The notes under the pieces: generated by a model | The model's input: the letters and a program-made list of their open reading frames with translations, nothing else | Databases searched by the model: none | Told to the model about the DNA's origin: nothing | Source: Anaerolineae bacterium | GTDB lineage: Bacteria; Chloroflexota; Anaerolineae; DRVO01 | Assembly: GCA_013178015.1 (NCBI GenBank) | Contig: JABLXR010000002.1 | Location: 1-64,000 of the forward strand | Length of the DNA: 64,000 nt | Direction of reading: 5' to 3' | Program-made: the position numbers and the translations under genes | Shown here: in pieces, positions 1 through 64,000 of the stretch | How positions within the stretch are numbered: position 1 is the first letter of the stretch | Layout of the letters: each line of letters opens with the position of its first letter

Positions 1-101
1 CTCCGCGACAACTGGATGTACGGGCCCTGCAGCGGCGCCTTCTGGAGCAGGGCGTGTTCCTGGGCGACGAAGCCCTGCTGCGTGAGCGTGGCCTGGCCTA
101 G
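1..101 (+). CDS. FAD-dependent oxidoreductase, C-terminal end only (fourth tandem copy)
   Basis: The window opens inside a reading frame that ends with TAG at 99-101. The last 32 residues include LLEQGVFLGDEALLRERGLA. This matches the extreme C-termini of the three complete paralogues downstream (LLRQQVYLGEPDRLGELGLH, LLRQNVHLGDAERLRELGLG, LLKQNVYLGEPDRLAQLGLA). It is therefore the 3' end of another member of the same tandem array, so the array has at least four copies. The rest lies outside the window. The call rests on alignment with its neighbours and is solid for so short a fragment. Confidence 0.75.
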   Translation, partial: PRQLDVRALQRRLLEQGVFLGDEALLRERGLA

Positions 102-164
102 GCTGACGTTCCCGGGCACTCAGCGCACGGCCCTACACCTGACTTAGCTGACTGTGCTGTGTGT

Positions 165-191
165 CCCGCCATGCCAGATGGGGATGGCGGG
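165..191 (+). terminator. hairpin after the partial oxidoreductase gene
   Basis: An 8-bp perfect inverted repeat (CCCGCCAT, 165-172, and ATGGCGGG, 184-191) closes an 11-nt loop. It lies 64 bp after the stop of the partial gene and is followed by CTGTCTGTC rather than a clean T-run. It may separate the first copy transcriptionally from the next. Confidence 0.4.
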
Positions 192-351
192 CTGTCTGTC
201 GCCATCCATTCGGCCGGTTCAGCGCTCAGGGCTGGTGTGCTGGGGCCGTTGACCGGTGCCGTCGGGGCAAGGCGATCTAGGACACCTTCGCCCCGGCCCG
301 AGAACTCGCGCAGCAGCTGGGGCGCGAACAGGACTTTGCAGGAGGCAGCGG

Positions 352-1779
352 ATGCCGGAGTCGATAGTGGAGCAAGCGCGGGAGATTCCCGTACTGGCCG
401 AGACCGAGGTGCTGGTGGCCGGAGGCGGCCTGGCAGGGGTGGCCGCAGCGGTTAGCGCCGCCCGCGCCGGCGCCAAGACGATCCTGGTGGAGCGGCTGGG
501 GCTGCTGGGCGGAGTCGCCACCGCCTCTCTCATGACCTCCATGGGTAACTTCATGACTCTCGTCGGCGGCCGACAGGTGGTCAAGGGCTTGCCTGAGGAG
601 ATGCTGGACAAGCTGGCGGCCCGGGATGCCACCATGGCGGACTGGCGCAACCGGTCGCTGCCTCAGTTACCGTACCATCAGGAGGCCATGCGCCACTTGC
701 TGGTGGAACTGGTGATGGACGCCGGAGTGGAGACGTTGCTGGAGACCTGGGTGGTAGGCGTGGTGAAGGAAGGCCGGAGGGTGTCGGCCGCCATCGCCGA
801 GAGCAAGAGCGGCCGTCAGGCCATCCTGGCCCAGCAGTTCGTGGATGCCACCGGAGACGCCGACCTGGCTTCCTGGGCAGGCGCACCGGTGCGCAACACC
901 CCTCCCGACTCGGGCACCATCCAGTTCCAGATGCGGGGCGTGGACATAGACGCCATCGTGGAATACTTCGAGACCCATCCGGAAGAGTGGCAGCAGTACG
1001 TGGACATGGTCACGCCCCTGGGGGACTTCATCGCCAACTGGCGGGAGCGGGGGATGTTCCACCTGCCCCACTGGGGGGCGCAGAAGATGAGCCTGATTCG
1101 GGAGGCCATCGCCCGGGGCGACTACGCCCGCGACGTGGGGTTGTGCCAGGCCATAGACGTCTTCGGCATGTTCGCCTACCGCTCATCCGGCGCGGTGCTG
1201 ATCAACTCCTGCAACTTCGCCATAGACCACCTGGACATCAGGACCCACTCGCGGGCGGAGATGGAGGCGCGGCGGCTGATCCCCTACATCGCCGAGTTCC
1301 TGGTGAAGCACTTCCCGGGGTTCGAGAAGGCGTACGTGTCCGAGTCGGCGGCGGTGACGGGAGTGCGCTACACCCGCTGGATTGACGCCGGCTTCGACTT
1401 CACCCCGGCTGACGTGGCCAGTGGACGCAAGTTCCCCGACGTGATCGGCGTTCTCTCCAAGCCCGTGAGGCACCCGATGGGGGGCAACGCCTACCAGCCG
1501 GTGGCCACCGAGCTACCTTACCGCATCATGCTGCCCCAAGGCGTGGACAACGTCATCGTGGGCAGTGGCAAGAGCGTCTCGACCGACCCGCGTGGTCTGC
1601 TGCGGGCCGAGCCCTGCTGCCTGGTTCTGGGCCAGGCCGCCGGAGTGGCCGCCGCCTTGGGGGCTCGGTCGGGCTCGCGTCTGCCGGAGTTGCCTATGGC
1701 CGAGGTGCAGCGGCAGTTGCTGCGCCAGCAGGTGTACCTGGGAGAGCCCGATCGGCTGGGGGAACTGGGACTGCATTGA
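352..1779 (+). CDS. FAD-dependent oxidoreductase (FAD_oxidored family), tandem copy A
   Basis: A 475-residue flavoprotein of the FAD_oxidored family (PF12831). A Rossmann FAD-binding segment lies near residues 19-50 (VLVAGGGLAGVAAA, the GxGxxG signature at 24-29, then an acidic residue in VER). A second dinucleotide-binding region (QQFVDATGDADLA) and a C-terminal FAD segment (GVDNVIVGSGKSVSTDPRGL) follow. ATG 352 is chosen because GGAGG lies 6 bases upstream and the product then has the same length as copy B; the reading frame is open further upstream but shows no similarity there. The substrate is unknown. Members of this family often sit in carbohydrate or aromatic utilisation loci, and here the neighbours are UroD-like proteins and an SDR. 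Large blocks are near-identical to copies B and C. Confidence 0.88.
   Translation: MPESIVEQAREIPVLAETEVLVAGGGLAGVAAAVSAARAGAKTILVERLGLLGGVATASLMTSMGNFMTLVGGRQVVKGLPEEMLDKLAARDATMADWRNRSLPQLPYHQEAMRHLLVELVMDAGVETLLETWVVGVVKEGRRVSAAIAESKSGRQAILAQQFVDATGDADLASWAGAPVRNTPPDSGTIQFQMRGVDIDAIVEYFETHPEEWQQYVDMVTPLGDFIANWRERGMFHLPHWGAQKMSLIREAIARGDYARDVGLCQAIDVFGMFAYRSSGAVLINSCNFAIDHLDIRTHSRAEMEARRLIPYIAEFLVKHFPGFEKAYVSESAAVTGVRYTRWIDAGFDFTPADVASGRKFPDVIGVLSKPVRHPMGGNAYQPVATELPYRIMLPQGVDNVIVGSGKSVSTDPRGLLRAEPCCLVLGQAAGVAAALGARSGSRLPELPMAEVQRQLLRQQVYLGEPDRLGELGLH
1057..1398 (+). repeat. block shared with copy C, apparently without mismatch
   Basis: By eye, 342 consecutive bases of copy A match 4019-4360 of copy C at a constant offset of 2962, with no difference noticed even at silent positions. 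Flanking coding sequence on both sides is clearly diverged. The inner part (about 1200-1398) is also almost identical to copy B (about 2686-2884), with one noticed silent difference (TTC versus TTT). Confidence 0.75.
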
Positions 1780-1839
1780 GCGCCTGCGTAAGGGCATCGC
1801 TAGTGAGCGCTCCTGAAAGGGACGCCCGAGGAGGAAAGT

Positions 1840-3267
1840 GTGACGCAGACTGTGGTCGAGCCGGAACGCCAGATACCGGTTATGGACGAAGTGGGGGTGC
1901 TGGTGGCCGGTGGGGGCCTTGCCGGCGTGGCCGCGGCGGTTGCGGCGGCGCGCGCCGGCGCCAGGACCATGCTGATCGAGAGATTGGGGTTACTGGGTGG
2001 GGTGGCCACCGCCTCTCTCATGACCTCCATGGGTAACGACGCCACGGTAGCGAACAACCGGCTGGTGGTGCGAGGCATTCTGGAAGAGATGTTCGACAAG
2101 CTGGCGGCCCGGGATGCCACCATGGCGGACTGGCGCAACCGGTCGCTGCCTCAGTTACCGTACCATCAGGAGGCCATGCGCCACCTGCTGGTGGAACTGG
2201 TGATGGACGCCGGCGTCGAGACCCTGCTGGAGACCTGGGTGGTGGGCGTGGTGAAGGAAGGCCGGAGGGTGTCGGCCGCCATCGCCGAGAGCAAGAGCGG
2301 CCGTCAGGCCATCCTGGCCCAGCAGTTCGTGGATGCCACCGGAGACGCCGACCTGGCCGCCTGGGCGGGCGCGCCCTTCCGGCACACTCCGCCGGATTCG
2401 GGCACCATCCAGTTCCAGATGCGGGGCGTGGACATAGACGCCGTCGTGGAATACTTCGAGACCCATCCGGAAGAGTGGCAGCAGCACCAGGACCACGTCA
2501 CCACCCTGGACGAGTTCGTGAGCAACTGGCGGGAGCGGGGCATGTTCCACCTGCCCCACGGCGGCACCCACCACATGACCCTGGTGCAGGAGGCGATCGC
2601 CAGGGGCGACTACGCCGAGCACGTGGGCCTGTGCCGAAGGATAGATATCTTCGGCATGTTCGCCTACCGCTCATCCGGTACGGTGCTGATCAACTCCTGC
2701 AACTTCGCCATAGACCACCTGGACATCAGGACCCACTCGCGGGCGGAGATGGAGGCGCGGCGGCTGATCCCCTACATCGCCGAGTTTCTGGTGAAGCACT
2801 TCCCGGGGTTCGAGAAGGCGTACGTGTCCGAGTCGGCGGCGGTGACGGGAGTGCGCTACACCCGCTGGATTGACGCCGGCTTCGACTTCACGGCGGAGGA
2901 GCTGGGGCAGGAGAGCCGGTTCGAGGACGTGATCGGCACGGTGGCCATGCGGAACAAGCACCCGAGAGGGGGAACGCTCTTCGGCCCGGGCTACGCCGAC
3001 GTCCCCTATCGAGTCATGCTGCCCCAGAGAGTGGAGAACGTCATCGTTGCCAGCGGGAAGAGCATCTCCACTCAGCCTCGGGGACTCCTCCGGGCGGAGG
3101 GCCACTGCGTGGTCCTGGGTCAGGGTGCTGGGGTCGCGGCGGCCGTTGCTGCCGAGGACGGGACGACCGCGCAGGGCGTGAACATAAGAGCAGTGCAACA
3201 GGAGTTGCTGCGACAGAACGTGCACCTGGGAGATGCTGAACGCCTCAGAGAGTTGGGCCTGGGTTAG
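1840..3267 (+). CDS. FAD-dependent oxidoreductase, tandem copy B
   Basis: A 475-residue paralogue of copy A in the same family and with the same layout: N-terminal FAD signature VLVAGGGLAGVAAA, a central GDADLAAWAG segment, and a C-terminal segment NVIVASGKSISTQPRGLLRA. The GTG start at 1840 follows a GAGGAGGAAA Shine-Dalgarno run closely. It begins 60 bp after copy A ends, so the two are probably co-transcribed. Residues about 85-180 and 280-350 are almost the same as copy A at DNA level, whereas the N-terminus, the segment around 185-260 and the last 130 residues have diverged. The divergent parts may set substrate range while the shared cores are kept alike by gene conversion (inference). 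Confidence 0.88.
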   Translation: MTQTVVEPERQIPVMDEVGVLVAGGGLAGVAAAVAAARAGARTMLIERLGLLGGVATASLMTSMGNDATVANNRLVVRGILEEMFDKLAARDATMADWRNRSLPQLPYHQEAMRHLLVELVMDAGVETLLETWVVGVVKEGRRVSAAIAESKSGRQAILAQQFVDATGDADLAAWAGAPFRHTPPDSGTIQFQMRGVDIDAVVEYFETHPEEWQQHQDHVTTLDEFVSNWRERGMFHLPHGGTHHMTLVQEAIARGDYAEHVGLCRRIDIFGMFAYRSSGTVLINSCNFAIDHLDIRTHSRAEMEARRLIPYIAEFLVKHFPGFEKAYVSESAAVTGVRYTRWIDAGFDFTAEELGQESRFEDVIGTVAMRNKHPRGGTLFGPGYADVPYRVMLPQRVENVIVASGKSISTQPRGLLRAEGHCVVLGQGAGVAAAVAAEDGTTAQGVNIRAVQQELLRQNVHLGDAERLRELGLG

Positions 3268-3316
3268 GCCCGGGCCCCCTCGGGCGGTGAACCGAAGGCC
3301 CCAAGGAGTGAGACAG

Positions 3317-4747
3317 ATGGGTGAGATCACGGAACCGAGACGGGAGATCCCGGTCCTGGACGAGGCCGACGTCCTGGTGGCCGGTGGCGGCGTAGCGGGA
3401 GTAGCGGCGGCGGTAGCAGCGGCGCGGGCCGGGGCGAAGACGGTGCTGGTGGAGCGGATGGGCGTACTCGGTGGGGTAGCATCGGCCGCTTTGATGACCT
3501 CCATCACCAACTTCGCCTTCACCGGCGACGGGCGGCTGGTCACGCGAGGGATTCTGGAAGAGGTGCTGGACAAGCTGGGAGAGCGGGCCGCGACCACGCC
3601 GGACTGGCGCACGCGGAAGTTGCCCCAGTGGCCCTTCGATCAGGAGGTATTCCGCCACCTGCTGGTCGAGATGGTGATGGATGCGGGCGTGGAGACCTAC
3701 CTGGAGACGTGGGTGACGGACGTGCTCAAGGAGGGGAGCCTGCTCCGGGGAGTAACTACCGAGAGCAAGGGCGGCCGTCAGGCCATCCTGGCCCAGCAGT
3801 TCGTGGATGCCACCGGAGACGCCGACCTGGCTGCGTGGGCAGGCGCACCGGTGCGCAACACCCCTCCCGACTCGGGCAGCCTTCTCTTCCAGATGCGGGG
3901 CGTGGACATAGAGGCCATCGTGGAATACTTCGAGACCCATCCGGAAGAGTGGCAGCAGTACTCCGACCGGGTGACTCCGGTGGAAGACTTCATCGCCAAC
4001 TGGCGCGAGCGAGGGGTATTCCACCTGCCCCACTGGGGGGCGCAGAAGATGAGCCTGATTCGGGAGGCCATCGCCCGGGGCGACTACGCCCGCGACGTGG
4101 GGTTGTGCCAGGCCATAGACGTCTTCGGCATGTTCGCCTACCGCTCATCCGGCGCGGTGCTGATCAACTCCTGCAACTTCGCCATAGACCACCTGGACAT
4201 CAGGACCCACTCGCGGGCGGAGATGGAGGCGCGGCGGCTGATCCCCTACATCGCCGAGTTCCTGGTGAAGCACTTCCCGGGGTTCGAGAAGGCGTACGTG
4301 TCCGAGTCGGCGGCGGTGACGGGAGTGCGCTACACCCGCTGGATTGACGCCGGCTTCGACCTCACGGCGCAGCAGGTGGCCGACGGAGCCACCTTCGACG
4401 ATGTCATCGGGGTGCAGACGGCCTACTACCGGCATTCGCGAGGCGGGGTGGTGCACCCACCTCGCTCGCACGATGTCCCCTACCGCATCATGCTGCCCCA
4501 AGGGGTGGACAACGTGGTCATCGGCAGCGGCAAGAGCGTCTCTACCGATCCCAGGGGCCTGGTGCGAGGTCAGGCGTCCTGCTACCTAATCGGGCAAGGG
4601 GCGGGCGTCGCTTGCGCTGTGGCGGCTCGCTCGGGTACCTCGGCGCGGGGAGTGAGTATCACCTCGGTACAGGAAGAGCTGCTGAAGCAGAACGTATACC
4701 TCGGCGAGCCGGATCGGCTGGCGCAGCTCGGCCTGGCTTCGGTCTAG
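3317..4747 (+). CDS. FAD-dependent oxidoreductase, tandem copy C
   Basis: A 476-residue paralogue of copies A and B. The FAD signature (VLVAGGGVAGVAAA) and the C-terminal FAD segment (NVVIGSGKSVSTDPRGL) are intact. ATG 3317 has AAGGAG about 9 bases upstream; upstream codons in frame are unrelated. It is a mosaic. Residues about 75-155 are diverged from A and B, yet 4019-4360 matches copy A without visible change and the segment coding GGRQAILAQQFVDATGDADL matches both. It lies 49 bp after copy B and 27 bp before the UroD-like gene, which points to one transcription unit. Confidence 0.88.
   Translation: MGEITEPRREIPVLDEADVLVAGGGVAGVAAAVAAARAGAKTVLVERMGVLGGVASAALMTSITNFAFTGDGRLVTRGILEEVLDKLGERAATTPDWRTRKLPQWPFDQEVFRHLLVEMVMDAGVETYLETWVTDVLKEGSLLRGVTTESKGGRQAILAQQFVDATGDADLAAWAGAPVRNTPPDSGSLLFQMRGVDIEAIVEYFETHPEEWQQYSDRVTPVEDFIANWRERGVFHLPHWGAQKMSLIREAIARGDYARDVGLCQAIDVFGMFAYRSSGAVLINSCNFAIDHLDIRTHSRAEMEARRLIPYIAEFLVKHFPGFEKAYVSESAAVTGVRYTRWIDAGFDLTAQQVADGATFDDVIGVQTAYYRHSRGGVVHPPRSHDVPYRIMLPQGVDNVVIGSGKSVSTDPRGLVRGQASCYLIGQGAGVACAVAARSGTSARGVSITSVQEELLKQNVYLGEPDRLAQLGLASV
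4019..4360 (+). repeat. block shared with copy A, apparently without mismatch
   Basis: Counterpart of 1057-1398. The match begins in TTCCACCTGCCCCACTGG and ends at GGCTTCGAC, where both genes diverge at the next codon. Confidence 0.75.
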
Positions 4748-4774
4748 GTGGGGCAGGGAGAGGGCGAGCCACAC

Positions 4775-5860
4775 ATGAACTCCCGCGAGCGCCTGGATGC
4801 CTGCCTTTCGTTCGGCGAGCCGGACCGCCTGTTCTACTACTCCATGCGGGCGCCCACGGCCACGATCCAGCGCTGGGAAGAGGAAGGTCTGCCCCGGGGG
4901 GTCGACCTGGCGGAGTACTTCGGCCTCGACGCCATGCTGGCCCCCTTCTGGCGCATCCCGCTAGACCTGGGGCCTGTGCCACCACACCCGAGGACGATCC
5001 TCCAGGAGACGGAGCAGCACCTGGTCTACACCAACCCGGTAGGGGCGGTAGTGAGGGAGTACAAGGACCGGCGGGACTTCGGCTCCATGCAGTGGCTCGA
5101 CTTCCCAGTCAAGGAGCGGAGTTCCTTTGCCGAGCTCAAAGCCCGCTACCAGGCCGATGAGCCCTCGCGCTACCCTCCGGACTGGGCCTCGCGCGTACAG
5201 CAGTGGCGGGGGCGGGACTACCCGCTGGTTCTGGTGGCCCACGGGCCATTCGCCCAGCTGCGGGACTGGATGGGCGTAGAGGGGGCCTGCGTCGCCTTCC
5301 ACGACCAACCGAGGCTGGTGGAGGAGATGGTCGAGTTTTGGACGGGCTTCGTCCTGGACGCAGTCGCCGGGGCCCTGCGCGATGTCGAAGTGGACTGGTT
5401 CCTCCTGGGCGCCGAGGACATGGCCTACAAGACGGCCTCCCTCCTCTCGCCCCAGACGGTGCGGCGCTTCCTGGCGCCCAGCTACCGACGCATCGCGGAC
5501 TTCCTGCACAGCAGGGGCGTCAGGCACGTGATCATCGACAGCGACGGCAATGTAAGCGAGCTCATCCCCATCTGGCTCGACGCCGGCATGACGGGAACGA
5601 CGCCGCTGGAGGTGGCGGCCGGTATGGATCCGGTGGCGGTGCGCCGCCAGTGTCCCTCGCTGGCCATGATCGGAGGCATTGACAAGCGCGCTTTGATGCA
5701 GGGCCCGCGGGCCATCGAGGCTGAGGTGCTGTCGAAGATGCCCGTGCTGGGCAAGTCGGCGGGATACATACCAGCGCTGGACCACATCATCTCCCCCGAC
5801 ATTCCTTTGTCGGGCTTCCGGCACTACATGGAGACCTTGAAGCGTGTGGCTGCCGGCTGA
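4775..5860 (+). CDS. uroporphyrinogen decarboxylase-like protein
   Basis: A 361-residue protein of the UroD/MtaA-like TIM-barrel family (PF01208). The N-terminus MNSRERLDACLSFGEPDRLF is the usual opening of the non-haem members. The C-terminal core MIGGIDKRALMQGPRAIEAE, followed by GYIPALDHIISPDIPL, matches the family's substrate-pocket end. It is probably not haem UroD: the canonical N-terminal RQAGR motif is absent and no haem genes are near. Such proteins often act as corrinoid methyltransferases or as partners in unusual catabolism, but the substrate here is unknown. ATG 4775 was chosen as the conserved family start; an in-frame GTG lies 27 bases upstream. Only 27 bp separates it from copy C. 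Confidence 0.8.
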   Translation: MNSRERLDACLSFGEPDRLFYYSMRAPTATIQRWEEEGLPRGVDLAEYFGLDAMLAPFWRIPLDLGPVPPHPRTILQETEQHLVYTNPVGAVVREYKDRRDFGSMQWLDFPVKERSSFAELKARYQADEPSRYPPDWASRVQQWRGRDYPLVLVAHGPFAQLRDWMGVEGACVAFHDQPRLVEEMVEFWTGFVLDAVAGALRDVEVDWFLLGAEDMAYKTASLLSPQTVRRFLAPSYRRIADFLHSRGVRHVIIDSDGNVSELIPIWLDAGMTGTTPLEVAAGMDPVAVRRQCPSLAMIGGIDKRALMQGPRAIEAEVLSKMPVLGKSAGYIPALDHIISPDIPLSGFRHYMETLKRVAAG

Positions 5861-5894
5861 TGGCGGCCACCGAGACCGATCGGGAGACACGGAC

Positions 5895-6659
5895 ATGGTA
5901 AGTGGACTCGGGTTGAGCGGCCGGGTGGCCCTCGTTACCGGCGCCGGCATCGGCATCGGCAGGAGTGCGGCCCTGGCCCTGAGCAAGGCAGGGGCCCAGG
6001 TGGCGGTGCACTGCTTCCGCAGTCGAGAGCAGGCCCAGGAGGTGGTGGAGCTCATCTCGGCCGACGGCGGCAGCGCCTTTCTGATCCAGGCCGACCTGAC
6101 GCAGCCGTCCGAGGCGCAGCGCACGATCGAAGAGGTCCGGAGAGAAGCCGGTCGGCTGGACATCCTGGTGAACAACGCCGGTGGCATCAATCGGCGCGTG
6201 CCCATGGAGGAGGTGACCCCCGAGTTGCTGCGGGAGATGCTGGACGTCAACCTGCTCAGCGCCCTTCTGGTAACGCAGGCCTCCCTACCCTTGCTCAGGC
6301 AGTCCGACGGCGCCGCCATCATCAACATCACCAGCATCGCTGCGTACACTGGGGCGCCTGGGGCCTGTCACTACGGTGCGGCCAAGGCGGCCCTGGGGGC
6401 GATGACCCGAGGCTGGGCCAAGGAGCTCGCCCCCGACGGGATCCGGGTGAACGCAGTGGCGCCGGGCGTGATCGAGACTCGCTTCCACGAACGCGTCTCC
6501 TCACCGGAACGGATGCAGGCTTTCCGTGAGGCCACTCCCCTGGGGCGTAATGGGCACCCGGACGAGGTAGCCGGGGCCATCGTCATGCTCGCCAGTAACT
6601 GGGGCTCGTTTGTGACCGGTGAGACCATACACGTGAATGGGGGGCTGTTGATGGTGTAG
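5895..6659 (+). CDS. short-chain dehydrogenase/reductase (SDR)
   Basis: A 254-residue classical SDR. It has the TGAGIGIGR NAD(P)-binding motif near residues 16-24, NNAGG near 95, the catalytic serine in NITSIAAYTG and the catalytic YGAAK Tyr-Lys pair. The C-terminus (ETIHVNGGLLMV) is the usual ending of FabG-like proteins. It probably oxidises a hydroxyl or reduces a keto group on the same metabolite handled by the adjacent flavoproteins. ATG 5895 follows CGGGAG; the in-frame codons upstream overlap the end of the UroD-like gene and are not conserved. Cofactor preference cannot be read safely. Confidence 0.88.
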   Translation: MVSGLGLSGRVALVTGAGIGIGRSAALALSKAGAQVAVHCFRSREQAQEVVELISADGGSAFLIQADLTQPSEAQRTIEEVRREAGRLDILVNNAGGINRRVPMEEVTPELLREMLDVNLLSALLVTQASLPLLRQSDGAAIINITSIAAYTGAPGACHYGAAKAALGAMTRGWAKELAPDGIRVNAVAPGVIETRFHERVSSPERMQAFREATPLGRNGHPDEVAGAIVMLASNWGSFVTGETIHVNGGLLMV

Positions 6660-6740
6660 GGCCGAGTGGCCACTGGCCTCGCGATCGCGCCGTCATTCAC
6701 AACCCGCCGGGCGGCATCGTGCGGCGGCTGAGGAGCCAAG

Positions 6741-7049
6741 ATGCACAAGAACACTGCCAAAGCCAGGATGCTCGCCGGACGGCCTGCTATCCGCGGCATG
6801 GTGACTCTCGGATCGCCGCTGGCGGCCGCGGTGTTGTCGCAGCTGGGGCACGACTTCCTCCTGGTGGACAGCCAGCACGGCGCCAAGGGCCGCGAGTGCC
6901 TGCTTGCGGTAACCGGAGACCTTGCCGGGTGTTACGGGACTGCAGAAGGACCGCGGGTGGTCGGACTCGTGCGTGAGCCCCTTCGAAACCAGACACTTAG
7001 ACGAACAACGGAGGAGTGCCTTGCGCGCTCGAACGCTGTCACTGGATAG
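6741..7049 (+). pseudogene. truncated HpcH/HpaI-family aldolase remnant
   Basis: The frame starts MHKNTAKARMLAGRPAIRGM and continues with TLGSPLAAAVLSQLGHDFLLVDSQHG after one residue, which in full-length members of the HpcH/HpaI aldolase/citrate lyase family is residues about 10-45 of some 250. After QHG the resemblance fades; PRVVGLVREPL may be the following strand with a deletion before it. The frame ends at 7049, inside the next UroD-like gene, and no remaining aldolase sequence is seen. This is best read as a decayed aldolase of the same pathway cut off by a deletion. A short functional protein cannot be excluded, but it would lack the metal and substrate residues. Confidence 0.55.
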
Positions 7050-8151
7050 GCCGCCACAATCTCACGTCGAAGAGATCATGCGGCGACAGCGCGCCAGCCT
7101 GGCCTGGCAGCCGGTGGACCGCCTTCCTCTGGGTATCTGGATCAACCGGCCCGAGAATCGCGCCGACCTCGTCTTCGAGGACATACTCGACTACCGCACC
7201 TTCTTCACCCTTCAGGAACGCATCCTGAGCGACACTCTTGCAGTCGGGTCCGATATCGTCCCGGCGCTGGCCATCAACAACTTCGGCGACGGCATCCTGC
7301 CCTCGATGTTCGGGGCCGACCTCATCGTTCCACGGCCGGACATAGATGTCATTCAGGACCTGGGGCCGTGGGTGGTGCCGCTGCTGAAGAGCCGGTCGGA
7401 CATGGCTGCCCTGCGGAAGCCACCGCTGGATGGAGGGCTTTTCCCCACGGCCTGCGACGCCGTGCGCTACTACCGCGACCGAGCGCCCGACTGGCTGCCG
7501 ATAGTGACGCCCATGCGGCTGGGCCCCCTGAGCGTGGCCATGCTCCTGCGCGGGGAGGCCTTCTACACGGACTTGTACGAGCACCCTGGCGAGTTGCACC
7601 ACGTGCTGCAGGTATGCACGGAGACGTTCATCGAGACCGAGCAGCACCTCTTCGCTCTGGCGGGCATGTCGCTGAAGGACACCATCACCAACTTCGGCGT
7701 CTCGCTCGAGGGGGCGCTGCGGGTGGGTGAGGACTGCATCATCAACCTGCGGCCGGAGTTCATCGAGGAGTTCGTGGTGCCCTACTACGCCCAGATCGGG
7801 CGGGCCTTCGGTGGGCGAGTGCTCCTGCACTTCTGCAGCATGCCCCACACGCCCGGCGGCCATGTGGTGGAAGTGCTGCGGCGGCACCCGGACGTCTTCT
7901 CCGGAGTCAGCACTCAGCTGGGCGTGCAGCACTACCTGGCCCAGCAGGACGGCCTTCGGGGTATCCTGGGGGTGGAAGCCGGCTATGGCGTGGGCATCTC
8001 GAGCTATCGCGTCGAGTATGGCAGCTTCGCCGCCTGGGCGGAGCACCTGGCCAGGCGAGCCCCATTGAGGACCGGTCTCGTCCTCTACACCGAAGTGCGG
8101 ACGCTGGAGGAAGCACAGACGATGTGGCAGGACTGGCTGGCGGCCAGCTAG
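7021..8151 (+). CDS. uroporphyrinogen decarboxylase-like protein, second
   Basis: A 376-residue UroD/MtaA-like TIM-barrel protein, clearly diverged from the one at 4775. The opening SHVEEIMRRQRASLAWQPVD then RLPLGIW, and the C-terminal GGRVLLHFCSMPHTPGGH and ILGVEAGYGVG segments, fit the family. The start is placed at TTG 7021 because GGAGG ends 6 bases upstream; ATG 7078 is the alternative and would remove 19 residues. The gene's first 29 bases overlap the aldolase remnant. Function is unassigned; its position suggests a role with the FAD enzymes and SDR. It is the last gene of the plus-strand cluster and converges on the CorC gene. Confidence 0.78.
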   Translation: MRARTLSLDRPPQSHVEEIMRRQRASLAWQPVDRLPLGIWINRPENRADLVFEDILDYRTFFTLQERILSDTLAVGSDIVPALAINNFGDGILPSMFGADLIVPRPDIDVIQDLGPWVVPLLKSRSDMAALRKPPLDGGLFPTACDAVRYYRDRAPDWLPIVTPMRLGPLSVAMLLRGEAFYTDLYEHPGELHHVLQVCTETFIETEQHLFALAGMSLKDTITNFGVSLEGALRVGEDCIINLRPEFIEEFVVPYYAQIGRAFGGRVLLHFCSMPHTPGGHVVEVLRRHPDVFSGVSTQLGVQHYLAQQDGLRGILGVEAGYGVGISSYRVEYGSFAAWAEHLARRAPLRTGLVLYTEVRTLEEAQTMWQDWLAAS

Positions 8152-8237
8152 GGCTGGCTTGCCGGTGGCTCCGGGCAGCGTCAGAAGCGGCCCCCACGAA
8201 TCCGGGAGACTCCCAGACTTGGGCGTCGCTAGGAGGC

Positions 8238-9566
8238 TCACTCCTGGGTGGTCTTGTCCTCCACTGGCGTGACCAGCACCTTGTCCACCCGGTTGCCGTC
8301 CATGTCCATTACCTCCAGGCGCAGCTTGTCCCACTGGAAGTGATCGGTGGCGGCTGGGATGCGGCCCAGTTGGGCTACCACGAAGCCGGCCAGGGTCTGG
8401 TACTCCTCCTCTTCCGGCAGCTGTTCTATGCCGAAGAGGTCCTTGAAGTCATCCACCGGCAGGAGGCCATCCAGCAGCCAGGAGCCGTCCTCGCGCTGAA
8501 CGGCCATGGGCTCCTCGATCTCATCCCGCTCTGGGATCTCGCCCACGATGCCTTCGAGGATGTCGTCCAGGGTCACCAGACCCTGGAAGATGCCGTATTC
8601 GTCCACCACCAGCGCGATGGGCAGCCCGGCCTGCTTGAACAGCTCCAGCACCTGGAACACCTGCATGCTCTCCGGGATGTAGAGCGGCTCGCTGAGGGCC
8701 TTCTGCAGGTCCAGGGGCTCGCCCGCCAGGCACTGAAGCAGCAGATCTTTCACGTGGACGATCCCCAGTATCTCATCCAGGCTCTCGCGAGCCACGGGGA
8801 AGCGAGAGTAAGAGCTCTCCTCGATCACCCGCCGGACTTCCTCGGTGGGGTCTTCGATGTTGAGCCAGACCACCTCGGTGCGAGGCCGCATGATGGCGTC
8901 TACCTGGCGCTCGCCCATGCGGAAGACGCGCTCGACCATGTCGCGCTCGACTTCCTCGATGATGCCGGCGATGGTGCCCTGCTCCACCAGCACCCGTATC
9001 TCCTCCTCGGTGACCGGAGGCTCGGCGTAACCGCGTATGCCGAAGACGCGGGTGAGCACTTCCGTGGAGCCGCTAAGCAGGCTCACAGCTGGCCCAACCA
9101 GCCGGGAAAGGGCGCGCATCGGGCGGGCGATGCCCAGGGAGATGGGCTCGGCATAGTGCAGGGCCAGGCGCTTCGGCACCAGCTCGCCCACCACCAGGGA
9201 GAGGAACGTGGTGCCTACCACGGCGATGGTCAGGGCCACGGCGGAGGCGTAGCGACCTAGGATGGGGACCCCGGCCAGGAGGGTGGCGAGGACGGGGGCG
9301 ATAGTGGCTCCGCCGTAGGCGCCGGCCAGTATTCCCACCAGGGTGATGCCGATCTGAATGGTGGAAAGGAAGGTGTTGGGGTCGGCCGCCAGCTCCAGGA
9401 CCACCTGGGCGCGCCTGTCTCCCTCTTCGGATAGCTGCTGCATCCTGGCGCGCCGCACCGAGACTATGGCTATCTCGGACATGGCGAAGAGCCCGTTCAC
9501 GAGCACCAGTGCCAGTATGACCAGGAACTGGAGGAAGAGGGTGGTGGCTACCTGTGACTCAGGCAT
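8238..9566 (-). CDS. CNNM/CorC/HlyC-type membrane protein with CBS domains
   Basis: A 442-residue membrane protein of the hemolysin C/CorC family. Residues about 1-190 form the CNNM (DUF21) membrane domain, with TM1 in FLQFLVILALVLVNGLFAMS and further segments around ILAGAYGG and AVALTIAVVGTTFLSL. A CBS pair follows around 205-325 (VDAIMRPRTEVVWLN; FQGLVTLDDILEGIVGEI). A CorC_HlyC domain closes the protein (GSWLLDGLLPVDDFKDLF). Family members are linked to Mg2+/Co2+ efflux or homeostasis. The start at 9566 (MPESQVATTLF) is chosen because an upstream in-frame ATG would only add an arginine/proline-rich stretch. A good promoter lies about 215 bp upstream. Confidence 0.88.
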   Translation of the reverse strand: MPESQVATTLFLQFLVILALVLVNGLFAMSEIAIVSVRRARMQQLSEEGDRRAQVVLELAADPNTFLSTIQIGITLVGILAGAYGGATIAPVLATLLAGVPILGRYASAVALTIAVVGTTFLSLVVGELVPKRLALHYAEPISLGIARPMRALSRLVGPAVSLLSGSTEVLTRVFGIRGYAEPPVTEEEIRVLVEQGTIAGIIEEVERDMVERVFRMGERQVDAIMRPRTEVVWLNIEDPTEEVRRVIEESSYSRFPVARESLDEILGIVHVKDLLLQCLAGEPLDLQKALSEPLYIPESMQVFQVLELFKQAGLPIALVVDEYGIFQGLVTLDDILEGIVGEIPERDEIEEPMAVQREDGSWLLDGLLPVDDFKDLFGIEQLPEEEEYQTLAGFVVAQLGRIPAATDHFQWDKLRLEVMDMDGNRVDKVLVTPVEDKTTQE

Positions 9567-9777
9567 GGGCAACCCCCGAGGCGGCGGCCGCCGCCGCATC
9601 GTAGGCAGACGCCTCGCCCGGCGGCAGGTCGTTCACTGGGGCCTGGAGGCGGTGGAGGACGTCAGGGACGCTCACGGAGGGTACCGGGGCTGGGACGGTG
9701 GAGGGAATGACGCCAGCAGACGGCCAGCTGGCCGGTGAGTCGGACGTGGTTGAGCCGGAATCTTCCATTTCCAGAAT

Positions 9778-9806
9778 AGTATACACTGGCAGCCTATGGC
9801 CGCCAA
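9778..9806 (-). promoter_or_regulatory. sigma70-like promoter of the CorC-type gene
   Basis: On the minus strand, TTGGCG (-35, 9806-9801) and TATACT (-10, 9783-9778) are separated by exactly 17 bases. This is the only strong match in a GC-rich gap. It would give a leader of about 200 nt before the start at 9566. Confidence 0.5.
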
Positions 9807-10087
9807 GGGTGGTAGGTCTGGGGTCCGGGGGAGGAGCCAGGCTGGATCTCCGTGACGTGGTGGCGGAGGGGTGTACGAGAGGGCCACTCGAGGGCGGCTG
9901 CCTCAGAGGATGGCACCAAGGGGGGACGCAGTGGCCGAGGGAACGAATGACACCGGTTGAGCCGTCGCGCAAGGAGCGGAGCCGCCGCTCACCGGCGCCG
10001 AGCTCTCTCAGGTACCCTCGCCCGACAACGCCGCAGAGCGGGCCCTGAGACACCAGCGTGAGGGTAGGCCCCAGCACCAGTGTGAGG

Positions 10088-10122
10088 CCCCTGGTCTGCG
10101 ACGGCAGGGCGCAGACCAGGGG
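10088..10122 (-). terminator. 13-bp hairpin downstream of the SBBP gene
   Basis: Perfect 13-bp arms (CCCCTGGTCTGCG, 10088-10100, and CGCAGACCAGGGG, 10110-10122) flank a 9-nt loop, about 120 bp past the SBBP stop. No T-run follows on either strand, so it may be a processing or Rho-assisted stop rather than a classical terminator. Confidence 0.45.
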
Positions 10123-10242
10123 ACACGGGCGCGCCTCCTGCCGGTCGACGTCCTCTCACGGCGGAGGGCGCCCCTCCTCACGCTGGCAGCTGCTCACACG
10201 GTCACCGGTGCGTCTCCTGAGTACGTTTCTTTGTCTCCCTCA

Positions 10243-12546
10243 TCACCTGAGGACAAGGGGCAGGAACACGCCCAGGTCGGGGAGCGGACCCGGTCCTGGC
10301 TGGGGGCTGTCAGGGTAGCTGATCTCGGCAACGAAGACCTCCCAGCCACCGGCTCGAGGTCGCAATGGGTCGGCAGTGGGGAATGCCTGGGAACCGGTCC
10401 AGCCGGTCAGATGGGCAGAACCGGCGAGGTCCACGGCGATCCCCTGGCCCACGTCGTCGCCACCCCCGCCCAGGAACGTCGAGGCGTCGAGGCTGGAACC
10501 GGCAGGGCCGAGCCTGAGGGCAAAGACGTCGAAGTTGCCGCCTATCTCCCGCTGGATGGGAGCGACCGATGGGAAGTCAGGCGAGGCTGTCTTTCCCGTT
10601 ACGTGGGCGCGGCCCGACCCGTCCACAGCTATGGCATGGCCCGACTCATGCCCCGAGCCCCCGATGTAGGTGGCGTAGAGGAGTGATGCCGCCCCGGACT
10701 GCGACGGGTCCAGTTTGGCCACGAAGACGTCGGACTTGGCATCTACGTGGCAGATCGGGGGCTGGCCCGGCAGGACGTAGTCACAGACCATGTTGTCGGT
10801 GGTGTTGCAGATGCCATCAGTGCCGCAGGTGCGGTCGAAGGCGTTCGCCGTGGTGGGGAAGTCGTCAGTCTGAGTCGAGCCGGTGACGTACACGTTGCCG
10901 TCGCCATCCAGGGCGAGACCGTAGGCGAAGTCGCTGAGGGTGGTGCCGCCCAGGAGCGTGCTGTAGAGCAGGCCCGACTCGCCCGGGAGTGCCGGGTCAA
11001 TCTTGGCTACGAAGGCCTTCCACAGCCCATCGAAAGAGCGCTGATACGCGTTCGCAGTCGTAGGGAAGCTGGCGGCAGCCTGGCCGGCGACATAGATCAT
11101 GCCCTCATCGTCCACCGCGATGGCTCGGCCGACGGTGGAGCACAGGCCGCAGTACTCCCCGCTCCCGCCCAGGTAGGTGGAGTAGAGGAGCTCATCGCCC
11201 GCGGGGTCGATCGCAGCGACGAAGGCATCCACCAGCTCCAGTCTGTCGGCCTGAATGGCGTTCGCGGTGGTAGGGAAGCCGCTGCTGGCTACTCTGCCGG
11301 TGACGTATGCCTGGCCGGCGGAGTCCACGGCGATGGCGAGCCCCTTGGATTCTACCGAGCCGAAGGACGTCCAGTAGGTGAGCGCACCGGCTGGATCCAG
11401 CCTGGCGAGCTGGGCGTATTTGCAGATGAACATGTCTGGCAGGGACTCGCTATTCAGCGAGACGAACCCGGTCATGTAGGCGTTGCCAGCCGAGTCCACA
11501 GCTATGCCTCTGCCCTCGTCGTCGCCAGGGAGGCCGATGTAGGTGGAGTAGATCAGTTCCGACCCCGCGGCGCTCAGCCGGGTAACGAAGGCGTCGTAGC
11601 AGAGCCGGTAGGGAGTTTCGTCCGAGGGGCAGTTGACGCCTCCGCCGAAGGACCCGGACCGTGCCGGGTTCATGAGAGGCAGGTCAGTAGAGGTGGTGGA
11701 GCCGGTGATGTAGACGTCGCCGGCGGCATCGAGGGCGATACTGTGAGCCCAGTCGTCGCCGCTACCGCCGAAGTACGTAGAGTAGCTCAGCACGGGATCT
11801 ATGAACAGAGGCCGGTCGGTGTCGAAAGAGTCCACCCAGAAGCCGTACCGGCCATCGCCCTTAAGGACGTAGCCGCCATCAATGGGCTCCGGCCGGCCAC
11901 CTACGTTCTGGTAGATGAGAGGCTTGGCCAGGCGGAGTTCGGCCTCGCCGACGGTAAGGACCAAGTCGCCCCCGGGATCCACTCTGATGGCGTCCGCGCC
12001 CTGTGCGCACAAGGTGATTACGTCGGGGTTGGCGCCGGGCGCGAGCAGGAAGTCGTGCTCCAGTTGCCCTCCCTGGCCGAAGAAGACCAGGTCAATGCCT
12101 GGGTAGACCTCCTGGTAGCGTACTTTGCGGAAGGTCGGAATCCTAGTGTTCCAAGCCGATGGATCACTGCCCAGATAGTAGTTGACGACCCCCGGCAGTG
12201 GCTCGAGGCCAGTCACCATCGGCTCAGAGGCAGCGCCAACGAGCTGCAGGCGTGTCACAGTCGGCGGTTGGCCGGCCGAGGGGCCCGCCAGGGCCAGGAG
12301 CGCCCCGTCCGTGCCGAGCAGCACGTTGTACCCGGGACCGCGAGCCAGGAAGATGACGCCCGCTTCTGCTTGGCCGCGGTTGGCCTCAAACTGCAGGGGC
12401 AGCTCGCGAAGATGGCTCTCGGCGCCGGCGATGAAGGCAGGCTGTGGTTCAGTGAACAGGGCCGGCCGTGCAGGCGGCCGGGGTAGTGGCGCTATCAGCA
12501 TCACACTCATGATCAGGGACGGGAGGAGGGTCTTTCGCAGATACAT
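10243..12546 (-). CDS. secreted SBBP beta-propeller repeat protein
   Basis: A 767-residue exported protein. An N-terminal signal segment (MYLRKTLLPSLIMSVMLIAP) is followed by the domain that usually precedes SBBP repeats (LQFEANRGQAEAGVIFLARG). After it come roughly eight SBBP repeats (PF06739) recognisable as YSTYxGGSGDD...IAxDxxGxxYxTGxT, for example GGSGDDWAHSIALDAAGDVY. A proline/glycine linker leads to the C-terminus LGVFLPLVLR. The ATG at 12546 is set by the signal peptide and GGGAG about 7 bases upstream; the much longer open frame upstream overlaps the next gene in another frame. The role is unknown, probably a surface or extracellular propeller. Confidence 0.82.
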   Translation of the reverse strand: MYLRKTLLPSLIMSVMLIAPLPRPPARPALFTEPQPAFIAGAESHLRELPLQFEANRGQAEAGVIFLARGPGYNVLLGTDGALLALAGPSAGQPPTVTRLQLVGAASEPMVTGLEPLPGVVNYYLGSDPSAWNTRIPTFRKVRYQEVYPGIDLVFFGQGGQLEHDFLLAPGANPDVITLCAQGADAIRVDPGGDLVLTVGEAELRLAKPLIYQNVGGRPEPIDGGYVLKGDGRYGFWVDSFDTDRPLFIDPVLSYSTYFGGSGDDWAHSIALDAAGDVYITGSTTSTDLPLMNPARSGSFGGGVNCPSDETPYRLCYDAFVTRLSAAGSELIYSTYIGLPGDDEGRGIAVDSAGNAYMTGFVSLNSESLPDMFICKYAQLARLDPAGALTYWTSFGSVESKGLAIAVDSAGQAYVTGRVASSGFPTTANAIQADRLELVDAFVAAIDPAGDELLYSTYLGGSGEYCGLCSTVGRAIAVDDEGMIYVAGQAAASFPTTANAYQRSFDGLWKAFVAKIDPALPGESGLLYSTLLGGTTLSDFAYGLALDGDGNVYVTGSTQTDDFPTTANAFDRTCGTDGICNTTDNMVCDYVLPGQPPICHVDAKSDVFVAKLDPSQSGAASLLYATYIGGSGHESGHAIAVDGSGRAHVTGKTASPDFPSVAPIQREIGGNFDVFALRLGPAGSSLDASTFLGGGGDDVGQGIAVDLAGSAHLTGWTGSQAFPTADPLRPRAGGWEVFVAEISYPDSPQPGPGPLPDLGVFLPLVLR

Positions 12547-12647
12547 GGTGGTTACTCCCTTGGGCTGTGACCAAAGCCCTGTCGCCTGGGCTGACACGAC
12601 GAAGGCGCGGCAAACGGCGCCCTGGAGCCCGCGCGCGAACTTGGTCA

Positions 12648-14408
12648 TCATCTGTAACGCGATACGATGGTCGAAGTGATGTCGGTAGGCGGCCTGGCGT
12701 TGCACGCCGTTGGCTCGGTGACCCGGTCTCGCGCGAGCAGCCGTGGGCCGTGCTCGGTCGTACGCGGCACTCCGCCCAGCACATCCGGTGCCGGGAGCGG
12801 GCGCCCTGCCCTGTCCAGGTGGACGGCGCGGGCGACCTGGGCTGCGGCCCGCCTGAGGGCATCGAAGTGCTCCCGGCTGTACTGCTGTCCGTCCACCGAG
12901 GGACCGAGCCAGAGCACGCCGTAGCGCATGCCATGGCACTCCAGAGGCACGCTCAGCCAAGCTTCTCCCGTCCAGCGGCCGATGGTATGCACGACGCGCA
13001 GTCGACCTCCTGACTCCAGGCTCACGGCCCCCGACTGCGCCCGCAAGCAGGACGAAGCCTGTTCCAGGAGGTAGCCGACGATCTCGCTCGACTCGCTCAT
13101 CCGGGTAAAGGCCTGGACTTGTTCGGCCAACTGCCTGAGGCCACGGGCGGCGTCGGGAGGTGCGGCGAACTGGGCGGTGAGCAGTCCGTCGGCGTACTTC
13201 CTGAGGGGGGCCACGGCCGTGGCGACTATCATCGTGGTTATCACCAGGGCGGCATCGCTCTTCTCCCCCGTGAAGGCGACGAAGAGCTTCTGGGAGAGTC
13301 CGAGTAGGGCGGTGAACACTCCCGCCAGGACGGCCGTGAGTACGCCGTAGACCAAGGTTCGGTTGACGAGCGCTTCCGCCTCGGATAGGTGGTATCGGGA
13401 GATGGCGATTCCCACTGAGAGGGGGAAGATGACCAGACTGGGCACAAACAGCACCGCGTCGAACGCCAGGGGCACGCCGACGACGGGGGCCACGAACCAG
13501 ACGCTCACGGGCAGGAAGGCCAGGGCGCTGCCGAAGAGCATCAGGCGCGCCTGCCGCCGTACCAGGTTGGGCTCGCCCACCCTGGCTCGGTAGGCCATGA
13601 TCGCCAGGAACGTGGCCACCGCCAGAGCGGCATATCGGTAGCTGGCACCCCATGCGGCGACGTAGGCCCAGGGTCGCGCGGTATCGTGGATTGCCAGCAC
13701 CCCCCAGGCGGCGAATGCGATGGAGACAAGATAGGGGAGGCTCAGCAGCCAGGCTCGGCTCCGCACCGGCCGCCACTCAACCGGGAACCGCAGGGCCAGG
13801 CTGATCAGGGTGCCGCCGATCTGAGCCACGGCGACCGTCCACAGGAATGGAAAGGCGTGGGTAGTGGAGAGGTCGAACAAGAGAAGGCTGACCACCGAGA
13901 CGCAGGCACAGAAGAAGGCCAGCGCCCGCCCCGGCCGCGTCATGCCCCGGGCAGCGTAGATCCACGCCCCGATGCTCAGGTAGATCAGGCCAGCCAGGTA
14001 GGGCAGCCAGAAGAGCTGCAGCATGTCCCTGCCGGGAATCGAGCCAAGCAGGACTGACGGATAGAGGTGCGTTGTCCCCTCGGGCGACCGGGTGACGAGG
14101 GACACTGAGTCGCCGGCCGCGTGCGCGCGGAGAACTGCCTGGAACTCGGAGGGGCTGGCTACGGCCACGTCACCGATGCGCAGCACCTGCTGGGGGTAGC
14201 TCAGTCCCTCCGGCCCCCCTGGGAATCGGTAGCCGTTCACCACGAGGGTCGACTCGACCAGGAATCCTGGGAAGGGGTGGCGGCCCCATGATAGGGCCAG
14301 CAGCGGGGCGGCAACCGCCGCCATGAGCGCGGTCAGGAATGCCCCGATAGTCAGCAGGCGGCTCAGCTTCTCCAGGGGAATCGCGCTCTTGGATGGGCCC
14401 GTCGCCAT
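12648..14408 (-). CDS. multi-TM sensor protein with PDZ-like and GAF domains
   Basis: A 586-residue membrane protein. TM1 is near residues 18-42. An extracytoplasmic stretch follows that resembles a PDZ domain (LRIGDVAVASPSEFQAVLRA). About eight more hydrophobic helices run between 125 and 385. A cytoplasmic GAF-like domain lies about 415-545 (SSEIVGYLLEQASSCLRA; GVLWLGPSVDGQQYSREHF). No kinase, cyclase or phosphatase domain follows. The overall plan recalls the membrane half of ComP-type sensors. Its start overlaps by one base the stop of the Cache/PP2C-like gene, so translation is probably coupled and the two products may work together. Downstream output is unknown. Confidence 0.65.
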   Translation of the reverse strand: MATGPSKSAIPLEKLSRLLTIGAFLTALMAAVAAPLLALSWGRHPFPGFLVESTLVVNGYRFPGGPEGLSYPQQVLRIGDVAVASPSEFQAVLRAHAAGDSVSLVTRSPEGTTHLYPSVLLGSIPGRDMLQLFWLPYLAGLIYLSIGAWIYAARGMTRPGRALAFFCACVSVVSLLLFDLSTTHAFPFLWTVAVAQIGGTLISLALRFPVEWRPVRSRAWLLSLPYLVSIAFAAWGVLAIHDTARPWAYVAAWGASYRYAALAVATFLAIMAYRARVGEPNLVRRQARLMLFGSALAFLPVSVWFVAPVVGVPLAFDAVLFVPSLVIFPLSVGIAISRYHLSEAEALVNRTLVYGVLTAVLAGVFTALLGLSQKLFVAFTGEKSDAALVITTMIVATAVAPLRKYADGLLTAQFAAPPDAARGLRQLAEQVQAFTRMSESSEIVGYLLEQASSCLRAQSGAVSLESGGRLRVVHTIGRWTGEAWLSVPLECHGMRYGVLWLGPSVDGQQYSREHFDALRRAAAQVARAVHLDRAGRPLPAPDVLGGVPRTTEHGPRLLARDRVTEPTACNARPPTDITSTIVSRYR

Positions 14409-16102
14409 CAGGAGGCTTCTCGGGTCAGCGGTGGCTGCTCGAGGGCGTCTCCCGTCCTCTCCAGCAGCAACACGGTGGAACCGTCCTGCGACTGCCCCTC
14501 GTGGACCGACGCCTCCGGCCTTGGGGCTGCGATGCCGGCCGCTCGATCCAGTAGCGCCTGAACGGCCTCCAGGCGGCTCTCCGTCTGGCCGCTTCGCCGG
14601 GCCGGCCCGCCGGCAGCGAGGAGCAGCGCTTCGCCCGGCTCAAGCCTAACCTCACTCTGATGGTATTGAGCGTCCAGTCGCAGGCCCAAGGGTGGCCCGG
14701 GGGGCTCCAGCGGCGCGGGCCCGTTGCTGCAGAGGTGATGGGCCAGCGCATCCCCGGCATGAGCCAGCTCCAGCCGACCGCTGCCCGGATCCAGAATGGC
14801 GTAAAGGCAGGTCACGGTATGGCCTTCCGACACCTCCGGGCACACTGAGTCGTTGACCTGGGAGAGCGCCGCCGAGGGAGGGACCAGCTGGCGGGCAGTG
14901 TGGCGCAGGACGGCTCTGGCGGTGGCGGCCAGAAAGGCCGCGTATGCACTGGGGTCGTGAACCTGTACTATGGCCAGCATGAGGCGACCGTCGGGCAGGA
15001 ACAGGTAGTCGTAGAACATGCCGCAGATGGCACCGGCGGGCCCGTGGTTGGCGGCCAGCTTCCAGCCTGGCAGCAGAGGCAGGTGCTTTGGCACCAGAGC
15101 CTCTCGGGCCAAGCCCGCCACCTGTCTGGCTTGGGCCAGTTGCTCCTGAGCCTGGGCGTCCGTGTGGCTCTGGCGCATCAGGAGCGTTGCTCCCGTTGCC
15201 GGCAGGGTCATACCTGCGGCCAGCAGAATCAGCAGGACGTCAAGGTAGCGCCTGGTGTCGTGGGTGACCGTAGCCCAGTCTTCCTCGGTGATGAGCGTCC
15301 ACCCGGTCCCAGGCACGGGAGCATAGGCGGAGACCATGCTGCGGCCTGGGCTGTCGTAGGTCTGGTTGGCTCCTCCGATGCCCTGTAGCGCCCCGGCGGG
15401 GAGTCCCCGGGCGTCGAAGATGGCGCCGACCTGAGCGTAGCTGGAGTCATAGAGGATGCGGCCGTTGCTATCGACGACATAAGTGGTTCCGCTCTGACCT
15501 ATGCGCAGCCGCACGATGCTGGCGTAGAACGAACTGGCGGTGGACTTCCCCAGGCCGAACATGCCGGCCAGCACCCCGGCGAACTGACCCCGATCGTTCA
15601 GAATCCGCACGCCTATGATGGTCACCATGCTCGGGCTAGGTCCTTCATGCACCCCGTCGGAGAAGGCCACCTCAGTGGACGCGAGCAGCTCCTGGAAGAA
15701 TCGGTGGTGGGACCAGTCCTGCAGGAGCAGCTGGGGGCGTTCGGGCATGGTGGCGCGCACCGTGCCGTAGCTGTCCAGAAGCACGACTCCTGTGTCGAAT
15801 GCGGCCAAACGCGAGGCCGCCCTCTGGAGCGCGGCTTGCTGCTCGGCCACGTTTCCGCCGGAGACCTCGGGCGTCCGCGCCAGTGAGGTGAGGACGGCAG
15901 CGAACCCGAGGAACTCGTCTTCGAGTCGAGCGGCAGACAGGTAGGCTAACTGCCGGTTGCGTTCGATCAGCAGTTCGGCGGAAGCCTGGCGATAAGCGGA
16001 GTACAGAGCCATGCCTACGACGGCCACTGGGATCAGGGCCAGCAGCAGGGCCCAGGCAATGGGCGGGCCACGACGCGCCTTCCAGACACGTGCCAGTCGC
16101 AC
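14408..16102 (-). CDS. dCache sensor with degenerate PP2C/SpoIIE-like domain
   Basis: A 564-residue protein with TM1 at about 17-38 and a periplasmic double-Cache domain at about 40-275 (TGVVLLDSYGTVRATMPERP; GTTYVVDSNGRILYDSS; YAPVPGTGWTLITEED). A second TM lies at about 288-308, then a cytoplasmic domain at about 330-550 with the fold pattern of RsbU/SpoIIE phosphatases. The metal-binding motifs are altered. The usual GGD-F/Y-YD reads CGMFYDY (Met362 in place of Asp), GDVSGxG reads VQVHDPS, AGHxP reads AGDALA, and TDGxxE reads AAGGPAR. It is therefore probably a catalytically dead, ligand-sensing pseudophosphatase. It lies 8 bp after a solute-binding protein gene. Confidence 0.68.
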   Translation of the reverse strand: MRLARVWKARRGPPIAWALLLALIPVAVVGMALYSAYRQASAELLIERNRQLAYLSAARLEDEFLGFAAVLTSLARTPEVSGGNVAEQQAALQRAASRLAAFDTGVVLLDSYGTVRATMPERPQLLLQDWSHHRFFQELLASTEVAFSDGVHEGPSPSMVTIIGVRILNDRGQFAGVLAGMFGLGKSTASSFYASIVRLRIGQSGTTYVVDSNGRILYDSSYAQVGAIFDARGLPAGALQGIGGANQTYDSPGRSMVSAYAPVPGTGWTLITEEDWATVTHDTRRYLDVLLILLAAGMTLPATGATLLMRQSHTDAQAQEQLAQARQVAGLAREALVPKHLPLLPGWKLAANHGPAGAICGMFYDYLFLPDGRLMLAIVQVHDPSAYAAFLAATARAVLRHTARQLVPPSAALSQVNDSVCPEVSEGHTVTCLYAILDPGSGRLELAHAGDALAHHLCSNGPAPLEPPGPPLGLRLDAQYHQSEVRLEPGEALLLAAGGPARRSGQTESRLEAVQALLDRAAGIAAPRPEASVHEGQSQDGSTVLLLERTGDALEQPPLTREAS

Positions 16103-16110
16103 CTCGCCTC

Positions 16111-17547
16111 CTAGGCCCCTGCCTGTTGAGCCGCGTCAATCTGCGCCGAGAGGGTTCTCACGAGGTCAGTCTGCGCCTGGCCCAGAGTGAAGATGCGCGA
16201 CCAAGCTGCCTGGGCCAGGCGTCGGGCCTCGGCCATGTTGGCGAAGATCTCCGCCGTCACCGAGTAACCCCGCAGGTGGCCATCGGCGAACACACTCAGA
16301 TCCATGTCGCGCGACCTGCCTGGGTGCTGCTCCCGCACCAAGTTGGCCCATTCGCCGACCAGCGATGCCCGTGCCGGATGAAGCAGTTGGGCCTGGGCCA
16401 TTGCCCGCCCGTACCTGGGGCTGATCAGGAACTTGAGCAGCTCCCAGGCGGCCTCGGGGTGTCTAGTGCCGGCATAGATGGCGAAGCCGTCGGCGGTGGC
16501 CAGAGTGGCCCGGCGAGCCGGTCCTGCCGGCAGAGGGGCGACGCCAACCCTGAAGTTGGCGTTCTCAAGGATGCGCTTCAGCGACCACGATCCCTCCTCC
16601 ACCATCGCCAGGTGCCCTTCGACGAACGCCTGCCACGGGGCGATGGTGCGCACGTCCAGGAGGCTGGCCATAGTGTGGTCGTCCCACATGCGGTCGCGCA
16701 GCCACTGCAGAGCCTCCAGGGCCTCAGGCTGAGCCATGAGGCTGCGTCTGGGATCCAGAGGATCAACGAAGTGCCCTCCCCAGCCGTTGACGTGGACCTG
16801 GAGGTGCCCCCAGCTCACGTCAACCATGCTTCCCCAGAGGTCTATCTTGCCCGTCCGGTCCATGGGGCGGACCAGGCCTCTCATGGCCTCCAGATAGTCA
16901 TCGTGGGTCCAGGCGTCCGTGGGGTACTCCACGCCGTACTGGTCGAACAAGTCCTTGTTGTAGTACAGGACGAGCGCACCCTGACACTTGGGCAGGGCAT
17001 ACTGCACCCCGCTGTGGGTGAACAAGGCCCGGTAATGAGCCGGGTGCCAATCGTCCACGGTGGCCTCATCCAGATCCGCCTCTACGTAGGGACGCAGATC
17101 GAGAAGGTAGCCGGCCTGTGCCCACAGAGGAAGGGAGTCACAGCAACCGGCGAAGACGTCCGGCGCCGTGCCGTTCTGGAAATCGGAGAGCATCTGGCTG
17201 GCGGTGTTCTCGGGGTCTTGGGCGAGGAAGACGCTGATGTGCGGATTGGAGGTATGGAACTGCTCCAGCATGTGCTGCGCCGTGGTCACGAGCCACTCAC
17301 TTCGGCCTTCTTGGTACACCAACTGGACGGCCCTGGTGCGGCGCGGTCCCATCGCCGATGGCGTTCCGCACCCCGCCAGAGCGGCGCCGGCGGCGGCGAC
17401 ACCGATGCCACGCAGGAAGCCGCGGCGGGTGATGGCGGGCCGCTCGGCGTCGCTGCCGGGGGAGGCGAAGGCAGGGATAGTGTTCGCGTCGGCTTCTCTG
17501 ACGACTGGAGTATCTGAACTTCGTGATGTGGGATGCGCCTGATCCAT
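16111..17547 (-). CDS. extracellular solute-binding lipoprotein, sugar-type (family 1)
   Basis: A 478-residue family 1 ABC-type solute-binding protein. The N-terminus carries a twin-arginine-like export signal (ITRRGFLRGIGVAAAGAALA) ending in the lipobox LAGC, so it is likely a Tat-exported lipoprotein. The body shows typical MalE/UgpB-like segments (LVLYYNKDLFDQYGVEYPTD; WGGHFVDPLDPRRS; FAIYAGTRHPEAAWELLKFL). The start at 17547 has AGAGGAAAG closely upstream. No permease or ATPase gene is adjacent; instead the next gene is the Cache/PP2C-like sensor, so this protein may be a receptor component or may use a distant transporter. Ligand unknown, probably a carbohydrate. Confidence 0.82.
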   Translation of the reverse strand: MDQAHPTSRSSDTPVVREADANTIPAFASPGSDAERPAITRRGFLRGIGVAAAGAALAGCGTPSAMGPRRTRAVQLVYQEGRSEWLVTTAQHMLEQFHTSNPHISVFLAQDPENTASQMLSDFQNGTAPDVFAGCCDSLPLWAQAGYLLDLRPYVEADLDEATVDDWHPAHYRALFTHSGVQYALPKCQGALVLYYNKDLFDQYGVEYPTDAWTHDDYLEAMRGLVRPMDRTGKIDLWGSMVDVSWGHLQVHVNGWGGHFVDPLDPRRSLMAQPEALEALQWLRDRMWDDHTMASLLDVRTIAPWQAFVEGHLAMVEEGSWSLKRILENANFRVGVAPLPAGPARRATLATADGFAIYAGTRHPEAAWELLKFLISPRYGRAMAQAQLLHPARASLVGEWANLVREQHPGRSRDMDLSVFADGHLRGYSVTAEIFANMAEARRLAQAAWSRIFTLGQAQTDLVRTLSAQIDAAQQAGA

Positions 17548-17603
17548 GTGCTTTCCTCTAGGCTAAGACCAGGGGAGCGGTCTGGCCCGGCGGTCGTGCC
17601 CTG

Positions 17604-18938
17604 TCAGTGTCGCCTGGCGTACTCCGCCTGTATGGCGGCCACGGTCTCCTCGGGGCTGACCTCCAGGGCCATGAGGTTGCGTATGGCCGCCCCCAACCGG
17701 TCGTACAGGGTGGGACCGGCCCAGTCTATGTACTGGCCCACCCCGTCGGTCACGCTCATGGCTTCGTAGGCGGAGACGACGTCGCCCAGCAGGGTGCCGG
17801 ACGGGATTCTGGAGGCGTGCACCGGCACCGCCGGCAGGACGCCCTTGGCCAACCAGAGCTCTCCCGCCCGCGGCGAGACCATCCAATCCAGGTACTCGGC
17901 TGCCAGGTCGGCGTGCCTGGTCCCGTTGCGGATGCAGAACGGTACTCCCACTCCTCCGATGGCCAGCCAGTGGCCCGGCTGCCGTGGCGGGGGCAGGAGG
18001 AAGAAGCCGAACCTCTCTCCGCCGGTCCTGACGATGTCTGCACTCAGCCAGCTGCCGGTGAGCATCATCAGCCCCTCACCGCGCGCGAATCGCCGCCAGG
18101 AGTCCTCGTAGCCGATGTCATGGAACCCCTCCGTGAAGTAGCCGGACTGCACCCACTGCTGTAGCTTGGCCGCGGCTTGGAGGTTCTCCGGGATGTCAAA
18201 CGAGGTACTGCCCTGGCCATAGACGAACTCATCCAGCCAGGAACGATCCGGCAGCAGAACGTGTTCGATAGCACTGAATACGGGGATGCCCGGCCACGGG
18301 TCCCGGTTGCCGAACTCGATGGGTGTCTCTCCGGCCTCTCTGGCCTTGGATAGCAGTGCCTCGAACTCGGCGAAGGTTCTGGGTACCGTCAGTCCCAGGT
18401 CCCTGAACTTGTCCTTGTTGTAGTACACGCCGACCACCTCGGCCGTGGGCGACAGCCCGTACAGGTTGCCGGTTCCGAACTGGTACCCGTCCCCGGAAAA
18501 GCTGTTGCGTGCCAGGATGCTGGCGGAGAAGCGCTCATCCCAGCGGTACTGGGGCAGGTACGGCGTGAGGCTGAGCAGAAGACCGGCCTGCACCGCGATG
18601 CGCATGTCAGAACCCTGGTTGACCTGGACGACGTCCGGGCCGTTCAAGTCCTGTAGCGCCGACGCCACGGTGACACGAAGGTCGTCGAAGCTCTTGACCA
18701 CGCGCTGGATCTTCACCCCGGGATGGGCGGCTTCAAACTCGGCGTTCAGCTGATCCACCACGGCTCGCTCAGTGTCCCGCCGGAACTGGTCCCAGACCAT
18801 GAGGGTGACGCTCTGGGCGCCTGGTGTGGCGGTGGGGGGCGCAGTCTGGGATTCGGACACGGCAGCGCCGGCGCCGCATCCTGCCACCAGCAGGGCCATT
18901 GCCAACAGTCTACCTAACGTACGTACTACCTGTTTCAT
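17604..18938 (-). CDS. extracellular solute-binding lipoprotein, sugar-type, second
   Basis: A 444-residue family 1 solute-binding protein. The Sec lipoprotein signal MKQVVRTLGRLLAMALLVAG ends in a cysteine (lipobox VAGC) and is followed by a Thr/Ala/Pro linker. Typical core segments include LMVWDQFRRDTERAVVDQLN, YNKDKFRDLGLTVPRTFAEF and ARGEGLMMLTGSWLSA. The start at 18938 is chosen because it begins the signal peptide; the frame is open further upstream without conservation. It lies 56 bp upstream of the second binding-protein gene and is the first gene after the promoter/palindrome at 19219-19266. It has only modest similarity to its neighbour, so the pair probably binds different ligands. 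Confidence 0.82.
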   Translation of the reverse strand: MKQVVRTLGRLLAMALLVAGCGAGAAVSESQTAPPTATPGAQSVTLMVWDQFRRDTERAVVDQLNAEFEAAHPGVKIQRVVKSFDDLRVTVASALQDLNGPDVVQVNQGSDMRIAVQAGLLLSLTPYLPQYRWDERFSASILARNSFSGDGYQFGTGNLYGLSPTAEVVGVYYNKDKFRDLGLTVPRTFAEFEALLSKAREAGETPIEFGNRDPWPGIPVFSAIEHVLLPDRSWLDEFVYGQGSTSFDIPENLQAAAKLQQWVQSGYFTEGFHDIGYEDSWRRFARGEGLMMLTGSWLSADIVRTGGERFGFFLLPPPRQPGHWLAIGGVGVPFCIRNGTRHADLAAEYLDWMVSPRAGELWLAKGVLPAVPVHASRIPSGTLLGDVVSAYEAMSVTDGVGQYIDWAGPTLYDRLGAAIRNLMALEVSPEETVAAIQAEYARRH

Positions 18939-19373
18939 CTGCACCACTCTGCCCTCGGCTGACACGCCGAGGGCTGGGTTGGCATCCCGCATCGAACTCG
19001 CAGCCGATCGCGGGGCCTCGGGTCATGTTCCCGATGTGCCCGAAGACTGACCCAGCCGGGGAGGGGCTAACCCTAGGCTGGGTCCGCCAGCAGAGCGGGC
19101 GGCGTTGGGGCCAGCCACGTAACGATGATTAGCGCCAGTGGGAGCCGACTCCCGTGCCCCACCGGTTGCCCCCGCCGATGCCATGCGCTCGTACAGCCAG
19201 TAGGAGGGCGACGTCCGCATACTAATCCTACAGGATTAGTATAGGAGAGGACTGATGGCTTGACAACGGCCCAATGTAGGGAATCCCCTATGTCGAAAGA
19301 ATGAATCTGGAGGCAATCGAGCCTGGTCCTCTGACGCATGGGAATGAGACAGAAGACGTAGGCGGGCGAGGCG
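18939..19373. other. intergenic region, 435 bp, with promoter and operator-like palindrome
   Basis: It separates the response-regulator gene from the solute-binding protein cluster, both read leftward. No convincing coding frame is present. The only clear structure is the promoter and overlapping palindrome near 19219-19266. Confidence 0.5.
19219..19266 (-). promoter_or_regulatory. promoter overlapped by an 11-bp perfect palindrome
   Basis: On the minus strand, TTGTCA (-35, 19266-19261), a 17-base spacer and TATACT (-10, 19243-19238) make a strong sigma70-type promoter firing toward the solute-binding protein gene. A perfect inverted repeat covers the -10 and start-site region: ATACTAATCCT at 19219-19229, two bases, then AGGATTAGTAT at 19232-19242. 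A regulator bound here would block the promoter. The nearest candidate is the NarL-type regulator encoded just upstream, but this is inference. Confidence 0.6.
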
Positions 19374-20033
19374 CTAGTGCTGCTTACCGAGGCGCGCGAA
19401 CCCCTCCCGCACTGCGTAGAGGGCCGCCTGGGTGCGGTTTGCCAGGTGCAGCTTGCCCAGGATGTTGCTGACGTGGGTGCGCACCGTGCGCTCGGAGATG
19501 AACAGCCGGGTGCCGATCTCATCGTTGGTGAGGCCTTGCGCCACCAGTCGCAGCACGTCCACCTCGCGTTCGGTGAGCGGGCTGGCAGTTGGCGGCAGAG
19601 TCGTCGGCCGGTTCAACTCGCCAATGAGCATTCGGGCGATGGTGGGATGCAGAGAGGACTCGCCCTGATACACGTCGCGGATGGCCTTAAGGAGATCATG
19701 AGGCGATGAGTCCTTGAGCAGGTAGCCGAGCGCCCCGCTCTTGATGGCGGGGAAGACCTTGTCGTCGTCGGCGAAGCTGGTGAGCACCAGGATGCGGGCT
19801 TTCGGGTCCTGCGCCTTGATCTGTCGGATGGCCTCAAGGCCGTCCAGCTTAGGCATGACCAGGTCCATCAGTATGACGTCCGGGCGAAGGACGCTGGCCT
19901 TGAGAACGGCTTCGTGACCGTCTGCAGCCTCTCCTACCACTTCCATCCCGGGCTCCGTGGCTATTAGGCCTCTCAGCCCCTCCCGCACCACCGCGTGGTC
20001 ATCGGCGACCAGGATCCGGATGACTTCGACCAC
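19374..20033 (-). CDS. NarL/FixJ-family response regulator
   Basis: A 219-residue two-component regulator. The receiver domain (1-122) has the acidic pair DD at 11-12, the phosphoacceptor Asp57 in ILMDLVMPKLDG, the conserved Ser/Thr in LVLTSFADD and Lys in YLLKDSS. A LuxR-type helix-turn-helix lies at about 152-215 (LTEREVDVLRLVAQGLTNDE; FISERTVRTHVSNILGKLHL). The GTG start at 20033 is supported by GGAGGAGGG five bases upstream. It overlaps the end of the histidine kinase gene by 35 bp, so the two are translationally coupled partners. Confidence 0.92.
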   Translation of the reverse strand: MVEVIRILVADDHAVVREGLRGLIATEPGMEVVGEAADGHEAVLKASVLRPDVILMDLVMPKLDGLEAIRQIKAQDPKARILVLTSFADDDKVFPAIKSGALGYLLKDSSPHDLLKAIRDVYQGESSLHPTIARMLIGELNRPTTLPPTASPLTEREVDVLRLVAQGLTNDEIGTRLFISERTVRTHVSNILGKLHLANRTQAALYAVREGFARLGKQH

Positions 20034-22506
20034 CCTGTCCCTCCTCCGGGTCCAGTTTGACGGTGACCCGTATCCGCGTGCCCGCCCCGGGCCTGGAGTC
20101 GATCTGGAGGGTCGCTCCTGCGCGTTCGGCGCGCTGGCGCATAGTATGGAGTCCCAGACCTCCACTATTCTCTGCCGCCTGGGGGTCCAGCCCGCGCCCA
20201 TTGTCGGCGACCTCCAGGCATACCTGACCGTCACTAGCCTGGACCGATACCGTTACCGCGGTAGCCGCAGCGTGCTTGAGGGCGTTGTTGAGCGCCTCCT
20301 GGGCGATCCAGTAAAGCGGCTCCTCAACCTCAACCGGCGCGCGTGCGTCGCCCTCCACCAGCAGCCGCGCCTCCAACCCGGCCCGCCGTTCCACCGCGTC
20401 CAGCCGCTTGTGGATCGCCCCGATCAGGGTCTCCCCTTCCAGGGCGGGAGGGCGCAACTCGTAGAGCAGCAGGCGCATTTCCTTGAGGGCGGTTCCGAGT
20501 ACCTCACCCAGCCGGGTCAGGCTGGCCCTCGTGTGGTCCAGGTCTCCGGCATCCGCCGCCCGGCGTGCTGTCTCCACCATCAGGTACGAGCTGTAGAGCG
20601 ACTGGGTGACCGCGTCGTGCAGTTCCCGGGCTAGCCTGTCGCGCTCTTCGAGCACGGCCAAGCGCTCCGCCTGCTCATACAGATGCGCATTCTCGACGGC
20701 CACGCCCACCTGGCCGGCGATTGACGCCAGCAGGGCCACCTCCTCGGCGCTGAACCGACGTCCGGGCTCGCCCACCACGCTGAGGGCGCCCAACACCCGG
20801 CCCTTGGTATGTACCGGAACACCGACGTACGCGATCGGCCCAGCGGCTTGGTCTGGCCGTGGCGACGGGGATACACCAGATGGCCACAGGTCGCTCACCA
20901 TCAGCGGCTCACCATGGGTCATCACCCAGTCCACTTCTCGACCCAGCGGGCTCAGGGTCTCCGTCTCGTCGGTCATCCCGGGGATGGGGCCTTGCCAGAG
21001 GGCGAGGCGAAGCACTTCCTCGGGGCCCTCTCGCAGGTGAATGCCGCCCGTCTCACAGCGCATGACTTCCAGGACCCGGCTAAGCGACTGCGCCAAGACC
21101 GTCTGCAGATCCAGCGAGGCGCTAGCAACGGTGGTCACGTCGTACAAGGCGGAGAGCTCCCGCGTGCGGGCAGCTACCCGCTCCTCCAGGAGCTCGCGGG
21201 CCTCCTTGCGCTCGGTGACGTCCTGGAGTTGAGAGACGTAGTAGGCGGGACTTCCCTGGGCGTCCCGCACGAGGGAGGTACTGAGTAGGGCCCAGATCAC
21301 GTGCCCATCTTGGCAGACATATCGCTTCTCCAGCCAGCCGAAGTCCCGTCTGCCCGCGGCAATGTCCTGCAGGAGTTCCAGGCTGATCCCGAGATCCGCG
21401 GGATGAGTGAGCTCCTGGAAGCTCTTGCGTAGTAGTTCCTGTTCCGGGTATCCCAGCATGCTGCAGAGGGAGTGGTTCGCTCGCAGGAAGCGACCATCGA
21501 GGCCGACCAGGGCCATGCCGACGGGGGCATGCTCGAAGGCGAGGCGGAACCGCTCCTCGCTCTCAGCCAACGCCTGGTTGAGGCGCAACAGCTCTGCGGT
21601 CCGCTCCTGTACTCTCAGATCCAGTTCGGCGTTGGCCCGTTGCAGGGCGTCTTCCGCCCGCCTGCGCTCGGTGACATCAACTCCGGTACCGATGACGTAC
21701 TCCACGGCGCCGGTTTCATCGAGAAGGGCGGTGTTCGACCAGGCGATCAATCGGAGGTCACCGTCGCGTCTCACCCAGTGGTTCTCGTGCTCGTTGGGGA
21801 ACTGCCCTGCCACCAGGTCGCGGAACACCTCCTTGACCGCTTGCGCTTCCTCGCGTAGAAGGAATAGCTCCCAGAATCGTTTGCCCTCCACTTCGCCGAA
21901 GGCATAGCCGGTGGCCTGCTCGCAGGCGCGATTGAAGCGCACGATTCGGCCCTGGGGGTCGAGCACCACCACCAAGGTGCCCACGGTGTCCAGAATGGCT
22001 GAGATGAAGTCGCGCTCTCTCTGCAGGGCGTGCTGGGCCTGCCTATGCTCGGTGACGTCCTCCGAGTGGACCAGAACCATGTCGGGAGCCACAAAGCCAT
22101 AGGACACGGCCAGGTACCTGTGCTCCCCCGTGAGCCGGTAGCGGTAGTCCATCTCGCGCCCGAAGCTGTGCTTGTCCTCGTAGCACCGCCACATGTCGGC
22201 GAGGATGCTCGGCTCATCGCGGTACAACGCGCTGGCCCTCGCGCCCACCAGTTGGGCCACACTACCATGGGTGACGCGATGGGCCGCGTCGTTGTAGTCA
22301 ACCAGGATCAGGTCTCTTCCTTGTACCTGCCAGGCGTAGACGGGCGAGGGCATGCCCAGGAACTGCGCCCGGGACTGGTCTACGCGGTGCTGCAGCGTGC
22401 GGGCAGTGCCCTCGAGTTCAGACTGCACTGCTTCTAGCTCGGCGATCCTGCGACGCGCCGCAGCTAGCTCCGGTTCGAGTTGCTCACCACCGTGGCGACG
22501 CTCCAA
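19999..22506 (-). CDS. PAS-PAS-PAS-GAF histidine kinase (NarX/DegS type)
   Basis: An 835-residue cytoplasmic sensor kinase. A short coiled coil (about 10-45) is followed by three PAS domains (about 45-155, 165-285 and 310-430, each ending in a DVTE(R/H) motif) and a GAF domain at about 450-610. A HisKA_3 dimerisation domain has the phosphoacceptor His630 in RLARELHDAVTQSL. The HATPase domain shows N in EALNNALKHA, DNGRG and GGLGLHTMRQRA. No transmembrane segment is seen, so the signal is probably internal (redox, gas or small molecule). The kinase should phosphorylate the regulator encoded directly after it. Confidence 0.9.
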   Translation of the reverse strand: MERRHGGEQLEPELAAARRRIAELEAVQSELEGTARTLQHRVDQSRAQFLGMPSPVYAWQVQGRDLILVDYNDAAHRVTHGSVAQLVGARASALYRDEPSILADMWRCYEDKHSFGREMDYRYRLTGEHRYLAVSYGFVAPDMVLVHSEDVTEHRQAQHALQRERDFISAILDTVGTLVVVLDPQGRIVRFNRACEQATGYAFGEVEGKRFWELFLLREEAQAVKEVFRDLVAGQFPNEHENHWVRRDGDLRLIAWSNTALLDETGAVEYVIGTGVDVTERRRAEDALQRANAELDLRVQERTAELLRLNQALAESEERFRLAFEHAPVGMALVGLDGRFLRANHSLCSMLGYPEQELLRKSFQELTHPADLGISLELLQDIAAGRRDFGWLEKRYVCQDGHVIWALLSTSLVRDAQGSPAYYVSQLQDVTERKEARELLEERVAARTRELSALYDVTTVASASLDLQTVLAQSLSRVLEVMRCETGGIHLREGPEEVLRLALWQGPIPGMTDETETLSPLGREVDWVMTHGEPLMVSDLWPSGVSPSPRPDQAAGPIAYVGVPVHTKGRVLGALSVVGEPGRRFSAEEVALLASIAGQVGVAVENAHLYEQAERLAVLEERDRLARELHDAVTQSLYSSYLMVETARRAADAGDLDHTRASLTRLGEVLGTALKEMRLLLYELRPPALEGETLIGAIHKRLDAVERRAGLEARLLVEGDARAPVEVEEPLYWIAQEALNNALKHAAATAVTVSVQASDGQVCLEVADNGRGLDPQAAENSGGLGLHTMRQRAERAGATLQIDSRPGAGTRIRVTVKLDPEEGQGGRSHPDPGRR

Positions 22507-23033
22507 TCTGACCTCCTAACGGCAAGAGACACGGTGTGATCCGAGCTAACCTTGCTGCTGCCTATCCTAGTGAACCTCGTGCCGAGCACCCAGGCACTTG
22601 CCCCTATACTAGAGTCTTTGCCATCGGCTGACCAGGGAGCGGCCGGGTCGTCAAGCAACCGACGACGCTATGCTCCCGGAACCACGAGGGCAGGACCATC
22701 GGGCCGGGCGCCGTCGTCCCGGTCGAGCTGCGCGAGCGCCCAGGCGGCAGCGGCGTCGGTAGGAGGCCTGGAGCGCGCGCCGGTGCCGGAGTCTGAGCCG
22801 GGCCACAGGCCGCCGAAGCAAGAGAGAAAGGCACGGCGCGCTTGGAGGTGGTGGGAGTGGACGGGGCCGGTGAGGCCGATCGCGCGAGCGGTGGCGGGAC
22901 GCCGGAATGAGAGCGGCGCCCGGCTTGCGGGGTAACACCCGGGTCCGGCGGTGCGGCAGGTTCCGGACGCAGAGAGCGGGGAGGCGAATCCCCGCTCCCG
23001 TGGCTATTGTCTGTCGGCCGTGCCGATCACCGG
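22507..23033. other. intergenic region, 527 bp
   Basis: No convincing coding frame. It must hold the kinase promoter; TGGTCA and TAGTAT 17 bases apart on the minus strand near 22639-22604 is a weak candidate. Near 22974-22997 there is a hairpin belonging to the cupin gene. Nothing else was recognised. Confidence 0.4.
22974..22997 (-). terminator. hairpin after the cupin gene
   Basis: Perfect 9-bp arms (GAGCGGGGA, 22974-22982, and TCCCCGCTC, 22989-22997) around a 6-nt loop lie 37 bp past the cupin stop. On the minus strand it is followed by TCTCTGCG, a weak T-rich tail. Confidence 0.5.
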
Positions 23034-23411
23034 CTAGTGATGGTGGCTTCTTTCCGCTTCCTCTTTCGTCTTGTGCACCGTGCCGTCAGCGTGCTCTGGC
23101 GGCGAGTAGACGGTATAGAGCTTCAGCTTCTTCCGTTGGGAGGTGTTCACAATGTCGTGCTCCGTCCCCGCGGGGATGACGACAGCGAAGTCATCCTCCA
23201 GCTTCGACTCTTCCCCGTTGAGGATCGCCTTACCTTCACCTTCCTCGATCCTGATGAACTGATCGACGTCGGGATGGGTCTCCATGCCGATGTTCTCGCC
23301 CGGTTCCAGGCTCATGACTACCAGCTGGCTCTTGGGCCCCGTGAAGAGGACCTTGCGGAAGTTGTCGTTATTCAGGGTTAGTTCTTCGATATTACCAACG
23401 AACCCGACCAT
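23034..23411 (-). CDS. small cupin-domain protein
   Basis: A 125-residue single-domain cupin. Motif 1 resembles G-x-x-MxTHPDVDQFIRIEEGEG and motif 2 is VVIPAGTEHDIVNTS, giving likely metal ligands at the His/Asp of HPDVDQ and the His of TEHD. ATG 23411 follows AGGAG by 8 bases; a longer open frame upstream is not conserved. The C-terminus ends in three histidines. Such small cupins often bind a metal or sugar and can be isomerases or sensors; the exact role is unknown. Confidence 0.8.
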   Translation of the reverse strand: MVGFVGNIEELTLNNDNFRKVLFTGPKSQLVVMSLEPGENIGMETHPDVDQFIRIEEGEGKAILNGEESKLEDDFAVVIPAGTEHDIVNTSQRKKLKLYTVYSPPEHADGTVHKTKEEAERSHHH

Positions 23412-23776
23412 TGTGCTACTCCTGGCTACCTTCAACCTTGGTTGTGTGTCGCGCTCGGCCGGAGTATAGCCCAGCGTCATCGGGGTGACAAGGCCTGGGG
23501 ACCGGGTGACCGTTCGCTGCCCGTGGGGAGTGGCGTGTGAGGGGTGGGAGGCACGAAGGGGAAGAGGCTAACTGCGTCTCGCCGGCCGCTCACCGCGGAC
23601 GCCACGGCTGGCTCGCTGGTAGCGCCCGAGCGGTCAGGGTCTGGCACCTTCACTGGCGCAGGCTCTCACATGACCGACCATCGTTGCTCCCGTCCAGTTG
23701 GGGGAAATTGCGGCCGACCAAGCCAAGACAGTACGCGGAGCGGTTGGCGACCTCGCTGATCAATGTCGCTGTCGTA

Positions 23777-24151
23777 TCAGGGGAAGGTGGAAGGATTCAG
23801 AACGAATGTGCTTGGCTTACACTTGCCCGGACTGCTGGCGTCGGAGATGGCCCTGAGCTCCACCGGGGCGAGCGCCCTGACGAGCAGCTCCACCTCTTCG
23901 ATCAGACCAGTGAGGAACAGCCTACGAGCACATAGCTCTCGCCGATAGTCACCGGGTCGCCGTTGGGCAACCTCTGGGAGCCAGGAATGGCAGCCGTGGT
24001 CTCGGGCACGCCGGTGGCGCACATCCGAGTCTCGCGGTTGGCCTCGTAGGTTGCGGCGATCAACTACCACTGCCCTGGCGTGATTGTGGTGGTAGATACG
24101 ATAGCGCGGCTTGATGACACGTCGCGTGTAGGTTCGTTGGCGGGGCCGTCA
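23777..24151 (-). pseudogene. decayed C-terminus of a LamG-domain secreted protein
   Basis: Reading the minus strand from about 24150 gives STTTITPGQW, a TAG stop where His or similar is expected, then LIAATYEANRETRM and PNGDPVTIGESYVL. A frameshift near 23910 then leads to TGLIEEVELLVRALAPVELR and AISDASSPGKCKPSTF. This is the familiar end of LamG/concanavalin-like domains (typically PGQWHxVAATYDG, then FNGLIDEVELFNRALTPAEI, then FxAGxxGKCK). At least one in-frame stop and one frameshift make it a pseudogene. The upstream part of the gene is gone or beyond recognition. Confidence 0.65.
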
Positions 24152-24222
24152 GGGTGAGTGCAGCCTGAGCCAGCTGCTTTCACACGGCATCTGAGGGCAT
24201 CTGGCGCACCGCACACAGACGA

Positions 24223-24253
24223 AGAAGGCCCCGTCCGCCCGGCGGGGCCTTCT
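24223..24253. terminator. bidirectional terminator-like hairpin
   Basis: Perfect 11-bp arms (AGAAGGCCCCG, 24223-24233, and CGGGGCCTTCT, 24243-24253) flank a 9-nt loop. The A-rich left edge and CCTTCT right edge are usual for intrinsic terminators. No intact gene ends beside it, so it probably belonged to a gene now decayed. Confidence 0.55.
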
Positions 24254-25390
24254 CCAGAGGGGGTGTTCGAGGTGTGTAGGGGGATGCGGGAGCCTGATAG
24301 TCCTTGCCCCCGCCGATCTGGCTAGCAGTCTGGGTAACAGTGACTTGAGCTCTAGCTACGGTATTCCTGGACGTGTCCGCTCATGCCTCCGAAGATCGCT
24401 TCCATGGTGACCGGCAGAGCATTGGTGTGTCTTCGATATGCCAGCCTCCTGTGTCGTGCCTGGTATGACTGCAGTATGGCAGGAAATCGTTAGAAAGAGG
24501 GGCCGGAAACATTAGAACGCGGTAGGAGGGAGCGGTTGGCATGGCGAGGGGCTCCGCCAGGGGCTTTGTCTTTGCCCTCTGGACCGCAGCCGGCGCAGGC
24601 CCTTGCATGCATAGCCCTGTCTATCCTGGCCCAGACGGCAAATGCAGTACGCAGGACGTTTGGGCGGGACACGGGGCAGGCTTGGGCTGGGGGAGCGTCG
24701 CGCCGGCGGGTTGAGCTCGTTCTCCAGTATCGCGGAGGCATGCCTCACTTGGCGAGCACGTAGGGGCCGCCTTCGGAGGTTAGCCTGCCAGTGGCGTGGC
24801 GGAAGTAACCCGCGTGCTCATGCTCGAACTCCTCGATAGACAGGTCGGGGTCGATACAGAAGGCGGACATCGCCAGGTAGTTGATCTCGTTCTGGCGCTT
24901 TCGGCCGGACATACCGGCTCGGTCGTCCAGTTCAGCACAAGCAGATGTCGCTGTGGCCACTGGAGTTGCCCCGCCCGGGTGGATAGGTAAGGGCTTCGGG
25001 TATCGCACGTGGTGAAGCTGCGCCCTATGGGGAGCTGGTCGCTCGCGCCTGCAGCCTCGAGTCGGATCTGTTCCCGGCACTCAATCTTCCTTTCCATTTC
25101 GTCGGCAGGGATGTAGAATCGAAAGGCTGCCGGCGGTGGTGGTTGCCTCCGGGCAGCCGCAGGCGTGATAGCTGTGGCCGGCGCCGGGGACCAGCGCCCG
25201 CGCGGAAGGTGCATTGGTGCGAGGATCCCTCCCCGAACCCGGGAGGTCTGGAGCCAAGACCTCCGTCCCGGCTTCTTGCCCCGCAGTGCCCGTGTGAGTG
25301 TGCCGCGCCGGCGGGCACCGGGCACGGTCGAGCGCGCTAGCAGGGAGAGCGGGAAGCGACGGCGACACCCGAGGTAGTGAGCGTTTGGGC
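24254..25390. other. gene-poor region, about 1.1 kb
   Basis: No intact gene was recognised. Two minus-strand patches look protein-like: the short frame at 24745-24912, and a patch near 25020-25130 reading FRFYIPADEMERKIECREQI then RLEAAGASDQLPIG. They are in different frames and could be parts of one decayed gene, but no family was recognised. Together with the LamG pseudogene this marks 23.5-25.4 kb as degraded DNA. Confidence 0.35.
24745..24912 (-). CDS. small hypothetical reading frame (55 aa), possibly a gene fragment
   Basis: The frame runs from MSGRKRQNEINYLAMSAFCI to LTSEGGPYVLAK and includes DPDLSIEEFEHEHAGYFRHA. Its composition is more protein-like than the surrounding shadow frames. 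There is no Shine-Dalgarno sequence before the ATG and no recognised family. It may be a real small protein or the end of a decayed gene that also left the patch near 25.1 kb. Confidence 0.25.
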   Translation of the reverse strand: MSGRKRQNEINYLAMSAFCIDPDLSIEEFEHEHAGYFRHATGRLTSEGGPYVLAK

Positions 25391-26254
25391 ATGCGCGAGA
25401 TTGCAGAAGACGTCTATGTTGCCGACGAATACTACGGCGCCAATGTGGGCTGTGTGCTGACCTATGAGGGGTCGGTGTTGGTCGATGCCCCTATCGTCCC
25501 TTCAGAAGCAGAGTCCTGGGCGGAGCAGCTGCGCGAGGTAGGGGGCACAGACATCCGTTACCTGTTCCTCACCGACAACCACCCCAACCACGCCATCGGC
25601 AGCGCTCGCTTCGACGCCCCCTCGATCGCCAATGAACGAGCCTTCCGGGGGCTGGATCGGTTTACCCCTACCATGCGGGAGCGCGTCCTCGATGCCTTCC
25701 GCGACTGGGCCCCACACGTGGTGGAGGAGTTGGCCGACTTCGAGGTGGTCCCTCCGGAGATCACTTTCGACCAGGACCTGACGCTGTACAAAGGAGGACG
25801 CACCCTTCGCATGCTCAGGCTGGGTGGGCACAGCCCTCCCAGCAGCGCCATGCTAGTCGAGGACGCGGGTGTGCTGTTTGCCGGAGACGTGGTGGTGAAC
25901 GAGATGCCCCCTTTCATCGGCCAGGGCAACTCCAGCGACTGGCTCTCGGCGTTGAAAGCCATTCGCGGCCTGGCTCCCCGCCTGATTGTGCCAGGTCACG
26001 GGCCAGTAGGGGGCATGGAGTTGGTGGACCGGCAGGAGGACTTCCTGCTCAGGTTGCGCGAAGGGGTGAGCGAACTGTTGGCAGAAGGACGCAGCAGGGC
26101 GGAAACGGCTACCCGCATGCTGCATCTTCTGGACGAGTTTGAGGTCGACGAGAGATGGCGGAAACGGACCGAGAGAGCCTTTCGGACCAGCGTGGGCCGG
26201 GTGTACGAGGAGCTGAGGCGACGCCGGATGCCGGAGGACGAGCAGGAGGAGTAG
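25391..26254 (+). CDS. MBL-fold protein with altered metal-binding motif
   Basis: A 287-residue metallo-beta-lactamase-fold protein. The usual strand order is visible: VGCVLTYEGSVLVDAP near 19-34, then the metal-motif position, then His147 (LGGHSPPS), Asp166 (LFAGDVVV) and His203 (VPGHGPVGG). The motif normally HxHxDH reads Asp62-Asn-His64-Pro-Asn-His67, so one His and the Asp are replaced while two histidines remain. It may bind one metal or use a different chemistry. ATG 25391 is chosen as the first conserved residue (MREIAEDVYVAD). The C-terminal helix-rich part (210-287) is arginine/glutamate rich. It overlaps the possible long form of the signal peptidase gene. Confidence 0.8.
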   Translation: MREIAEDVYVADEYYGANVGCVLTYEGSVLVDAPIVPSEAESWAEQLREVGGTDIRYLFLTDNHPNHAIGSARFDAPSIANERAFRGLDRFTPTMRERVLDAFRDWAPHVVEELADFEVVPPEITFDQDLTLYKGGRTLRMLRLGGHSPPSSAMLVEDAGVLFAGDVVVNEMPPFIGQGNSSDWLSALKAIRGLAPRLIVPGHGPVGGMELVDRQEDFLLRLREGVSELLAEGRSRAETATRMLHLLDEFEVDERWRKRTERAFRTSVGRVYEELRRRRMPEDEQEE

Positions 26255-26301
26255 CAGACTCGGGGTCCGCCTCCGCGGACGGTTCCTCAGCCGGGCGCTT
26301 C

Positions 26302-26838
26302 ATGCGCGATGTGCTGGAAACCATCCTTCTGGCGCTGGTGCTCTTTGTGGCCGTACGCTCCGCTCTGCAGAACACACGGGTGGACGGGCATAGCATGGAG
26401 CCCACCCTCCACGACGGCCAGTACCTGATGGTCAACAAGCTGGCCTATCGGTTGGGCCTGCCTAGCCGCGGCGACATCGTGGTGTTTCCCTCCCCCCAAG
26501 ATAACGGAAGGGCCCTCATCAAGCGCGTCGTAGGCCTGCCGGGGGAAGAGGTTGCCATCCGCAACGGCGAAGTCTACATAAATGGGGCCAGATTGATGGA
26601 GCCCTACCTGGCTCCCGAGCATGGCCTGGGCGACTGGGGCCCCACCGTGCTCCGGCCAGGCGAGTACCTGGTTCTGGGGGACAACCGCAACAACAGCAAC
26701 GACTCGCGCAACTTCGGGCCGGTCAGGCAGGAAGAACTGATCGGCAAGGCGTGGTTCTCCATCTGGCCACCGGCGTACGGCCTAGAGTTAGCGCACACCA
26801 GCAGCATGGCTGGAAGCGTGGAACAGCCTGCTCGCTAG
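26302..26838 (+). CDS. lepB: signal peptidase I
   Basis: A 178-residue type I signal peptidase that removes signal peptides from exported proteins. One N-terminal membrane anchor (LETILLALVLFVAVRSAL) is followed by the catalytic Ser31 in GHSMEPTL, Lys74 in ALIKRVVGLPGE, and the conserved GDNRNNSNDSRNFGPV box. The start at ATG 26302 gives the usual short cytoplasmic lead. An ATG at 26155 would add 49 Gly/Ser/Ala-rich residues overlapping the MBL gene and cannot be excluded, because neither has a good ribosome-binding site. The window encodes several exported proteins that would be substrates. Confidence 0.9.
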   Translation: MRDVLETILLALVLFVAVRSALQNTRVDGHSMEPTLHDGQYLMVNKLAYRLGLPSRGDIVVFPSPQDNGRALIKRVVGLPGEEVAIRNGEVYINGARLMEPYLAPEHGLGDWGPTVLRPGEYLVLGDNRNNSNDSRNFGPVRQEELIGKAWFSIWPPAYGLELAHTSSMAGSVEQPAR

Positions 26839-26856
26839 GGCTCACAGGGGGAACAG

Positions 26857-27873
26857 GTGAATGAGATCGGCTTCGGGGTCATCGGCGTGGGGACCTGGGG
26901 CGAGATGCACGCGCGTGTGTACTCTGCCTTTCCGGGGGTCAGGCTGGTCGCGGTAAGCGACCTGGACGAGGCGCGAGGGCGCGAAGTGGCGGACCGGGAT
27001 GGTGCTGCTTACTACCGCGACTACCGTGAACTGCTCGACCGGGAGGACATTCACGCGGTCAGTGTGGTCACTCCCGATCACACCCACACAGGCATCGCCA
27101 CCGACGCCTTCGAGGCCGGGAAGCACGTGCTCTTGGAGAAGCCCATGGCTCAATCGGTGGCCGAGTGCGAGCGCATCATCGCTGCCTCCAAGCGTGCCGG
27201 CAAGAAACTCATGGTGGACTTCCACAATCGCTGGAACCCGCCCTTCTACAAGGCCAAACGAGCCATCGAGCAGGGCGAGATCGGAACGCCTCAGCTGGTT
27301 AGCTACAGGCTCAACGATCAGATGTGGGTGCCGACCGACATGCTCAGCTGGGCCGCCAGGTCTTCGGTCCTGTGGTTCATCGGCAGCCACTGCATTGACA
27401 CTATCATGTGGATGCTAGACGACGTGCCCGAGAAGGTGTACTCGGTGGCCCGGTCGCGCGTGCTCAAGGAGAAGGGCGTGGACACGCCCGACTTCTACCA
27501 GACTACCCTGGAGTTCCGGGGTGGTGCAGTGGCGGCGGTAGAGAACTGCTGGATAGTGCCCAACAACACCCCTAGCATCATTGACCTCAAATGCGAGATC
27601 GTGGGGGACAGAGGCGCCCTGTACGTGGACTGCAGCCATCACCGGGTGCTGCAGAAGTACACCCCCTCCGAAGCCACCTATCCGGACGTGCTGGTGTCTC
27701 CCGAGATCCATGGGCAGCAGATGGGCTTCGCCGTGGAGAGCATAAGGCACTTCGCGCGGTGTATAATCGAGGACAAAGAGCCACTGGTCACTGGTGAGGA
27801 CGGTCTGCAGGTGACTAGAGTGATCGCTGCTGCGGTGGAAAGCGCGCGCCGGGGGGAGCCCGTCAGCCTCTAG
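26857..27873 (+). CDS. Gfo/Idh/MocA-family oxidoreductase
   Basis: A 338-residue NAD(P)-dependent sugar or cyclitol dehydrogenase-like protein. The N-terminal Rossmann fold has GVIGVGTWGEMHARVY, the EKPM motif (VLLEKPMAQSV) near residue 95 and DFHNRWNPP. The catalytic region shows HCIDTIMWML. The GTG start at 26857 has AGGGGGA upstream. It resembles the protein at 36107 (both have TDMLSW followed by a conserved S-x-W/H-ID segment), so the two are probably paralogues acting on related compounds. It lies 18 bp after lepB. Substrate unknown. Confidence 0.85.
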   Translation: MNEIGFGVIGVGTWGEMHARVYSAFPGVRLVAVSDLDEARGREVADRDGAAYYRDYRELLDREDIHAVSVVTPDHTHTGIATDAFEAGKHVLLEKPMAQSVAECERIIAASKRAGKKLMVDFHNRWNPPFYKAKRAIEQGEIGTPQLVSYRLNDQMWVPTDMLSWAARSSVLWFIGSHCIDTIMWMLDDVPEKVYSVARSRVLKEKGVDTPDFYQTTLEFRGGAVAAVENCWIVPNNTPSIIDLKCEIVGDRGALYVDCSHHRVLQKYTPSEATYPDVLVSPEIHGQQMGFAVESIRHFARCIIEDKEPLVTGEDGLQVTRVIAAAVESARRGEPVSL

Positions 27874-27899
27874 GCACCTGCCCCGCCGGAGAGGTGGCG

Positions 27900-28889
27900 A
27901 TGTTGGCGGAGGAGCTGGTGGTCGAGAGCGGCATCCGTAACGCAGAAGATCTGCGCGCGGTGCTGAGAACGGCAGAGTTGGCGGTAGCGAATCTGCGGGG
28001 TGCAGGTCCCCAGCATGCCCTGGAGTTCCTCCGGACGCTGGACACCATTTACGAGGCCATCCCCCGTCTGGAAACCGAGTATGGAGTAGACCTCAAGCCG
28101 GAGCGTACTCGGCTGGAGACGGTACAGAACCTGACGCGAAGCAGTGCTCGGCGGCTTATGCGCGAAGTAGGGGCCGGACGTCTGGCGGAGGCTCGCCGCG
28201 CCGAGAACCCGCCGGAGGATCATTGGTGGTGGTACCTGGACCGGGCGCTCGCGGCGCAGCGGCAGGAGGCCCTGCGGCGTTGGTCGCTGCGTGCGATCGT
28301 GGTGTTTTCTCTGCTGCTGGTGGGCCTGGTGGCCTACAACCGCTTTCTGGCTCCCTCTCCTGAGGAACAGGCATTCAGCGCCCTGCTCGCCGAGGGCGAA
28401 TCCAGCCTGCTAAGTGGCGATTTCGAGGGAGCAGTGGACCGGTACGAGGCGGCCGTAGCCCTGAACCCGGGCGATGTTGGGGCTCGCCTGCATCTGGGCG
28501 TGGTGTACGAGCAGCTGGGGCGGACTGAGGAGGCGCGGGAGCAGTTCGAGGAGGCCATGCGTCTGTCGCCGGCTCCTGCTGACTACCACTCCAGCCTGTC
28601 GCTGGTCTACTACCGGGTGGCGCTGGGTGGCGCGGAGTGGGCCCTGGAGAGGGCCGAGGCTGAGGCAGTGGCCGCCCTAGAGGCGGACGACGGCTCCGCC
28701 ATGGCTCACTTCGCCATGGCCAGCGTCTACGAGCTCCAGGGCGAGACGGGCAAGGCGATCGAGGAATTTGAGACGGCATCGGGGCTGAGCAGCGATCCGT
28801 CGCTCACCGTGCTGGCCCGCATGCGCATGGGCATGCTCATGCAGAAGCCAGGTGAGACGATGGGAGGCCTTCCCGGCATGGGGCCCTGA
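27900..28889 (+). CDS. membrane-anchored TPR protein
   Basis: A 329-residue protein of unknown function. A cytoplasmic N-terminal helical region (1-125) is followed by one TM helix near 137-156 (AIVVFSLLLVGLVAYNRFLA). A chain of TPR-like repeats covers about 165-310 (SLLSGDFEGAVDRYEAAVAL; LHLGVVYEQLGRTEEAREQF; MASVYELQGETGKAIEEFET). The end is Met/Gly rich. ATG 27900 is preferred because GGAGAGG lies 5 bases upstream; GTG 27894 is the alternative. It probably scaffolds a membrane complex. It follows the Gfo/Idh gene by 26 bp. Confidence 0.7.
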   Translation: MLAEELVVESGIRNAEDLRAVLRTAELAVANLRGAGPQHALEFLRTLDTIYEAIPRLETEYGVDLKPERTRLETVQNLTRSSARRLMREVGAGRLAEARRAENPPEDHWWWYLDRALAAQRQEALRRWSLRAIVVFSLLLVGLVAYNRFLAPSPEEQAFSALLAEGESSLLSGDFEGAVDRYEAAVALNPGDVGARLHLGVVYEQLGRTEEAREQFEEAMRLSPAPADYHSSLSLVYYRVALGGAEWALERAEAEAVAALEADDGSAMAHFAMASVYELQGETGKAIEEFETASGLSSDPSLTVLARMRMGMLMQKPGETMGGLPGMGP

Positions 28890-28906
28890 GTCGTCGCAGA
28901 CGATAG

Positions 28907-29007
28907 GACGCAGATGGCGCTGACGGCCGCTGATTCGCGCTGATCAAAGAGGGAAAATCAGAAGGAGATCCGCGCGAACCAGCCCACCGTCGGCGTCATT
29001 TGCGTTC
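28907..29007. repeat. two-armed imperfect inverted array (about 10-bp words)
   Basis: The left arm (28907-28945) carries words such as CAGATGGCG, CTGACGGCCG and CTGATTCGCG. The right arm (28967-29007) is its imperfect reverse complement, for example GACGCAGATGGCGCTGACGG against CCGTCGGCGTCATTTGCGTT. It lies between the convergent TPR and antiporter-like genes. Confidence 0.7.
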
Positions 29008-29017
29008 TACCACCGGA

Positions 29018-30280
29018 TCAGGTGAGGTAGCCTCGCAGAAGGGTGGGGTTGAGGCCAAGCGCTAGGGACAGGAGCGCCAGCCCCAGGGCGATGAAGGTGG
29101 CCTCGTCCGGCGAGCCAGGGGTCGTCTCCTCTGCTGAGCGAAGGGCAGCCAGGCGAAGCGATCCGATGGCCGTTCCGGCGACGAACAGCAGGATGGCAGC
29201 ATCCAACCCCCGCTGGGGCAGAGCGAGCAGACCGGCTAGGTAAGCGGGAAACAAGGGTGTCCCCGGAAGCCCCATCAGGCTCACCGCCGAGAAGGCGAAG
29301 AGCACCCTGGTGGCCGGGCGCGGCGAACGAGTCAGCAGCGCGGCAGAGACGGCGAACAAGAGCACGGGCACTACCCGGGCCAGCAGCCACTCCGAAGTGA
29401 GGGGGAGAAGAGCGGAGGAGCCCAGGGAGGGCAGAAGTACCAGCAGTACCAGGGCGAACTGGGATTGCGAGGCGGCAGCCACGAACACGCGGGGCGACGG
29501 GGTGACCGCGGCTCGCAGGGAGAAGAACGCCACCGTGACCAGGGTGCTCACTCGCAGCAGCTCAGGGAGAAGGGTGGCCCCAATGAGCCAGTGATGGCGG
29601 GAGGTGAAGCGCCAGAACAAGACGATCGCTGCCGGGGCCAGGACTAGCCCTACCACCGAGGTAGCTAGCGAAGCCGAGTCGCGTCCTAGGGTGCCTTTCC
29701 AGAGGCCTACCGGCACCAGACCCAGAAGCAGCCCCATCCCGAGCTGAAGCGCCACCGACCCAGTTCGCGAGGGTTCGTCCGGAGCCACCTCCATGACGCT
29801 GGCCGCCAGGGCCAGCAAGAGAGAGCCGATCGTGACGGCCACCAGATACTGCAGGTGCCCGCTGGCCCTTCCTCGGCTCTCCCAGGAAAGCGTGGAGGCC
29901 ACCCCACCGATGAGCAGGCACAGCGAGGCCAGTGTCAGGTTATCTAGGGTGACGGCCGCCCCGACTAGCGAAGCCAGCCCCAGGGAGGTGCTGGGGAAGA
30001 CGGTGGTGGTGGCTCGGGAGAGAAGAGCGAGGTTGCTCAGGGCCACGGCAGCGAGCGAGATGAGGATCACATGCTTCGCCGGCGCGTCCAGGACGAGTGG
30101 TCTGCCTAGTACCTGATCGCTGAGACCGACGCTGGCGGCCCGCACGAAGTAGGCAGTGCCGGCGGCGGCGGCGGCAGCAGCCAGGTGAGGAAGGCGGCGC
30201 CACATGCGGAGGAAGTACACCAGACCTCCGGCGATCGCGGGAGCCACCAGGAGCGACAGAAGTCCGGGCGTCTGGCTCAC
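29018..30280 (-). CDS. polytopic membrane protein, diverged NuoN/NuoM/MrpD-like
   Basis: A 420-residue protein with about 13 hydrophobic helices. It resembles, but only weakly, the proton-translocating subunits of complex I and Mrp antiporters. The segment GLVPVGLWKGTLGRDSASLA occupies the place of the FPFHTWLPDAHxxAPTxVS signature, and FSAVSLMGLPGTPLFPAYLA the place of the later LSLAGLPPLAGF motif. The conserved lysine before the signature is missing. It is the last of three co-directional membrane genes, overlapping the previous one by four bases. Function is inferred only from fold-like resemblance. Confidence 0.5.
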   Translation of the reverse strand: MSQTPGLLSLLVAPAIAGGLVYFLRMWRRLPHLAAAAAAAGTAYFVRAASVGLSDQVLGRPLVLDAPAKHVILISLAAVALSNLALLSRATTTVFPSTSLGLASLVGAAVTLDNLTLASLCLLIGGVASTLSWESRGRASGHLQYLVAVTIGSLLLALAASVMEVAPDEPSRTGSVALQLGMGLLLGLVPVGLWKGTLGRDSASLATSVVGLVLAPAAIVLFWRFTSRHHWLIGATLLPELLRVSTLVTVAFFSLRAAVTPSPRVFVAAASQSQFALVLLVLLPSLGSSALLPLTSEWLLARVVPVLLFAVSAALLTRSPRPATRVLFAFSAVSLMGLPGTPLFPAYLAGLLALPQRGLDAAILLFVAGTAIGSLRLAALRSAEETTPGSPDEATFIALGLALLSLALGLNPTLLRGYLT

Positions 30281-30885
30281 TGGCCTGCTTCCAGTGCCAG
30301 GTGAGAGGCGGCGAGGGAGATGGCGAAGGCAGAACCGGCCACCAGGCCCAAAACCAGGAGGCTGGTTTCGCTAGTGCTGGTGGCGTAGTAGAGCAGGCTC
30401 GAGGCAGTCAGCATCAGCAGAGCTATGCCCACCCTGAAGGCGTCCGTGGTGGTCAGGAGCGCAGCGGTGGCACTGGCCACAAGCCAGACAGCGGTGAACT
30501 GCTGCGGTTGGAGGGGCAGCCGCAGCACGCCTATCGAGAGGCTGAACCACACGATCAGCAGCGTTGCCAACACTCGCAGGCCGATGGTCGCCGGATCCCG
30601 ATGGGCCGCCGTTTGGGCCGCACGTCTCTCTGCCGCTGTCAGCTGCATTATCAGCGCCACGAAGATCCCGATCAGTATCATGACGAACGCCAGTTCGGGT
30701 GCTGCCTGCGATGCCAGCAGGACAGCCGTCGCTATGTACGAGGTGAGCAGAGCCAACACCAGGATAGCCTCGGAGCGGGTCAGCACTAGGGCTAGCCCCG
30801 CTGCGGCGACAGCCACGACAACCACCTGCGATGAGACGGAGAGAGCCAGTTGGCCGATTCCCTCCGGGACGGGCAAGAACGGCAT
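30277..30885 (-). CDS. small polytopic membrane protein, possibly HyfE/MnhC-like
   Basis: A 202-residue protein with about six hydrophobic helices (VVVVAVAAAGLALVLTRSEA; LAFVMILIGIFVALIMQLTA; LLVLGLVAGSAFAISLAASH). It lies between two larger NuoM/N-like proteins, overlapping the downstream one by ATGA and starting 12 bp after the upstream one. Its size and position suit an HyfE-like small subunit of an energy-converting membrane module. No diagnostic motif was seen, so this rests mainly on context. Confidence 0.45.
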   Translation of the reverse strand: MPFLPVPEGIGQLALSVSSQVVVVAVAAAGLALVLTRSEAILVLALLTSYIATAVLLASQAAPELAFVMILIGIFVALIMQLTAAERRAAQTAAHRDPATIGLRVLATLLIVWFSLSIGVLRLPLQPQQFTAVWLVASATAALLTTTDAFRVGIALLMLTASSLLYYATSTSETSLLVLGLVAGSAFAISLAASHLALEAGQ

Positions 30886-30897
30886 GGAACGCCTCCC

Positions 30898-32508
30898 TCA
30901 GCCTGCGGCCAGAATGAGTATGGCGGTGCCGATCAGGACGGTCCAGGTGAGCGGTGTCTCCCCCTCCAGGAAGCGGAAGACCAGTTCCACACCCCCGGAT
31001 ATGGCACCTGGGGCATCCCTGACCCAGGCCGGGGCGGTCGGACGCGGGCGGGTCAGCAATTCAGTGTCGAGAGGGGCAAGGATGCCGGCCCTGTCGGCCA
31101 CGGTCAGCAGCAGGCCGAGAGACGCCCCCAGGAGTGCTAGGGCCAGCACTCCTGGTGAAGGGTGGTCGCCGGCGAAGAGTGCTTGGGCCGAGTTCTGGGA
31201 GCCGGCGCCGAGAACGAGCGCCGCTGAAACGCCGACCACCAGAAGGCCGACCAGAGTGGTGGCAGCATCGGCCCTCGAGTTCCCCACCAGGTGCCTTCGT
31301 CCGCGCTGGCCGGCCAGCAGGGCCGCGGCAGGCAGGCCCGCCGTCAGGGCGAGGAGGACCGCTCCTGCCGGTCTGAAGCCGGCCAGAAGGTCCAGCCCCC
31401 AGGTGACGGCACGGCCGTAGGGGAACACCGGCCAGGGAAGGAGAGAGAACCCCACCACAGCCATCACCAGCCCAGGGAGCTTACGAGGCGACCACGGGGG
31501 CCACGGGAGAAGGCTCACGGTTGTGCAGGCGACTAGGGCGGCCAGGATGTGCGCCGCAGCTGGACCTACCCATGCCGCCGGGGGGAAGGCAAGGGTGGCC
31601 GGCAAGAGAGTCGTGGTGAGGAGCGCGCCCGTGCTCCACAGCACCACGCCTGGCCAGGCGCGCCGGTGAGCCCAGGCCAGGGCAGCTGTGCCCACGCTGA
31701 GCACGAGCAGCACCAGCACCACCGACTGAGGGGGCTGCCCCGGCCGGGGCGTCATGTCGAGGCGGCTTAGGGTGAAGAAGCCGGTGGTTCCCGCCACCAG
31801 CAGCGCTGCTACGGCACCGGTTCTCGCCGACTCCTGGGACGCTCCGTAGGAAGCCAGGGGACCAGCGGGAGACCAGGGCCGCAGGCGGAGGGCGACGGCG
31901 GCGACGAGGAGGAGCCAGGAGGGCCCGCGCAGGGAGCCCAGGCTCAGCACTAGGGCCTCATCCGAGGCGCTGGCGTGGAAGGCTGCCAGGACCGCGGCCG
32001 TGCCCAGCACCGGGGGGAGCAAGGCGCCCGCCGCGGCGAAGGCATGGCCTGGCTTGGCCCGGGTTGCCGCTCGGTACAGGGCCAGAGCGATCTCGGTGGT
32101 GAACCAGAACAGACACACGGCTGGGAAGCTCCCCGCCAGCAGGGAGGGAGCGGCTACTGCCAGCAGGAGGAGCAGGGCCGGCAGCGAGCCATGCGGCGAG
32201 GCCAGGATCAGCGCGGCGGAGCTGAACAGGAGAAGCTGCAGCCAACTAAGGGAGAGGGCGGTCTGACGGAGCTCGATCATGGGAGCAGAGACGGCACCCA
32301 AGGGTAGCGAGGCCAGGCGGGCGGTGGCGCCAAGCTGGAGGCTGGCGATGAGCGAGGCCGCGAGCAGCCCAAGCACGGCAGCCGCCCTGGGGCACCCCGC
32401 TTGCACCTGGGCGCCCCTCAACAGCACGGCCACCGAAGCGGCGGTGGCGAGCAGGATCAGCGAGGGCGCGAGGAGTTTGACGGTTGCCCAGAGCGCAGGT
32501 TCTTCCAC
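30898..32508 (-). CDS. polytopic membrane protein, diverged NuoM/HyfB/MrpA-like
   Basis: A 536-residue protein with about 14-16 hydrophobic helices, first in a three-gene unit. LRPWSPAGPLASYGASQESA followed by GAVAALLVAGTTGFFTLSRL falls where NuoM/HyfB proteins have the PFHxWLPxAxxAPTPVSA stretch and the following helix, but the charged channel residues are largely absent. The C-terminus has a soluble stretch then one more helix (WTVLIGTAILILAAG). No quinone-, NADH- or hydrogenase-type soluble subunits are near. The family link is tentative. Confidence 0.5.
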   Translation of the reverse strand: MEEPALWATVKLLAPSLILLATAASVAVLLRGAQVQAGCPRAAAVLGLLAASLIASLQLGATARLASLPLGAVSAPMIELRQTALSLSWLQLLLFSSAALILASPHGSLPALLLLLAVAAPSLLAGSFPAVCLFWFTTEIALALYRAATRAKPGHAFAAAGALLPPVLGTAAVLAAFHASASDEALVLSLGSLRGPSWLLLVAAVALRLRPWSPAGPLASYGASQESARTGAVAALLVAGTTGFFTLSRLDMTPRPGQPPQSVVLVLLVLSVGTAALAWAHRRAWPGVVLWSTGALLTTTLLPATLAFPPAAWVGPAAAHILAALVACTTVSLLPWPPWSPRKLPGLVMAVVGFSLLPWPVFPYGRAVTWGLDLLAGFRPAGAVLLALTAGLPAAALLAGQRGRRHLVGNSRADAATTLVGLLVVGVSAALVLGAGSQNSAQALFAGDHPSPGVLALALLGASLGLLLTVADRAGILAPLDTELLTRPRPTAPAWVRDAPGAISGGVELVFRFLEGETPLTWTVLIGTAILILAAG

Positions 32509-32919
32509 GGCGAGCCGATGATAGCACCCTCGTTGGGGCGGAGCAAAGGGTCCCGTCCCGCGGGCGCGAGACAGGATGGAGCAGCTCAGGATCCGGGGGG
32601 ATGGATTGCGACCAGGACCGCCGCTCAGACCCTAGGCTGCGCTCAGCACCCCCCGAGGAGGAGTGCGCCGCCCACGCGCGCCGTGGGCCCAAGTGGTTAC
32701 CCCTCCTGGGGTCGCCGACTCCCCACGAGTGGAACCTGCCGAGACGCCATCGTCCTGCCCCCATGGCCGACCGTGGGGGTGGCTTCGCAGTATCCAGTTC
32801 CGGGAGTCTCGGGCGCACTCCCGCGCCTCCACGCGGACGCGCGTGAGCGGCGTAGCGAACCAACGACCAGAGCGAGATCGCGGCGTGAGTCCTTTTGCCC
32901 TTGATGGTGAGGGCTGCAC
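32509..32919. other. intergenic region, 411 bp, with short inverted repeats
   Basis: Leader of the antiporter-like unit and tail of the ECF operon (both minus strand). Short complementary stretches occur, for example CCCCCA at 32759-32764 facing TGGGGG. No RNase P, tmRNA, riboswitch or tRNA signature could be matched. No coding frame is convincing. A structured leader RNA is possible but unproven. Confidence 0.35.
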
Positions 32920-33723
32920 TCAAAGCAGAAAGACGGGATGAGAGCCCAGGCCGAGGACGAAACGGAGCAGTAGCGCCACTGTGGCCAGGGCCAGGGCCGC
33001 GGCAGCGAGGGCGGAATCGGCCGGTCGCCAGTAGATCTCATACAGGGCCGACCGAGGCACCTCGCGGAGGCCGAACCCGCGACACTCCAGGGTGCGGGCC
33101 AGGGTGTCAGCGGAGCGGAAAGTGCTCACCAGAGAAGCCACCAGGATGGGCACTCGAGCTTGAGCCCGGCGGATGAACCCACCCGCTGCCAAGTCGAAAC
33201 CGCGGGCCATCTGCGCCTCCGTGACCTGCTCGTAGGTGCGCCGGATGCGGGGGACGTAGCTGAGGCCGATGGTAACGGCCAGGGCAGCTTCGTAGGGCAT
33301 GCCCAGACGGACCAAGGCGCGCAAGAGCGCCCGCATGTCGGTGGTGAGCACCACGGTGGCGGAGACGAAGGCCAGGGCCACAATGCGCACCGCGGTGGCG
33401 AAGCCCTGGGCCACTGCCCAACCGGTGACGCGTATGCCGCCCACGGCGAACCACAGGGGCCCGGCCTGGTCGAACACCGGCCACAGGAACGGTATGAGGA
33501 TGGCGATGGGAAGCATCAAGCGGCCGACCTCGGCCAGCCTGCTTCCGGGTACGGCGGCGCTTCGCAGCACCACCAGCACGGCCAGCAGGGCCAGGATCAG
33601 GATCCACAGGTTGTTGTAGGCGAAGAGCAGGGCGGCGCCCAACAGAGCCAGGCCCAGCTTCAGGCGTGGGTCGGCGCGGTGCAACCAGGAGTCGCCCGGC
33701 ACGTGCAGTTCCAGCCCGTTCAT
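32920..33723 (-). CDS. ecfT: ECF transporter transmembrane subunit T
   Basis: A 267-residue EcfT protein (CbiQ family) that couples the ATPases to the substrate-binding S subunit. N-terminal LHRADPRLKLGLALLGAALL is typical. The two coupling motifs appear as AQMARGFD (about 175) and TLECRGFG (about 215); the second has Cys in place of the usual Ala of Ala-Arg-Gly. About six membrane helices are visible. It overlaps the upstream ATPase gene by four bases and is the last gene of the ECF operon. Confidence 0.88.
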   Translation of the reverse strand: MNGLELHVPGDSWLHRADPRLKLGLALLGAALLFAYNNLWILILALLAVLVVLRSAAVPGSRLAEVGRLMLPIAILIPFLWPVFDQAGPLWFAVGGIRVTGWAVAQGFATAVRIVALAFVSATVVLTTDMRALLRALVRLGMPYEAALAVTIGLSYVPRIRRTYEQVTEAQMARGFDLAAGGFIRRAQARVPILVASLVSTFRSADTLARTLECRGFGLREVPRSALYEIYWRPADSALAAAALALATVALLLRFVLGLGSHPVFLL

Positions 33724-34550
33724 CGGGAGGCCGCCAGGAGTTCCAGGTAGGCCCGGCCGAACTCCTGTGGGCTCAGGAGTCTGGCGGGCAGACCGAGATC
33801 GGCGGTGGCCTGGGCCAGCCGGCTCATGGTGGGCGGCTGCATGCCCGCCTCGGCCAGCGCTTTCGAGTCGTATAGCACCGATGACGGATGGCCGTCGGCC
33901 ACCACCCGGCCCTCGGCCAGGAGCAAACAGCGGCGAGCCTGCTGAGCTACCGCGCGCATATCGTGGGAAATGAGCAGAACGGCGTTCCCTTCTGTGTTGT
34001 AGGCAGCTAGTCGAGCGAAGACCTCCTCCTGCTCGCGGGCGTCCAGGCCCACCCCGGGCTCATCGAGGATCAAGAGGCGCGGGCGAGTGGTGAGCACGGA
34101 GGCCAGGGCCACCCGGCGGCGCAGCCCGGGAGAAAGCACCGCCGGTGGGCGCTCAGCCACGTCCATCAGGCCAAAGGCCCGCATCTCCTGCTGCACCCGA
34201 TCGGCTGCCTCTTCTGGTGGCACCTGCAGGGCCGAGGGGCCGAAGCTCAGCTCCTCCCGCACCGTGGCACAGAAGATCTGATGATCCGGGTTCTGGAACA
34301 CGTAGCCCACGGTGCGGGCCAGGGTGGACACCTGGACCTGACGCGTGTCCATGCCAGCGACCACCACCCGCCCGGAGGTAGGCTTGAGCAGGCCGTTGAG
34401 GTGCTTGGCTAGCGTCGTCTTACCCGACCCGTTAGGCCCAATCAGGGCGACATACTCGCCGGCGTCCAGGCGCAGACTGACGCCGTTCAGCGCATCCCAC
34501 CCGTCGGGGAAGGAGTGGTGCAGGTTCTCGACTTCTACGAGCCCAGGCAC
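33720..34550 (-). CDS. ecfA: ECF transporter ATPase with atypical signature motif
   Basis: A 276-residue ABC ATPase of an energy-coupling factor transporter. Walker A is GPNGSGKTT near 38-46, the Q-loop FQNPDHQIF near 85, Walker B LLILDEPGVGLD near 160 and the switch histidine is in LLISHDM. The signature normally LSGGQ reads LSPGLRRRVALA, so this subunit may form a degenerate nucleotide site paired with the canonical one next to it. It overlaps ecfT by four bases and the second ATPase gene by 16 bases. Confidence 0.88.
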   Translation of the reverse strand: MPGLVEVENLHHSFPDGWDALNGVSLRLDAGEYVALIGPNGSGKTTLAKHLNGLLKPTSGRVVVAGMDTRQVQVSTLARTVGYVFQNPDHQIFCATVREELSFGPSALQVPPEEAADRVQQEMRAFGLMDVAERPPAVLSPGLRRRVALASVLTTRPRLLILDEPGVGLDAREQEEVFARLAAYNTEGNAVLLISHDMRAVAQQARRCLLLAEGRVVADGHPSSVLYDSKALAEAGMQPPTMSRLAQATADLGLPARLLSPQEFGRAYLELLAASR

Positions 34551-35428
34551 GAGTTCTCCTGGAGCAGGCCGGAGCGAAGGCGCGCTTCGGCTGATTCCAG
34601 ATCGAGGAAGTCGGCCTCGAAGCCATGCTTGCTGAGGTACGCAGCCAGCTCTGCCAGTGGGGGAGGGTAGAGGGCGTGAGCGGCCAGGAGGTCCGGCGAG
34701 CTAAGGACCTCGCTCGCCGGACCGTCGTAGGTGATCTTACCCTGGTCGAGGAGCAGAACGCGATGGGCAAAGCGGGCGGCCAACTCCGCGTCCTGAGTCG
34801 CCATCACGACGGCGCAGTCGGTCTCGGTGAGGAGGTCGGAGAGTGCCTGCACCACCTCCTGGGAGCCTACGGGATCCAGGCTGGCGGTGGGTTCATCCAG
34901 TATGAGCAAGTCCGGCTTGGTGGCGATGGCAGCAGCGATGGCGACGCGCTGCTTCTGGCCGCCGGAGAGCAGAGCAGGGTTTCGCAGACGGTGGTCTCTC
35001 ATACCCACCAGCCCCAGAGCCCAATCCACCCGGGCCACCATCTCCTCCCTGGGCATGCCCTGGCTCTCCAGGCCGAAGGCGACCTCGTCCTCGACCACGG
35101 TGGCGAAGAGCTGGCTCTCCGGGTCCTGGAAGACCACCCCCACCCGGGTGGAGAGCTGGGCGGGGGTGGATTGCCTGGTGTCTTGGTGGCAGACCAGGAC
35201 CTGGCCGCCGAAGACTCCCCCGGTGCTGTGAGGGACCACGGCGCACAGCGCCAGGCACAGGGTGCTTTTTCCAGCGCCTGAAGGCCCCAGGATGGCCAGC
35301 ATCTCCCCCCGGACAACGGAGAAGCTCACCCCCCGGAGCGCTTCGACGCTTGCATCTCCCGGCACCAGGGGGGGATAGGCGTAGTAGAGGTCTTGGACAA
35401 CGACCAGAGGGTCAGTTCCGATCAGCAT
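34535..35428 (-). CDS. ecfA: ECF transporter ATPase, canonical
   Basis: A 297-residue ABC ATPase. Walker A GPSGAGKST, Q-loop FQDPESQLF, signature LSGGQKQRVAIA, Walker B LLILDEPTASLD. The switch position reads MATQDAE, with Gln where His is usual, so the pair of ATPases together has one canonical signature and one canonical switch histidine. It follows the S-subunit gene after a 93-bp gap that holds an inverted heptamer array. A C-terminal extension beyond residue 240 is typical of EcfA. Confidence 0.88.
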   Translation of the reverse strand: MLIGTDPLVVVQDLYYAYPPLVPGDASVEALRGVSFSVVRGEMLAILGPSGAGKSTLCLALCAVVPHSTGGVFGGQVLVCHQDTRQSTPAQLSTRVGVVFQDPESQLFATVVEDEVAFGLESQGMPREEMVARVDWALGLVGMRDHRLRNPALLSGGQKQRVAIAAAIATKPDLLILDEPTASLDPVGSQEVVQALSDLLTETDCAVVMATQDAELAARFAHRVLLLDQGKITYDGPASEVLSSPDLLAAHALYPPPLAELAAYLSKHGFEADFLDLESAEARLRSGLLQENSCLGS

Positions 35429-35442
35429 TCCTCCTAAGGACG

Positions 35443-35526
35443 GTGGATAGTGGAGATCGCCCTACCCGGGCGAAGCTGGGACGACGCAACCCACTACTCA
35501 CTCACTACTCACCACTAGCCACTACC
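35443..35526. repeat. inverted heptamer array inside the ECF operon
   Basis: The left arm is GTGGATA GTGGAGA (35443-35456). The right arm is five 7-base words, CACTACT CACTCAC TACTCAC CACTAGC CACTACC (35492-35526). The right arm contains the TAG stop codon of the S-subunit gene, read on the minus strand. Confidence 0.75.
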
Positions 35527-36055
35527 TTCGCTCCTCCCATGGCCGGACCAGCCCGAGAGTCTCCACCGGAGGCCAGGCTTGCCGTAGGGCTGCCGAAAGC
35601 GGGATGGCCACCAGCCCACCGGCCAGGGCTTGCACGGCGTTGCCTGGAATCTCCACCAGAGCTGCTCCTACCCCATACAGGACCACCTCGGCCAGGAAGT
35701 AGCCCCCGACCATGATGAGCGAGCCGACGGCCCACGCCAGAGCCTGGCGGGCAGTGGTGGCGCGGTAACCGAGGTACCCGGCTACGCCCCCCTGCACCCC
35801 GTGGAACACGAGGGTGAGTGGCGCCCAGTGGGCGTAGCACCCGAGCACGTCGGCCATGGCCGTACCCAAGCCTCCTGCCAGTAAGCCCATGACTGGCCCG
35901 AAGGTGAAGGCGGCGAAGTAGACGCCCACGTCGCCCAAGTGGATGTAACCGCGGGTGGGGGCGATGGGCACGCGCACCAGCAGCGTCAGCACCGTCGTCA
36001 CCCCCATGAGGGCGGCTAGCACCACCACCCGAACGGCCGTCCAGCGGCGGAACAT
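35522..36055 (-). CDS. ECF transporter substrate-binding S component
   Basis: A 177-residue membrane protein with about six helices of the ECF S-component type (PF07155-like). GYIHLGDVGVYFAAFTFGPV followed by MGLLAGGLGTAMADVLG and AHWAPLTLVFHGVQG is characteristic and probably lines the vitamin-binding pocket. The substrate cannot be told; HmpT/YpdP-like members carry thiamin precursors, pyridoxine or queuosine precursors. No riboswitch was recognised. Its stop codon is inside a heptamer array. It lies 51 bp after a Gfo/Idh/MocA gene, so the operon may begin further upstream. Confidence 0.82.
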   Translation of the reverse strand: MFRRWTAVRVVVLAALMGVTTVLTLLVRVPIAPTRGYIHLGDVGVYFAAFTFGPVMGLLAGGLGTAMADVLGCYAHWAPLTLVFHGVQGGVAGYLGYRATTARQALAWAVGSLIMVGGYFLAEVVLYGVGAALVEIPGNAVQALAGGLVAIPLSAALRQAWPPVETLGLVRPWEERR

Positions 36056-36106
36056 GCGCCCCTCCTGCCCTCTTACCGGCCCGGGGAGCCCGGCGCCCGC
36101 CCGAGC

Positions 36107-37123
36107 CTAGCGGGTGATCTTGGCCGGCCTTCCGCTCTCCAGGGACTGGTGGATGGCCGCCACGATGCGGGTCACTTCCAGGCCATCCTGGACGGTCACG
36201 GCAGGTTGCCGGCCCTGAAGGACTGCGTCCAGGTACTGGCCCACAGACGTGGGCAGCGCCCCTTCGAGCCGGCCCGCCACCTCTAGCGTCATGCTGGACT
36301 TGGGGTACTGGTAGCCCTTGGCGTGGGCCACTGACAGCGTCTCCCTGGTGCGGTCCATGTGTATCACTCCATCCGAGCCCACCAGCTCGATCATCGAGTC
36401 CACAGTGGTGGGGAAGGAGTTGGGGTAGACCCAGCCGGACTCGAAGATGGCGCCGGCGCCGGTCTCGAAACGCACCAGGGCCTGAATGCCGTCATAGGTG
36501 TCTATGCCGAGCGCCGAGAGCACCCGGCGCTGGCCGGTGGCGAACACTTCCACCGCCTCGCAGCCCATGCACCAGCGCACGTAGTCTATGTCGTGGGAGG
36601 AGAGAAACCATGCTGGGCTGCTGGCGGCGGACCAGGAGAGCATATCGGTGGCGACGCTGATAGTGTCGTTCTTGCGGGCGTACGCCCAAAGAATGTCACC
36701 CACCTGCCCGCTATCTATCGCCTGTTTGGCCTGGGCGTAGGCTGAGATCCAGCGGTTGCTGTAGTTGACGGAGAAGATCAGGCCCGTCTCGGCCACCTTG
36801 GCGGCGATCTTCTCCCCCTCGGCCACGTCGGTGGTGAGGGGCTTCTCCACCAGCACGTGCTTGCCCGCTTCCAAGGCCGCCATGACGGGCTGGAAGTGAG
36901 CGAAGTCAGGCACGGCGACAATGACGGCGTCCAGAGGCATGGCCAGCAGATCGGCGATATCCGTGCACGCGGGGACGGAGTGCTGCGCCGCCAACTCATC
37001 GGCGCGTATGCGATTGGTATCGCAGACGCCCACCATCCGGGCCCGCGGATGCTCGCTCACTATGCGGGAGTGCAGTCGGCCCATGATGCCAGCGCCGACG
37101 ACTCCCACTCTCACCTCGTCCAT
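36107..37123 (-). CDS. Gfo/Idh/MocA-family oxidoreductase
   Basis: A 338-residue NAD(P)-dependent dehydrogenase-like protein. The Rossmann motif is GVVGAGIMGRLHSRIV, followed by VLVEKPLTTDV (the EKP motif near 95), NYSNRWISAYAQAK and the catalytic-region SSHDIDYVRWCMGC. ATG 37123 (MDEVRVGVVGAG) is the natural family start. It resembles the protein at 26857 and both probably use related substrates. It precedes the ECF operon on the same strand, 51 bp upstream of the S component, so it might act on the transported compound, though this could be chance. Confidence 0.85.
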   Translation of the reverse strand: MDEVRVGVVGAGIMGRLHSRIVSEHPRARMVGVCDTNRIRADELAAQHSVPACTDIADLLAMPLDAVIVAVPDFAHFQPVMAALEAGKHVLVEKPLTTDVAEGEKIAAKVAETGLIFSVNYSNRWISAYAQAKQAIDSGQVGDILWAYARKNDTISVATDMLSWSAASSPAWFLSSHDIDYVRWCMGCEAVEVFATGQRRVLSALGIDTYDGIQALVRFETGAGAIFESGWVYPNSFPTTVDSMIELVGSDGVIHMDRTRETLSVAHAKGYQYPKSSMTLEVAGRLEGALPTSVGQYLDAVLQGRQPAVTVQDGLEVTRIVAAIHQSLESGRPAKITR

Positions 37124-37134
37124 AAGCCCTCCAG

Positions 37135-37287
37135 AGGTTGCAGGTTACCGGCTACAGGTTACAGGGGATGGAGGATACCGGTCAAAGGTTGCGGTTGCGT
37201 CTGCAGCCAGGCATTGGCGGCGTACACACCAACTGCTCATCTCCTCCAACCTATCCCCTATAACCTAGTCCCTGCAACCTATTCCCT
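37135..37287. repeat. inverted heptamer array (AGGTTAC vocabulary)
   Basis: The left arm consists of 7-base words AGGTTGC AGGTTAC, CGGCTAC AGGTTAC and AGGGGAT GGAGGAT (37135-37176). The right arm is CCAACCT ATCCCCT, ATAACCT AGTCCCT and GCAACCT ATTCCCT (37246-37287). The same word set recurs at 40187-40433. The right arm touches the last codons of the ClpP-class protease gene. Confidence 0.85.
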
Positions 37288-38124
37288 GTGCTGGGGCCGC
37301 TCGCCGTTCTCCCGGCGCCGGGAGGGAGAGGGTATGAACTCCACCGACGGCCGCTGCTGCCGAGCCTGAGGGAAAAGGTTCATGAGAGCGTACACCTCTC
37401 GGGGAACGTCCGTGGAGACGGGGAGGCCGAGAGCCCGCAGCTCTGACACACTGATGGGGTAGTCGTGGGTCCAAGTGCCTGAGGAGAGCAGATCTGCCAG
37501 GCGCTCGGCCTGCTCCTCGGGCTGGTTCTGCATCACCAGCTGCTTCACAGTGTGCCGAACCTGCCCGACAGCCTTCGCGGCAGTATCGGCCAGGATTAGG
37601 GTCTCATCGCTGATGTCGGCAATGGGCTTCTGCCGCACCACCTTGAGCACGGACACTGCCGGATACCCACCTACCTGCGGATCTACCGGGCCCAGGACCG
37701 CGTTCTCGTCCATGACGATCTCGTCGGCCGCCAGGGCGATGAGGGTCCCACCGGACATGGCGTAGTGCGGGACGATCACCGTGACCTTGGCCTTGTGCCG
37801 GCACAGGGCACTGGCGATCTGCTCTGCAGCCAAGACCAGGCCCCCCGGCGTGTGCAGGATGAGGTCAATGCGAGTGTCCGGTTCGGTGAGCCGGATGGCG
37901 CGGAGGACGGCCTCGGAATCCTCTATGTCAATGTAGCGCGCCAGGGGCAACCCCAGGAGGCTGATGGTCTCCTGGCGGTGAACCAGGGCAATGACGCGGC
38001 TGCCTCGGCTGTCTTGGAGACGGCGGATGAGCCGGGCGCGGCTAGCATCGAGCATCCAGCGCCGGACTATGGGCTGCAGGGAGGTGAATAGGAGGAATAT
38101 GAGCAGTATGGTGGACAGATCCAT
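37279..38124 (-). CDS. membrane-bound ClpP-class serine protease (SDH_sah family)
   Basis: A 281-residue protein with one N-terminal membrane anchor (LSTILLIFLLFTSLQPIV) and a ClpP/crotonase-fold protease domain of the SDH_sah type (PF01972). LILHTPGGLVLAAEQIASAL forms the oxyanion region. MSGGTLIALAADEIVMDE supplies the putative nucleophile serine in SGG, and ENAVLGPVDPQVG follows. Such proteins cleave or trim membrane proteins. The C-terminus (SPSRRRENGERPQHRE) is unconserved and runs into the heptamer array. The rhomboid protease next door suggests a small membrane-proteolysis group. Confidence 0.82.
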   Translation of the reverse strand: MDLSTILLIFLLFTSLQPIVRRWMLDASRARLIRRLQDSRGSRVIALVHRQETISLLGLPLARYIDIEDSEAVLRAIRLTEPDTRIDLILHTPGGLVLAAEQIASALCRHKAKVTVIVPHYAMSGGTLIALAADEIVMDENAVLGPVDPQVGGYPAVSVLKVVRQKPIADISDETLILADTAAKAVGQVRHTVKQLVMQNQPEEQAERLADLLSSGTWTHDYPISVSELRALGLPVSTDVPREVYALMNLFPQARQQRPSVEFIPSPSRRRENGERPQHRE

Positions 38125-38217
38125 GGGCTTAGCTTCCTATCCTGGCGTAAGGGTTCCTCCGGCCCCATCTGGGAGACCGATCGGCCGAGCACAGGTCCCC
38201 GGCGACCGCATGCGACC

Positions 38218-38895
38218 CTAAGCCCTTCTCGGGCGCGGCTGTCCGCCGGTCAGAAGCAGTACCAGGCCGAGCCCGGCGGCGAAGCCGCCGACGTGGGCCC
38301 ACCACGCGACCGGCGCGAAAGCATCGACGCCGGCGGCGAGGGAAAGGACACCGCTGAAGAGCTGGGAGAACACCCAGACGCCGATGAAGAGCAGGGCAGG
38401 GACCTCGATGAACCAAGGGATGAAGAAGATGGGAACGAGGGTTATGATGCGCGAGTGCGGGAAGGCAAGGATATATGCGCCCATGACGCCGGCCACCGCA
38501 CCACTGGCACCCACGGTGGGGATGTCAGACCCGGGAGATAGAGCTCCATGGGTAAGGGCTGCGGCCGCGCCCGAGACCAGGTAGAAGAACAGGTAGCGCG
38601 AATGCCCCAGGCGCCCCTCGATGTTGTCGCCGAAGATGTAGAGCGCCCACATGTTACTGATGACGTGGAACCAGCCGCCATGGACGAACATGGAGGTGAA
38701 GATGCTGAGCGCCTGGGGCGAGAACGGATCGGAGAAGAACTCCCGAGGTATGAAGCCGTAGGAGAAGATGAACGCCTCCTGCGCCCGGGGGCTCAACAGG
38801 GCCTCATAAGCGAAGACCAGCAGGTTCGCGAGTATGATCAGATAGTTGACTACAGGCGTCCCGCGTGACCGGGCGCTGTCCCTGAGTGGGAACAC
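38218..38895 (-). CDS. rhomboid-family intramembrane serine protease
   Basis: A 225-residue rhomboid with about six TM helices. The diagnostic elements are all present: HGGWFHVISNMWALYIFGDN in TM2 (His and Asn of the oxyanion site), the catalytic serine in GASGAVAGVMGAY, and the catalytic histidine in WWAHVGGFAAG. It should cut TM segments of membrane proteins. The start at 38895 gives the usual short N-terminus (MFPLRDSARSRGTPVVNYLI). It lies 93 bp upstream of the ClpP-class protease gene on the same strand. Confidence 0.9.
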   Translation of the reverse strand: MFPLRDSARSRGTPVVNYLIILANLLVFAYEALLSPRAQEAFIFSYGFIPREFFSDPFSPQALSIFTSMFVHGGWFHVISNMWALYIFGDNIEGRLGHSRYLFFYLVSGAAAALTHGALSPGSDIPTVGASGAVAGVMGAYILAFPHSRIITLVPIFFIPWFIEVPALLFIGVWVFSQLFSGVLSLAAGVDAFAPVAWWAHVGGFAAGLGLVLLLTGGQPRPRRA

Positions 38896-39403
38896 GGCAC
38901 TCTCACTCCGAACCTGCTACTCCCCCGCTGGGGGCTGAGGCAGGGTGATGGGCGGTGCCTCCGAAAGCGTCGCACGGGATAACCACAGGTACCGAGGCCC
39001 GGTCGGGCGCGTGGGCGGGCACCAAGCAGCATCATCATAGGTTGCAGTGGCGGTGAGGTCAACCGCCTGAGGCAGCGGCACATTCCGGCCTTGGGGCGAG
39101 ATGCAGGCCCCGACTTCGGCATGACGGCTGGGGCCGGCTCGGGCACAGGCTGCCGGGAACGAGATGCGCCCTTGGCCGGATCGCCAACGGGGCCCTGGGT
39201 GGCGTACGTCTGGGGCATAGACACCGGCGCAGACCCAGGACAGAGTTGGTGGTGGCGTATGGCGGGGCGCCCCGGTTCCAATCGGCACGGGAGGCGAAGT
39301 CAGATGGGGCCAGCACGTGGTCAGCGCAGCTGCCGCTGGCATGGCTCTTGCTGACCACATAGCCGGTACGTAGAATCGCTAATATGCCTAGGGTAGCAGA
39401 TCC
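38896..39403. other. intergenic region between divergent genes, 508 bp
   Basis: It separates the leftward rhomboid gene from the rightward sortase gene. Several overlapping frames are open but none resembles a protein family. A promoter for the sortase gene is visible at 39348-39376. No RNA gene or repeat was recognised. Confidence 0.4.
39348..39376 (+). promoter_or_regulatory. candidate promoter of the sortase gene
   Basis: TTGCTG (39348-39353) and TAGAAT (39371-39376) are 17 bases apart, and the predicted start is about 20 bases before ATG 39404. The -35 is weak. Confidence 0.35.
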
Positions 39404-40189
39404 ATGAAAGCCAGTCAGGGCGAGAAGCAGTTCCGCCGTCTGGCCATCGGGGCAGGTATCACGGTGTGGGTGGGCCTTACCCTGTTGGCCGTGGGAGTGG
39501 TCTTCAGCGTGGGCGGATCAGCGGCGCGGGCCAACGCGCTTCGGGCCCAAGGACCTGGCGGCTCTACCATGCGGAGCCTGCCGGCGACGACTGCGGTTGC
39601 TCTCTCGCCCACCCGGGCGACTTTGACCCCGACCGCCACCGCTACCGCGACGGCGCCGATGCTGAGCCTAGAGGAGAGCCAGCCTACTGCGACCGCGACA
39701 GCCACTCCTGAGCCCACTGCGACGTTCACGCCGGAGCCGGCTCCGCCCACGCGCCTGGTGATCCCAGCCATCAACGTGGATACGCCGGTGCAGGAAGTGG
39801 GCTGGCACGAGGAGGTAGTTGAAGGGACTCTGCTGGCCGTCTGGGATGTAGCTGACTACGCCGCCAGCTGGCACTACACCTCCGCCAAGCCAGGCGAGCC
39901 GGACAACATGGTCATGACCGGACACCACAACATCGCGGGGGAGGTGTTCCGGGAGTTGGTGACGCTCCAGGTAGGGGACCTGGTCTACGTCTATTCCGGG
40001 GACAGGGAGTTCACCTACCAGGTGAGCGAGGTGCTGATTCTGCCAGAGAAGGGGATGCCGCTGAGTGTCCGCCGAGAGAACGGTCGCTGGATAGCCCCCA
40101 CCGGGCAGGAGATGCTCACCCTGGTCACCTGCTGGCCGTACAACAATAACACCCATAGGGTGATCGTCAGGGCGCTGCCCGTTGGGTAG
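39404..40189 (+). CDS. sortase
   Basis: A 261-residue sortase with an N-terminal TM anchor (IGAGITVWVGLTLLAVGVVF) and a Thr/Pro/Ala-rich stalk (60-115). The catalytic beta-barrel begins at RLVIPAINVDTPVQ. The active-site His is in MTGHHN (174-175), the cysteine is Cys243 in LTLVTCWPYNNNTHR, and the arginine is Arg252. It would join a surface protein to the cell envelope or to another protein; no clear LPxTG protein was found in the window. Its TAG stop is the first three bases of a heptamer array. Confidence 0.9.
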   Translation: MKASQGEKQFRRLAIGAGITVWVGLTLLAVGVVFSVGGSAARANALRAQGPGGSTMRSLPATTAVALSPTRATLTPTATATATAPMLSLEESQPTATATATPEPTATFTPEPAPPTRLVIPAINVDTPVQEVGWHEEVVEGTLLAVWDVADYAASWHYTSAKPGEPDNMVMTGHHNIAGEVFRELVTLQVGDLVYVYSGDREFTYQVSEVLILPEKGMPLSVRRENGRWIAPTGQEMLTLVTCWPYNNNTHRVIVRALPVG

Positions 40190-40433
40190 GTTGTAGGTTA
40201 TAGGTTACAGGTTACAGGTTACAGGTTACAGGTTATAGGGAATAGGTTGTGGAGATTGGGGAACGACCGCGGGGCGAGGAGATGATCCATGTCGGTCCGC
40301 GGGGCGACGAGGGGATCGTCGGTCTACGGGGCGTGCCACGGACCAGAGACGGACTGCCCCCAGCCTGCTCCCTATCCCCTATCCCCTATTCCCTGTAACC
40401 TATCCCCTGTAACCTATCCCCTATTCCCTACCA
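40187..40433. repeat. large inverted heptamer array between convergent genes
   Basis: The left arm holds nine consecutive 7-base words (40187-40249): TAGGTTG TAGGTTA, TAGGTTA, CAGGTTA four times, TAGGGAA, TAGGTTG. The right arm holds nine 7-base words (40371-40433): CCTATCC twice, CCTATTC, CCTGTAA, CCTATCC, CCTGTAA, CCTATCC, CCTATTC, CCTACCA. Each is the reverse-complement style of the left words. The sortase stop (40187-40189) and the GH39-like stop (40414-40416) both lie inside the arms. Confidence 0.9.
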
Positions 40434-42612
40434 AAGGCAGGATGGTGCTGATCAGGCGCTCGTTCAGGCTTACGTTATCCACGTAGGCCAGGGTGGGCCG
40501 CTCCCCCGAAGACTGGTACAAGTTGAATACCACCCGGATGTTGTGACCGCGCCAAGGGGAGAGGTCGAAACTGGCGTGGGTCCACTTGCAGCTCTGGTAG
40601 GTAGTGCGAGGCTGGATGAGGTAGGTGGCCGTGGGCCCGCCCGCCGCGTCCAGGTCTACCACTAGGAGTTCGAACCAGTCCTCTCCTGGTTTGGTTTCCT
40701 CGCTCTCCAGTCGGTACCAGAAGCGAAGAGTAGGCTCCACCATCCCCGCGTCTACCAGCAGTTCCTGATAGGCAGTGGAGTTGCCGCCGCCCTCCAGGGC
40801 CGGATCCTCGTCTGGCACGAAGTCACTTCCCAGCAGCAGGCACTTGCCCTCACTCAGGCAGGAGGTGCCCAAGGCGGGAGGGGTGCTGCCCATGTCGAGC
40901 CAGCCGTCCAGGCCGGCGGCGAACCGCCCGTTGTAGATCAACTCGCGACTGAGCAGCCGGCCGGCCGACTCGATGAGGATGTACGGCGCGCCCCCGATCA
41001 TGTACTCGCTTGACCCGGGCAGGTTCTGATTGGTAGCCCGAGGAAGCCGGATGGAGTAGAAGCCACCCTGCGGGGTAACGGTGGTGACGTTCCCGTGCAA
41101 GTCCACCAGACTGGCAGCAGTGCCGGAGGCGGGAACGAGGGCGTCCACGTCGTGGCCCTGGGTGGCCCAGAGAACGGTGACGCGGTGCCCGGTCTGGGGC
41201 CGGTAGAAGGCGATCTCCTCGCGATCGTTGGCCGGCGTCCGGCGCCACAGAGGCTGTAGGCCTCGAAACTGGGCCACCGCCGTACGGTAGGCCTTAAGGG
41301 AGAGGCGGGGCGCGGCATCTGAAGGGTAGCAGGCGGCGGAGGCCTCGTTGCGGTAGAGGCCGTAGGCGTCGCGGGCGGTGGGGCCGTTGCCGCAGTCATC
41401 GTGGAGCTGGAAGTGGAACACCACCTGGGCGCCGGAGTACAGGGCGTAGGCGTGGGCCTGGATGACGTAGGCGGCCTGCTCCTCGGTGGTAGCCCGGTAT
41501 GGGCTCTTGGGGTCTTCGGTGGGGCCGGGATAGTCGTTCCACACCGGTACCCCCGACTCGGTCACCCAGATGGGCTTGTTGAGGCCGTGGGCGGCGAGTA
41601 GGGAGCGCGCCCGTTGGGTGTGGTCGAGGGCGTCGGCGCTGCGGCTGTAGAAGTGCACCGCCAGGGCGTCGAAGTAGTGATTGCGCGCCGCCCGCTCCGC
41701 TTGGTTCGGGTCAGCGGACATGACCTGCAGCAGGCGGGGGAACCAGTCGGGATCGAAGTAGGTGGCCAACCCGCCTAGGATCACGGTGCAGCCCGGGTCG
41801 GCGTGCTTGGCCGCCAGGTAGGCGACCTTGAGTAACCGGTAGTACTGCTCGACGGAGCCGCTCCAGAAGAAGGTCCAGTCGGGCTCGTTCCAGATCTCCC
41901 AGTGGGAGACGCCGGCTCCAGCCGGCCAGCCTCGTGCCTGGGCCAGTACGCCTCCGGGCTTGTAGCGGCGTACGGTCTCGTACACGTAGCGGGCCCAAGG
42001 GTTGTCCGGGTTGATGGCTTTGCCCGGTCCGGGAACGTCGGTGCCGTCGCTGAACACGGGGCGGTCCAGGTTGGCGGGAGCGCTGTTGGCGCTGGCGATC
42101 CTGACATCAGGCAGAGGGCGAGTGCGGCCTGCAGGCCAGATGGGCACCTGCCGCTGTGCCTGCAGCATATCAGCGGAGGCCATGTTGCTGGCGTAGACGG
42201 GAGAGGTGCCTAGGAGGATGGCCAATGTCTTGAGCCCTCGGGCAACGTCATCAGCGACTGCCCGATCCTGGGCCGAGAAGTCGTACTGCCCGGGTGACTT
42301 CTCGATGTTCTGCCAGTAGAAGGGGAACCGATCCCACGAAGCGCCGGAGGCTACGGCCCGATCCAGTCGGGCCGAGCTGGCCGGGTCCTCGGCTGAGGTG
42401 ACGAAGCACATGCCGAACGCCGGGTTGGGGGTGACGGCGGCCTGGGCGGCCGGGTCCTGAGCAGCAAGCCGCTCTGGGACTTGCGTGAGCAGCAGCCCCA
42501 GAGCGGCGAGGATGAGGAAAACGGGTAGAGCACGGGCGCGATGTGGGTGCATACGCGTCTTACCCCGTTTGCTGATAGTAGAAGCAAGTTCGGTGCCAGC
42601 AGGTTCGCGCAT
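40414..42612 (-). CDS. secreted GH39-like glycoside hydrolase
   Basis: A 732-residue exported protein. A signal or anchor helix (ALPVFLILAALGLLLTQVPE) precedes a clan GH-A (beta/alpha)8 domain at about 65-420. The acid/base is in HWEIWNEPDW and the nucleophile Glu in KPIWVTESGVPVW, most like GH39/GH5-type enzymes. A C-terminal jelly-roll carbohydrate-binding-like domain follows at about 560-720 (LIYNGRFAAGLDGWLDMGST; VVFNLYQSSGERPTLAYVDN). It ends ILPLVGNRG, where the last residues are coded by the heptamer array. Its ATG overlaps the upstream stop by one base (TGATG), so translation is coupled to the surface protein. Confidence 0.78.
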   Translation of the reverse strand: MREPAGTELASTISKRGKTRMHPHRARALPVFLILAALGLLLTQVPERLAAQDPAAQAAVTPNPAFGMCFVTSAEDPASSARLDRAVASGASWDRFPFYWQNIEKSPGQYDFSAQDRAVADDVARGLKTLAILLGTSPVYASNMASADMLQAQRQVPIWPAGRTRPLPDVRIASANSAPANLDRPVFSDGTDVPGPGKAINPDNPWARYVYETVRRYKPGGVLAQARGWPAGAGVSHWEIWNEPDWTFFWSGSVEQYYRLLKVAYLAAKHADPGCTVILGGLATYFDPDWFPRLLQVMSADPNQAERAARNHYFDALAVHFYSRSADALDHTQRARSLLAAHGLNKPIWVTESGVPVWNDYPGPTEDPKSPYRATTEEQAAYVIQAHAYALYSGAQVVFHFQLHDDCGNGPTARDAYGLYRNEASAACYPSDAAPRLSLKAYRTAVAQFRGLQPLWRRTPANDREEIAFYRPQTGHRVTVLWATQGHDVDALVPASGTAASLVDLHGNVTTVTPQGGFYSIRLPRATNQNLPGSSEYMIGGAPYILIESAGRLLSRELIYNGRFAAGLDGWLDMGSTPPALGTSCLSEGKCLLLGSDFVPDEDPALEGGGNSTAYQELLVDAGMVEPTLRFWYRLESEETKPGEDWFELLVVDLDAAGGPTATYLIQPRTTYQSCKWTHASFDLSPWRGHNIRVVFNLYQSSGERPTLAYVDNVSLNERLISTILPLVGNRG

Positions 42613-44876
42613 CAGATGGCCCGGAACACCACGTGATAAGAGTAATGATACAGCGTGTTGCCGTGGTTGCTACAGACGGTCTCGTCGGGCAACTCCACCG
42701 TCAGCTGGCGGGCGGTGTCGCTGCTGCTGCCGACGACGGTCACGGTATACGTGCCCCTGTACATGGGGAACTCCACTCGGCCCGGCCCCACGTCCAGCTT
42801 CCCACCGGTCTGGATGTCCTCCTGGCCGCCGGCCCAAGCCACGCGCAGAGTCACGCCGGGGAGACCGTTGCCGTCGGCGTCGGTTACGTCTATGAAGAGG
42901 TGGTGATTGCCGCCGTTCTCGGCGCAGGATAGCCGCCGACTCCAGGCCAGCACGTAGGTGGGAGCGGCGCTGCTGCGCTCGGCCCACTCCACCTCCAGCC
43001 ACTGGTGCCCATTGGAGCAGTCGTCGGAAGTGGGCAGGGCCACGGCGCGCGAGAGCAGTTCCCCGGCGTCATCGGCGACGGCGGCGAACCAGACGCCCGA
43101 GCGGGCTCCGCTCCCGAGGACGAAGTCCCACCGTCCCTCGCTGTCGGTAGGGTTGCTCAGACCCCCGGCCCAGCCATCGGCCCAGACGCGCACCCTGGCT
43201 CCGGCGATGGGGGCACCGGAGGCGTCGGTCACTCTGCCCTTCAGCCCGGTGGTGCCGCAGTTGGCAGTTCCAGTGATGGGCGCCGCGAGAGCGAAGCTGT
43301 CTGGCTCCGCCTTGCGGATGCGAGTGGGCGTGGCTTCCGGCACCGGGCCGGGTGTGGGAGTGCTGGTAGCGGTGGGGACCGGTCCCGGCACCGAGATGAC
43401 CAGGGGCAGATAGGCGACGGGAGTCAGGTGGGGGGCGGCCTCGGGCAGCCCGATGGCTCCTAGGAGCCCGGCGCCGGTCATGGTCATCAGGCGCTGGGCC
43501 ACCACCGGGGAGTCGCTGGCGACGGTGAAGCCCGAGTTGGCGCCCGCCGCCAGCTCGTTAAGGTTGGCCACCTTCAGCTCTCCCGGCAAGAGGGCCCAGG
43601 CGATCCTGCTAGCGCCCGCCACGGACGGAAGCAGAGAGACATTGGCCACGGCGCCCGTGGGACCGGGGTTGAAGATGGCCAGCCGGGTGGTGTAGGGAGC
43701 GGCGGTGCTTCCTTCGGCGAAGTGCCATCGCTGAGCCGCCCCCGGAGTTCCTGGGTGGGCGGTCCCGGTCTGGTATCCGGCGTCGTAGGTGACGCCCTCG
43801 ACGGCGAAAGGAGCGCTGCCGGTGAGGACGATGCTTAGGCTGCCCGAGGGAGCCCGGCCCTCGGCGGCTTCCTTGTCCAGCCACACGGTGTAGCGGGCGT
43901 GAGCGGGAAGGGTGTAGGTGGCGGTGCGCCTCTGGCTTCCTTGCCAGTACGCCGCCGCCACTGTGACCGGCGAGTCGCCCGGGTTCACGAACATAAGCCA
44001 GGAGTCGAAATTGGCATCGGCGGGGGCCAGGGGAAAATAGGCGACATCGGTGAGGACGGACGTGCCGGCGGAGGCATGGGCTCCGCGGCCACCATTCCAC
44101 CCAGGGAAGTAGGTCACGCGCTGAACCACTACCGGGGCCGTGGCGGCCACGCGAGTGGCGACGCCACCTGCCAGAGTGCACACTTCCGCCAGCCTCAAGC
44201 GGAGCGCCGAGCGGGGACCGATCTCCCACCCCACGTCCTGCACCTGCCCCGACTCGCTGTGGAATCTTAGCACGGCAGCGACGGTGGTGGCACCGGGATT
44301 GTACACGTGCAGGTAGGTGTCATACCCGCTGCCGGCGGCTCCTTCCGGTAGGTACCATATCGTGGTCGGGGAGGCCACCCCGGGGACAGTGTAGCCATCG
44401 TTGGCGAAGAACACGCTCTGCTCGGCTACCAAGGGCAAATCTGAGGTGATGGTGGTGCTGAAATGGCCGGTGACATGGTCATTGGCATATACGGCCGTCC
44501 GACCCAACGCCGGCACTTGGACGGTTACTGTCCGGGCTGCTCCGCCATCCGGCTGGAGGAGCACGGAGGCTTGAGCTGGGGAGGTGCCGGGGTTGGCAAG
44601 CAGCAGCCAGGTATGGTGGGTGTCTCCCGACGACACGGCGACGCCGTGGGCGAAGTGCCAGGTGGTGGAACCGAAGGCATCGCCCGAGGGGCTCATGGCG
44701 CCCAGGTCCGAAGAGAAGGAAGTGGGCCTGGAGTTGGACGTGAGGCGGTCGGCCCAGAGGCGGGCGACGGGCGGCAGAAGATCACCGGATATGAGGGCCA
44801 CGGCAGAGATGGTAGTCAGTAGCAAAGCGATGGCGGCGGCGAAGGATCGGCGCCAGTGTCCCGCGTCTCGGTTCAC
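42612..44876 (-). CDS. exported surface protein with DUF5719-like repeats and a Cna-B/CarboxypepD_reg-like domain
   Basis: A 754-residue protein. After an N-terminal TM/signal helix (AAAIALLLTTISAVALISGD), residues about 70-480 carry four or so beta-rich repeats of DUF5719 type (TWHFAHGVAVSSGDTHHTWL; IWYLPEGAAGSGYDTYLHVY; RWHFAEGSTAAPYTTRLAIF). A Pro/Thr linker containing VAYLPLVIS separates them from C-terminal beta-sandwich domains (GLKGRVTDASGAPIAGARVR; DADGNGLPGVTLRVAWAGGQ). It is probably an adhesive or structural surface protein. It ends 4 bp after the LCP gene and couples to the GH39-like gene. Confidence 0.72.
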   Translation of the reverse strand: MNRDAGHWRRSFAAAIALLLTTISAVALISGDLLPPVARLWADRLTSNSRPTSFSSDLGAMSPSGDAFGSTTWHFAHGVAVSSGDTHHTWLLLANPGTSPAQASVLLQPDGGAARTVTVQVPALGRTAVYANDHVTGHFSTTITSDLPLVAEQSVFFANDGYTVPGVASPTTIWYLPEGAAGSGYDTYLHVYNPGATTVAAVLRFHSESGQVQDVGWEIGPRSALRLRLAEVCTLAGGVATRVAATAPVVVQRVTYFPGWNGGRGAHASAGTSVLTDVAYFPLAPADANFDSWLMFVNPGDSPVTVAAAYWQGSQRRTATYTLPAHARYTVWLDKEAAEGRAPSGSLSIVLTGSAPFAVEGVTYDAGYQTGTAHPGTPGAAQRWHFAEGSTAAPYTTRLAIFNPGPTGAVANVSLLPSVAGASRIAWALLPGELKVANLNELAAGANSGFTVASDSPVVAQRLMTMTGAGLLGAIGLPEAAPHLTPVAYLPLVISVPGPVPTATSTPTPGPVPEATPTRIRKAEPDSFALAAPITGTANCGTTGLKGRVTDASGAPIAGARVRVWADGWAGGLSNPTDSEGRWDFVLGSGARSGVWFAAVADDAGELLSRAVALPTSDDCSNGHQWLEVEWAERSSAAPTYVLAWSRRLSCAENGGNHHLFIDVTDADGNGLPGVTLRVAWAGGQEDIQTGGKLDVGPGRVEFPMYRGTYTVTVVGSSSDTARQLTVELPDETVCSNHGNTLYHYSYHVVFRAI

Positions 44877-44880
44877 CTTG

Positions 44881-46143
44881 TCACTCTCCTGCGATCACGT
44901 CCCAGCCCAGCACAAGAGTCATCTGAGTCTGGGACTCCATCCCTCCCTCCACTCGCACGATCTGATCGTCTGCCAGGCCGTAGAGCGAGCGCAGGTACTC
45001 CTCCGCTCGCGGGGAGGGAGAGTAGACGTAGAGGACCGACCGTCTTAAGGTGCCGCCTTCCCGGTCAGCGATGCTGGTTATGGATGCTCCCTCGGTGCTC
45101 AGGAAGGAGGCGGTATGCGAGGCCAGCCCTGGCAGGTCGGTAGCGTTCTCCACCCGGAGGGCCACTCCTGCCAGGGGCTGCCCCTGGGGCAACCGGGGGG
45201 AGAATATCTCCCCCACAAGAGCGCGTATGCCGGCCCAGTCAGGTAGGAGGACGTAGGCTCCGGTGGCGGTGACGTAGTCTGACGCCAAGTCGCGGTCCAC
45301 TAGGGCTGTCTCCAGACTGAGTTCCCTGGTGCGACAGAGCCAGCCGGCCAGAGCCACCAAGGCGTCGGTGTCGGCGTTGGTCTCCACCGCGTCGGACAGG
45401 GCGCGTGCCAGACGGGGGAGCTTGGGCAGGGTGGCCGGGCTCAGGGCCCGATCCAGGGCGGCCCGGACGATCTGCTGCTGTCGGCGGGCCCGGTCGAAGT
45501 CAGAGTCGCCGTGGCGGGTGCGGGCATACTTGAGGGCCAGGGCACCGTCGAGGTGCTGGATGCCGGCGGGTATGTACAGCTCAGTGGTGCCGTTCCAGTC
45601 GTCCGGGTAGGTGGGATCGTAGATGTCATAGGGCACCTCGACGGTGACGCCGCCCAGGGCGTCCACGATGCGCTCGAAGCCAGCGAAGTCCAACGTAGCC
45701 CAGTAGTCCACCGGGACGCCGAAGTTGTACTCCACCGTGAGGGCAGCCAGGCCTGGCCCCCCGTGAGGGACGTCGTAGGCCTGGCCACGGAAGTAGGCGG
45801 TGTTGATCCTGCTCTCCCCGTGCCCAGGGATGGTGACCCAGAGGTCGCGCGGGATGGAGAGGAGGGCGACACTCCGGGCCCCGGGATCGAAGAGGGCCAG
45901 CATGATGGTATCGCTGCGAGAGGGGCCGGGCTCGTTCTCGCGGGCATCAGTGCCGAGGAGAAGCAGGGTTACCGGCTCGGACCCGGACCAGACGGCAGAG
46001 GAAGGCGAGAAGACGGCAGCTAGGGGCCCGGCCAGGGCCGAGTCGCGGAAGGCTGCCAGGCCGGCGCCCAGAAGAAAGGCAAGGATTGCGGCCAGAACCA
46101 TGCAGCCGCAGGGGAATGCCGAGCGACGTGAAGGGTCGGCCAT
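44881..46143 (-). CDS. LytR-CpsA-Psr (LCP) family cell-envelope ligase
   Basis: A 420-residue membrane-anchored protein. One TM (CMVLAAILAFLLGAGLAAF) is followed by an LCP domain at about 60-225. Conserved residues appear in LLLGTDAR, SRSDTIMLALFDP, SIPRDLWVTIPGHG, RINTAYF and YARTRHGDSDFDRARRQQQ, including the arginines that hold the lipid pyrophosphate. A LytR_C-type domain closes the protein (LAGVALRVENATDLPGLA). LCP enzymes attach secondary polymers to the wall, or to lipid or protein in other envelopes. It heads a three-gene unit with the surface protein and the glycosidase. Confidence 0.88.
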   Translation of the reverse strand: MADPSRRSAFPCGCMVLAAILAFLLGAGLAAFRDSALAGPLAAVFSPSSAVWSGSEPVTLLLLGTDARENEPGPSRSDTIMLALFDPGARSVALLSIPRDLWVTIPGHGESRINTAYFRGQAYDVPHGGPGLAALTVEYNFGVPVDYWATLDFAGFERIVDALGGVTVEVPYDIYDPTYPDDWNGTTELYIPAGIQHLDGALALKYARTRHGDSDFDRARRQQQIVRAALDRALSPATLPKLPRLARALSDAVETNADTDALVALAGWLCRTRELSLETALVDRDLASDYVTATGAYVLLPDWAGIRALVGEIFSPRLPQGQPLAGVALRVENATDLPGLASHTASFLSTEGASITSIADREGGTLRRSVLYVYSPSPRAEEYLRSLYGLADDQIVRVEGGMESQTQMTLVLGWDVIAGE

Positions 46144-46342
46144 GTTGGAGAGGGTGCCTCCGAGGGATCTGGGTTCCCCGCGGGGTTGAGCCTCGCGAGC
46201 CCGCCGAGAGACGGGGCGCGGGGAGAAAGCTCGTCCCGGGGACTCCCTTGTACAGCCTGGATGGGGAAACCTGCAATTTGCATGCCTGGTGTGGGTATGT
46301 CACGGGGCCCCGGGGATCGTGGTAGCAAGGGCAGTGCTTCGC

Positions 46343-46348
46343 TATAAT
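46343..46348 (+). promoter_or_regulatory. perfect -10 box upstream of the GHL10-like gene
   Basis: TATAAT at 46343-46348 gives a start about 30 bases before GTG 46382. No good -35 lies 16-18 bases upstream, so an activator may be needed. Confidence 0.4.
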
Positions 46349-46381
46349 CGCGAGAGCCATGATGGAAAGACAGGCGCACTG

Positions 46382-48118
46382 GTGAGCAGCGAGAGAGGCC
46401 GCTTTCGCTCTCGGGGCCGACCGAGAGCCGGTTCATGGACGCTTTTCGCCCTGTTGGCCAGCCTGGCGTTCCTGCTCGTGGTTGCGCTGGCGGAGCGCTC
46501 CCGACAAGCGCCGGCTGAGGATCAGAGGGCCGCCGTAGGGCCCATCGTTCCCGCCGCTGCCCTTTCGGATCGGGAAGACTGGCTCACGAACGGGCAACTG
46601 GAGCTGCAGGGGAGCGGCGACTCGGAGGCTGCTCCGCCTGGATGGCAGTTGTTCGAGGTTACTGAAGCCGGCGCCCGCTTCTTTCGAGGCCCAGGCGAGT
46701 CCTTCCTTCGGCTGGACTGCGGCGGGCGCACGTGTATCGCTGGTCTGTGGCAACGGCTGGACGGGTTGGCGGCTGGCGGCTACTACCTCGAGGCCGATGT
46801 CTACCTCAGCATGGCCCCGACGGCATCCGGGGCGGCGGCGGTGCGCCTAGGGTATGACGCGACCGGTGGGGTGGACCCAACCTCTCCCGGGGTGACATGG
46901 TCCTCACAGGCTCGCGACCAGGGCTGGCAACGGGTCTCCCTAGAGATTGAAGAGGGGGGCGGAGCGGGCACGGTCTTCATAGCCTTCGATGCCCTGTCGG
47001 CCGGAGCGGACTGCCGGCTGGCTGGTGCTCGTCTGTTGGGGCCGCCGGGGGTGGAGCCAGTGACTCCATCTCCGACCACAGAGGCGATGGGGGGCGAGCC
47101 CGCGGTGACGGACGTGGAGGTGCGGGCGCTCTACGTCTCGCTCGCCGAGATGGACTTGAGCGACGAAGCGCAGTTGAGGGAGGTGTTGGACCGGGCGGCG
47201 GCGGCCCGCTTCAACACTATCTACCTGCAGGTGAGACGGCTCGGCTTGGCCTACTACGACTCCGCTGTGGAGCCGGTGGTGGAGGTTCTGCAGGGCGAGG
47301 AGGGCCTGCGCTGGGATCCCCTGGCGCGGGCTTGCGAAATGGCAAAGGAGCGCGGCCTCCGGCTCCACGCCTGGATCGAAGTGCTTCCGGTATGGGAGGC
47401 GAGCGCCCCAGTCGAGCAGCAGCCGCTGGGCCACCTGTACTCGCTCTTCAGCGCCAGGTTCGGGGCCGAATGGCTGCAGGCAGGAAGCGAGGATGGTGTG
47501 CTCTACGCTTCGCCCTCCCATCCTCAGGTGAGGACCTACCTGGCCGCCGTGTGCCGGGACCTGGTCTCGCGCTACCCGGTGGACGGGCTGCATTTCACGG
47601 GACTGGAGTATCGGTCCCACCTTCAGGGGGATGGCACCGAGGCATTGGGGCTGCTCTTGGAGGAGATCGGGCGGGAGGTCCGCGCCGTCTGTCCTGAGGT
47701 TGAGCTCTCGGCCCAGATCTGGCCGGTGCGGCGGGACCAGTGGGGTTGGGCTTTGGCAGAAGCGGGCGCCGACTTCGGGCAGGATGCGGCCTCGTGGGCC
47801 CGGGAGGGCCGGGTGGACGTGCTGGTGCCCGCCCTCTACTTGGCGGAGGAACTGGGGCAGGCGGAGCGAGTGGCTGCCTTGGTCGAGGACTGGGGACTGG
47901 CCGGAGGTTGGGTGCCCGTGGTGCCGGCGGTGGACGGCGGGCTACGCCCCTTCAAGGCGCTGGCGCAGACCATCGCCGAGGCCCGGCTGGCAGGGGCGAT
48001 GGGGGTTGCGGTGTACGACTCTAGGCGATTGTCGGCCAGTGGCTACTGGGGATTGCTGGCCTCAGGTCCGTTCAGCCGGCCGGCGGAGACGCCGCCGCTG
48101 CTGTGCAACAGGCAGTAG
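46382..48118 (+). CDS. membrane-anchored GHL10-like glycoside hydrolase
   Basis: A 578-residue protein with an N-terminal TM (LFALLASLAFLLVVALAERS) and a beta-sandwich module at about 60-215 (LTNGQLELQGSGDSEAAPPG). A C-terminal TIM barrel of the GHL10/YngK type (PF02638) follows at about 235-570. EVRALYVSLAEMDLSDEAQL, FNTIYLQVRRLGLAYYDSAV, LRLHAWIEVLPVW and YPVDGLHFTGLEYR are the family's consecutive strands. It may act on wall-linked or extracellular glycans. The GTG start at 46382 is placed just before the basic lead (VSSERGRFRSRGRPRAG) that precedes the TM. A longer frame from 46289 crosses the promoter and is less likely. Confidence 0.75.
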   Translation: MSSERGRFRSRGRPRAGSWTLFALLASLAFLLVVALAERSRQAPAEDQRAAVGPIVPAAALSDREDWLTNGQLELQGSGDSEAAPPGWQLFEVTEAGARFFRGPGESFLRLDCGGRTCIAGLWQRLDGLAAGGYYLEADVYLSMAPTASGAAAVRLGYDATGGVDPTSPGVTWSSQARDQGWQRVSLEIEEGGGAGTVFIAFDALSAGADCRLAGARLLGPPGVEPVTPSPTTEAMGGEPAVTDVEVRALYVSLAEMDLSDEAQLREVLDRAAAARFNTIYLQVRRLGLAYYDSAVEPVVEVLQGEEGLRWDPLARACEMAKERGLRLHAWIEVLPVWEASAPVEQQPLGHLYSLFSARFGAEWLQAGSEDGVLYASPSHPQVRTYLAAVCRDLVSRYPVDGLHFTGLEYRSHLQGDGTEALGLLLEEIGREVRAVCPEVELSAQIWPVRRDQWGWALAEAGADFGQDAASWAREGRVDVLVPALYLAEELGQAERVAALVEDWGLAGGWVPVVPAVDGGLRPFKALAQTIAEARLAGAMGVAVYDSRRLSASGYWGLLASGPFSRPAETPPLLCNRQ

Positions 48119-48122
48119 GCAG

Positions 48123-48250
48123 CCACAGAGACACGGAGGCGCAGAGAAAGGGAGGGGGAGGCGCGGCGACGCGGAGACCGGGACACAGGGAGATGCGGAG
48201 ACGGTTGATCGCGTCCTGATGTCACACTGTCTCTCCCTCTCCCCGCCTCA
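48123..48250. repeat. inverted octamer array with conserved outer end and loop core
   Basis: The left arm has about ten 8-base words ending in GGAGACCG GGACACAG and GGAGATGC GGAGACGG (48125-48204). The loop contains an 18-base core, TCGCGTCCTGATGTCACA (48209-48226). The right arm is CTGTCTCT CCCTCTCC CCGCCTCA (48227-48250). The outer left end CCACAGAGACACGGAG (48123-48138) recurs at the array near 53.1 kb and, with one change, near 54.2 kb. Confidence 0.85.
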
Positions 48251-48269
48251 GCTCGACGACCAAGACGCG

Positions 48270-48323
48270 TTTGACACTGGGATCATCAAGGTGCATGCTG
48301 GCTCGTGCACACGTGTGCACGAG
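48270..48323 (+). promoter_or_regulatory. promoter and perfect palindromic operator of the LacI-type gene
   Basis: TTGACA (48270-48275) with CATGCT 18 bases on (48294-48299) is a plausible promoter. Immediately after it, 48302-48323 is a perfect 22-bp palindrome (half-site CTCGTGCACAC followed by GTGTGCACGAG). LacI-family proteins bind such palindromes with a central CpG, so this is very likely the autoregulatory operator, placed over the transcription start and just before the GTG at 48331. Confidence 0.65.
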
Positions 48324-48330
48324 GTGAGGA

Positions 48331-49347
48331 GTGGCTCGCACTTCCATCAAAGACATCGCCCGGGCTGCGGGGGTGTCTCACTCTACCGTGTCTCGGGCCC
48401 TGAGGGACGATCCGCGCATCAGCCCGGAGGTGGTGCAGCGCATCCGTTCTCTGGCCAGGGACATGAGCTACAGCCCCAGCGTCGTGGCGCGCAGCCTGGT
48501 CACCCGGCGGACCCGCACCATCGGTGTGGTCGTCACCACCATCTCTGACCCATTCGTCTCCGCCGTTGTGGATGGCATTGAGGAGGAGGCGACGGCTAAC
48601 GATCATGCGGTGATCCTGGTCATGTCTCGTTCCGACCCCGAGCATGAGCTGGAGGCGGTGCGACTGCTGAGCGAGAGGAGGGTGGACGGGATCATCGTTT
48701 CGGCCTCGCGGGTGGGGAACTACGAGGAGCGACTGGTGCGGCTGCAGGTGCCCATAGTGCTGCTCAACAACCAGTCGGAGAGTAGCTACATCTACTCCAT
48801 AAACGTGGACGATGTCCGGGGTGCTCACATGGCGACAGACCACCTCCTCGAGCTCGGCCATCGCCACATCGCGTACATCGGCTGTCCCGATCGGCCCCGC
48901 TCACACCGACGACGGGAGCAGGGGTTCCGGATGGCCCTGGGGGAGCGGGGCATGGTGCCGGGCCTGTCCCAGGTGGTGGCAGACGAAGGCATAGGCGATG
49001 ACGCCGAGCGAGGAAAGCTAGGGATGCGCCGGCTGCTGGGCGTCGAGGACCGACCGACGGCGGTCTTCTGCTACAACGACGTCACCGCTATCGGTGCTCT
49101 CAACGAAACCCGGCGGTGGGGCCTGGCGGTGCCGGGCGATGTTTCGCTGGTAGGTTTCGACGACGTAAGGGAGGCGTCGCTGGTGAGCCCCGCGCTCACC
49201 ACCGTGAACCAGCCGCGGGAGAGCATGGGACGACAGGCGGTCGAAATGCTGCTGCGGTTGCTGGCGGGGGAGAGTGTAGGCGACCGCGTCATTCTACCCC
49301 GGCTGGTCATTCGGCAGTCGTCAGGCCCGCCAAAGAGCAGTGGATAG
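48331..49347 (+). CDS. LacI-family transcriptional regulator
   Basis: A 338-residue regulator. The helix-turn-helix is at the N-terminus (SIKDIARAAGVSHSTVSRAL), followed by the hinge (YSPSVVARSLVTRRTRTIGV) and a periplasmic-binding-like sensor domain (TAVFCYNDVTAIGALNETRR; LVGFDDVREASLVSPALTTV). The GTG start at 48331 fits the family N-terminus (MARTSIKDIA). It precedes the probable inositol-catabolic genes and has a palindromic operator directly upstream, so it most likely controls itself and those genes in response to inositol or a pathway intermediate (inference). Its TAG stop lies inside a heptamer array. Confidence 0.9.
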   Translation: MARTSIKDIARAAGVSHSTVSRALRDDPRISPEVVQRIRSLARDMSYSPSVVARSLVTRRTRTIGVVVTTISDPFVSAVVDGIEEEATANDHAVILVMSRSDPEHELEAVRLLSERRVDGIIVSASRVGNYEERLVRLQVPIVLLNNQSESSYIYSINVDDVRGAHMATDHLLELGHRHIAYIGCPDRPRSHRRREQGFRMALGERGMVPGLSQVVADEGIGDDAERGKLGMRRLLGVEDRPTAVFCYNDVTAIGALNETRRWGLAVPGDVSLVGFDDVREASLVSPALTTVNQPRESMGRQAVEMLLRLLAGESVGDRVILPRLVIRQSSGPPKSSG

Positions 49348-49467
49348 CGGCGAGCCAAGGGTGAATGGCAGATGAGAACAGTCTCGCCCAGTCTCCTCGC
49401 CAGGCCGACGGCCTTCTCAACACTGCCCGACCACTGTCCACTTTCGGCCATTCGCCATTCACTGCGG
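49339..49467. repeat. inverted heptamer array between lacI-type and iolM-like genes
   Basis: The left arm has 7-base words AGTGGAT AGCGGCG, AGCCAAG GGTGAAT and GGCAGAT GAGAACA (49339-49380). The right arm has CGACCAC TGTCCAC, TTTCGGC CATTCGC and CATTCAC TGCGG (49428-49467). GTGAATGGC on the left pairs with GCCATTC and CATTCAC on the right. It supplies the stop codon of the regulator gene. Confidence 0.75.
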
Positions 49468-49481
49468 TTAGGAGGTTTGTC

Positions 49482-50729
49482 ATGAGGGCATTGGTGCTGC
49501 GCGCAGACTGGGATCCGCGGCCAGAATACGAGCTGAGCCAGTGGGAGAAGCGCACCGGCAAGGCGGTGACGGGCAGCAGCGTGTGGCGGAACCCTCGCCT
49601 GCAGGTGGAGGAAGTACCTACACCGGTCCTGGAGCCGGAAGAGGTGCTGGTTCGGGTTAGCGCCTGCGGCGTATGCGGTTCGGACGTTCACTTCTACGAA
49701 ACCGACGCCGACGGCTACATGCTCTACCCAGGGTTGACCCGGTTCCCCAGCGTGATTGGGCACGAGTTCTCGGGAGTGGTGGCCGACAGGGGCGCCGCCG
49801 TGAGCGACCTGGAGGTGGGAGACCTAGTGACCGCCGAGGAGATGATCTGGTGCGGGCATTGCGTTCCCTGCCGCAACGGCTTCCCTAATCAGTGCCGCAA
49901 CTTGGAGGAGATTGGCTTCACCATTGACGGGGCGGCGGCAGAGTACATCGCCATCGGGGCCAAGTACTGCTGGAAGCTCAGCTCCGTGGCTGAGCGCCTG
50001 GGCGACCAAGGGCGCGCCCTCGAGTTGGGTGCCATGACCGAGCCCGCGTCAGTGGCCTACAACGCCATCTTCGAGGTGGCCGGTGGCTTCCGGCCGGGCC
50101 AGTACGTGGCCGTGTTCGGGGCAGGGCCCATCGGCCTGGCCTCCATCGCGCTGGCGCGGGCTGCCGGGGCCGGGCGGATCGTGGCCTTCGAGGTCTCTCC
50201 GGTCAGGCGCGAGCTGGCTCTGCGGGTGGGGGCCGATCTCGCCTATGATCCCGCGCAGGTGCGCCCTTCCCAGGTGCTGATGGAGCACTCCGGAGGCGAG
50301 GGCTTCGACTTCATGGTCGAGGCGGCGGGGGCGCCGCAACACACCGTCCCCGAGATGGAGCAGGCCCTGGCCATCGGAGCCAAGGTGGTGCAGATAGGTC
50401 GGGCTGCGACGCGAGTGCCCATGTACCTGGAGCAGCTGCAGGTGCGCAAGGCCAAGGTGTTCGGGGCGCAGGGACATTCGGGCTACGGCAACTTCCCCAA
50501 CGTCATCCGGTTGATGGCCTCGGGCCGACTGGACCTGTCCCCCATCATCACCAGCCGCTTCCGCCTGGACGAGGGCGTGGCCGCCATCCAGCAGGCCACG
50601 AGGCGCGAGGACGGCAAGATCCTGATCACCGTGGGGGAGAGGAGGGAAGGAGTAGAGGAGACAGGAGTAGAGGAGGGAAGGGGGTGCCAAGCGATGAGGG
50701 GTAGTGGGCAGGGAGGAGGAGAGGAGTGA
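49482..50729 (+). CDS. iolM: zinc-type alcohol dehydrogenase, probable scyllo-inosose 3-dehydrogenase
   Basis: A 415-residue medium-chain dehydrogenase. The catalytic zinc ligands are in ACGVCGSDVHFYET and GHEFSG, and a structural-zinc loop is CGHCVPCRNGFPNQC. The NAD fold has VAVFGAGPIGLASIALARAA. The segment VTGSSVWRNPRLQVEEVP and FTIDGAAAEYIAI closely recall, from memory, Thermotoga maritima TM0412 (IolM), which oxidises scyllo-inosose to a diketo-inositol. ATG 49482 has AGGAGG 6 bases upstream. The last 33 or so residues (from GERREGVEETGVEEGRG onward) are translated repeat sequence, not family sequence. The neighbours complete the same pathway. Confidence 0.78.
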   Translation: MRALVLRADWDPRPEYELSQWEKRTGKAVTGSSVWRNPRLQVEEVPTPVLEPEEVLVRVSACGVCGSDVHFYETDADGYMLYPGLTRFPSVIGHEFSGVVADRGAAVSDLEVGDLVTAEEMIWCGHCVPCRNGFPNQCRNLEEIGFTIDGAAAEYIAIGAKYCWKLSSVAERLGDQGRALELGAMTEPASVAYNAIFEVAGGFRPGQYVAVFGAGPIGLASIALARAAGAGRIVAFEVSPVRRELALRVGADLAYDPAQVRPSQVLMEHSGGEGFDFMVEAAGAPQHTVPEMEQALAIGAKVVQIGRAATRVPMYLEQLQVRKAKVFGAQGHSGYGNFPNVIRLMASGRLDLSPIITSRFRLDEGVAAIQQATRREDGKILITVGERREGVEETGVEEGRGCQAMRGSGQGGGEE

Positions 50730-50884
50730 TGGGAGGCAACGGGTGAAGGACAAGGGATGCGGCCCTGCGGGCCAGCGGACAGCCGACAGCGACCCGGATG
50801 ACCGTCCTCATGTCTGCTGCCCGCAAGCTCCTTTCCTCCTGTCTCCTTTACTCCTCTACTCCTGTCTCCTTTACTCCTTTCCCC
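50640..50884. repeat. inverted AGGAG-word array overlapping the iolM-like 3' end
   Basis: The left arm has AGGAG at 50640, 50648, 50656, 50664 (approximately) and 50671, a 7-8 base spacing. The right arm (about 50828-50884) has CTCCTTTC CTCCTGT, CTCCTTTA CTCCTCTA, CTCCTGT CTCCTTTA and CTCCTTTC. The left arm lies inside the iolM-like reading frame and adds a low-complexity tail; the right arm ends just before the ribosome-binding site of the next gene. Confidence 0.8.
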
Positions 50885-50901
50885 ACAATAAGGAGGCACA
50901 G

Positions 50902-52008
50902 ATGCCGAAGTGGCTAGCGACGAACCAGCCCGACCTGTTCTTCGAGGACAACGCCGTGGGGCGGATGAAGAAGGAGGTTTGGGAGGCGAGTGACGAGGAG
51001 ATAGAGGGCATATTGGCGGAGTACGGGATGCCACCCCAAGGAGTGGAGTGGGGCAAGCCGGGGTCATACATCCAGACGACCATCCGGCACCAACTGGAGG
51101 CGGAGCGGCGTCTCAACGACGTCGTCATCATCCCGGTCGGGTGCACGGAGAACCACGGTCAGCATCTGGTGAGCGCCGCCGATACGCTGTTTGCCAGCAT
51201 GATAGCCGAGGGGGTGCGGCGGTACACCGCGCGCCGGGGACGCCCGGTTGCCTTGGCCCTGCCGCCGCTGAACTACGGGGGGCATCCTTACCATCACCTG
51301 GGCATGCCGGGGACGGTCGTCCTGCGCGAGGAGGTAGTGCGGGAGCTGCTCATTGACGTCATGCTGGGGCTGTGGAACGACGGCTTCCGCAAGCAGATCA
51401 TCCTCAACAACCACGGCCAGCTGTGGATGCTGGAGTCCGCCCTGCAGGAGTTCCAGAAGCGCTACCAGCTACCTGGCATCTTCCGGGTGATCGACTGGCA
51501 CCGGGCGGTGCGCGAGTTCTTCCGCACCACCGACCGAGGGGGCCAGTGGGGCACGGACTTCGTCCACGCCGACGAATCGGAGACCTCCCTGGGCCTGTAC
51601 CTGTTCCCCGAGATGGTGGACATGAGCTACGCCGTCAACACCGAGGGCAAGTCCTACCTTCCGGACGGGCATTTCGACAAGTCGGTGGACCCCTTCGCCC
51701 GCCCGAGCAACTGGTCTCAGGGGGAGGGCCACTTCCCCATCGAGATCAAGGCCACGCCGGAGGGGGTGGTGGGCCACGCTGCCGATGCGGCTGCCTACAA
51801 GGCTAAGCGCCCTCTGGCCGCCATCCTGCGCTACCTAACCCTCTTCATAGACGACGTGCTGGCTGCCTTCCCTCCCGGCACGGTTCCACCCACGGAGGAG
51901 GTGACCCTGCGCTCGGCGGAGGAGATGGAGCCCTACCTGCGTGAGCCGATGAGCGAAGGGTGGAAGCCCGTCTACTCGCTACCAGCCATCGGAATGCGCC
52001 GGTCGTGA
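50902..52008 (+). CDS. iolN: creatininase-family hydrolase, probable diketo-inositol hydrolase
   Basis: A 368-residue protein of the creatinine amidohydrolase family (PF02633). The metal-site motifs are visible as VVIIPVGCTENHGQHLVSAA (Glu and His), DTLFASMIAEG, PYHHLGMPGTV and KQIILNNHGQLWML, with DESETSLGLYLFPEM near 230. In Thermotoga, IolN of this family hydrolyses the diketo-inositol to 5-keto-L-gluconate (recalled from the literature). ATG 50902 has AAGGAGG 5 bases upstream. It ends in a GTGA overlap with the next gene. Its place between iolM-like and iolO-like genes makes the assignment likely. Confidence 0.75.
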   Translation: MPKWLATNQPDLFFEDNAVGRMKKEVWEASDEEIEGILAEYGMPPQGVEWGKPGSYIQTTIRHQLEAERRLNDVVIIPVGCTENHGQHLVSAADTLFASMIAEGVRRYTARRGRPVALALPPLNYGGHPYHHLGMPGTVVLREEVVRELLIDVMLGLWNDGFRKQIILNNHGQLWMLESALQEFQKRYQLPGIFRVIDWHRAVREFFRTTDRGGQWGTDFVHADESETSLGLYLFPEMVDMSYAVNTEGKSYLPDGHFDKSVDPFARPSNWSQGEGHFPIEIKATPEGVVGHAADAAAYKAKRPLAAILRYLTLFIDDVLAAFPPGTVPPTEEVTLRSAEEMEPYLREPMSEGWKPVYSLPAIGMRRS

Positions 52009-53063
52009 AGCGGATTCCTGCCCTGGGCCCTCCCTGCTTGGGAGACGGGGAGACGCGGAGAGGGGGAGAGGGGGAGAGGGGGAGAAGGGGAGACGCGGAG
52101 ATGGGGGGACACGGGGACAGGGAGACAGGGAGAGGGGGCGATTCACTGTCTCCCCCTCACCGCCTCTCCCCTTCTCCCTGTCTCCCCTTCTCCGCGTCTC
52201 CCCGTCTCCCCCTCGCCATCGTCCTCTCCACTCACCCGGCCCAGTTCCAGGCGGTGGCGTTCAGGGGGGACCTGGAGGCGAACCTGAGAAGCATCGCCGG
52301 GTTGGGGTACGACGGGGTGGAGTTGGCCATCCGGGACCCTGGCCTGGTGGATGTCGAGGCTCTCAGCCGCACGCTCGATCAACTAGGCCTGGCGGTACCC
52401 GCCGTCGGCACCGGCCAGGCCTGGGCGGAGGAAGGCCTCTCCTTCACCGATCCCGACGCCTCCGTGCGCCGGGCGGCGGTGGACCGCATACGGGCCCACT
52501 TGGCGCCGTCAGCCCGCTGGGGCGCGGTCGTCATCGTGGGCCTCATCCGAGGCACCGTGTTCCCTGGGGTGGAGCCCGAGCAGGCCTGGGCCTGGCTGGT
52601 GGAGGCACTCAGGGAGTGCTGCCGTTCGGCGGCCGACGTTGGGGTCAGGCTGGCCCTGGAGCCCATCAACCGTTACGAGACGGTGCTGGTCAACACGGTG
52701 GCCCAAGGGCTGGACCTGGTGACCCAGGTGGGGGCTCCCAACCTGGGGCTGCTCCTTGACACCTTTCACATGAACATCGAAGAGCCCAGCATCGAGCGCA
52801 GTATTCGCGCGGCAGGGGAGCGCATCTTTCACTTCCATGTGGCGGACTCGAACCGCTGGTACCCGGGCGCCGGCCACCTGAACTTCCCCGCCATCCTAGC
52901 GGCGCTGGCCGAGACCGGTTACGGCGGTTATGTCTCCGGCGAGTTCCTTCCCCTCCCCGATCCCGCCACCGCCGCCGCGAGCGCTATCCGCTTCCTGAGA
53001 GGGGAGACGGGGAGACGGGGAGACGCGGAGACGGGGAGAGGGGGAGAGGGGGTGACTGCATGA
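52005..53063 (+). CDS. iolO: sugar isomerase/epimerase TIM barrel, probable 5-keto-L-gluconate epimerase, with repeat-derived ends
   Basis: A xylose-isomerase-like TIM barrel (PF01261). The conserved body begins at IVLSTHPAQFQAVAFRGDLE (codon 52218) and includes YDGVELAIRDPG, VRLALEPINRYETVLVNTVA, LGLLLDTFHMNIEE and HFHVADSNRWYPGAGHLNF. The Glu and His/Asp metal ligands are present. It resembles Thermotoga IolO (TM0416), which converts 5-keto-L-gluconate to D-tagaturonate. The normal Met start is missing: an octamer array occupies its place. GTG 52005, overlapping the iolN stop, or ATG 52101 would translate through the array, adding a Gly/Glu/Arg then Ser/Pro-rich leader. The last 20 residues also come from another array. 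The start is uncertain. Confidence 0.72.
   Translation: MKRIPALGPPCLGDGETRRGGEGERGRRGDAEMGGHGDRETGRGGDSLSPPHRLSPSPCLPFSASPRLPLAIVLSTHPAQFQAVAFRGDLEANLRSIAGLGYDGVELAIRDPGLVDVEALSRTLDQLGLAVPAVGTGQAWAEEGLSFTDPDASVRRAAVDRIRAHLAPSARWGAVVIVGLIRGTVFPGVEPEQAWAWLVEALRECCRSAADVGVRLALEPINRYETVLVNTVAQGLDLVTQVGAPNLGLLLDTFHMNIEEPSIERSIRAAGERIFHFHVADSNRWYPGAGHLNFPAILAALAETGYGGYVSGEFLPLPDPATAAASAIRFLRGETGRRGDAETGRGGEGVTA
52041..52217. repeat. inverted octamer array at the iolO-like 5' end
   Basis: The left arm has twelve 8-base words without a gap (52041-52136), mainly GGAGACGG, GGAGACGC, GGAGAGGG, GGAGATGG and GGAGACAG. The right arm has nine (52146-52217), CTGTCTCC, CCCTCACC, GCCTCTCC, CCTTCTCC and similar, ending CCCTCGCC. 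The loop is only about nine bases. The frame of the downstream gene is open through the whole array. Confidence 0.9.
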
Positions 53064-53120
53064 CTTGGGGACGAGATCCGCCATCTCCGCGTCCCCCTGT
53101 CTCCCTGTCTCCGTGTCTCT
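53003..53120. repeat. inverted octamer array between iolO- and iolG-like genes
   Basis: The left arm has six words (53003-53050: GGAGACGG twice, GGAGACGC, GGAGACGG, GGAGAGGG twice). The right arm has CCATCTCC GCGTCCCC, CTGTCTCC twice and GTGTCTCT (53081-53120). The outer right end (53109-53124) is the reverse complement of CCACAGAGACACGGAG, also seen at 48123. The left arm codes the last residues of the iolO-like protein. Confidence 0.88.
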
Positions 53121-53124
53121 GTGG

Positions 53125-54147
53125 CTAGCCTCCCTCCACCTCCGCCACCCGGACGGGGCGGTGTTCGCGTAGAGATCGGGTAGCGGCGAGGGCGGCGACG
53201 AGGGCGGCCCGCCCGTCGGCGCCGGTCACCGGGGGCGGGACGTCCTGCCGTAGGCAGTCGCAGAAGGCCTGAAGCTCCGCCACGTAGGCGGAGGCGTAGC
53301 GCTCCAGGAAGAAGTAGAGGGGCTTCTCCTGGTGTATGCCCTCGGCGTCGGCCACGACGGTGTTGGTGGGCGTCTGGTTGCCGGCGGCGGCGCTGCCCCG
53401 GCTGCCGAAGACTTCCACCCGTTGATCGTAGCCGTAGACGGCGCGGCGGCTGTTGTCTATGGAGCCAAGGGCGCCGCTGACGAAGCGCAGCGTCACCAGG
53501 GCGGTGTCCACATCTCCTGCCTCGCCGACGGCCGGGTCCACTAGGACGGCACCGACGGCCGTCACCTCCTCGATGTCGCTGCCGGTGAGGAAGCGGGCCA
53601 TGTCGAAGTCGTGGATGGTCATGTCCACGAAGATGCCCCCGGAGACCTTCACGTACTCGATGGGCGGGGGCGCCGGGTCGCGGCTGATGATATGGACGAT
53701 GTGAGGCTCACCCACGCGGCCCTGAGCCACCAAGTCGCGGACGCGGCGGAAGCTGGGGTCGAAACGGCGGTTGAAGCCGATCTGGAGTTTCACCCCGGCT
53801 TCGGTGGCAGCGGCCAGGGCCCGGTCCGTCTCTACCAGGTCGAGGGCGATGGGCTTCTCACAGAAGACGTGCTTGCCTGCCCGGGCGGCCTCCACGATGA
53901 GGTCGGCGTGAGTATCGGTGCTGGTGCAGATGACGACGGCATCAATCTCGGGATCGGCAAGGATGGCGAGGTGATCCTGTACAGCCACTGGTACGTCGTA
54001 CTGGCGAGCCAGTTCCTGGGCGGCCTCCAGGCGCACGTCGGCGATGGCGGCCAGCCCGACCCCAGGCACGGCGCGAGCCAGGGTGTGAGCGTGCACGCGG
54101 CCGATACGCCCGGCGCCGATGAGCCCCAGCTTGAGATCGCCGTCCAT
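53125..54147 (-). CDS. iolG: Gfo/Idh/MocA dehydrogenase, probable inositol 2-dehydrogenase
   Basis: A 340-residue NAD-dependent dehydrogenase, closest in pattern to IolG. The Rossmann motif is LGLIGAGRIGRVHAHTLARA, followed by KHVFCEKPIALDL with the conserved EKP lysine, IGFNRRFDPSFRRVRDLV, and the catalytic segment IFVDMTIHDFDMARFLTGSD with Asp/His. IolG oxidises myo-inositol to scyllo-inosose, the substrate of the iolM-like enzyme upstream. ATG 54147 has GGAGG 6 bases before it; an upstream ATG at 54171 is less likely. It is convergent with the other iol genes and divergent from dnaX. Confidence 0.8.
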   Translation of the reverse strand: MDGDLKLGLIGAGRIGRVHAHTLARAVPGVGLAAIADVRLEAAQELARQYDVPVAVQDHLAILADPEIDAVVICTSTDTHADLIVEAARAGKHVFCEKPIALDLVETDRALAAATEAGVKLQIGFNRRFDPSFRRVRDLVAQGRVGEPHIVHIISRDPAPPPIEYVKVSGGIFVDMTIHDFDMARFLTGSDIEEVTAVGAVLVDPAVGEAGDVDTALVTLRFVSGALGSIDNSRRAVYGYDQRVEVFGSRGSAAAGNQTPTNTVVADAEGIHQEKPLYFFLERYASAYVAELQAFCDCLRQDVPPPVTGADGRAALVAALAATRSLREHRPVRVAEVEGG

Positions 54148-54238
54148 GGTTAGCCTCCGCAGCGGCAGCATAGCGGTACGATGCGCGCCTCCCGTACCGA
54201 GTATACCCCCGCCGGCGTGGTTGGCGAGTGGAGACCGG

Positions 54239-54400
54239 CCACGGAGACACGGAGAGGGGGAGACGCGGAGACGGGGTGACAGGGAGAGGGGGAGACAGGG
54301 AGAGGACGAGACAGAGAGGTGGTTTGTCGCGTCCTGATGTCACAGTGTCTCACCATCTCCGCGTCTCCCCCTCTCCCCCTCTCCGCGTCTCCCCCTCTCC
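54239..54400. repeat. inverted octamer array upstream of dnaX
   Basis: The outer end CCACGGAGACACGGAG (54239-54254) is followed by GGAGA-type octamers to 54314. The loop contains the same 18-base core TCGCGTCCTGATGTCACA (54327-54344) as the array at 48.2 kb. The right arm has GTGTCTCA CCATCTCC, GCGTCTCC CCCTCTCC, CCCTCTCC GCGTCTCC and CCCTCTCC (54345-54400). It lies between the divergent iolG-like and dnaX genes, directly before the dnaX promoter. Confidence 0.9.
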
Positions 54401-54411
54401 CCTCCGGGCCT

Positions 54412-54440
54412 TTGCCAGCTGCTATGCTGAAGGTTACACT
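54412..54440 (+). promoter_or_regulatory. sigma70-like promoter of dnaX
   Basis: TTGCCA (54412-54417) and TACACT (54435-54440) are 17 bases apart, predicting a start about 18 bases before the dnaX ATG. It begins 11 bp after the octamer array ends. Confidence 0.5.
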
Positions 54441-54464
54441 GGACGAACAGGGAGCCTGTGCATC

Positions 54465-56099
54465 ATGGCGAACGAAACGCTGTATCTCCGGTGGCGCTCG
54501 CAGACTTTCGACGATGTAGTGGGTCAGGCTCACGTCACGCGCACGCTGAGGAACGCCTGCCGGGCCGGCCGGGTGGCCCACGCTTACCTCTTCTCCGGGC
54601 CGCGGGGCACGGGAAAGACCTCGGTGGCGCGCATCCTGGCCAAGGCGCTCAACTGCCAGGGCGAGGGCGATGAGAGGCCCTGCAACCAGTGCGACGCCTG
54701 CCGGGCCATCAGCGAGGGGCGCTACCTGGACCTGATCGAGATAGACGGCGCCTCCAACCGGGGGATAGACGAGATTCGCGATCTGCGGGAGAAGGTCAAC
54801 TTCCGCCCTAACCAGGGCCGATACAAAGTCTACATAATTGACGAAGTGCACATGCTCACCCGGGAGGCCTTCAACGCCCTGCTGAAGACGCTGGAGGAGC
54901 CGCCGGACTACGTGATCTTCGTATTCGCCACCACGGAGGTGTGGCGAGTACCGGCTACCATTCGGTCGCGCTGCCAGCGCTTCGACTTCCGGCCCATCAA
55001 AGCTGACCTCATCGAGGCCCGCCTGCGGCAGATCTGCGAGGCCGAGCACTACGGGCACGACGATGCGGCGCTGGCTCTGATCGCCCGGCAGGCGACGGGC
55101 AGCATGCGCGATGCCATCAGCATGCTGGACCAGATCGTGTCGGTCGGTGAGGGCATGGTCACGGCCGACCTCCTGCGGGAGGTGCTGGGCACGGCGCCTG
55201 ATGAGGCGGCCGAGACGCTTCTGGGCCTGGTTCTGGATGGGAATCTGGCGGAGGCGCTGGAGTTCCTGGAAGGATTGGCGTCCGAGGGGCTGGACATGCA
55301 GCAGTTCGTCCGGGACTTGCTGGAGCTCACCCGCGCCCTCCTGTTGGTGCGATTGGGGGTGCAGCCAGAGGGCGTGTTGTCTCCCGAGGCGGTGGCGCGG
55401 CTGGCCCAGTCGGCCCGCGACCTCGAGGTGAACACGCTCCGGCACGTGGCTGGCGCCCTGGCCCAGGCGGCCGATCAGGTGCGGCACGGGCATTTGCCCC
55501 AGCTGCCCCTGGAGCTGGCCATGGTAGACATCAGCGGCCTGCTGAATCGGCCTATACCTCACCCTGCCGAGGCAGCAGCTCCGGTCGTTCCGAAGGCGCC
55601 CCCCGCGGTGCGGCCGCATGCGTTACCCGATAGGCAGGGCGAGCAGAGGCAGGAGCCGGCGACCGCCGGGCCGGTCCGCCAGCAGGAGGAGCCGCCCAGT
55701 CTGGAGAGGGCGCGGAAGATGTGGCCCAAGGTGGCGGCCAAGGTGCACCGCCGGGATCGTACCCTGGAGGCGCTACTGCGCTCCAGTGAGCCGTGCGGCC
55801 TGGAGGGGGACACTTTGACTATTGCGTTCGCTTACCCATTCCACCACGCTTGCTTGGGCGGGACCGAGGAAGAGAGGGTATTGGCTCAGGCGGTGGCCGA
55901 GGTATTGGGCCGGTCGCTTCGGATCGTCCGAGTGGTGCAGGCGCCGGGAACGGCGGTCGAGAGGCAGGCAGATTCAGATGCTGCTGGTGAGCCGAAGGAG
56001 ATCCCGGTGGACGAAGACCCGCTGTACCAGGTGGCGAGGGAGCTGGGCGGCAGAGTTAGAGTGATCGATGACGGAGGCAGTACTGATGAGCAAGCGTAG
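54465..56099 (+). CDS. dnaX: DNA polymerase III subunit gamma/tau
   Basis: A 544-residue clamp-loader ATPase that drives beta-clamp loading in replication. It opens with the diagnostic LYLRWRSQTFDDVVGQAHVT. Walker A is GPRGTGKTS near 45, a four-cysteine zinc module CQGEGDERPCNQCDAC is near 65-80, Walker B is VYIIDEVHML and sensor 1 lies near FVFATTEVWRVPATIRSRCQ. Domain III and a C-terminal tau-like region (MWPKVAAKVHRRDRTLEALL) follow. ATG 54465 is set by this N-terminus; the frame is open upstream only because it passes through the octamer array. The following ybaB gene overlaps by 14 bp. Confidence 0.95.
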   Translation: MANETLYLRWRSQTFDDVVGQAHVTRTLRNACRAGRVAHAYLFSGPRGTGKTSVARILAKALNCQGEGDERPCNQCDACRAISEGRYLDLIEIDGASNRGIDEIRDLREKVNFRPNQGRYKVYIIDEVHMLTREAFNALLKTLEEPPDYVIFVFATTEVWRVPATIRSRCQRFDFRPIKADLIEARLRQICEAEHYGHDDAALALIARQATGSMRDAISMLDQIVSVGEGMVTADLLREVLGTAPDEAAETLLGLVLDGNLAEALEFLEGLASEGLDMQQFVRDLLELTRALLLVRLGVQPEGVLSPEAVARLAQSARDLEVNTLRHVAGALAQAADQVRHGHLPQLPLELAMVDISGLLNRPIPHPAEAAAPVVPKAPPAVRPHALPDRQGEQRQEPATAGPVRQQEEPPSLERARKMWPKVAAKVHRRDRTLEALLRSSEPCGLEGDTLTIAFAYPFHHACLGGTEEERVLAQAVAEVLGRSLRIVRVVQAPGTAVERQADSDAAGEPKEIPVDEDPLYQVARELGGRVRVIDDGGSTDEQA

Positions 56100-56436
56100 C
56101 GGCAAGCGCGCCCTGCCCATGCGGCCCAAGCTTGGTGGTGGGGGCAAGAACCAGATCCAGAGGCTGCAGGCCGACTTCGCCCGCATTCAGGAGGAGATGA
56201 AGGAACAGACCACCACGGCGACGGCCGGCGGAGGGGTAGTGGAAGTGGTGGTCACGGGAGAGCAGAAGGTCAAGGAGCTGCGCATTGACCCCGAGGTGGT
56301 GGATCCCGAGGATGTGGAGATGCTGCAGGATCTGATCATGGCTGCCGTGAATGAGGCGCTAGACAAGTCTCGCGCCGCCGTAGCCGAGCAGCTGAGCAGC
56401 CTCACTGGGGGGTTGGGCCTAGAAGGTATGCTGTAG
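56086..56436 (+). CDS. ybaB: YbaB/EbfC nucleoid-associated protein
   Basis: A 116-residue small DNA-binding protein that coats the nucleoid as a dimer. The body matches the family: IQRLQADFARIQEEMKEQTT, GGGVVEVVVTGEQKVKELRI and DPEDVEMLQDLIMAAVNEAL. An N-terminal basic extension (KRSGKRALPMRPKLGGGGKN) is longer than in E. coli. ATG 56086 has GGAGG 8 bases upstream and overlaps the end of dnaX, giving the standard dnaX-ybaB-recR operon. Confidence 0.92.
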   Translation: MSKRSGKRALPMRPKLGGGGKNQIQRLQADFARIQEEMKEQTTTATAGGGVVEVVVTGEQKVKELRIDPEVVDPEDVEMLQDLIMAAVNEALDKSRAAVAEQLSSLTGGLGLEGML

Positions 56437-56437
56437 G

Positions 56438-57040
56438 ATGGCACTTCTGAGCGAGCCGATCGCCAGATTGATAGATGAGTTCAGCCGTCTGCCGGGCATC
56501 GGGCCCAAGACGGCATCGCGGCTTACCTACTACCTGTTGCGGGCGCCGAAGGACCAGGCCAATGCCCTAGCGGAGGCGCTGGTAGACCTCAAGGAACGGA
56601 CCATCCTGTGCGCCCGTTGCTTCAACGTGGACGTGCAGAGCCCATGCGCCATCTGTCGGGATGAGTCCAGGGACCAGAGCATCATCTGCGTGGTGGAGGA
56701 GCCACTGGACCTGGTGGCCATCGAGCGTAGCGGGCGCTACAAGGGGCTCTATCACGTGCTGCACGGCGCCATCTCGCCGGTCGAGGGTATCGGGCCGGAA
56801 GACATTCGCGCCCGCGAGTTGGTGGAGCGGCTGCGCGAGGGCGGGGTGTCTGAGGTGCTGCTGGCGACGAACCCAAACATGGAAGGCGAAGCCACGGCCA
56901 TGTACCTAGCCCGGCTCATCCGCCCGCTCGGCATCCGGGTGACCAGGTTGGCCCGAGGGCTCCCCATGGGCGGGGACCTGGAGTACGCTGACGAGATAAC
57001 CCTGGCCCGGGCGCTGGAGGGCCGCAGCGAGGTCGAGTAG
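56438..57040 (+). CDS. recR: recombination mediator protein RecR
   Basis: A 200-residue protein that, with RecF/RecO, loads RecA on gapped DNA. It has the helix-hairpin-helix segment (FSRLPGIGPKTASRLTYYLL), a four-cysteine zinc finger (CARCFNVDVQSPCAIC), a Toprim domain (IICVVEEPLDLVAIERSGRY; LLATNPNMEGEATAMYLARL) and the C-terminal LPMGGDLEYADEITLARAL. Length and order are normal. It starts 1 bp after ybaB ends. Confidence 0.96.
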   Translation: MALLSEPIARLIDEFSRLPGIGPKTASRLTYYLLRAPKDQANALAEALVDLKERTILCARCFNVDVQSPCAICRDESRDQSIICVVEEPLDLVAIERSGRYKGLYHVLHGAISPVEGIGPEDIRARELVERLREGGVSEVLLATNPNMEGEATAMYLARLIRPLGIRVTRLARGLPMGGDLEYADEITLARALEGRSEVE

Positions 57041-57080
57041 CCAGCAGGCGCCTGGCGCGGTCCAGGGTGGCGGGTAGCGC

Positions 57081-57785
57081 ATGTTCGAGGCCGTTCTCTT
57101 CGATCTAGACGACACTCTATTGCGCACGGAGACGGACGAGTTCATCGCCCGGTACTTCGCTGCTCTGGGAGAGTATTTCCAGCCCCTCGGCGGGGTGGAG
57201 CCGGCTCAGTTTCGGCAGTGGGTGCTTCAGGCTACGAGAGCCATCCTGCAGCGCGAGCACCCTGAGCTCACCAATGCCGAGGCCTTCTCGGAGGAGTTCG
57301 GCCGGCTGAGCGGCCTGGATCCAAAGAGCCTGTGGCCTCACTTCATGCGCTTCTACGAAGAGATCTATCCCTCTCTAGGGGAGGGGCTGGAGGCGATGCC
57401 CGGGGCCCGAGAGGCGGTGCTGGAGGCTCAGGCCGGCGGCCGCAAGGTGGTCGTGGCCACTAACCCGCTGTTTCCCCTCAGTGCGGTCCGCGCTCGCCTG
57501 AAGTGGGCTGGGCTGGCGGATGTCAGGTTCGACCTGATCACGGCGATCGAGAACATGCACTGGGCCAAACCTCATCCAGCCTACTTCCGCGAGATCGCCG
57601 ACACCCTCGATGTTCCGGCGGAGCGGTGCCTGGTGGTCGGCAACGACCCGGAGCTGGACATCATCCCGGCTCAGCAAGCGGGCATGTGGACCTACCTGGT
57701 CTGCCAGGGCGAGCCCCCCGGTGGCGCCGAGCCCCACGCGTTCGGGGACCTGGCTGGGCTGGTGTGCATGTTGCGTGATACGTGA
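57081..57785 (+). CDS. HAD-family hydrolase
   Basis: A 234-residue haloacid dehalogenase-like phosphatase. Motif I is VLFDLDDTLLRTE (nucleophile Asp and general acid two residues on), motif II is VVATNPLFPLSA, motif III's lysine is in HWAKPHPAYFREIA, and motif IV is CLVVGNDPELDIIPAQQAGM. A helical cap occupies residues about 20-95. The substrate is unknown, probably a small phosphorylated metabolite. It lies 40 bp after recR. The last residues and stop (RDT, then TGA) are coded by the first words of a heptamer array. Confidence 0.88.
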   Translation: MFEAVLFDLDDTLLRTETDEFIARYFAALGEYFQPLGGVEPAQFRQWVLQATRAILQREHPELTNAEAFSEEFGRLSGLDPKSLWPHFMRFYEEIYPSLGEGLEAMPGAREAVLEAQAGGRKVVVATNPLFPLSAVRARLKWAGLADVRFDLITAIENMHWAKPHPAYFREIADTLDVPAERCLVVGNDPELDIIPAQQAGMWTYLVCQGEPPGGAEPHAFGDLAGLVCMLRDT

Positions 57786-57890
57786 CACGTGACGCGGGAT
57801 GCGTTGGCCTTCTTCCCAGGCACGTATCACTGGTCACGTGTCACGTATCACTCATCACTCGTCACTCGTCACGCATCACGTCTCACTCGT
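57773..57890. repeat. inverted heptamer array (CGTGATA/CACGTAT vocabulary)
   Basis: The left arm has GCGTGAT ACGTGAC ACGTGAC GCGGGAT (57773-57800). The right arm is ten perfect-period 7-base words (57821-57890): CACGTAT CACTGGT, CACGTGT CACGTAT, CACTCAT CACTCGT, CACTCGT CACGCAT, CACGTCT CACTCGT. The stop codon of the HAD gene is in the left arm and the AGGAGG of the next gene starts right after the right arm. Confidence 0.9.
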
Positions 57891-57903
57891 CAAGGAGGCT
57901 ATC

Positions 57904-58827
57904 TTGGCACGCACGCGACGTCTTCGCATCCATGGCGTCATTCCAGCGATGGTCACGCCTCTCAAGGAGGACCGGATAAACGAGCCCGCCCTGCGCCGGC
58001 TGGTGGACTACCTTATCGAGGGCGGCGTCCACGGGCTGTTTCCTACTGGCAGCCAGGGGGAGTTCTATGCCCTCACGGCGGACGAGCGCCGCCAGGTATG
58101 GGAGGTGACACTGGACCAGGCGGCTGGCCGGGTGCCGGTCTACGCCGGCACTGGGGCCGTCACCACCGGTGAGGCAGTGGCTCTAGCTCGCCTGGCGGAG
58201 AAGGTAGGGATTGACGCCATCTCGGTGCTTACGCCCTACTTCGTCACCCTATCGGCGCGTGAGCTAGAGGAGCATTACCGACGCATCGCCGGCGTGACTG
58301 CCCTCCCCCTGCTGCTCTACAACAACCCTGACCGGACGGGCAACCGCCTGAGCCTGGATACCGTAGTGCGCCTGGCCGAGGTGGAAAACATAGCGGGCAT
58401 CAAGGACTCCAGTGGGGACATGACCCTGCTGGCGGAGTACGTCCGCTGTACTCCCGATGACTTCGCGGTGCTGGCCGGCCGGGACACCCTCATCTACGGC
58501 GCCCTGGCCTACGGTGCCGCCGGGGCCATCGCGGCCACAGCCAACGTGGCACCGGCGCTAGTGGCTAGCATCTATGACCGCTTCCGTGCCGGCGACACTC
58601 AGGGGTCCCTCCGGGCGCAGCGCGACCTGGCGCCCCTGCGGATGGCCTTCTCGCTCGGTTCCTTCCCGGTGGTGATCAAGGAGGCACTGGACATGCTGGG
58701 GCTGGAGGCGGGGCCAGCGCGCCCGCCGGTGGGTCCGCTGGGCGAGGCCGAGCGCCGTCAGCTCCGCTCGGTGCTGGACGGCATGGGGCTGCTGACCGGG
58801 CCACGGGTGGCGCCCGAGAGAAGGTAA
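57904..58827 (+). CDS. DapA-family (dihydrodipicolinate synthase/N-acetylneuraminate lyase-like) aldolase
   Basis: A 307-residue class I aldolase-fold protein. It has HGVIPAMVTPLKEDRINEPA, the GxxGE-type pocket GLFPTGSQGEFYALTADER, the catalytic tyrosine in LPLLLYNNPDRTG and the Schiff-base lysine in IAGIKDSSGDMTLL. The family includes DHDP synthase, NAL and keto-deoxy-sugar aldolases. No other lysine gene is near, so a sugar-acid aldolase is possible. The TTG start at 57904 is supported by AGGAGG five bases upstream; in-frame ATG codons before it lie in the heptamer array. Confidence 0.85.
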   Translation: MARTRRLRIHGVIPAMVTPLKEDRINEPALRRLVDYLIEGGVHGLFPTGSQGEFYALTADERRQVWEVTLDQAAGRVPVYAGTGAVTTGEAVALARLAEKVGIDAISVLTPYFVTLSARELEEHYRRIAGVTALPLLLYNNPDRTGNRLSLDTVVRLAEVENIAGIKDSSGDMTLLAEYVRCTPDDFAVLAGRDTLIYGALAYGAAGAIAATANVAPALVASIYDRFRAGDTQGSLRAQRDLAPLRMAFSLGSFPVVIKEALDMLGLEAGPARPPVGPLGEAERRQLRSVLDGMGLLTGPRVAPERR

Positions 58828-61179
58828 GTGCCCCGCACCTGGCGGCTGAGCCTAGGCGTGGCGGCAGCCCTCGGAATCGCCTTCGTGGCGACGGCCGCTG
58901 CCGTTCTATGGGACCTACCCGACCCTTGGCGCCTGCTCGAACGGGCGCCGGCCGCCAGCGTGCTCATCTACGACCGCAACGGCGTGGTCCTGTACGAGGC
59001 GCTGCCCGTTCACGGCGGACGGAGCCGTCCCCTGTCGCTAGCGGACGCCCCTCCCTATCTCATCCAGGCCACCCTGGCCACCGAGGATGCCGGCTTCTAC
59101 CGGCATCCGGGGGTGGACCTGGTAGGAGTAGCCCGGGCCCTCTACTACAGCGTGCGCAGCGGGCGGGTGGTGGCTGGCGGAAGCACCATCACCCAGCAGG
59201 TAGCTCGCAACTTGCTGTTGCCCGAGGACCGGTACGAGCGGACCCTGCGCCGGAAGCTGCGGGAGGCGGTACTGGCCCTCATCATCGAGGCGGGGCGTAG
59301 CAAGGACGAGATCCTGGAGCTGTACCTCAACAGCACCTTCTACGGTCGGCTGTCTTACGGCGCCGAGGCCGCCAGCCTGGCGTTCTTCGGCAAGCCCCTT
59401 GCCTCTCTGGACCTGGCCGAGTGCGCCTTCCTGGCCGGGCTGCCCCAGGCCCCCAGCCTCTACGCCCCCGAGGCTGGCGACGCCTGGCGGGGCCGGCAGC
59501 GGGTGGTGCTGGACCTGATGGTCCGGCAGGGCTTCATCACTGCTGAGGAGGCCGCCATGGCGGCGCGAGAGCCCCTGCGCTTCGTGGCCGCCGGTGGCCT
59601 GCGCGTGTACACCACCCTCGACCTAGCCTCCCAGGAACAGGCGCGACTGGTGGTCGAGCGCTGCCTGGAGTCGGTGAACCGGGACCCCAGAGTGCATGTA
59701 AGCAACGCTGCCGTACTGGCGCTGGATCTTTCGGATGGCGCCATCCGAGTGATGATAGGGAGCGCCGATTACTTTGACGACAGCATTGCCGGGGCGGTGA
59801 ACGCGACACTGGCGCCGCGACAGCCCGGCTCCGCCATCAAGCCTCTGACCTACGCCGCCGCCTTCGAAGCTGGCTACACCCCCGCCAGCATGATGCTGGA
59901 CGTGCCTTCCACCTTCATCACGGCGGAAGGGGAACCGTACGTGCCTGTCAACTTCGACTTCACCTACCGGGGGCCGGTCCTGCTGCGGGAGGCACTGGGG
60001 TCCTCCTATAACGTGGTCGCGGTTAGGCTACTGGATGCAGTGGGGCTGCCGGCCCTGCAGGACATGGCCCGGCGGTTGGGGGTAGTCTCCTTGGGCACCG
60101 CCGATCGACTGGGGCTGGCGGCCACGCTGGGGGGGACAGAGGTGAGCCTGTTGGAGCTCACCCGGGCTTACGCGGCGTTTGGCCGAGGCGGCCGGCCGGT
60201 CGAGCCCTATGCCATTCTTCGGGTGACGGACGACCGGGGGCAATTGCTGTGGGAAGCGGCGAGGCACGACCCCCAGCCGGTCATCAGCCCTCAAGTTGCC
60301 TACCTCATTACCGATATCCTTAAGGACGATAAGGCTCGCATCCCCACCTTCGGCGAGGGGAGCGTGCTGGCGCTGTCGCGTCCGGCGGCGGTGAAGACGG
60401 GTACCACCACCGATAGCCGAGACAACTGGACCGTCGGCTACACGCCCCAGATGGTGGTGGGGGTATGGGCGGGCAACAGCGATGGCTCCGGTATGGGGCC
60501 GGTCTCGGGCGTGGAGGGAGCGGCCCCCATCTGGCGCGGAGTGATGGAGGCGCTCCATCGAGGAATGCCTGAGCAGGACTTCGTTGAGCCTCCCGGCCTG
60601 GTGCGGGCAGAGGTGTGCGCCCTCAGCGGGTTGTTGCCCGGCCCGGACTGCCCCCATCGCCGGCTCGAGCTATTCATTGCCGGCACTGAGCCCGAGAGGC
60701 AGTGTGACCTGCACCGGCTGATCCCGGATGACGAGGGCCAGGACGGCAGCGCCGGTGGGGCCGAGGGGCACGTGGCCGCCGTCCTGCCTGAGGAGGCCCA
60801 GGCGTGGGCCGACGCGCGTGGGTTCCCCCGGGCTCCGGCGCTTGAGGTCGCTACCGAGGTGCCGCCGGCGGTACGGCTGGTGCAGCCAGACCCTCACCGC
60901 GTGTACGAGCTGGCCGCCGACCTGCCCCTCAGCAGCCAGCGGGTGGCGGTAGAGGCTAGCGTGCCCGCCGGCGTCCCGGTGCGCACTGTGCGGCTCATGG
61001 TGGATGGGCAGGTGTTGGCGCAGCTAGATCGCCCTCCGTATCGGGTCCTGTGGCTCTTGGAGCCAGGCGAGCACGTCTTCGCAGCTGAGGTAGAGACAGA
61101 ACAGGGAAAGGTGTGGACATCCGACCCAGTTCCGGTTACCGTGGCTCGAGGTGGAGCCCAGCCCGAGGCGTCTCGTTGA
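58828..61179 (+). CDS. class A penicillin-binding protein (transglycosylase/transpeptidase)
   Basis: A 783-residue peptidoglycan synthase. TM anchor (VAAALGIAFVATAAAVLWDL), GT51 domain with catalytic Glu86 in ATEDAGFYRHPG and GGSTITQQVARNLLL, then a transpeptidase domain. The latter has Ser335-x-x-Lys338 in PGSAIKPL, SYN at 393-395 and KTG at 523-525 (AVKTGTTTDSRDNWTVGYTP). After a linker, a C-terminal beta domain (PVRTVRLMVDGQVLAQLDRP) resembles the BiPBP_C/PbpC end. GTG 58828 directly follows the aldolase stop, so the two are one unit. Presence of peptidoglycan synthesis fits the LCP and sortase genes nearby. Confidence 0.92.
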   Translation: MPRTWRLSLGVAAALGIAFVATAAAVLWDLPDPWRLLERAPAASVLIYDRNGVVLYEALPVHGGRSRPLSLADAPPYLIQATLATEDAGFYRHPGVDLVGVARALYYSVRSGRVVAGGSTITQQVARNLLLPEDRYERTLRRKLREAVLALIIEAGRSKDEILELYLNSTFYGRLSYGAEAASLAFFGKPLASLDLAECAFLAGLPQAPSLYAPEAGDAWRGRQRVVLDLMVRQGFITAEEAAMAAREPLRFVAAGGLRVYTTLDLASQEQARLVVERCLESVNRDPRVHVSNAAVLALDLSDGAIRVMIGSADYFDDSIAGAVNATLAPRQPGSAIKPLTYAAAFEAGYTPASMMLDVPSTFITAEGEPYVPVNFDFTYRGPVLLREALGSSYNVVAVRLLDAVGLPALQDMARRLGVVSLGTADRLGLAATLGGTEVSLLELTRAYAAFGRGGRPVEPYAILRVTDDRGQLLWEAARHDPQPVISPQVAYLITDILKDDKARIPTFGEGSVLALSRPAAVKTGTTTDSRDNWTVGYTPQMVVGVWAGNSDGSGMGPVSGVEGAAPIWRGVMEALHRGMPEQDFVEPPGLVRAEVCALSGLLPGPDCPHRRLELFIAGTEPERQCDLHRLIPDDEGQDGSAGGAEGHVAAVLPEEAQAWADARGFPRAPALEVATEVPPAVRLVQPDPHRVYELAADLPLSSQRVAVEASVPAGVPVRTVRLMVDGQVLAQLDRPPYRVLWLLEPGEHVFAAEVETEQGKVWTSDPVPVTVARGGAQPEASR

Positions 61180-61205
61180 CGTTGCGAGCCTGCGGGGCGT
61201 AGTAT
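61176..61205 (+). promoter_or_regulatory. sigma70-like promoter of the GlmL-like gene
   Basis: TTGACG (61176-61181) overlaps the PBP stop codon and TAGTAT (61200-61205) lies 18 bases on, predicting a start about 50 bases before GTG 61259. Confidence 0.5.
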
Positions 61206-61258
61206 GGTGGGCCGCCCGCCCTCACGGGAGACCGGCTAGCCCTTTCGGCGGAGGTGGA

Positions 61259-62989
61259 GTGACTCGGGAACCTGAATCCATGCTTGCCCTCGATGTGGGC
61301 AACGCCTACGTCAAAGCCACCTTGGTGGATCGCGTGGGAGACGCCCACCGCTTCGTGGCGCGGGGAGTGGCCCCGCAGATCGCTAGCGTAGCGTCGGTCG
61401 GAGCGCTGCGGGCGCCGCTGTTGGCCTGCGTTGGCGACCTCGAAGACGTGTCAGGGCGAAGGCTGGCCGATCGGGAAGGGCGGCCCATCGTGCCCGAGCA
61501 GCTCGGCGTGGGAGTGGACGCGGTAGGTGGGGTGGTGAGCGTGCTCGGCCCTCTGGAGGTGGCCGTATGCTCCCTCAAGACGGACGCGAACCTGCAGTAC
61601 GCCGAGGGAGCACTCCATTCGGTAGCCAGTGCGGTGGTGGCGCGGATCACCGGTCAGGAGATAGCAGCGCGCCGGGGGGCTTTTGAGAGCTTCGCCCAGA
61701 CCATCCGGAACCGTCCCCCTCACGTATTGCTGCTGGTAGGGGGGGATGAGCGAAAGCCGGACCGGGCGGTCGTCGCTATGGCCGAGGCTCTGGCGGTGGC
61801 CGTGTCTCTCTTGCGGCCGGACCAGAGGCCCACCCTCCTGTATGCCGGGCCCCAGGCGCTCCGCCAGGCCATCACCTCGGCCGCGGCCGAGAGCATGCCC
61901 GTGCGCATGGTTCAATGCCCGGCGCCCGATGGGAGGTCCGCGGACCTGGGGCCTCTGCGGCGGGAGCTGGATCTGCTTCACTTGTCCCTGCTGGGTAGCG
62001 ACGGCAAGGGCCTAGAGGCCGTCTGGCGCTGGTGTGGTGGTCGAGTGACCTCAGTGGGGCAGGCCATGCTGCGGGCTTACAGCCAGCACGAAGTTGACGT
62101 CCTGGCTGCGGACGTGGGCTCCCTGAGTACCGTGCTGGTGCGGACCGGGCACGGGCAGGTCCTGGTGGAGCGGGGCTGCGGCGTGGGTCAGGGGGCGCAG
62201 CCGTTGCTCCGGCGCATCGGTGCCGAGCGATTGCTGCGCTGGGTGGCCTCCGAGGGCGTGGGCGAGGCAGAGGTCACCGATTGGTCCCTCAACCGTCAAC
62301 TGCGCCCCTGGCTGCGTGCGGCCACCCCGGGGGAAACAGAGATCGAACTGGCCTGTGCCCGCGAGGCTCTGGCAGCGGCGCGCCAAGGAGCTGCCGCTGC
62401 GTGGCCCGAGGGCTGGGACTACCCCGACTCTCTGCCGCCGAGGGTGGACATGGTAGTGGGTGGCGGGGCCGTACTCGGTCGCTACCACTCCTTGGGACGA
62501 GCTGCTGCCGTTCTAATTGACGGCCTGCAGCCTGTGGGCGTGTGCCGTCTGGCCCTGGACTGGGGCAACCTGGCCACCGGCCTGGGGGCGCTGGCCGAGC
62601 TCAACCCGGCTGCCGTTCTGTCCGTCCTGGAGCGCGACGGGGTGTTGCTGCTGGGAACCCTGGTAGCTCCGGTGGGCCGGTCCCGCTTTGGCCGGGAGGT
62701 TGTTCGGCTTACGGTCACGGGGCCGGGCAGCCAGACGGCGGAGCTCAAGGTGTCGGCCGGGGACCTAATCCGCTTGCCGCTGGCCCCGGGAGCGCGCGCC
62801 CGAGCCACCATCCGCCCCGCTCGCGGCTATGACGTAGGGGCCGGTCGAGGGCAGGGGCTGGAGGTGGAGGTCGAGGGAGGACCGCTAGGGTTAGTGATCG
62901 ACGCCCGGGGCCGTCCCCTACCGGAGAACGAGAACCCGGCCGACCGTCGGCGATTGCTGCGGCGCTGGCTGCAGGCGCTGGAGGCATAG
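61259..62989 (+). CDS. GlmL/MutL-like ASKHA-fold protein
   Basis: A 576-residue protein resembling glutamate mutase-associated GlmL/MutL (PF13941), an actin/Hsp70-fold ATPase. The N-terminal phosphate-1 motif is MLALDVGNAYVKATLVD; a second half begins VDVLAADVGSLSTVLVRTGH and carries VDMVVGGGAVLGRY (adenosine motif). The final 110 residues form a beta-rich extension (REVVRLTVTGPGSQTAELKV). No mutase subunits are nearby, so the classic role in mutase reactivation is unproven. GTG 61259 follows GGAGG; the in-frame ATG at 61280 is an alternative. The next gene starts 2 bp on and is probably its partner. Confidence 0.72.
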   Translation: MTREPESMLALDVGNAYVKATLVDRVGDAHRFVARGVAPQIASVASVGALRAPLLACVGDLEDVSGRRLADREGRPIVPEQLGVGVDAVGGVVSVLGPLEVAVCSLKTDANLQYAEGALHSVASAVVARITGQEIAARRGAFESFAQTIRNRPPHVLLLVGGDERKPDRAVVAMAEALAVAVSLLRPDQRPTLLYAGPQALRQAITSAAAESMPVRMVQCPAPDGRSADLGPLRRELDLLHLSLLGSDGKGLEAVWRWCGGRVTSVGQAMLRAYSQHEVDVLAADVGSLSTVLVRTGHGQVLVERGCGVGQGAQPLLRRIGAERLLRWVASEGVGEAEVTDWSLNRQLRPWLRAATPGETEIELACAREALAAARQGAAAAWPEGWDYPDSLPPRVDMVVGGGAVLGRYHSLGRAAAVLIDGLQPVGVCRLALDWGNLATGLGALAELNPAAVLSVLERDGVLLLGTLVAPVGRSRFGREVVRLTVTGPGSQTAELKVSAGDLIRLPLAPGARARATIRPARGYDVGAGRGQGLEVEVEGGPLGLVIDARGRPLPENENPADRRRLLRRWLQALEA

Positions 62990-62991
62990 TC

Positions 62992-64000
62992 GTGCCGGTT
63001 GTGGGTGAGACGGTGGTCTGCAGGCGATGCGTGTACGGGGAGCGTTTCCGCCTGCCCGGACCGGGGCGAATAGTGGTCAGCACCGGCGACCTGGTGACGC
63101 CTGCAGACGTGGTGGGCTACATCGTGGAGCGGGGTCCGGTCAGGGTGGTCGATCTAGCCTCCGAGCTAGGCGTCGCTCCGCGGCGGGTGTCGCAGTGTCT
63201 GGTCATCAAGGAAGGCCAGTCGGTGCGGGCGGGCGAGCTGCTGGCCCGGCGGGAGGCTTGGCCCCGGCCGCGGGAAGTGAGGGCACCGGAGAACGCTCGC
63301 GCCATGGCTCTGGGGGGCGGCATGGCCCTTCTGGAAGGATTTCCCACCGAGGTTCCGGTGCGTGGCTGCCTTCCTGGCCGGGTGGGCGAGACCTACCCTG
63401 GGTCGGGAATGGAGGTGGAGGGGAGGGGAGCCGTGATCGTCGCTGCCGCCCTCCTGGGGAGCGAGTTCTCTGGCCCGCTGAAGATGGTTGGTCCGGTGCC
63501 GGAGAGAGTGTTGCGCCCCGAGCACGTAGATGCCACCGCCCACGGCGCCGTGCTAGTGGGCGGGATAGGGGAGGACCCAGCGGCGCTGACCCGGGCGGCC
63601 GAGTTCGGGGCCCAGGGAGTGGTCTTGGGTGGGGTGCCGGGGGCATGGGCTGAAACCCGGCTGCCGCTGCCTGTCGCGGTGGTGGAGGGTTTCGGCCGGG
63701 TGCCCATGAACCGGTTGGCCTTCGACCTCATGAATGAGATAGCGGGTAGTGTCGTGTATGTTCTGCGGCGAGGGAGTCGGTGTTGGCTCCTGTCGCCTCA
63801 AGACGTCGAGCCAGAGGGGCGCTTCGACCCTGTGGCGGTGAGGCGGCTCGAGGCGGAGGCTGAAGTCCGTCTGGTTGCTGGACCTCAGGCCGGGTCCATC
63901 GGTCGCGTAGTGGAGATACTGGCAGGGAGTGGCGAGGCGATCGTACAATTGGGCGGCAAGAGAGTGACCGCTCTGGTGGCGAACTGCGAGTTGGTCTTCC
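62992..64000 (+). CDS. protein of unknown function with C-terminal KOW-like domain, 3' end outside the window
   Basis: A GTG at 62992, two bases after the GlmL-like stop, opens a frame that stays open to the end of the window (336 codons), starting VPVVGETVVCRRCVYGERFR. The first 130 residues contain two small beta-rich modules (GRIVVSTGDLVTPADVVGYI; KEGQSVRAGELLARR), recalling barrel-sandwich/biotinyl-like folds. A central alpha/beta part contains HGAVLVGGIGEDPAALTRAA. The visible end, RLVAGPQAGSIGRVVEIL then NCELVF, resembles a KOW motif. Tight spacing indicates co-translation with the GlmL-like protein. No named family was recognised. Confidence 0.7.
   Translation, partial: MPVVGETVVCRRCVYGERFRLPGPGRIVVSTGDLVTPADVVGYIVERGPVRVVDLASELGVAPRRVSQCLVIKEGQSVRAGELLARREAWPRPREVRAPENARAMALGGGMALLEGFPTEVPVRGCLPGRVGETYPGSGMEVEGRGAVIVAAALLGSEFSGPLKMVGPVPERVLRPEHVDATAHGAVLVGGIGEDPAALTRAAEFGAQGVVLGGVPGAWAETRLPLPVAVVEGFGRVPMNRLAFDLMNEIAGSVVYVLRRGSRCWLLSPQDVEPEGRFDPVAVRRLEAEAEVRLVAGPQAGSIGRVVEILAGSGEAIVQLGGKRVTALVANCELVF

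Follow-up and report, generated by a model that had tools for sequence, protein, structure and literature searches.

Inverted arrays of 7- and 8-base repeats in an Anaerolineae genome abut gene ends that mostly lie where array-less relatives also end

Among the short repeats of bacterial genomes, the cyanobacterial STRR are dispersed tandem heptanucleotides, three of which have been reported in Calothrix, and the enterobacterial REP/PU elements are palindromes of 20-40 bp with conserved tags, which are extragenic and lie between convergent genes or between the genes of an operon. In Xanthomonas and Nostoc, degenerate and mainly intergenic G-rich heptamers (GGGNATC or GGGGA(C/T)T) have been described, with convergent inverted pairs in 70/186 in Xcc (Rehm et al. 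2015, PMC4692102). Their G-rich strand coincides with the coding strand up to 50 bp from stop codons, overlap with the stop included, and with the non-coding strand directly upstream of starts (PMC4692102). The TAACTGA heptamers of Beggiatoaceae, Cyanobacteria and Bacteroidetes are also intergenic (MacGregor 2015, PMC4679880); their forward repeats bring a stop to each of the three frames and extend into ORF ends by up to 18 nt. They lie mainly just upstream of starts, as direct repeats in all cases but one, which is inverted (PMC4679880). Intergenic inverted heptamers that hug stop codons are thus already known from the Xanthomonas/Nostoc and TAACTGA repeats.

In the present study, a stretch of 64,000 nt from the draft genome (4.57 Mb, 97 contigs) of an uncultured Anaerolineae bacterium, referred to as the window, was analysed together with 20 further stretches of the same genome, 454 kb in all. 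Several of these stretches were picked for matches to one word family (family A), for which the sample is therefore non-random, and genes were called with a simple caller of our own making. Between the convergent genes for a sortase (PF04203; 39404-40189, plus strand) and a GH39-like glycosidase (40414-42612, minus strand), positions 40187-40430 hold two arms in inverted orientation, each made of nine degenerate heptamers (YAGG(TT/GG/GA)N). The left arm (40187-40249, plus strand; family A, YAGGKKA/YAGGGAA) reads TAGGTTG, TAGGTTA, TAGGTTA, four times CAGGTTA, TAGGGAA and TAGGTTG. It is followed by a spacer without array words (40250-40367, no strand) and by the right arm of family A words (40368-40430), which reads on the minus strand TAGGGAA, TAGGGGA, TAGGTTA, CAGGGGA, TAGGTTA, CAGGGAA, TAGGGGA, TAGGGGA and TAGGGAG. 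As stated in a preliminary description of this DNA, the sortase TAG (40187-40189) is the opening three bases of the first left-arm word, the GH39-like TAG (minus strand, 40416-40414) lies in a right-arm word, and the last residues of that gene (VGNRG) are repeat-coded. This TAG opens the third word of the right arm, and the final five codons (GTA GGG AAT AGG GGA) fall in words one and two.

The same description placed the stops of three further genes of the window inside array words. The ECF-S gene (35522-36055, minus strand) does end in this way, its TAG (35522-35524) leading a family C array (TAGTGGN; 35491-35524, minus strand) and opening five related heptamers (TAGTGGC, TAGTGGT, GAGTAGT, GAGTGAG and TAGTGGG). 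The TGA of the HAD-family gene (57783-57785) likewise lies in GTGATAC/GTGACAC words, within the left arm (57772-57796, plus strand) of a family B pair (GTGAYRC) whose right arm of heptamers spans 57821-57892 on the minus strand. For the LacI-type regulator (48331-49347, plus strand) the claim was not confirmed: its stop (49345-49347) lies in CAGTGGATAGCGGC, a short array look-alike in which neither Tandem Repeats Finder nor an autocorrelation scan calls an array. A gene absent from that list, encoding a ClpP-like SDH protease (37279-38124, minus strand), has its stop (37281-37279) in an array word, provided by the right arm (37243-37288, minus strand) of a second family A pair, the left arm of which (37135-37165, plus strand) lies in front of the start of a MocA-type gene.

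Across the 454 kb, a self-similarity scan found 43 period-7 and 17 period-8 arrays, against one of each in local composition-matched shuffles. With a looser scan, 43 of 49 period-7 arrays were mostly non-coding, as were those of period 8; periods 6, 9 and 12 also exceeded the shuffles, yet these were mostly coding. The words fall into families A (YAGG(TT/GG/GA)N), B (GTGAYRC) and C (TAGTGGN), which are heptamers, and D (GGGAGACG-like) and E (AGGAGTAG-like), which are octamers, and the arms are usually paired as inverted repeats. The arrays abut stop codons tightly: 25 of the 34 array edges that face gene 3' ends lie from -20 to +10 nt of the stop, comparable closeness to a start was seen for only one of 30 start-facing edges, none of which comes nearer than +10 nt, and the difference is strong (Mann-Whitney p=4e-9). 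In addition, the stop was closer than the start for 20 of 22 elements between tandem genes (p=1e-4), and the word strand was directed away from the nearest gene in 50 of 55 arrays (p=2e-10). Divergent spacers held 4 elements, compared with 2.9 expected by spacer count and 6.5 by length. Array-abutting genes make up about 10% of the genes called here, and TAG is commoner at their stops (22/35) than at others (138/330; p=0.02).

These arrays resemble the Xanthomonas/Nostoc repeats in their tandem, mainly non-coding 7-nt units, their inverted pairs, their strand polarity and their closeness to stops. They differ in the words themselves, which here are YAGGKKA, GTGAYRC, TAGTGGN and 8-mers, in the presence of several word families and 8-base units in one genome, in heptamers that carry TAG or TGA, and in that divergent spacers are not markedly avoided. 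Furthermore, tracts of three G are present in TAGGGGA and TAGGGAA words but absent from TAGGTTA and GTGATAC words, and judged from these letters the latter would fall short of the four G-tracts (at least three G each) of the G4-forming Xanthomonas/Nostoc repeats. Since the family B words have no G-tract, G-quadruplexes were rejected as the common cause; polarity and stop-hugging, previously considered in connection with G-quadruplex repeats, occur here with words without G-tracts as well and call for another one, such as strand-asymmetric slippage, R-loops, repair or an RNA function. The three-frame stops of the TAACTGA repeats are shared by the TAGG-, GTGA- and TAGTGG-type words, but the words are others and so is the placement, most 3'-facing edges being at stops here and 5'-facing edges keeping their distance from starts. 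The arrays are dispersed tandem heptanucleotides as in the STRR, for which neither inverted pairing nor a register with stop codons is known; like the REP/PU elements they are extragenic, inverted and just 3' of genes, but they are built of tandem 7- and 8-mers. What is new here is that one genome holds several 7- and 8-mer families, that words bearing a stop stand in register with ancestral stops, and that the polarity is the same where the words have no G-tracts.

It had also been suggested that arrays were inserted or grew right at gene ends and so trimmed or replaced native C-termini, for which an alignment with homologues was named beforehand as the test. We made this comparison with the nearest relative, of the same genus (G001), and with a member of the same family (G002). 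No period-7 or period-8 arrays were found in 69 kb of the former or 50 kb of the latter, and the family A pattern has no match in the whole genome of either, against 124 matches in this genome. The sortase ends at one residue throughout, with RALPVG here, RALPVA in G001, where no array follows, and YPAG in G002. The GH39 tail is ILPLVGNRG here and ILPLVGVGS in G001, equal in length, although its final codons are array words here. Relative to G001, the ECF-S and LacI proteins are each longer by one residue and the HAD protein is about two residues shorter. Outside the window, the ends VSWG, HRVYD and TGRFG are the same with and without arrays, and LREMRL equals LREMKM and LREMPL in length, even though the last codons and the stop of the LREMRL gene are array-coded. 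The change in C-terminal length is zero for the sortase, GH39, L079:12044, L079:17961, L079:3567, L080:11153 and L084:18639, and one added residue for L084:18513.

Taken together, the C-terminal length was within one residue for 67% of 15 array-abutting genes and 80% of 46 controls (p=0.20, not significant), in a set so small that a modest shift could be hidden. These 15 genes are those with orthologues reaching the C-terminus, mostly at 57-80% identity, and include that for LacI, which has no detectable array. The marked changes were mostly extensions (+31 in an alcohol-dehydrogenase-like gene, +18 in the gene at 52254-53063 and +10 at L085:16834); two genes were shorter than the best match (-5 and -14), with other relatives that end near the same point. 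Because most genes end where array-less relatives end, the repeats adopt existing gene ends and do not shorten the proteins. The idea of growth at gene ends was therefore correct in that arrays reach or overlap these ends, and failed in its trimming or wholesale replacement of C-termini, which the array-less orthologues of the sortase, of GH39 and of several genes outside the window led us to reject.

Taken as a rival reading, in which arrays enter gene ends blindly, destroy the native stop, trim or replace the C-terminus and provide a new stop, this idea could draw on the repeat-coded VGNRG of GH39 and IGYRE of L084:17359-18513, and on the change from TGA or TAA to the TAG of a word in several genes. 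But blind entry would scatter the stops over the first three words, and in about 20 of the 34 3' ends, counted by eye, no array word precedes the stop. As most genes in addition share the C-terminal residue or length of their array-less orthologues, this reading is largely refuted by these homologues and we regard it as very unlikely.

The stop content of the words helps to understand how proteins are spared. It had been stated that the words carry TAG or TGA in the relevant frames. This was borne out for heptamers of the TAGG, GTGA and TAGTGG types, which stop each of the three frames within 21 nt, and it does not apply to CAGG words and GGGAGACG octamers, which give a stop in no frame; TAG or TGA occurs within words of families A, B, C and E. 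Because the word length of 7 is not divisible by 3 and the words of such heptamer arrays hold TAG or TGA, an array entering a gene end brings a stop in every frame, and is thus able to act as a translation stop, as proposed. Overwriting of the native stop and of a few terminal codons would in this way be tolerated, with the stop kept at its ancestral position. The extensions agree with the stop content of the words beside them. In the alcohol-dehydrogenase-like gene (stop 50729), the extension of 31 residues has family E octamers (AGGAGTAG/AGGAGACA; 50640-50675, plus strand) read through within it, and the 18 added residues of the gene at 52254-53063 are coded by family D octamers (52997-53063, plus strand), whereas L085:16834 adjoins CAGG-type heptamers without TAG. 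The tail of the alcohol-dehydrogenase-like protein (50640-50729), partly octamer-coded, is rich in Gly, Glu and Arg and is missing from the 78%-identical orthologue of G001. Mimicry of the Shine-Dalgarno sequence by the words was also considered and rejected, as permuted words bind the anti-SD about equally and composition suffices.

Stop codons might also be where arrays nucleate, if a native TAG or TGA and the next bases serve as microhomology or slippage seed, so that the first word is the stop. At about 12 of 16 family A 3' ends, counted by eye, the stop is in register with the words; the sortase stop stands at its ancestral position, where G001 has TAG ATAGG, and the presence of TAG or TGA in four word families would suit such a seed. 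The register is nevertheless automatic when an array overlaps a stop, identical word families occur scattered across the genome, where they face starts and divergent promoters as well, and stop-less octamer arrays abut stop codons too. We consider nucleation at stops unlikely.

The explanation that we favour, and hold to be probably correct, is that these are lineage-specific intergenic arrays of inverted 7- and 8-base words that have grown or been copied into existing spacers up to constrained sequence. The arrays would spread within a pre-existing spacer by slippage or conversion, and their spread would be halted on 3' sides at the native stop codon and on 5' sides about 10 nt before the start codon, where the ribosome-binding site lies; selection presumably sets these boundaries. 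Where an array has overwritten the native stop together with a few codons before it, a word would supply the stop at the ancestral position, and octamers without a stop in the frame that they enter would leave read-through extensions. The convergent spacer of L084, which is nearly all array with little native sequence left, fits replacement better than simple growth in a spacer. An error of assembly or gene calling was also weighed, given the draft state of the genome and the position of some arrays close to contig ends; this is extremely improbable, since conservation of the flanking proteins extends across the junctions and independent genomes from other families of the class have similar inverted heptamer arrays at gene boundaries, made of other words. 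A far-reaching version is given little credence here. In it, a DNA process active in many Anaerolineae, with lineage-specific words, would lay down 7- and 8-base repeats from gene boundaries outward at a fixed polarity, seeded on the stop codon and in register with it, and a substantial share of genes would have their 3' ends recoded with the stop left in place.

It follows that repeat arrays can hold gene 3' ends without damage to the protein. Words are self-terminating if they bear a stop and their length is coprime to three, and arrays with no in-frame stop leave C-terminal tails; repeat-coded tails are therefore to be expected by gene callers and in C-terminal comparisons in such genomes.

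The preliminary description further proposed the array as a transcription terminator, and the paired arrays could indeed be bidirectional terminators or 3' mRNA stem-loops that replace ordinary terminator hairpins. For the RNA of 40180-40440 the folding energy is -126 kcal/mol, and for shuffles it is -98 (z -4.9). A relative has, at three convergent sites, a plain hairpin where arrays stand here, among them the sortase-GH39 spacer of G001 with GAGGGGGGACCC..GGGTCCCCCCTC. Such a role is therefore reasonable. In Xac, transcript starts and stops are also commoner at G4-forming than at control repeats (PMC4692102). On the other hand, 40187-40430 holds no intrinsic terminator (G+C-rich hairpin followed by a U-tract) and no U-tract, and a scan for terminators and the sigma-70 consensus gave no match there. 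Divergent spacers hold elements too, and so do the gaps of operon-like tandem genes, where the next start is 10-30 nt off and the spacers of relatives measure 15-50 nt. Apart from belonging to one family, the words of the two arms show no mirrored order (Stouffer z -1.1), so selection for base pairing between arms was rejected, as was a general 3' hairpin rule, because array-less convergent spacers have no excess of hairpins; a hairpin is moreover the trivial outcome of one word family in inverted orientation. For these reasons a 3' stem-loop that acts as a bidirectional transcript end or insulator is held as possible, though on balance doubtful. That arrays fill unconstrained spacer, with the stop codon and the ribosome-binding region marking the limit set by selection, is better supported than termination. 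Identity with a known RNA family was rejected, as Rfam covariance models gave no match at the gathering threshold in 35000-58500.

The elements are not restricted to gene ends, since an octamer pair at 54240-54402 of the window lies in a divergent spacer with a gene start on both sides. At L079:17821-17961, a heptamer element parts two tandem genes that are 15 nt apart in G002; it is flanked by CCACAGAGCCACGGAGACACAGAG, similar to the starts of octamer elements at 48120 and 53125 of the window. The sequence AGGGATGTGCATCYAGCGA is common to the spacers of two unrelated family A elements (L079:17898-17920 and L094:2078-2118), a hint that whole elements are perhaps copied between loci. In another genome of the class (G203; L273, L291 and L297), TAGGTGA and GTTGGGT heptamers form long, nearly perfect arrays.
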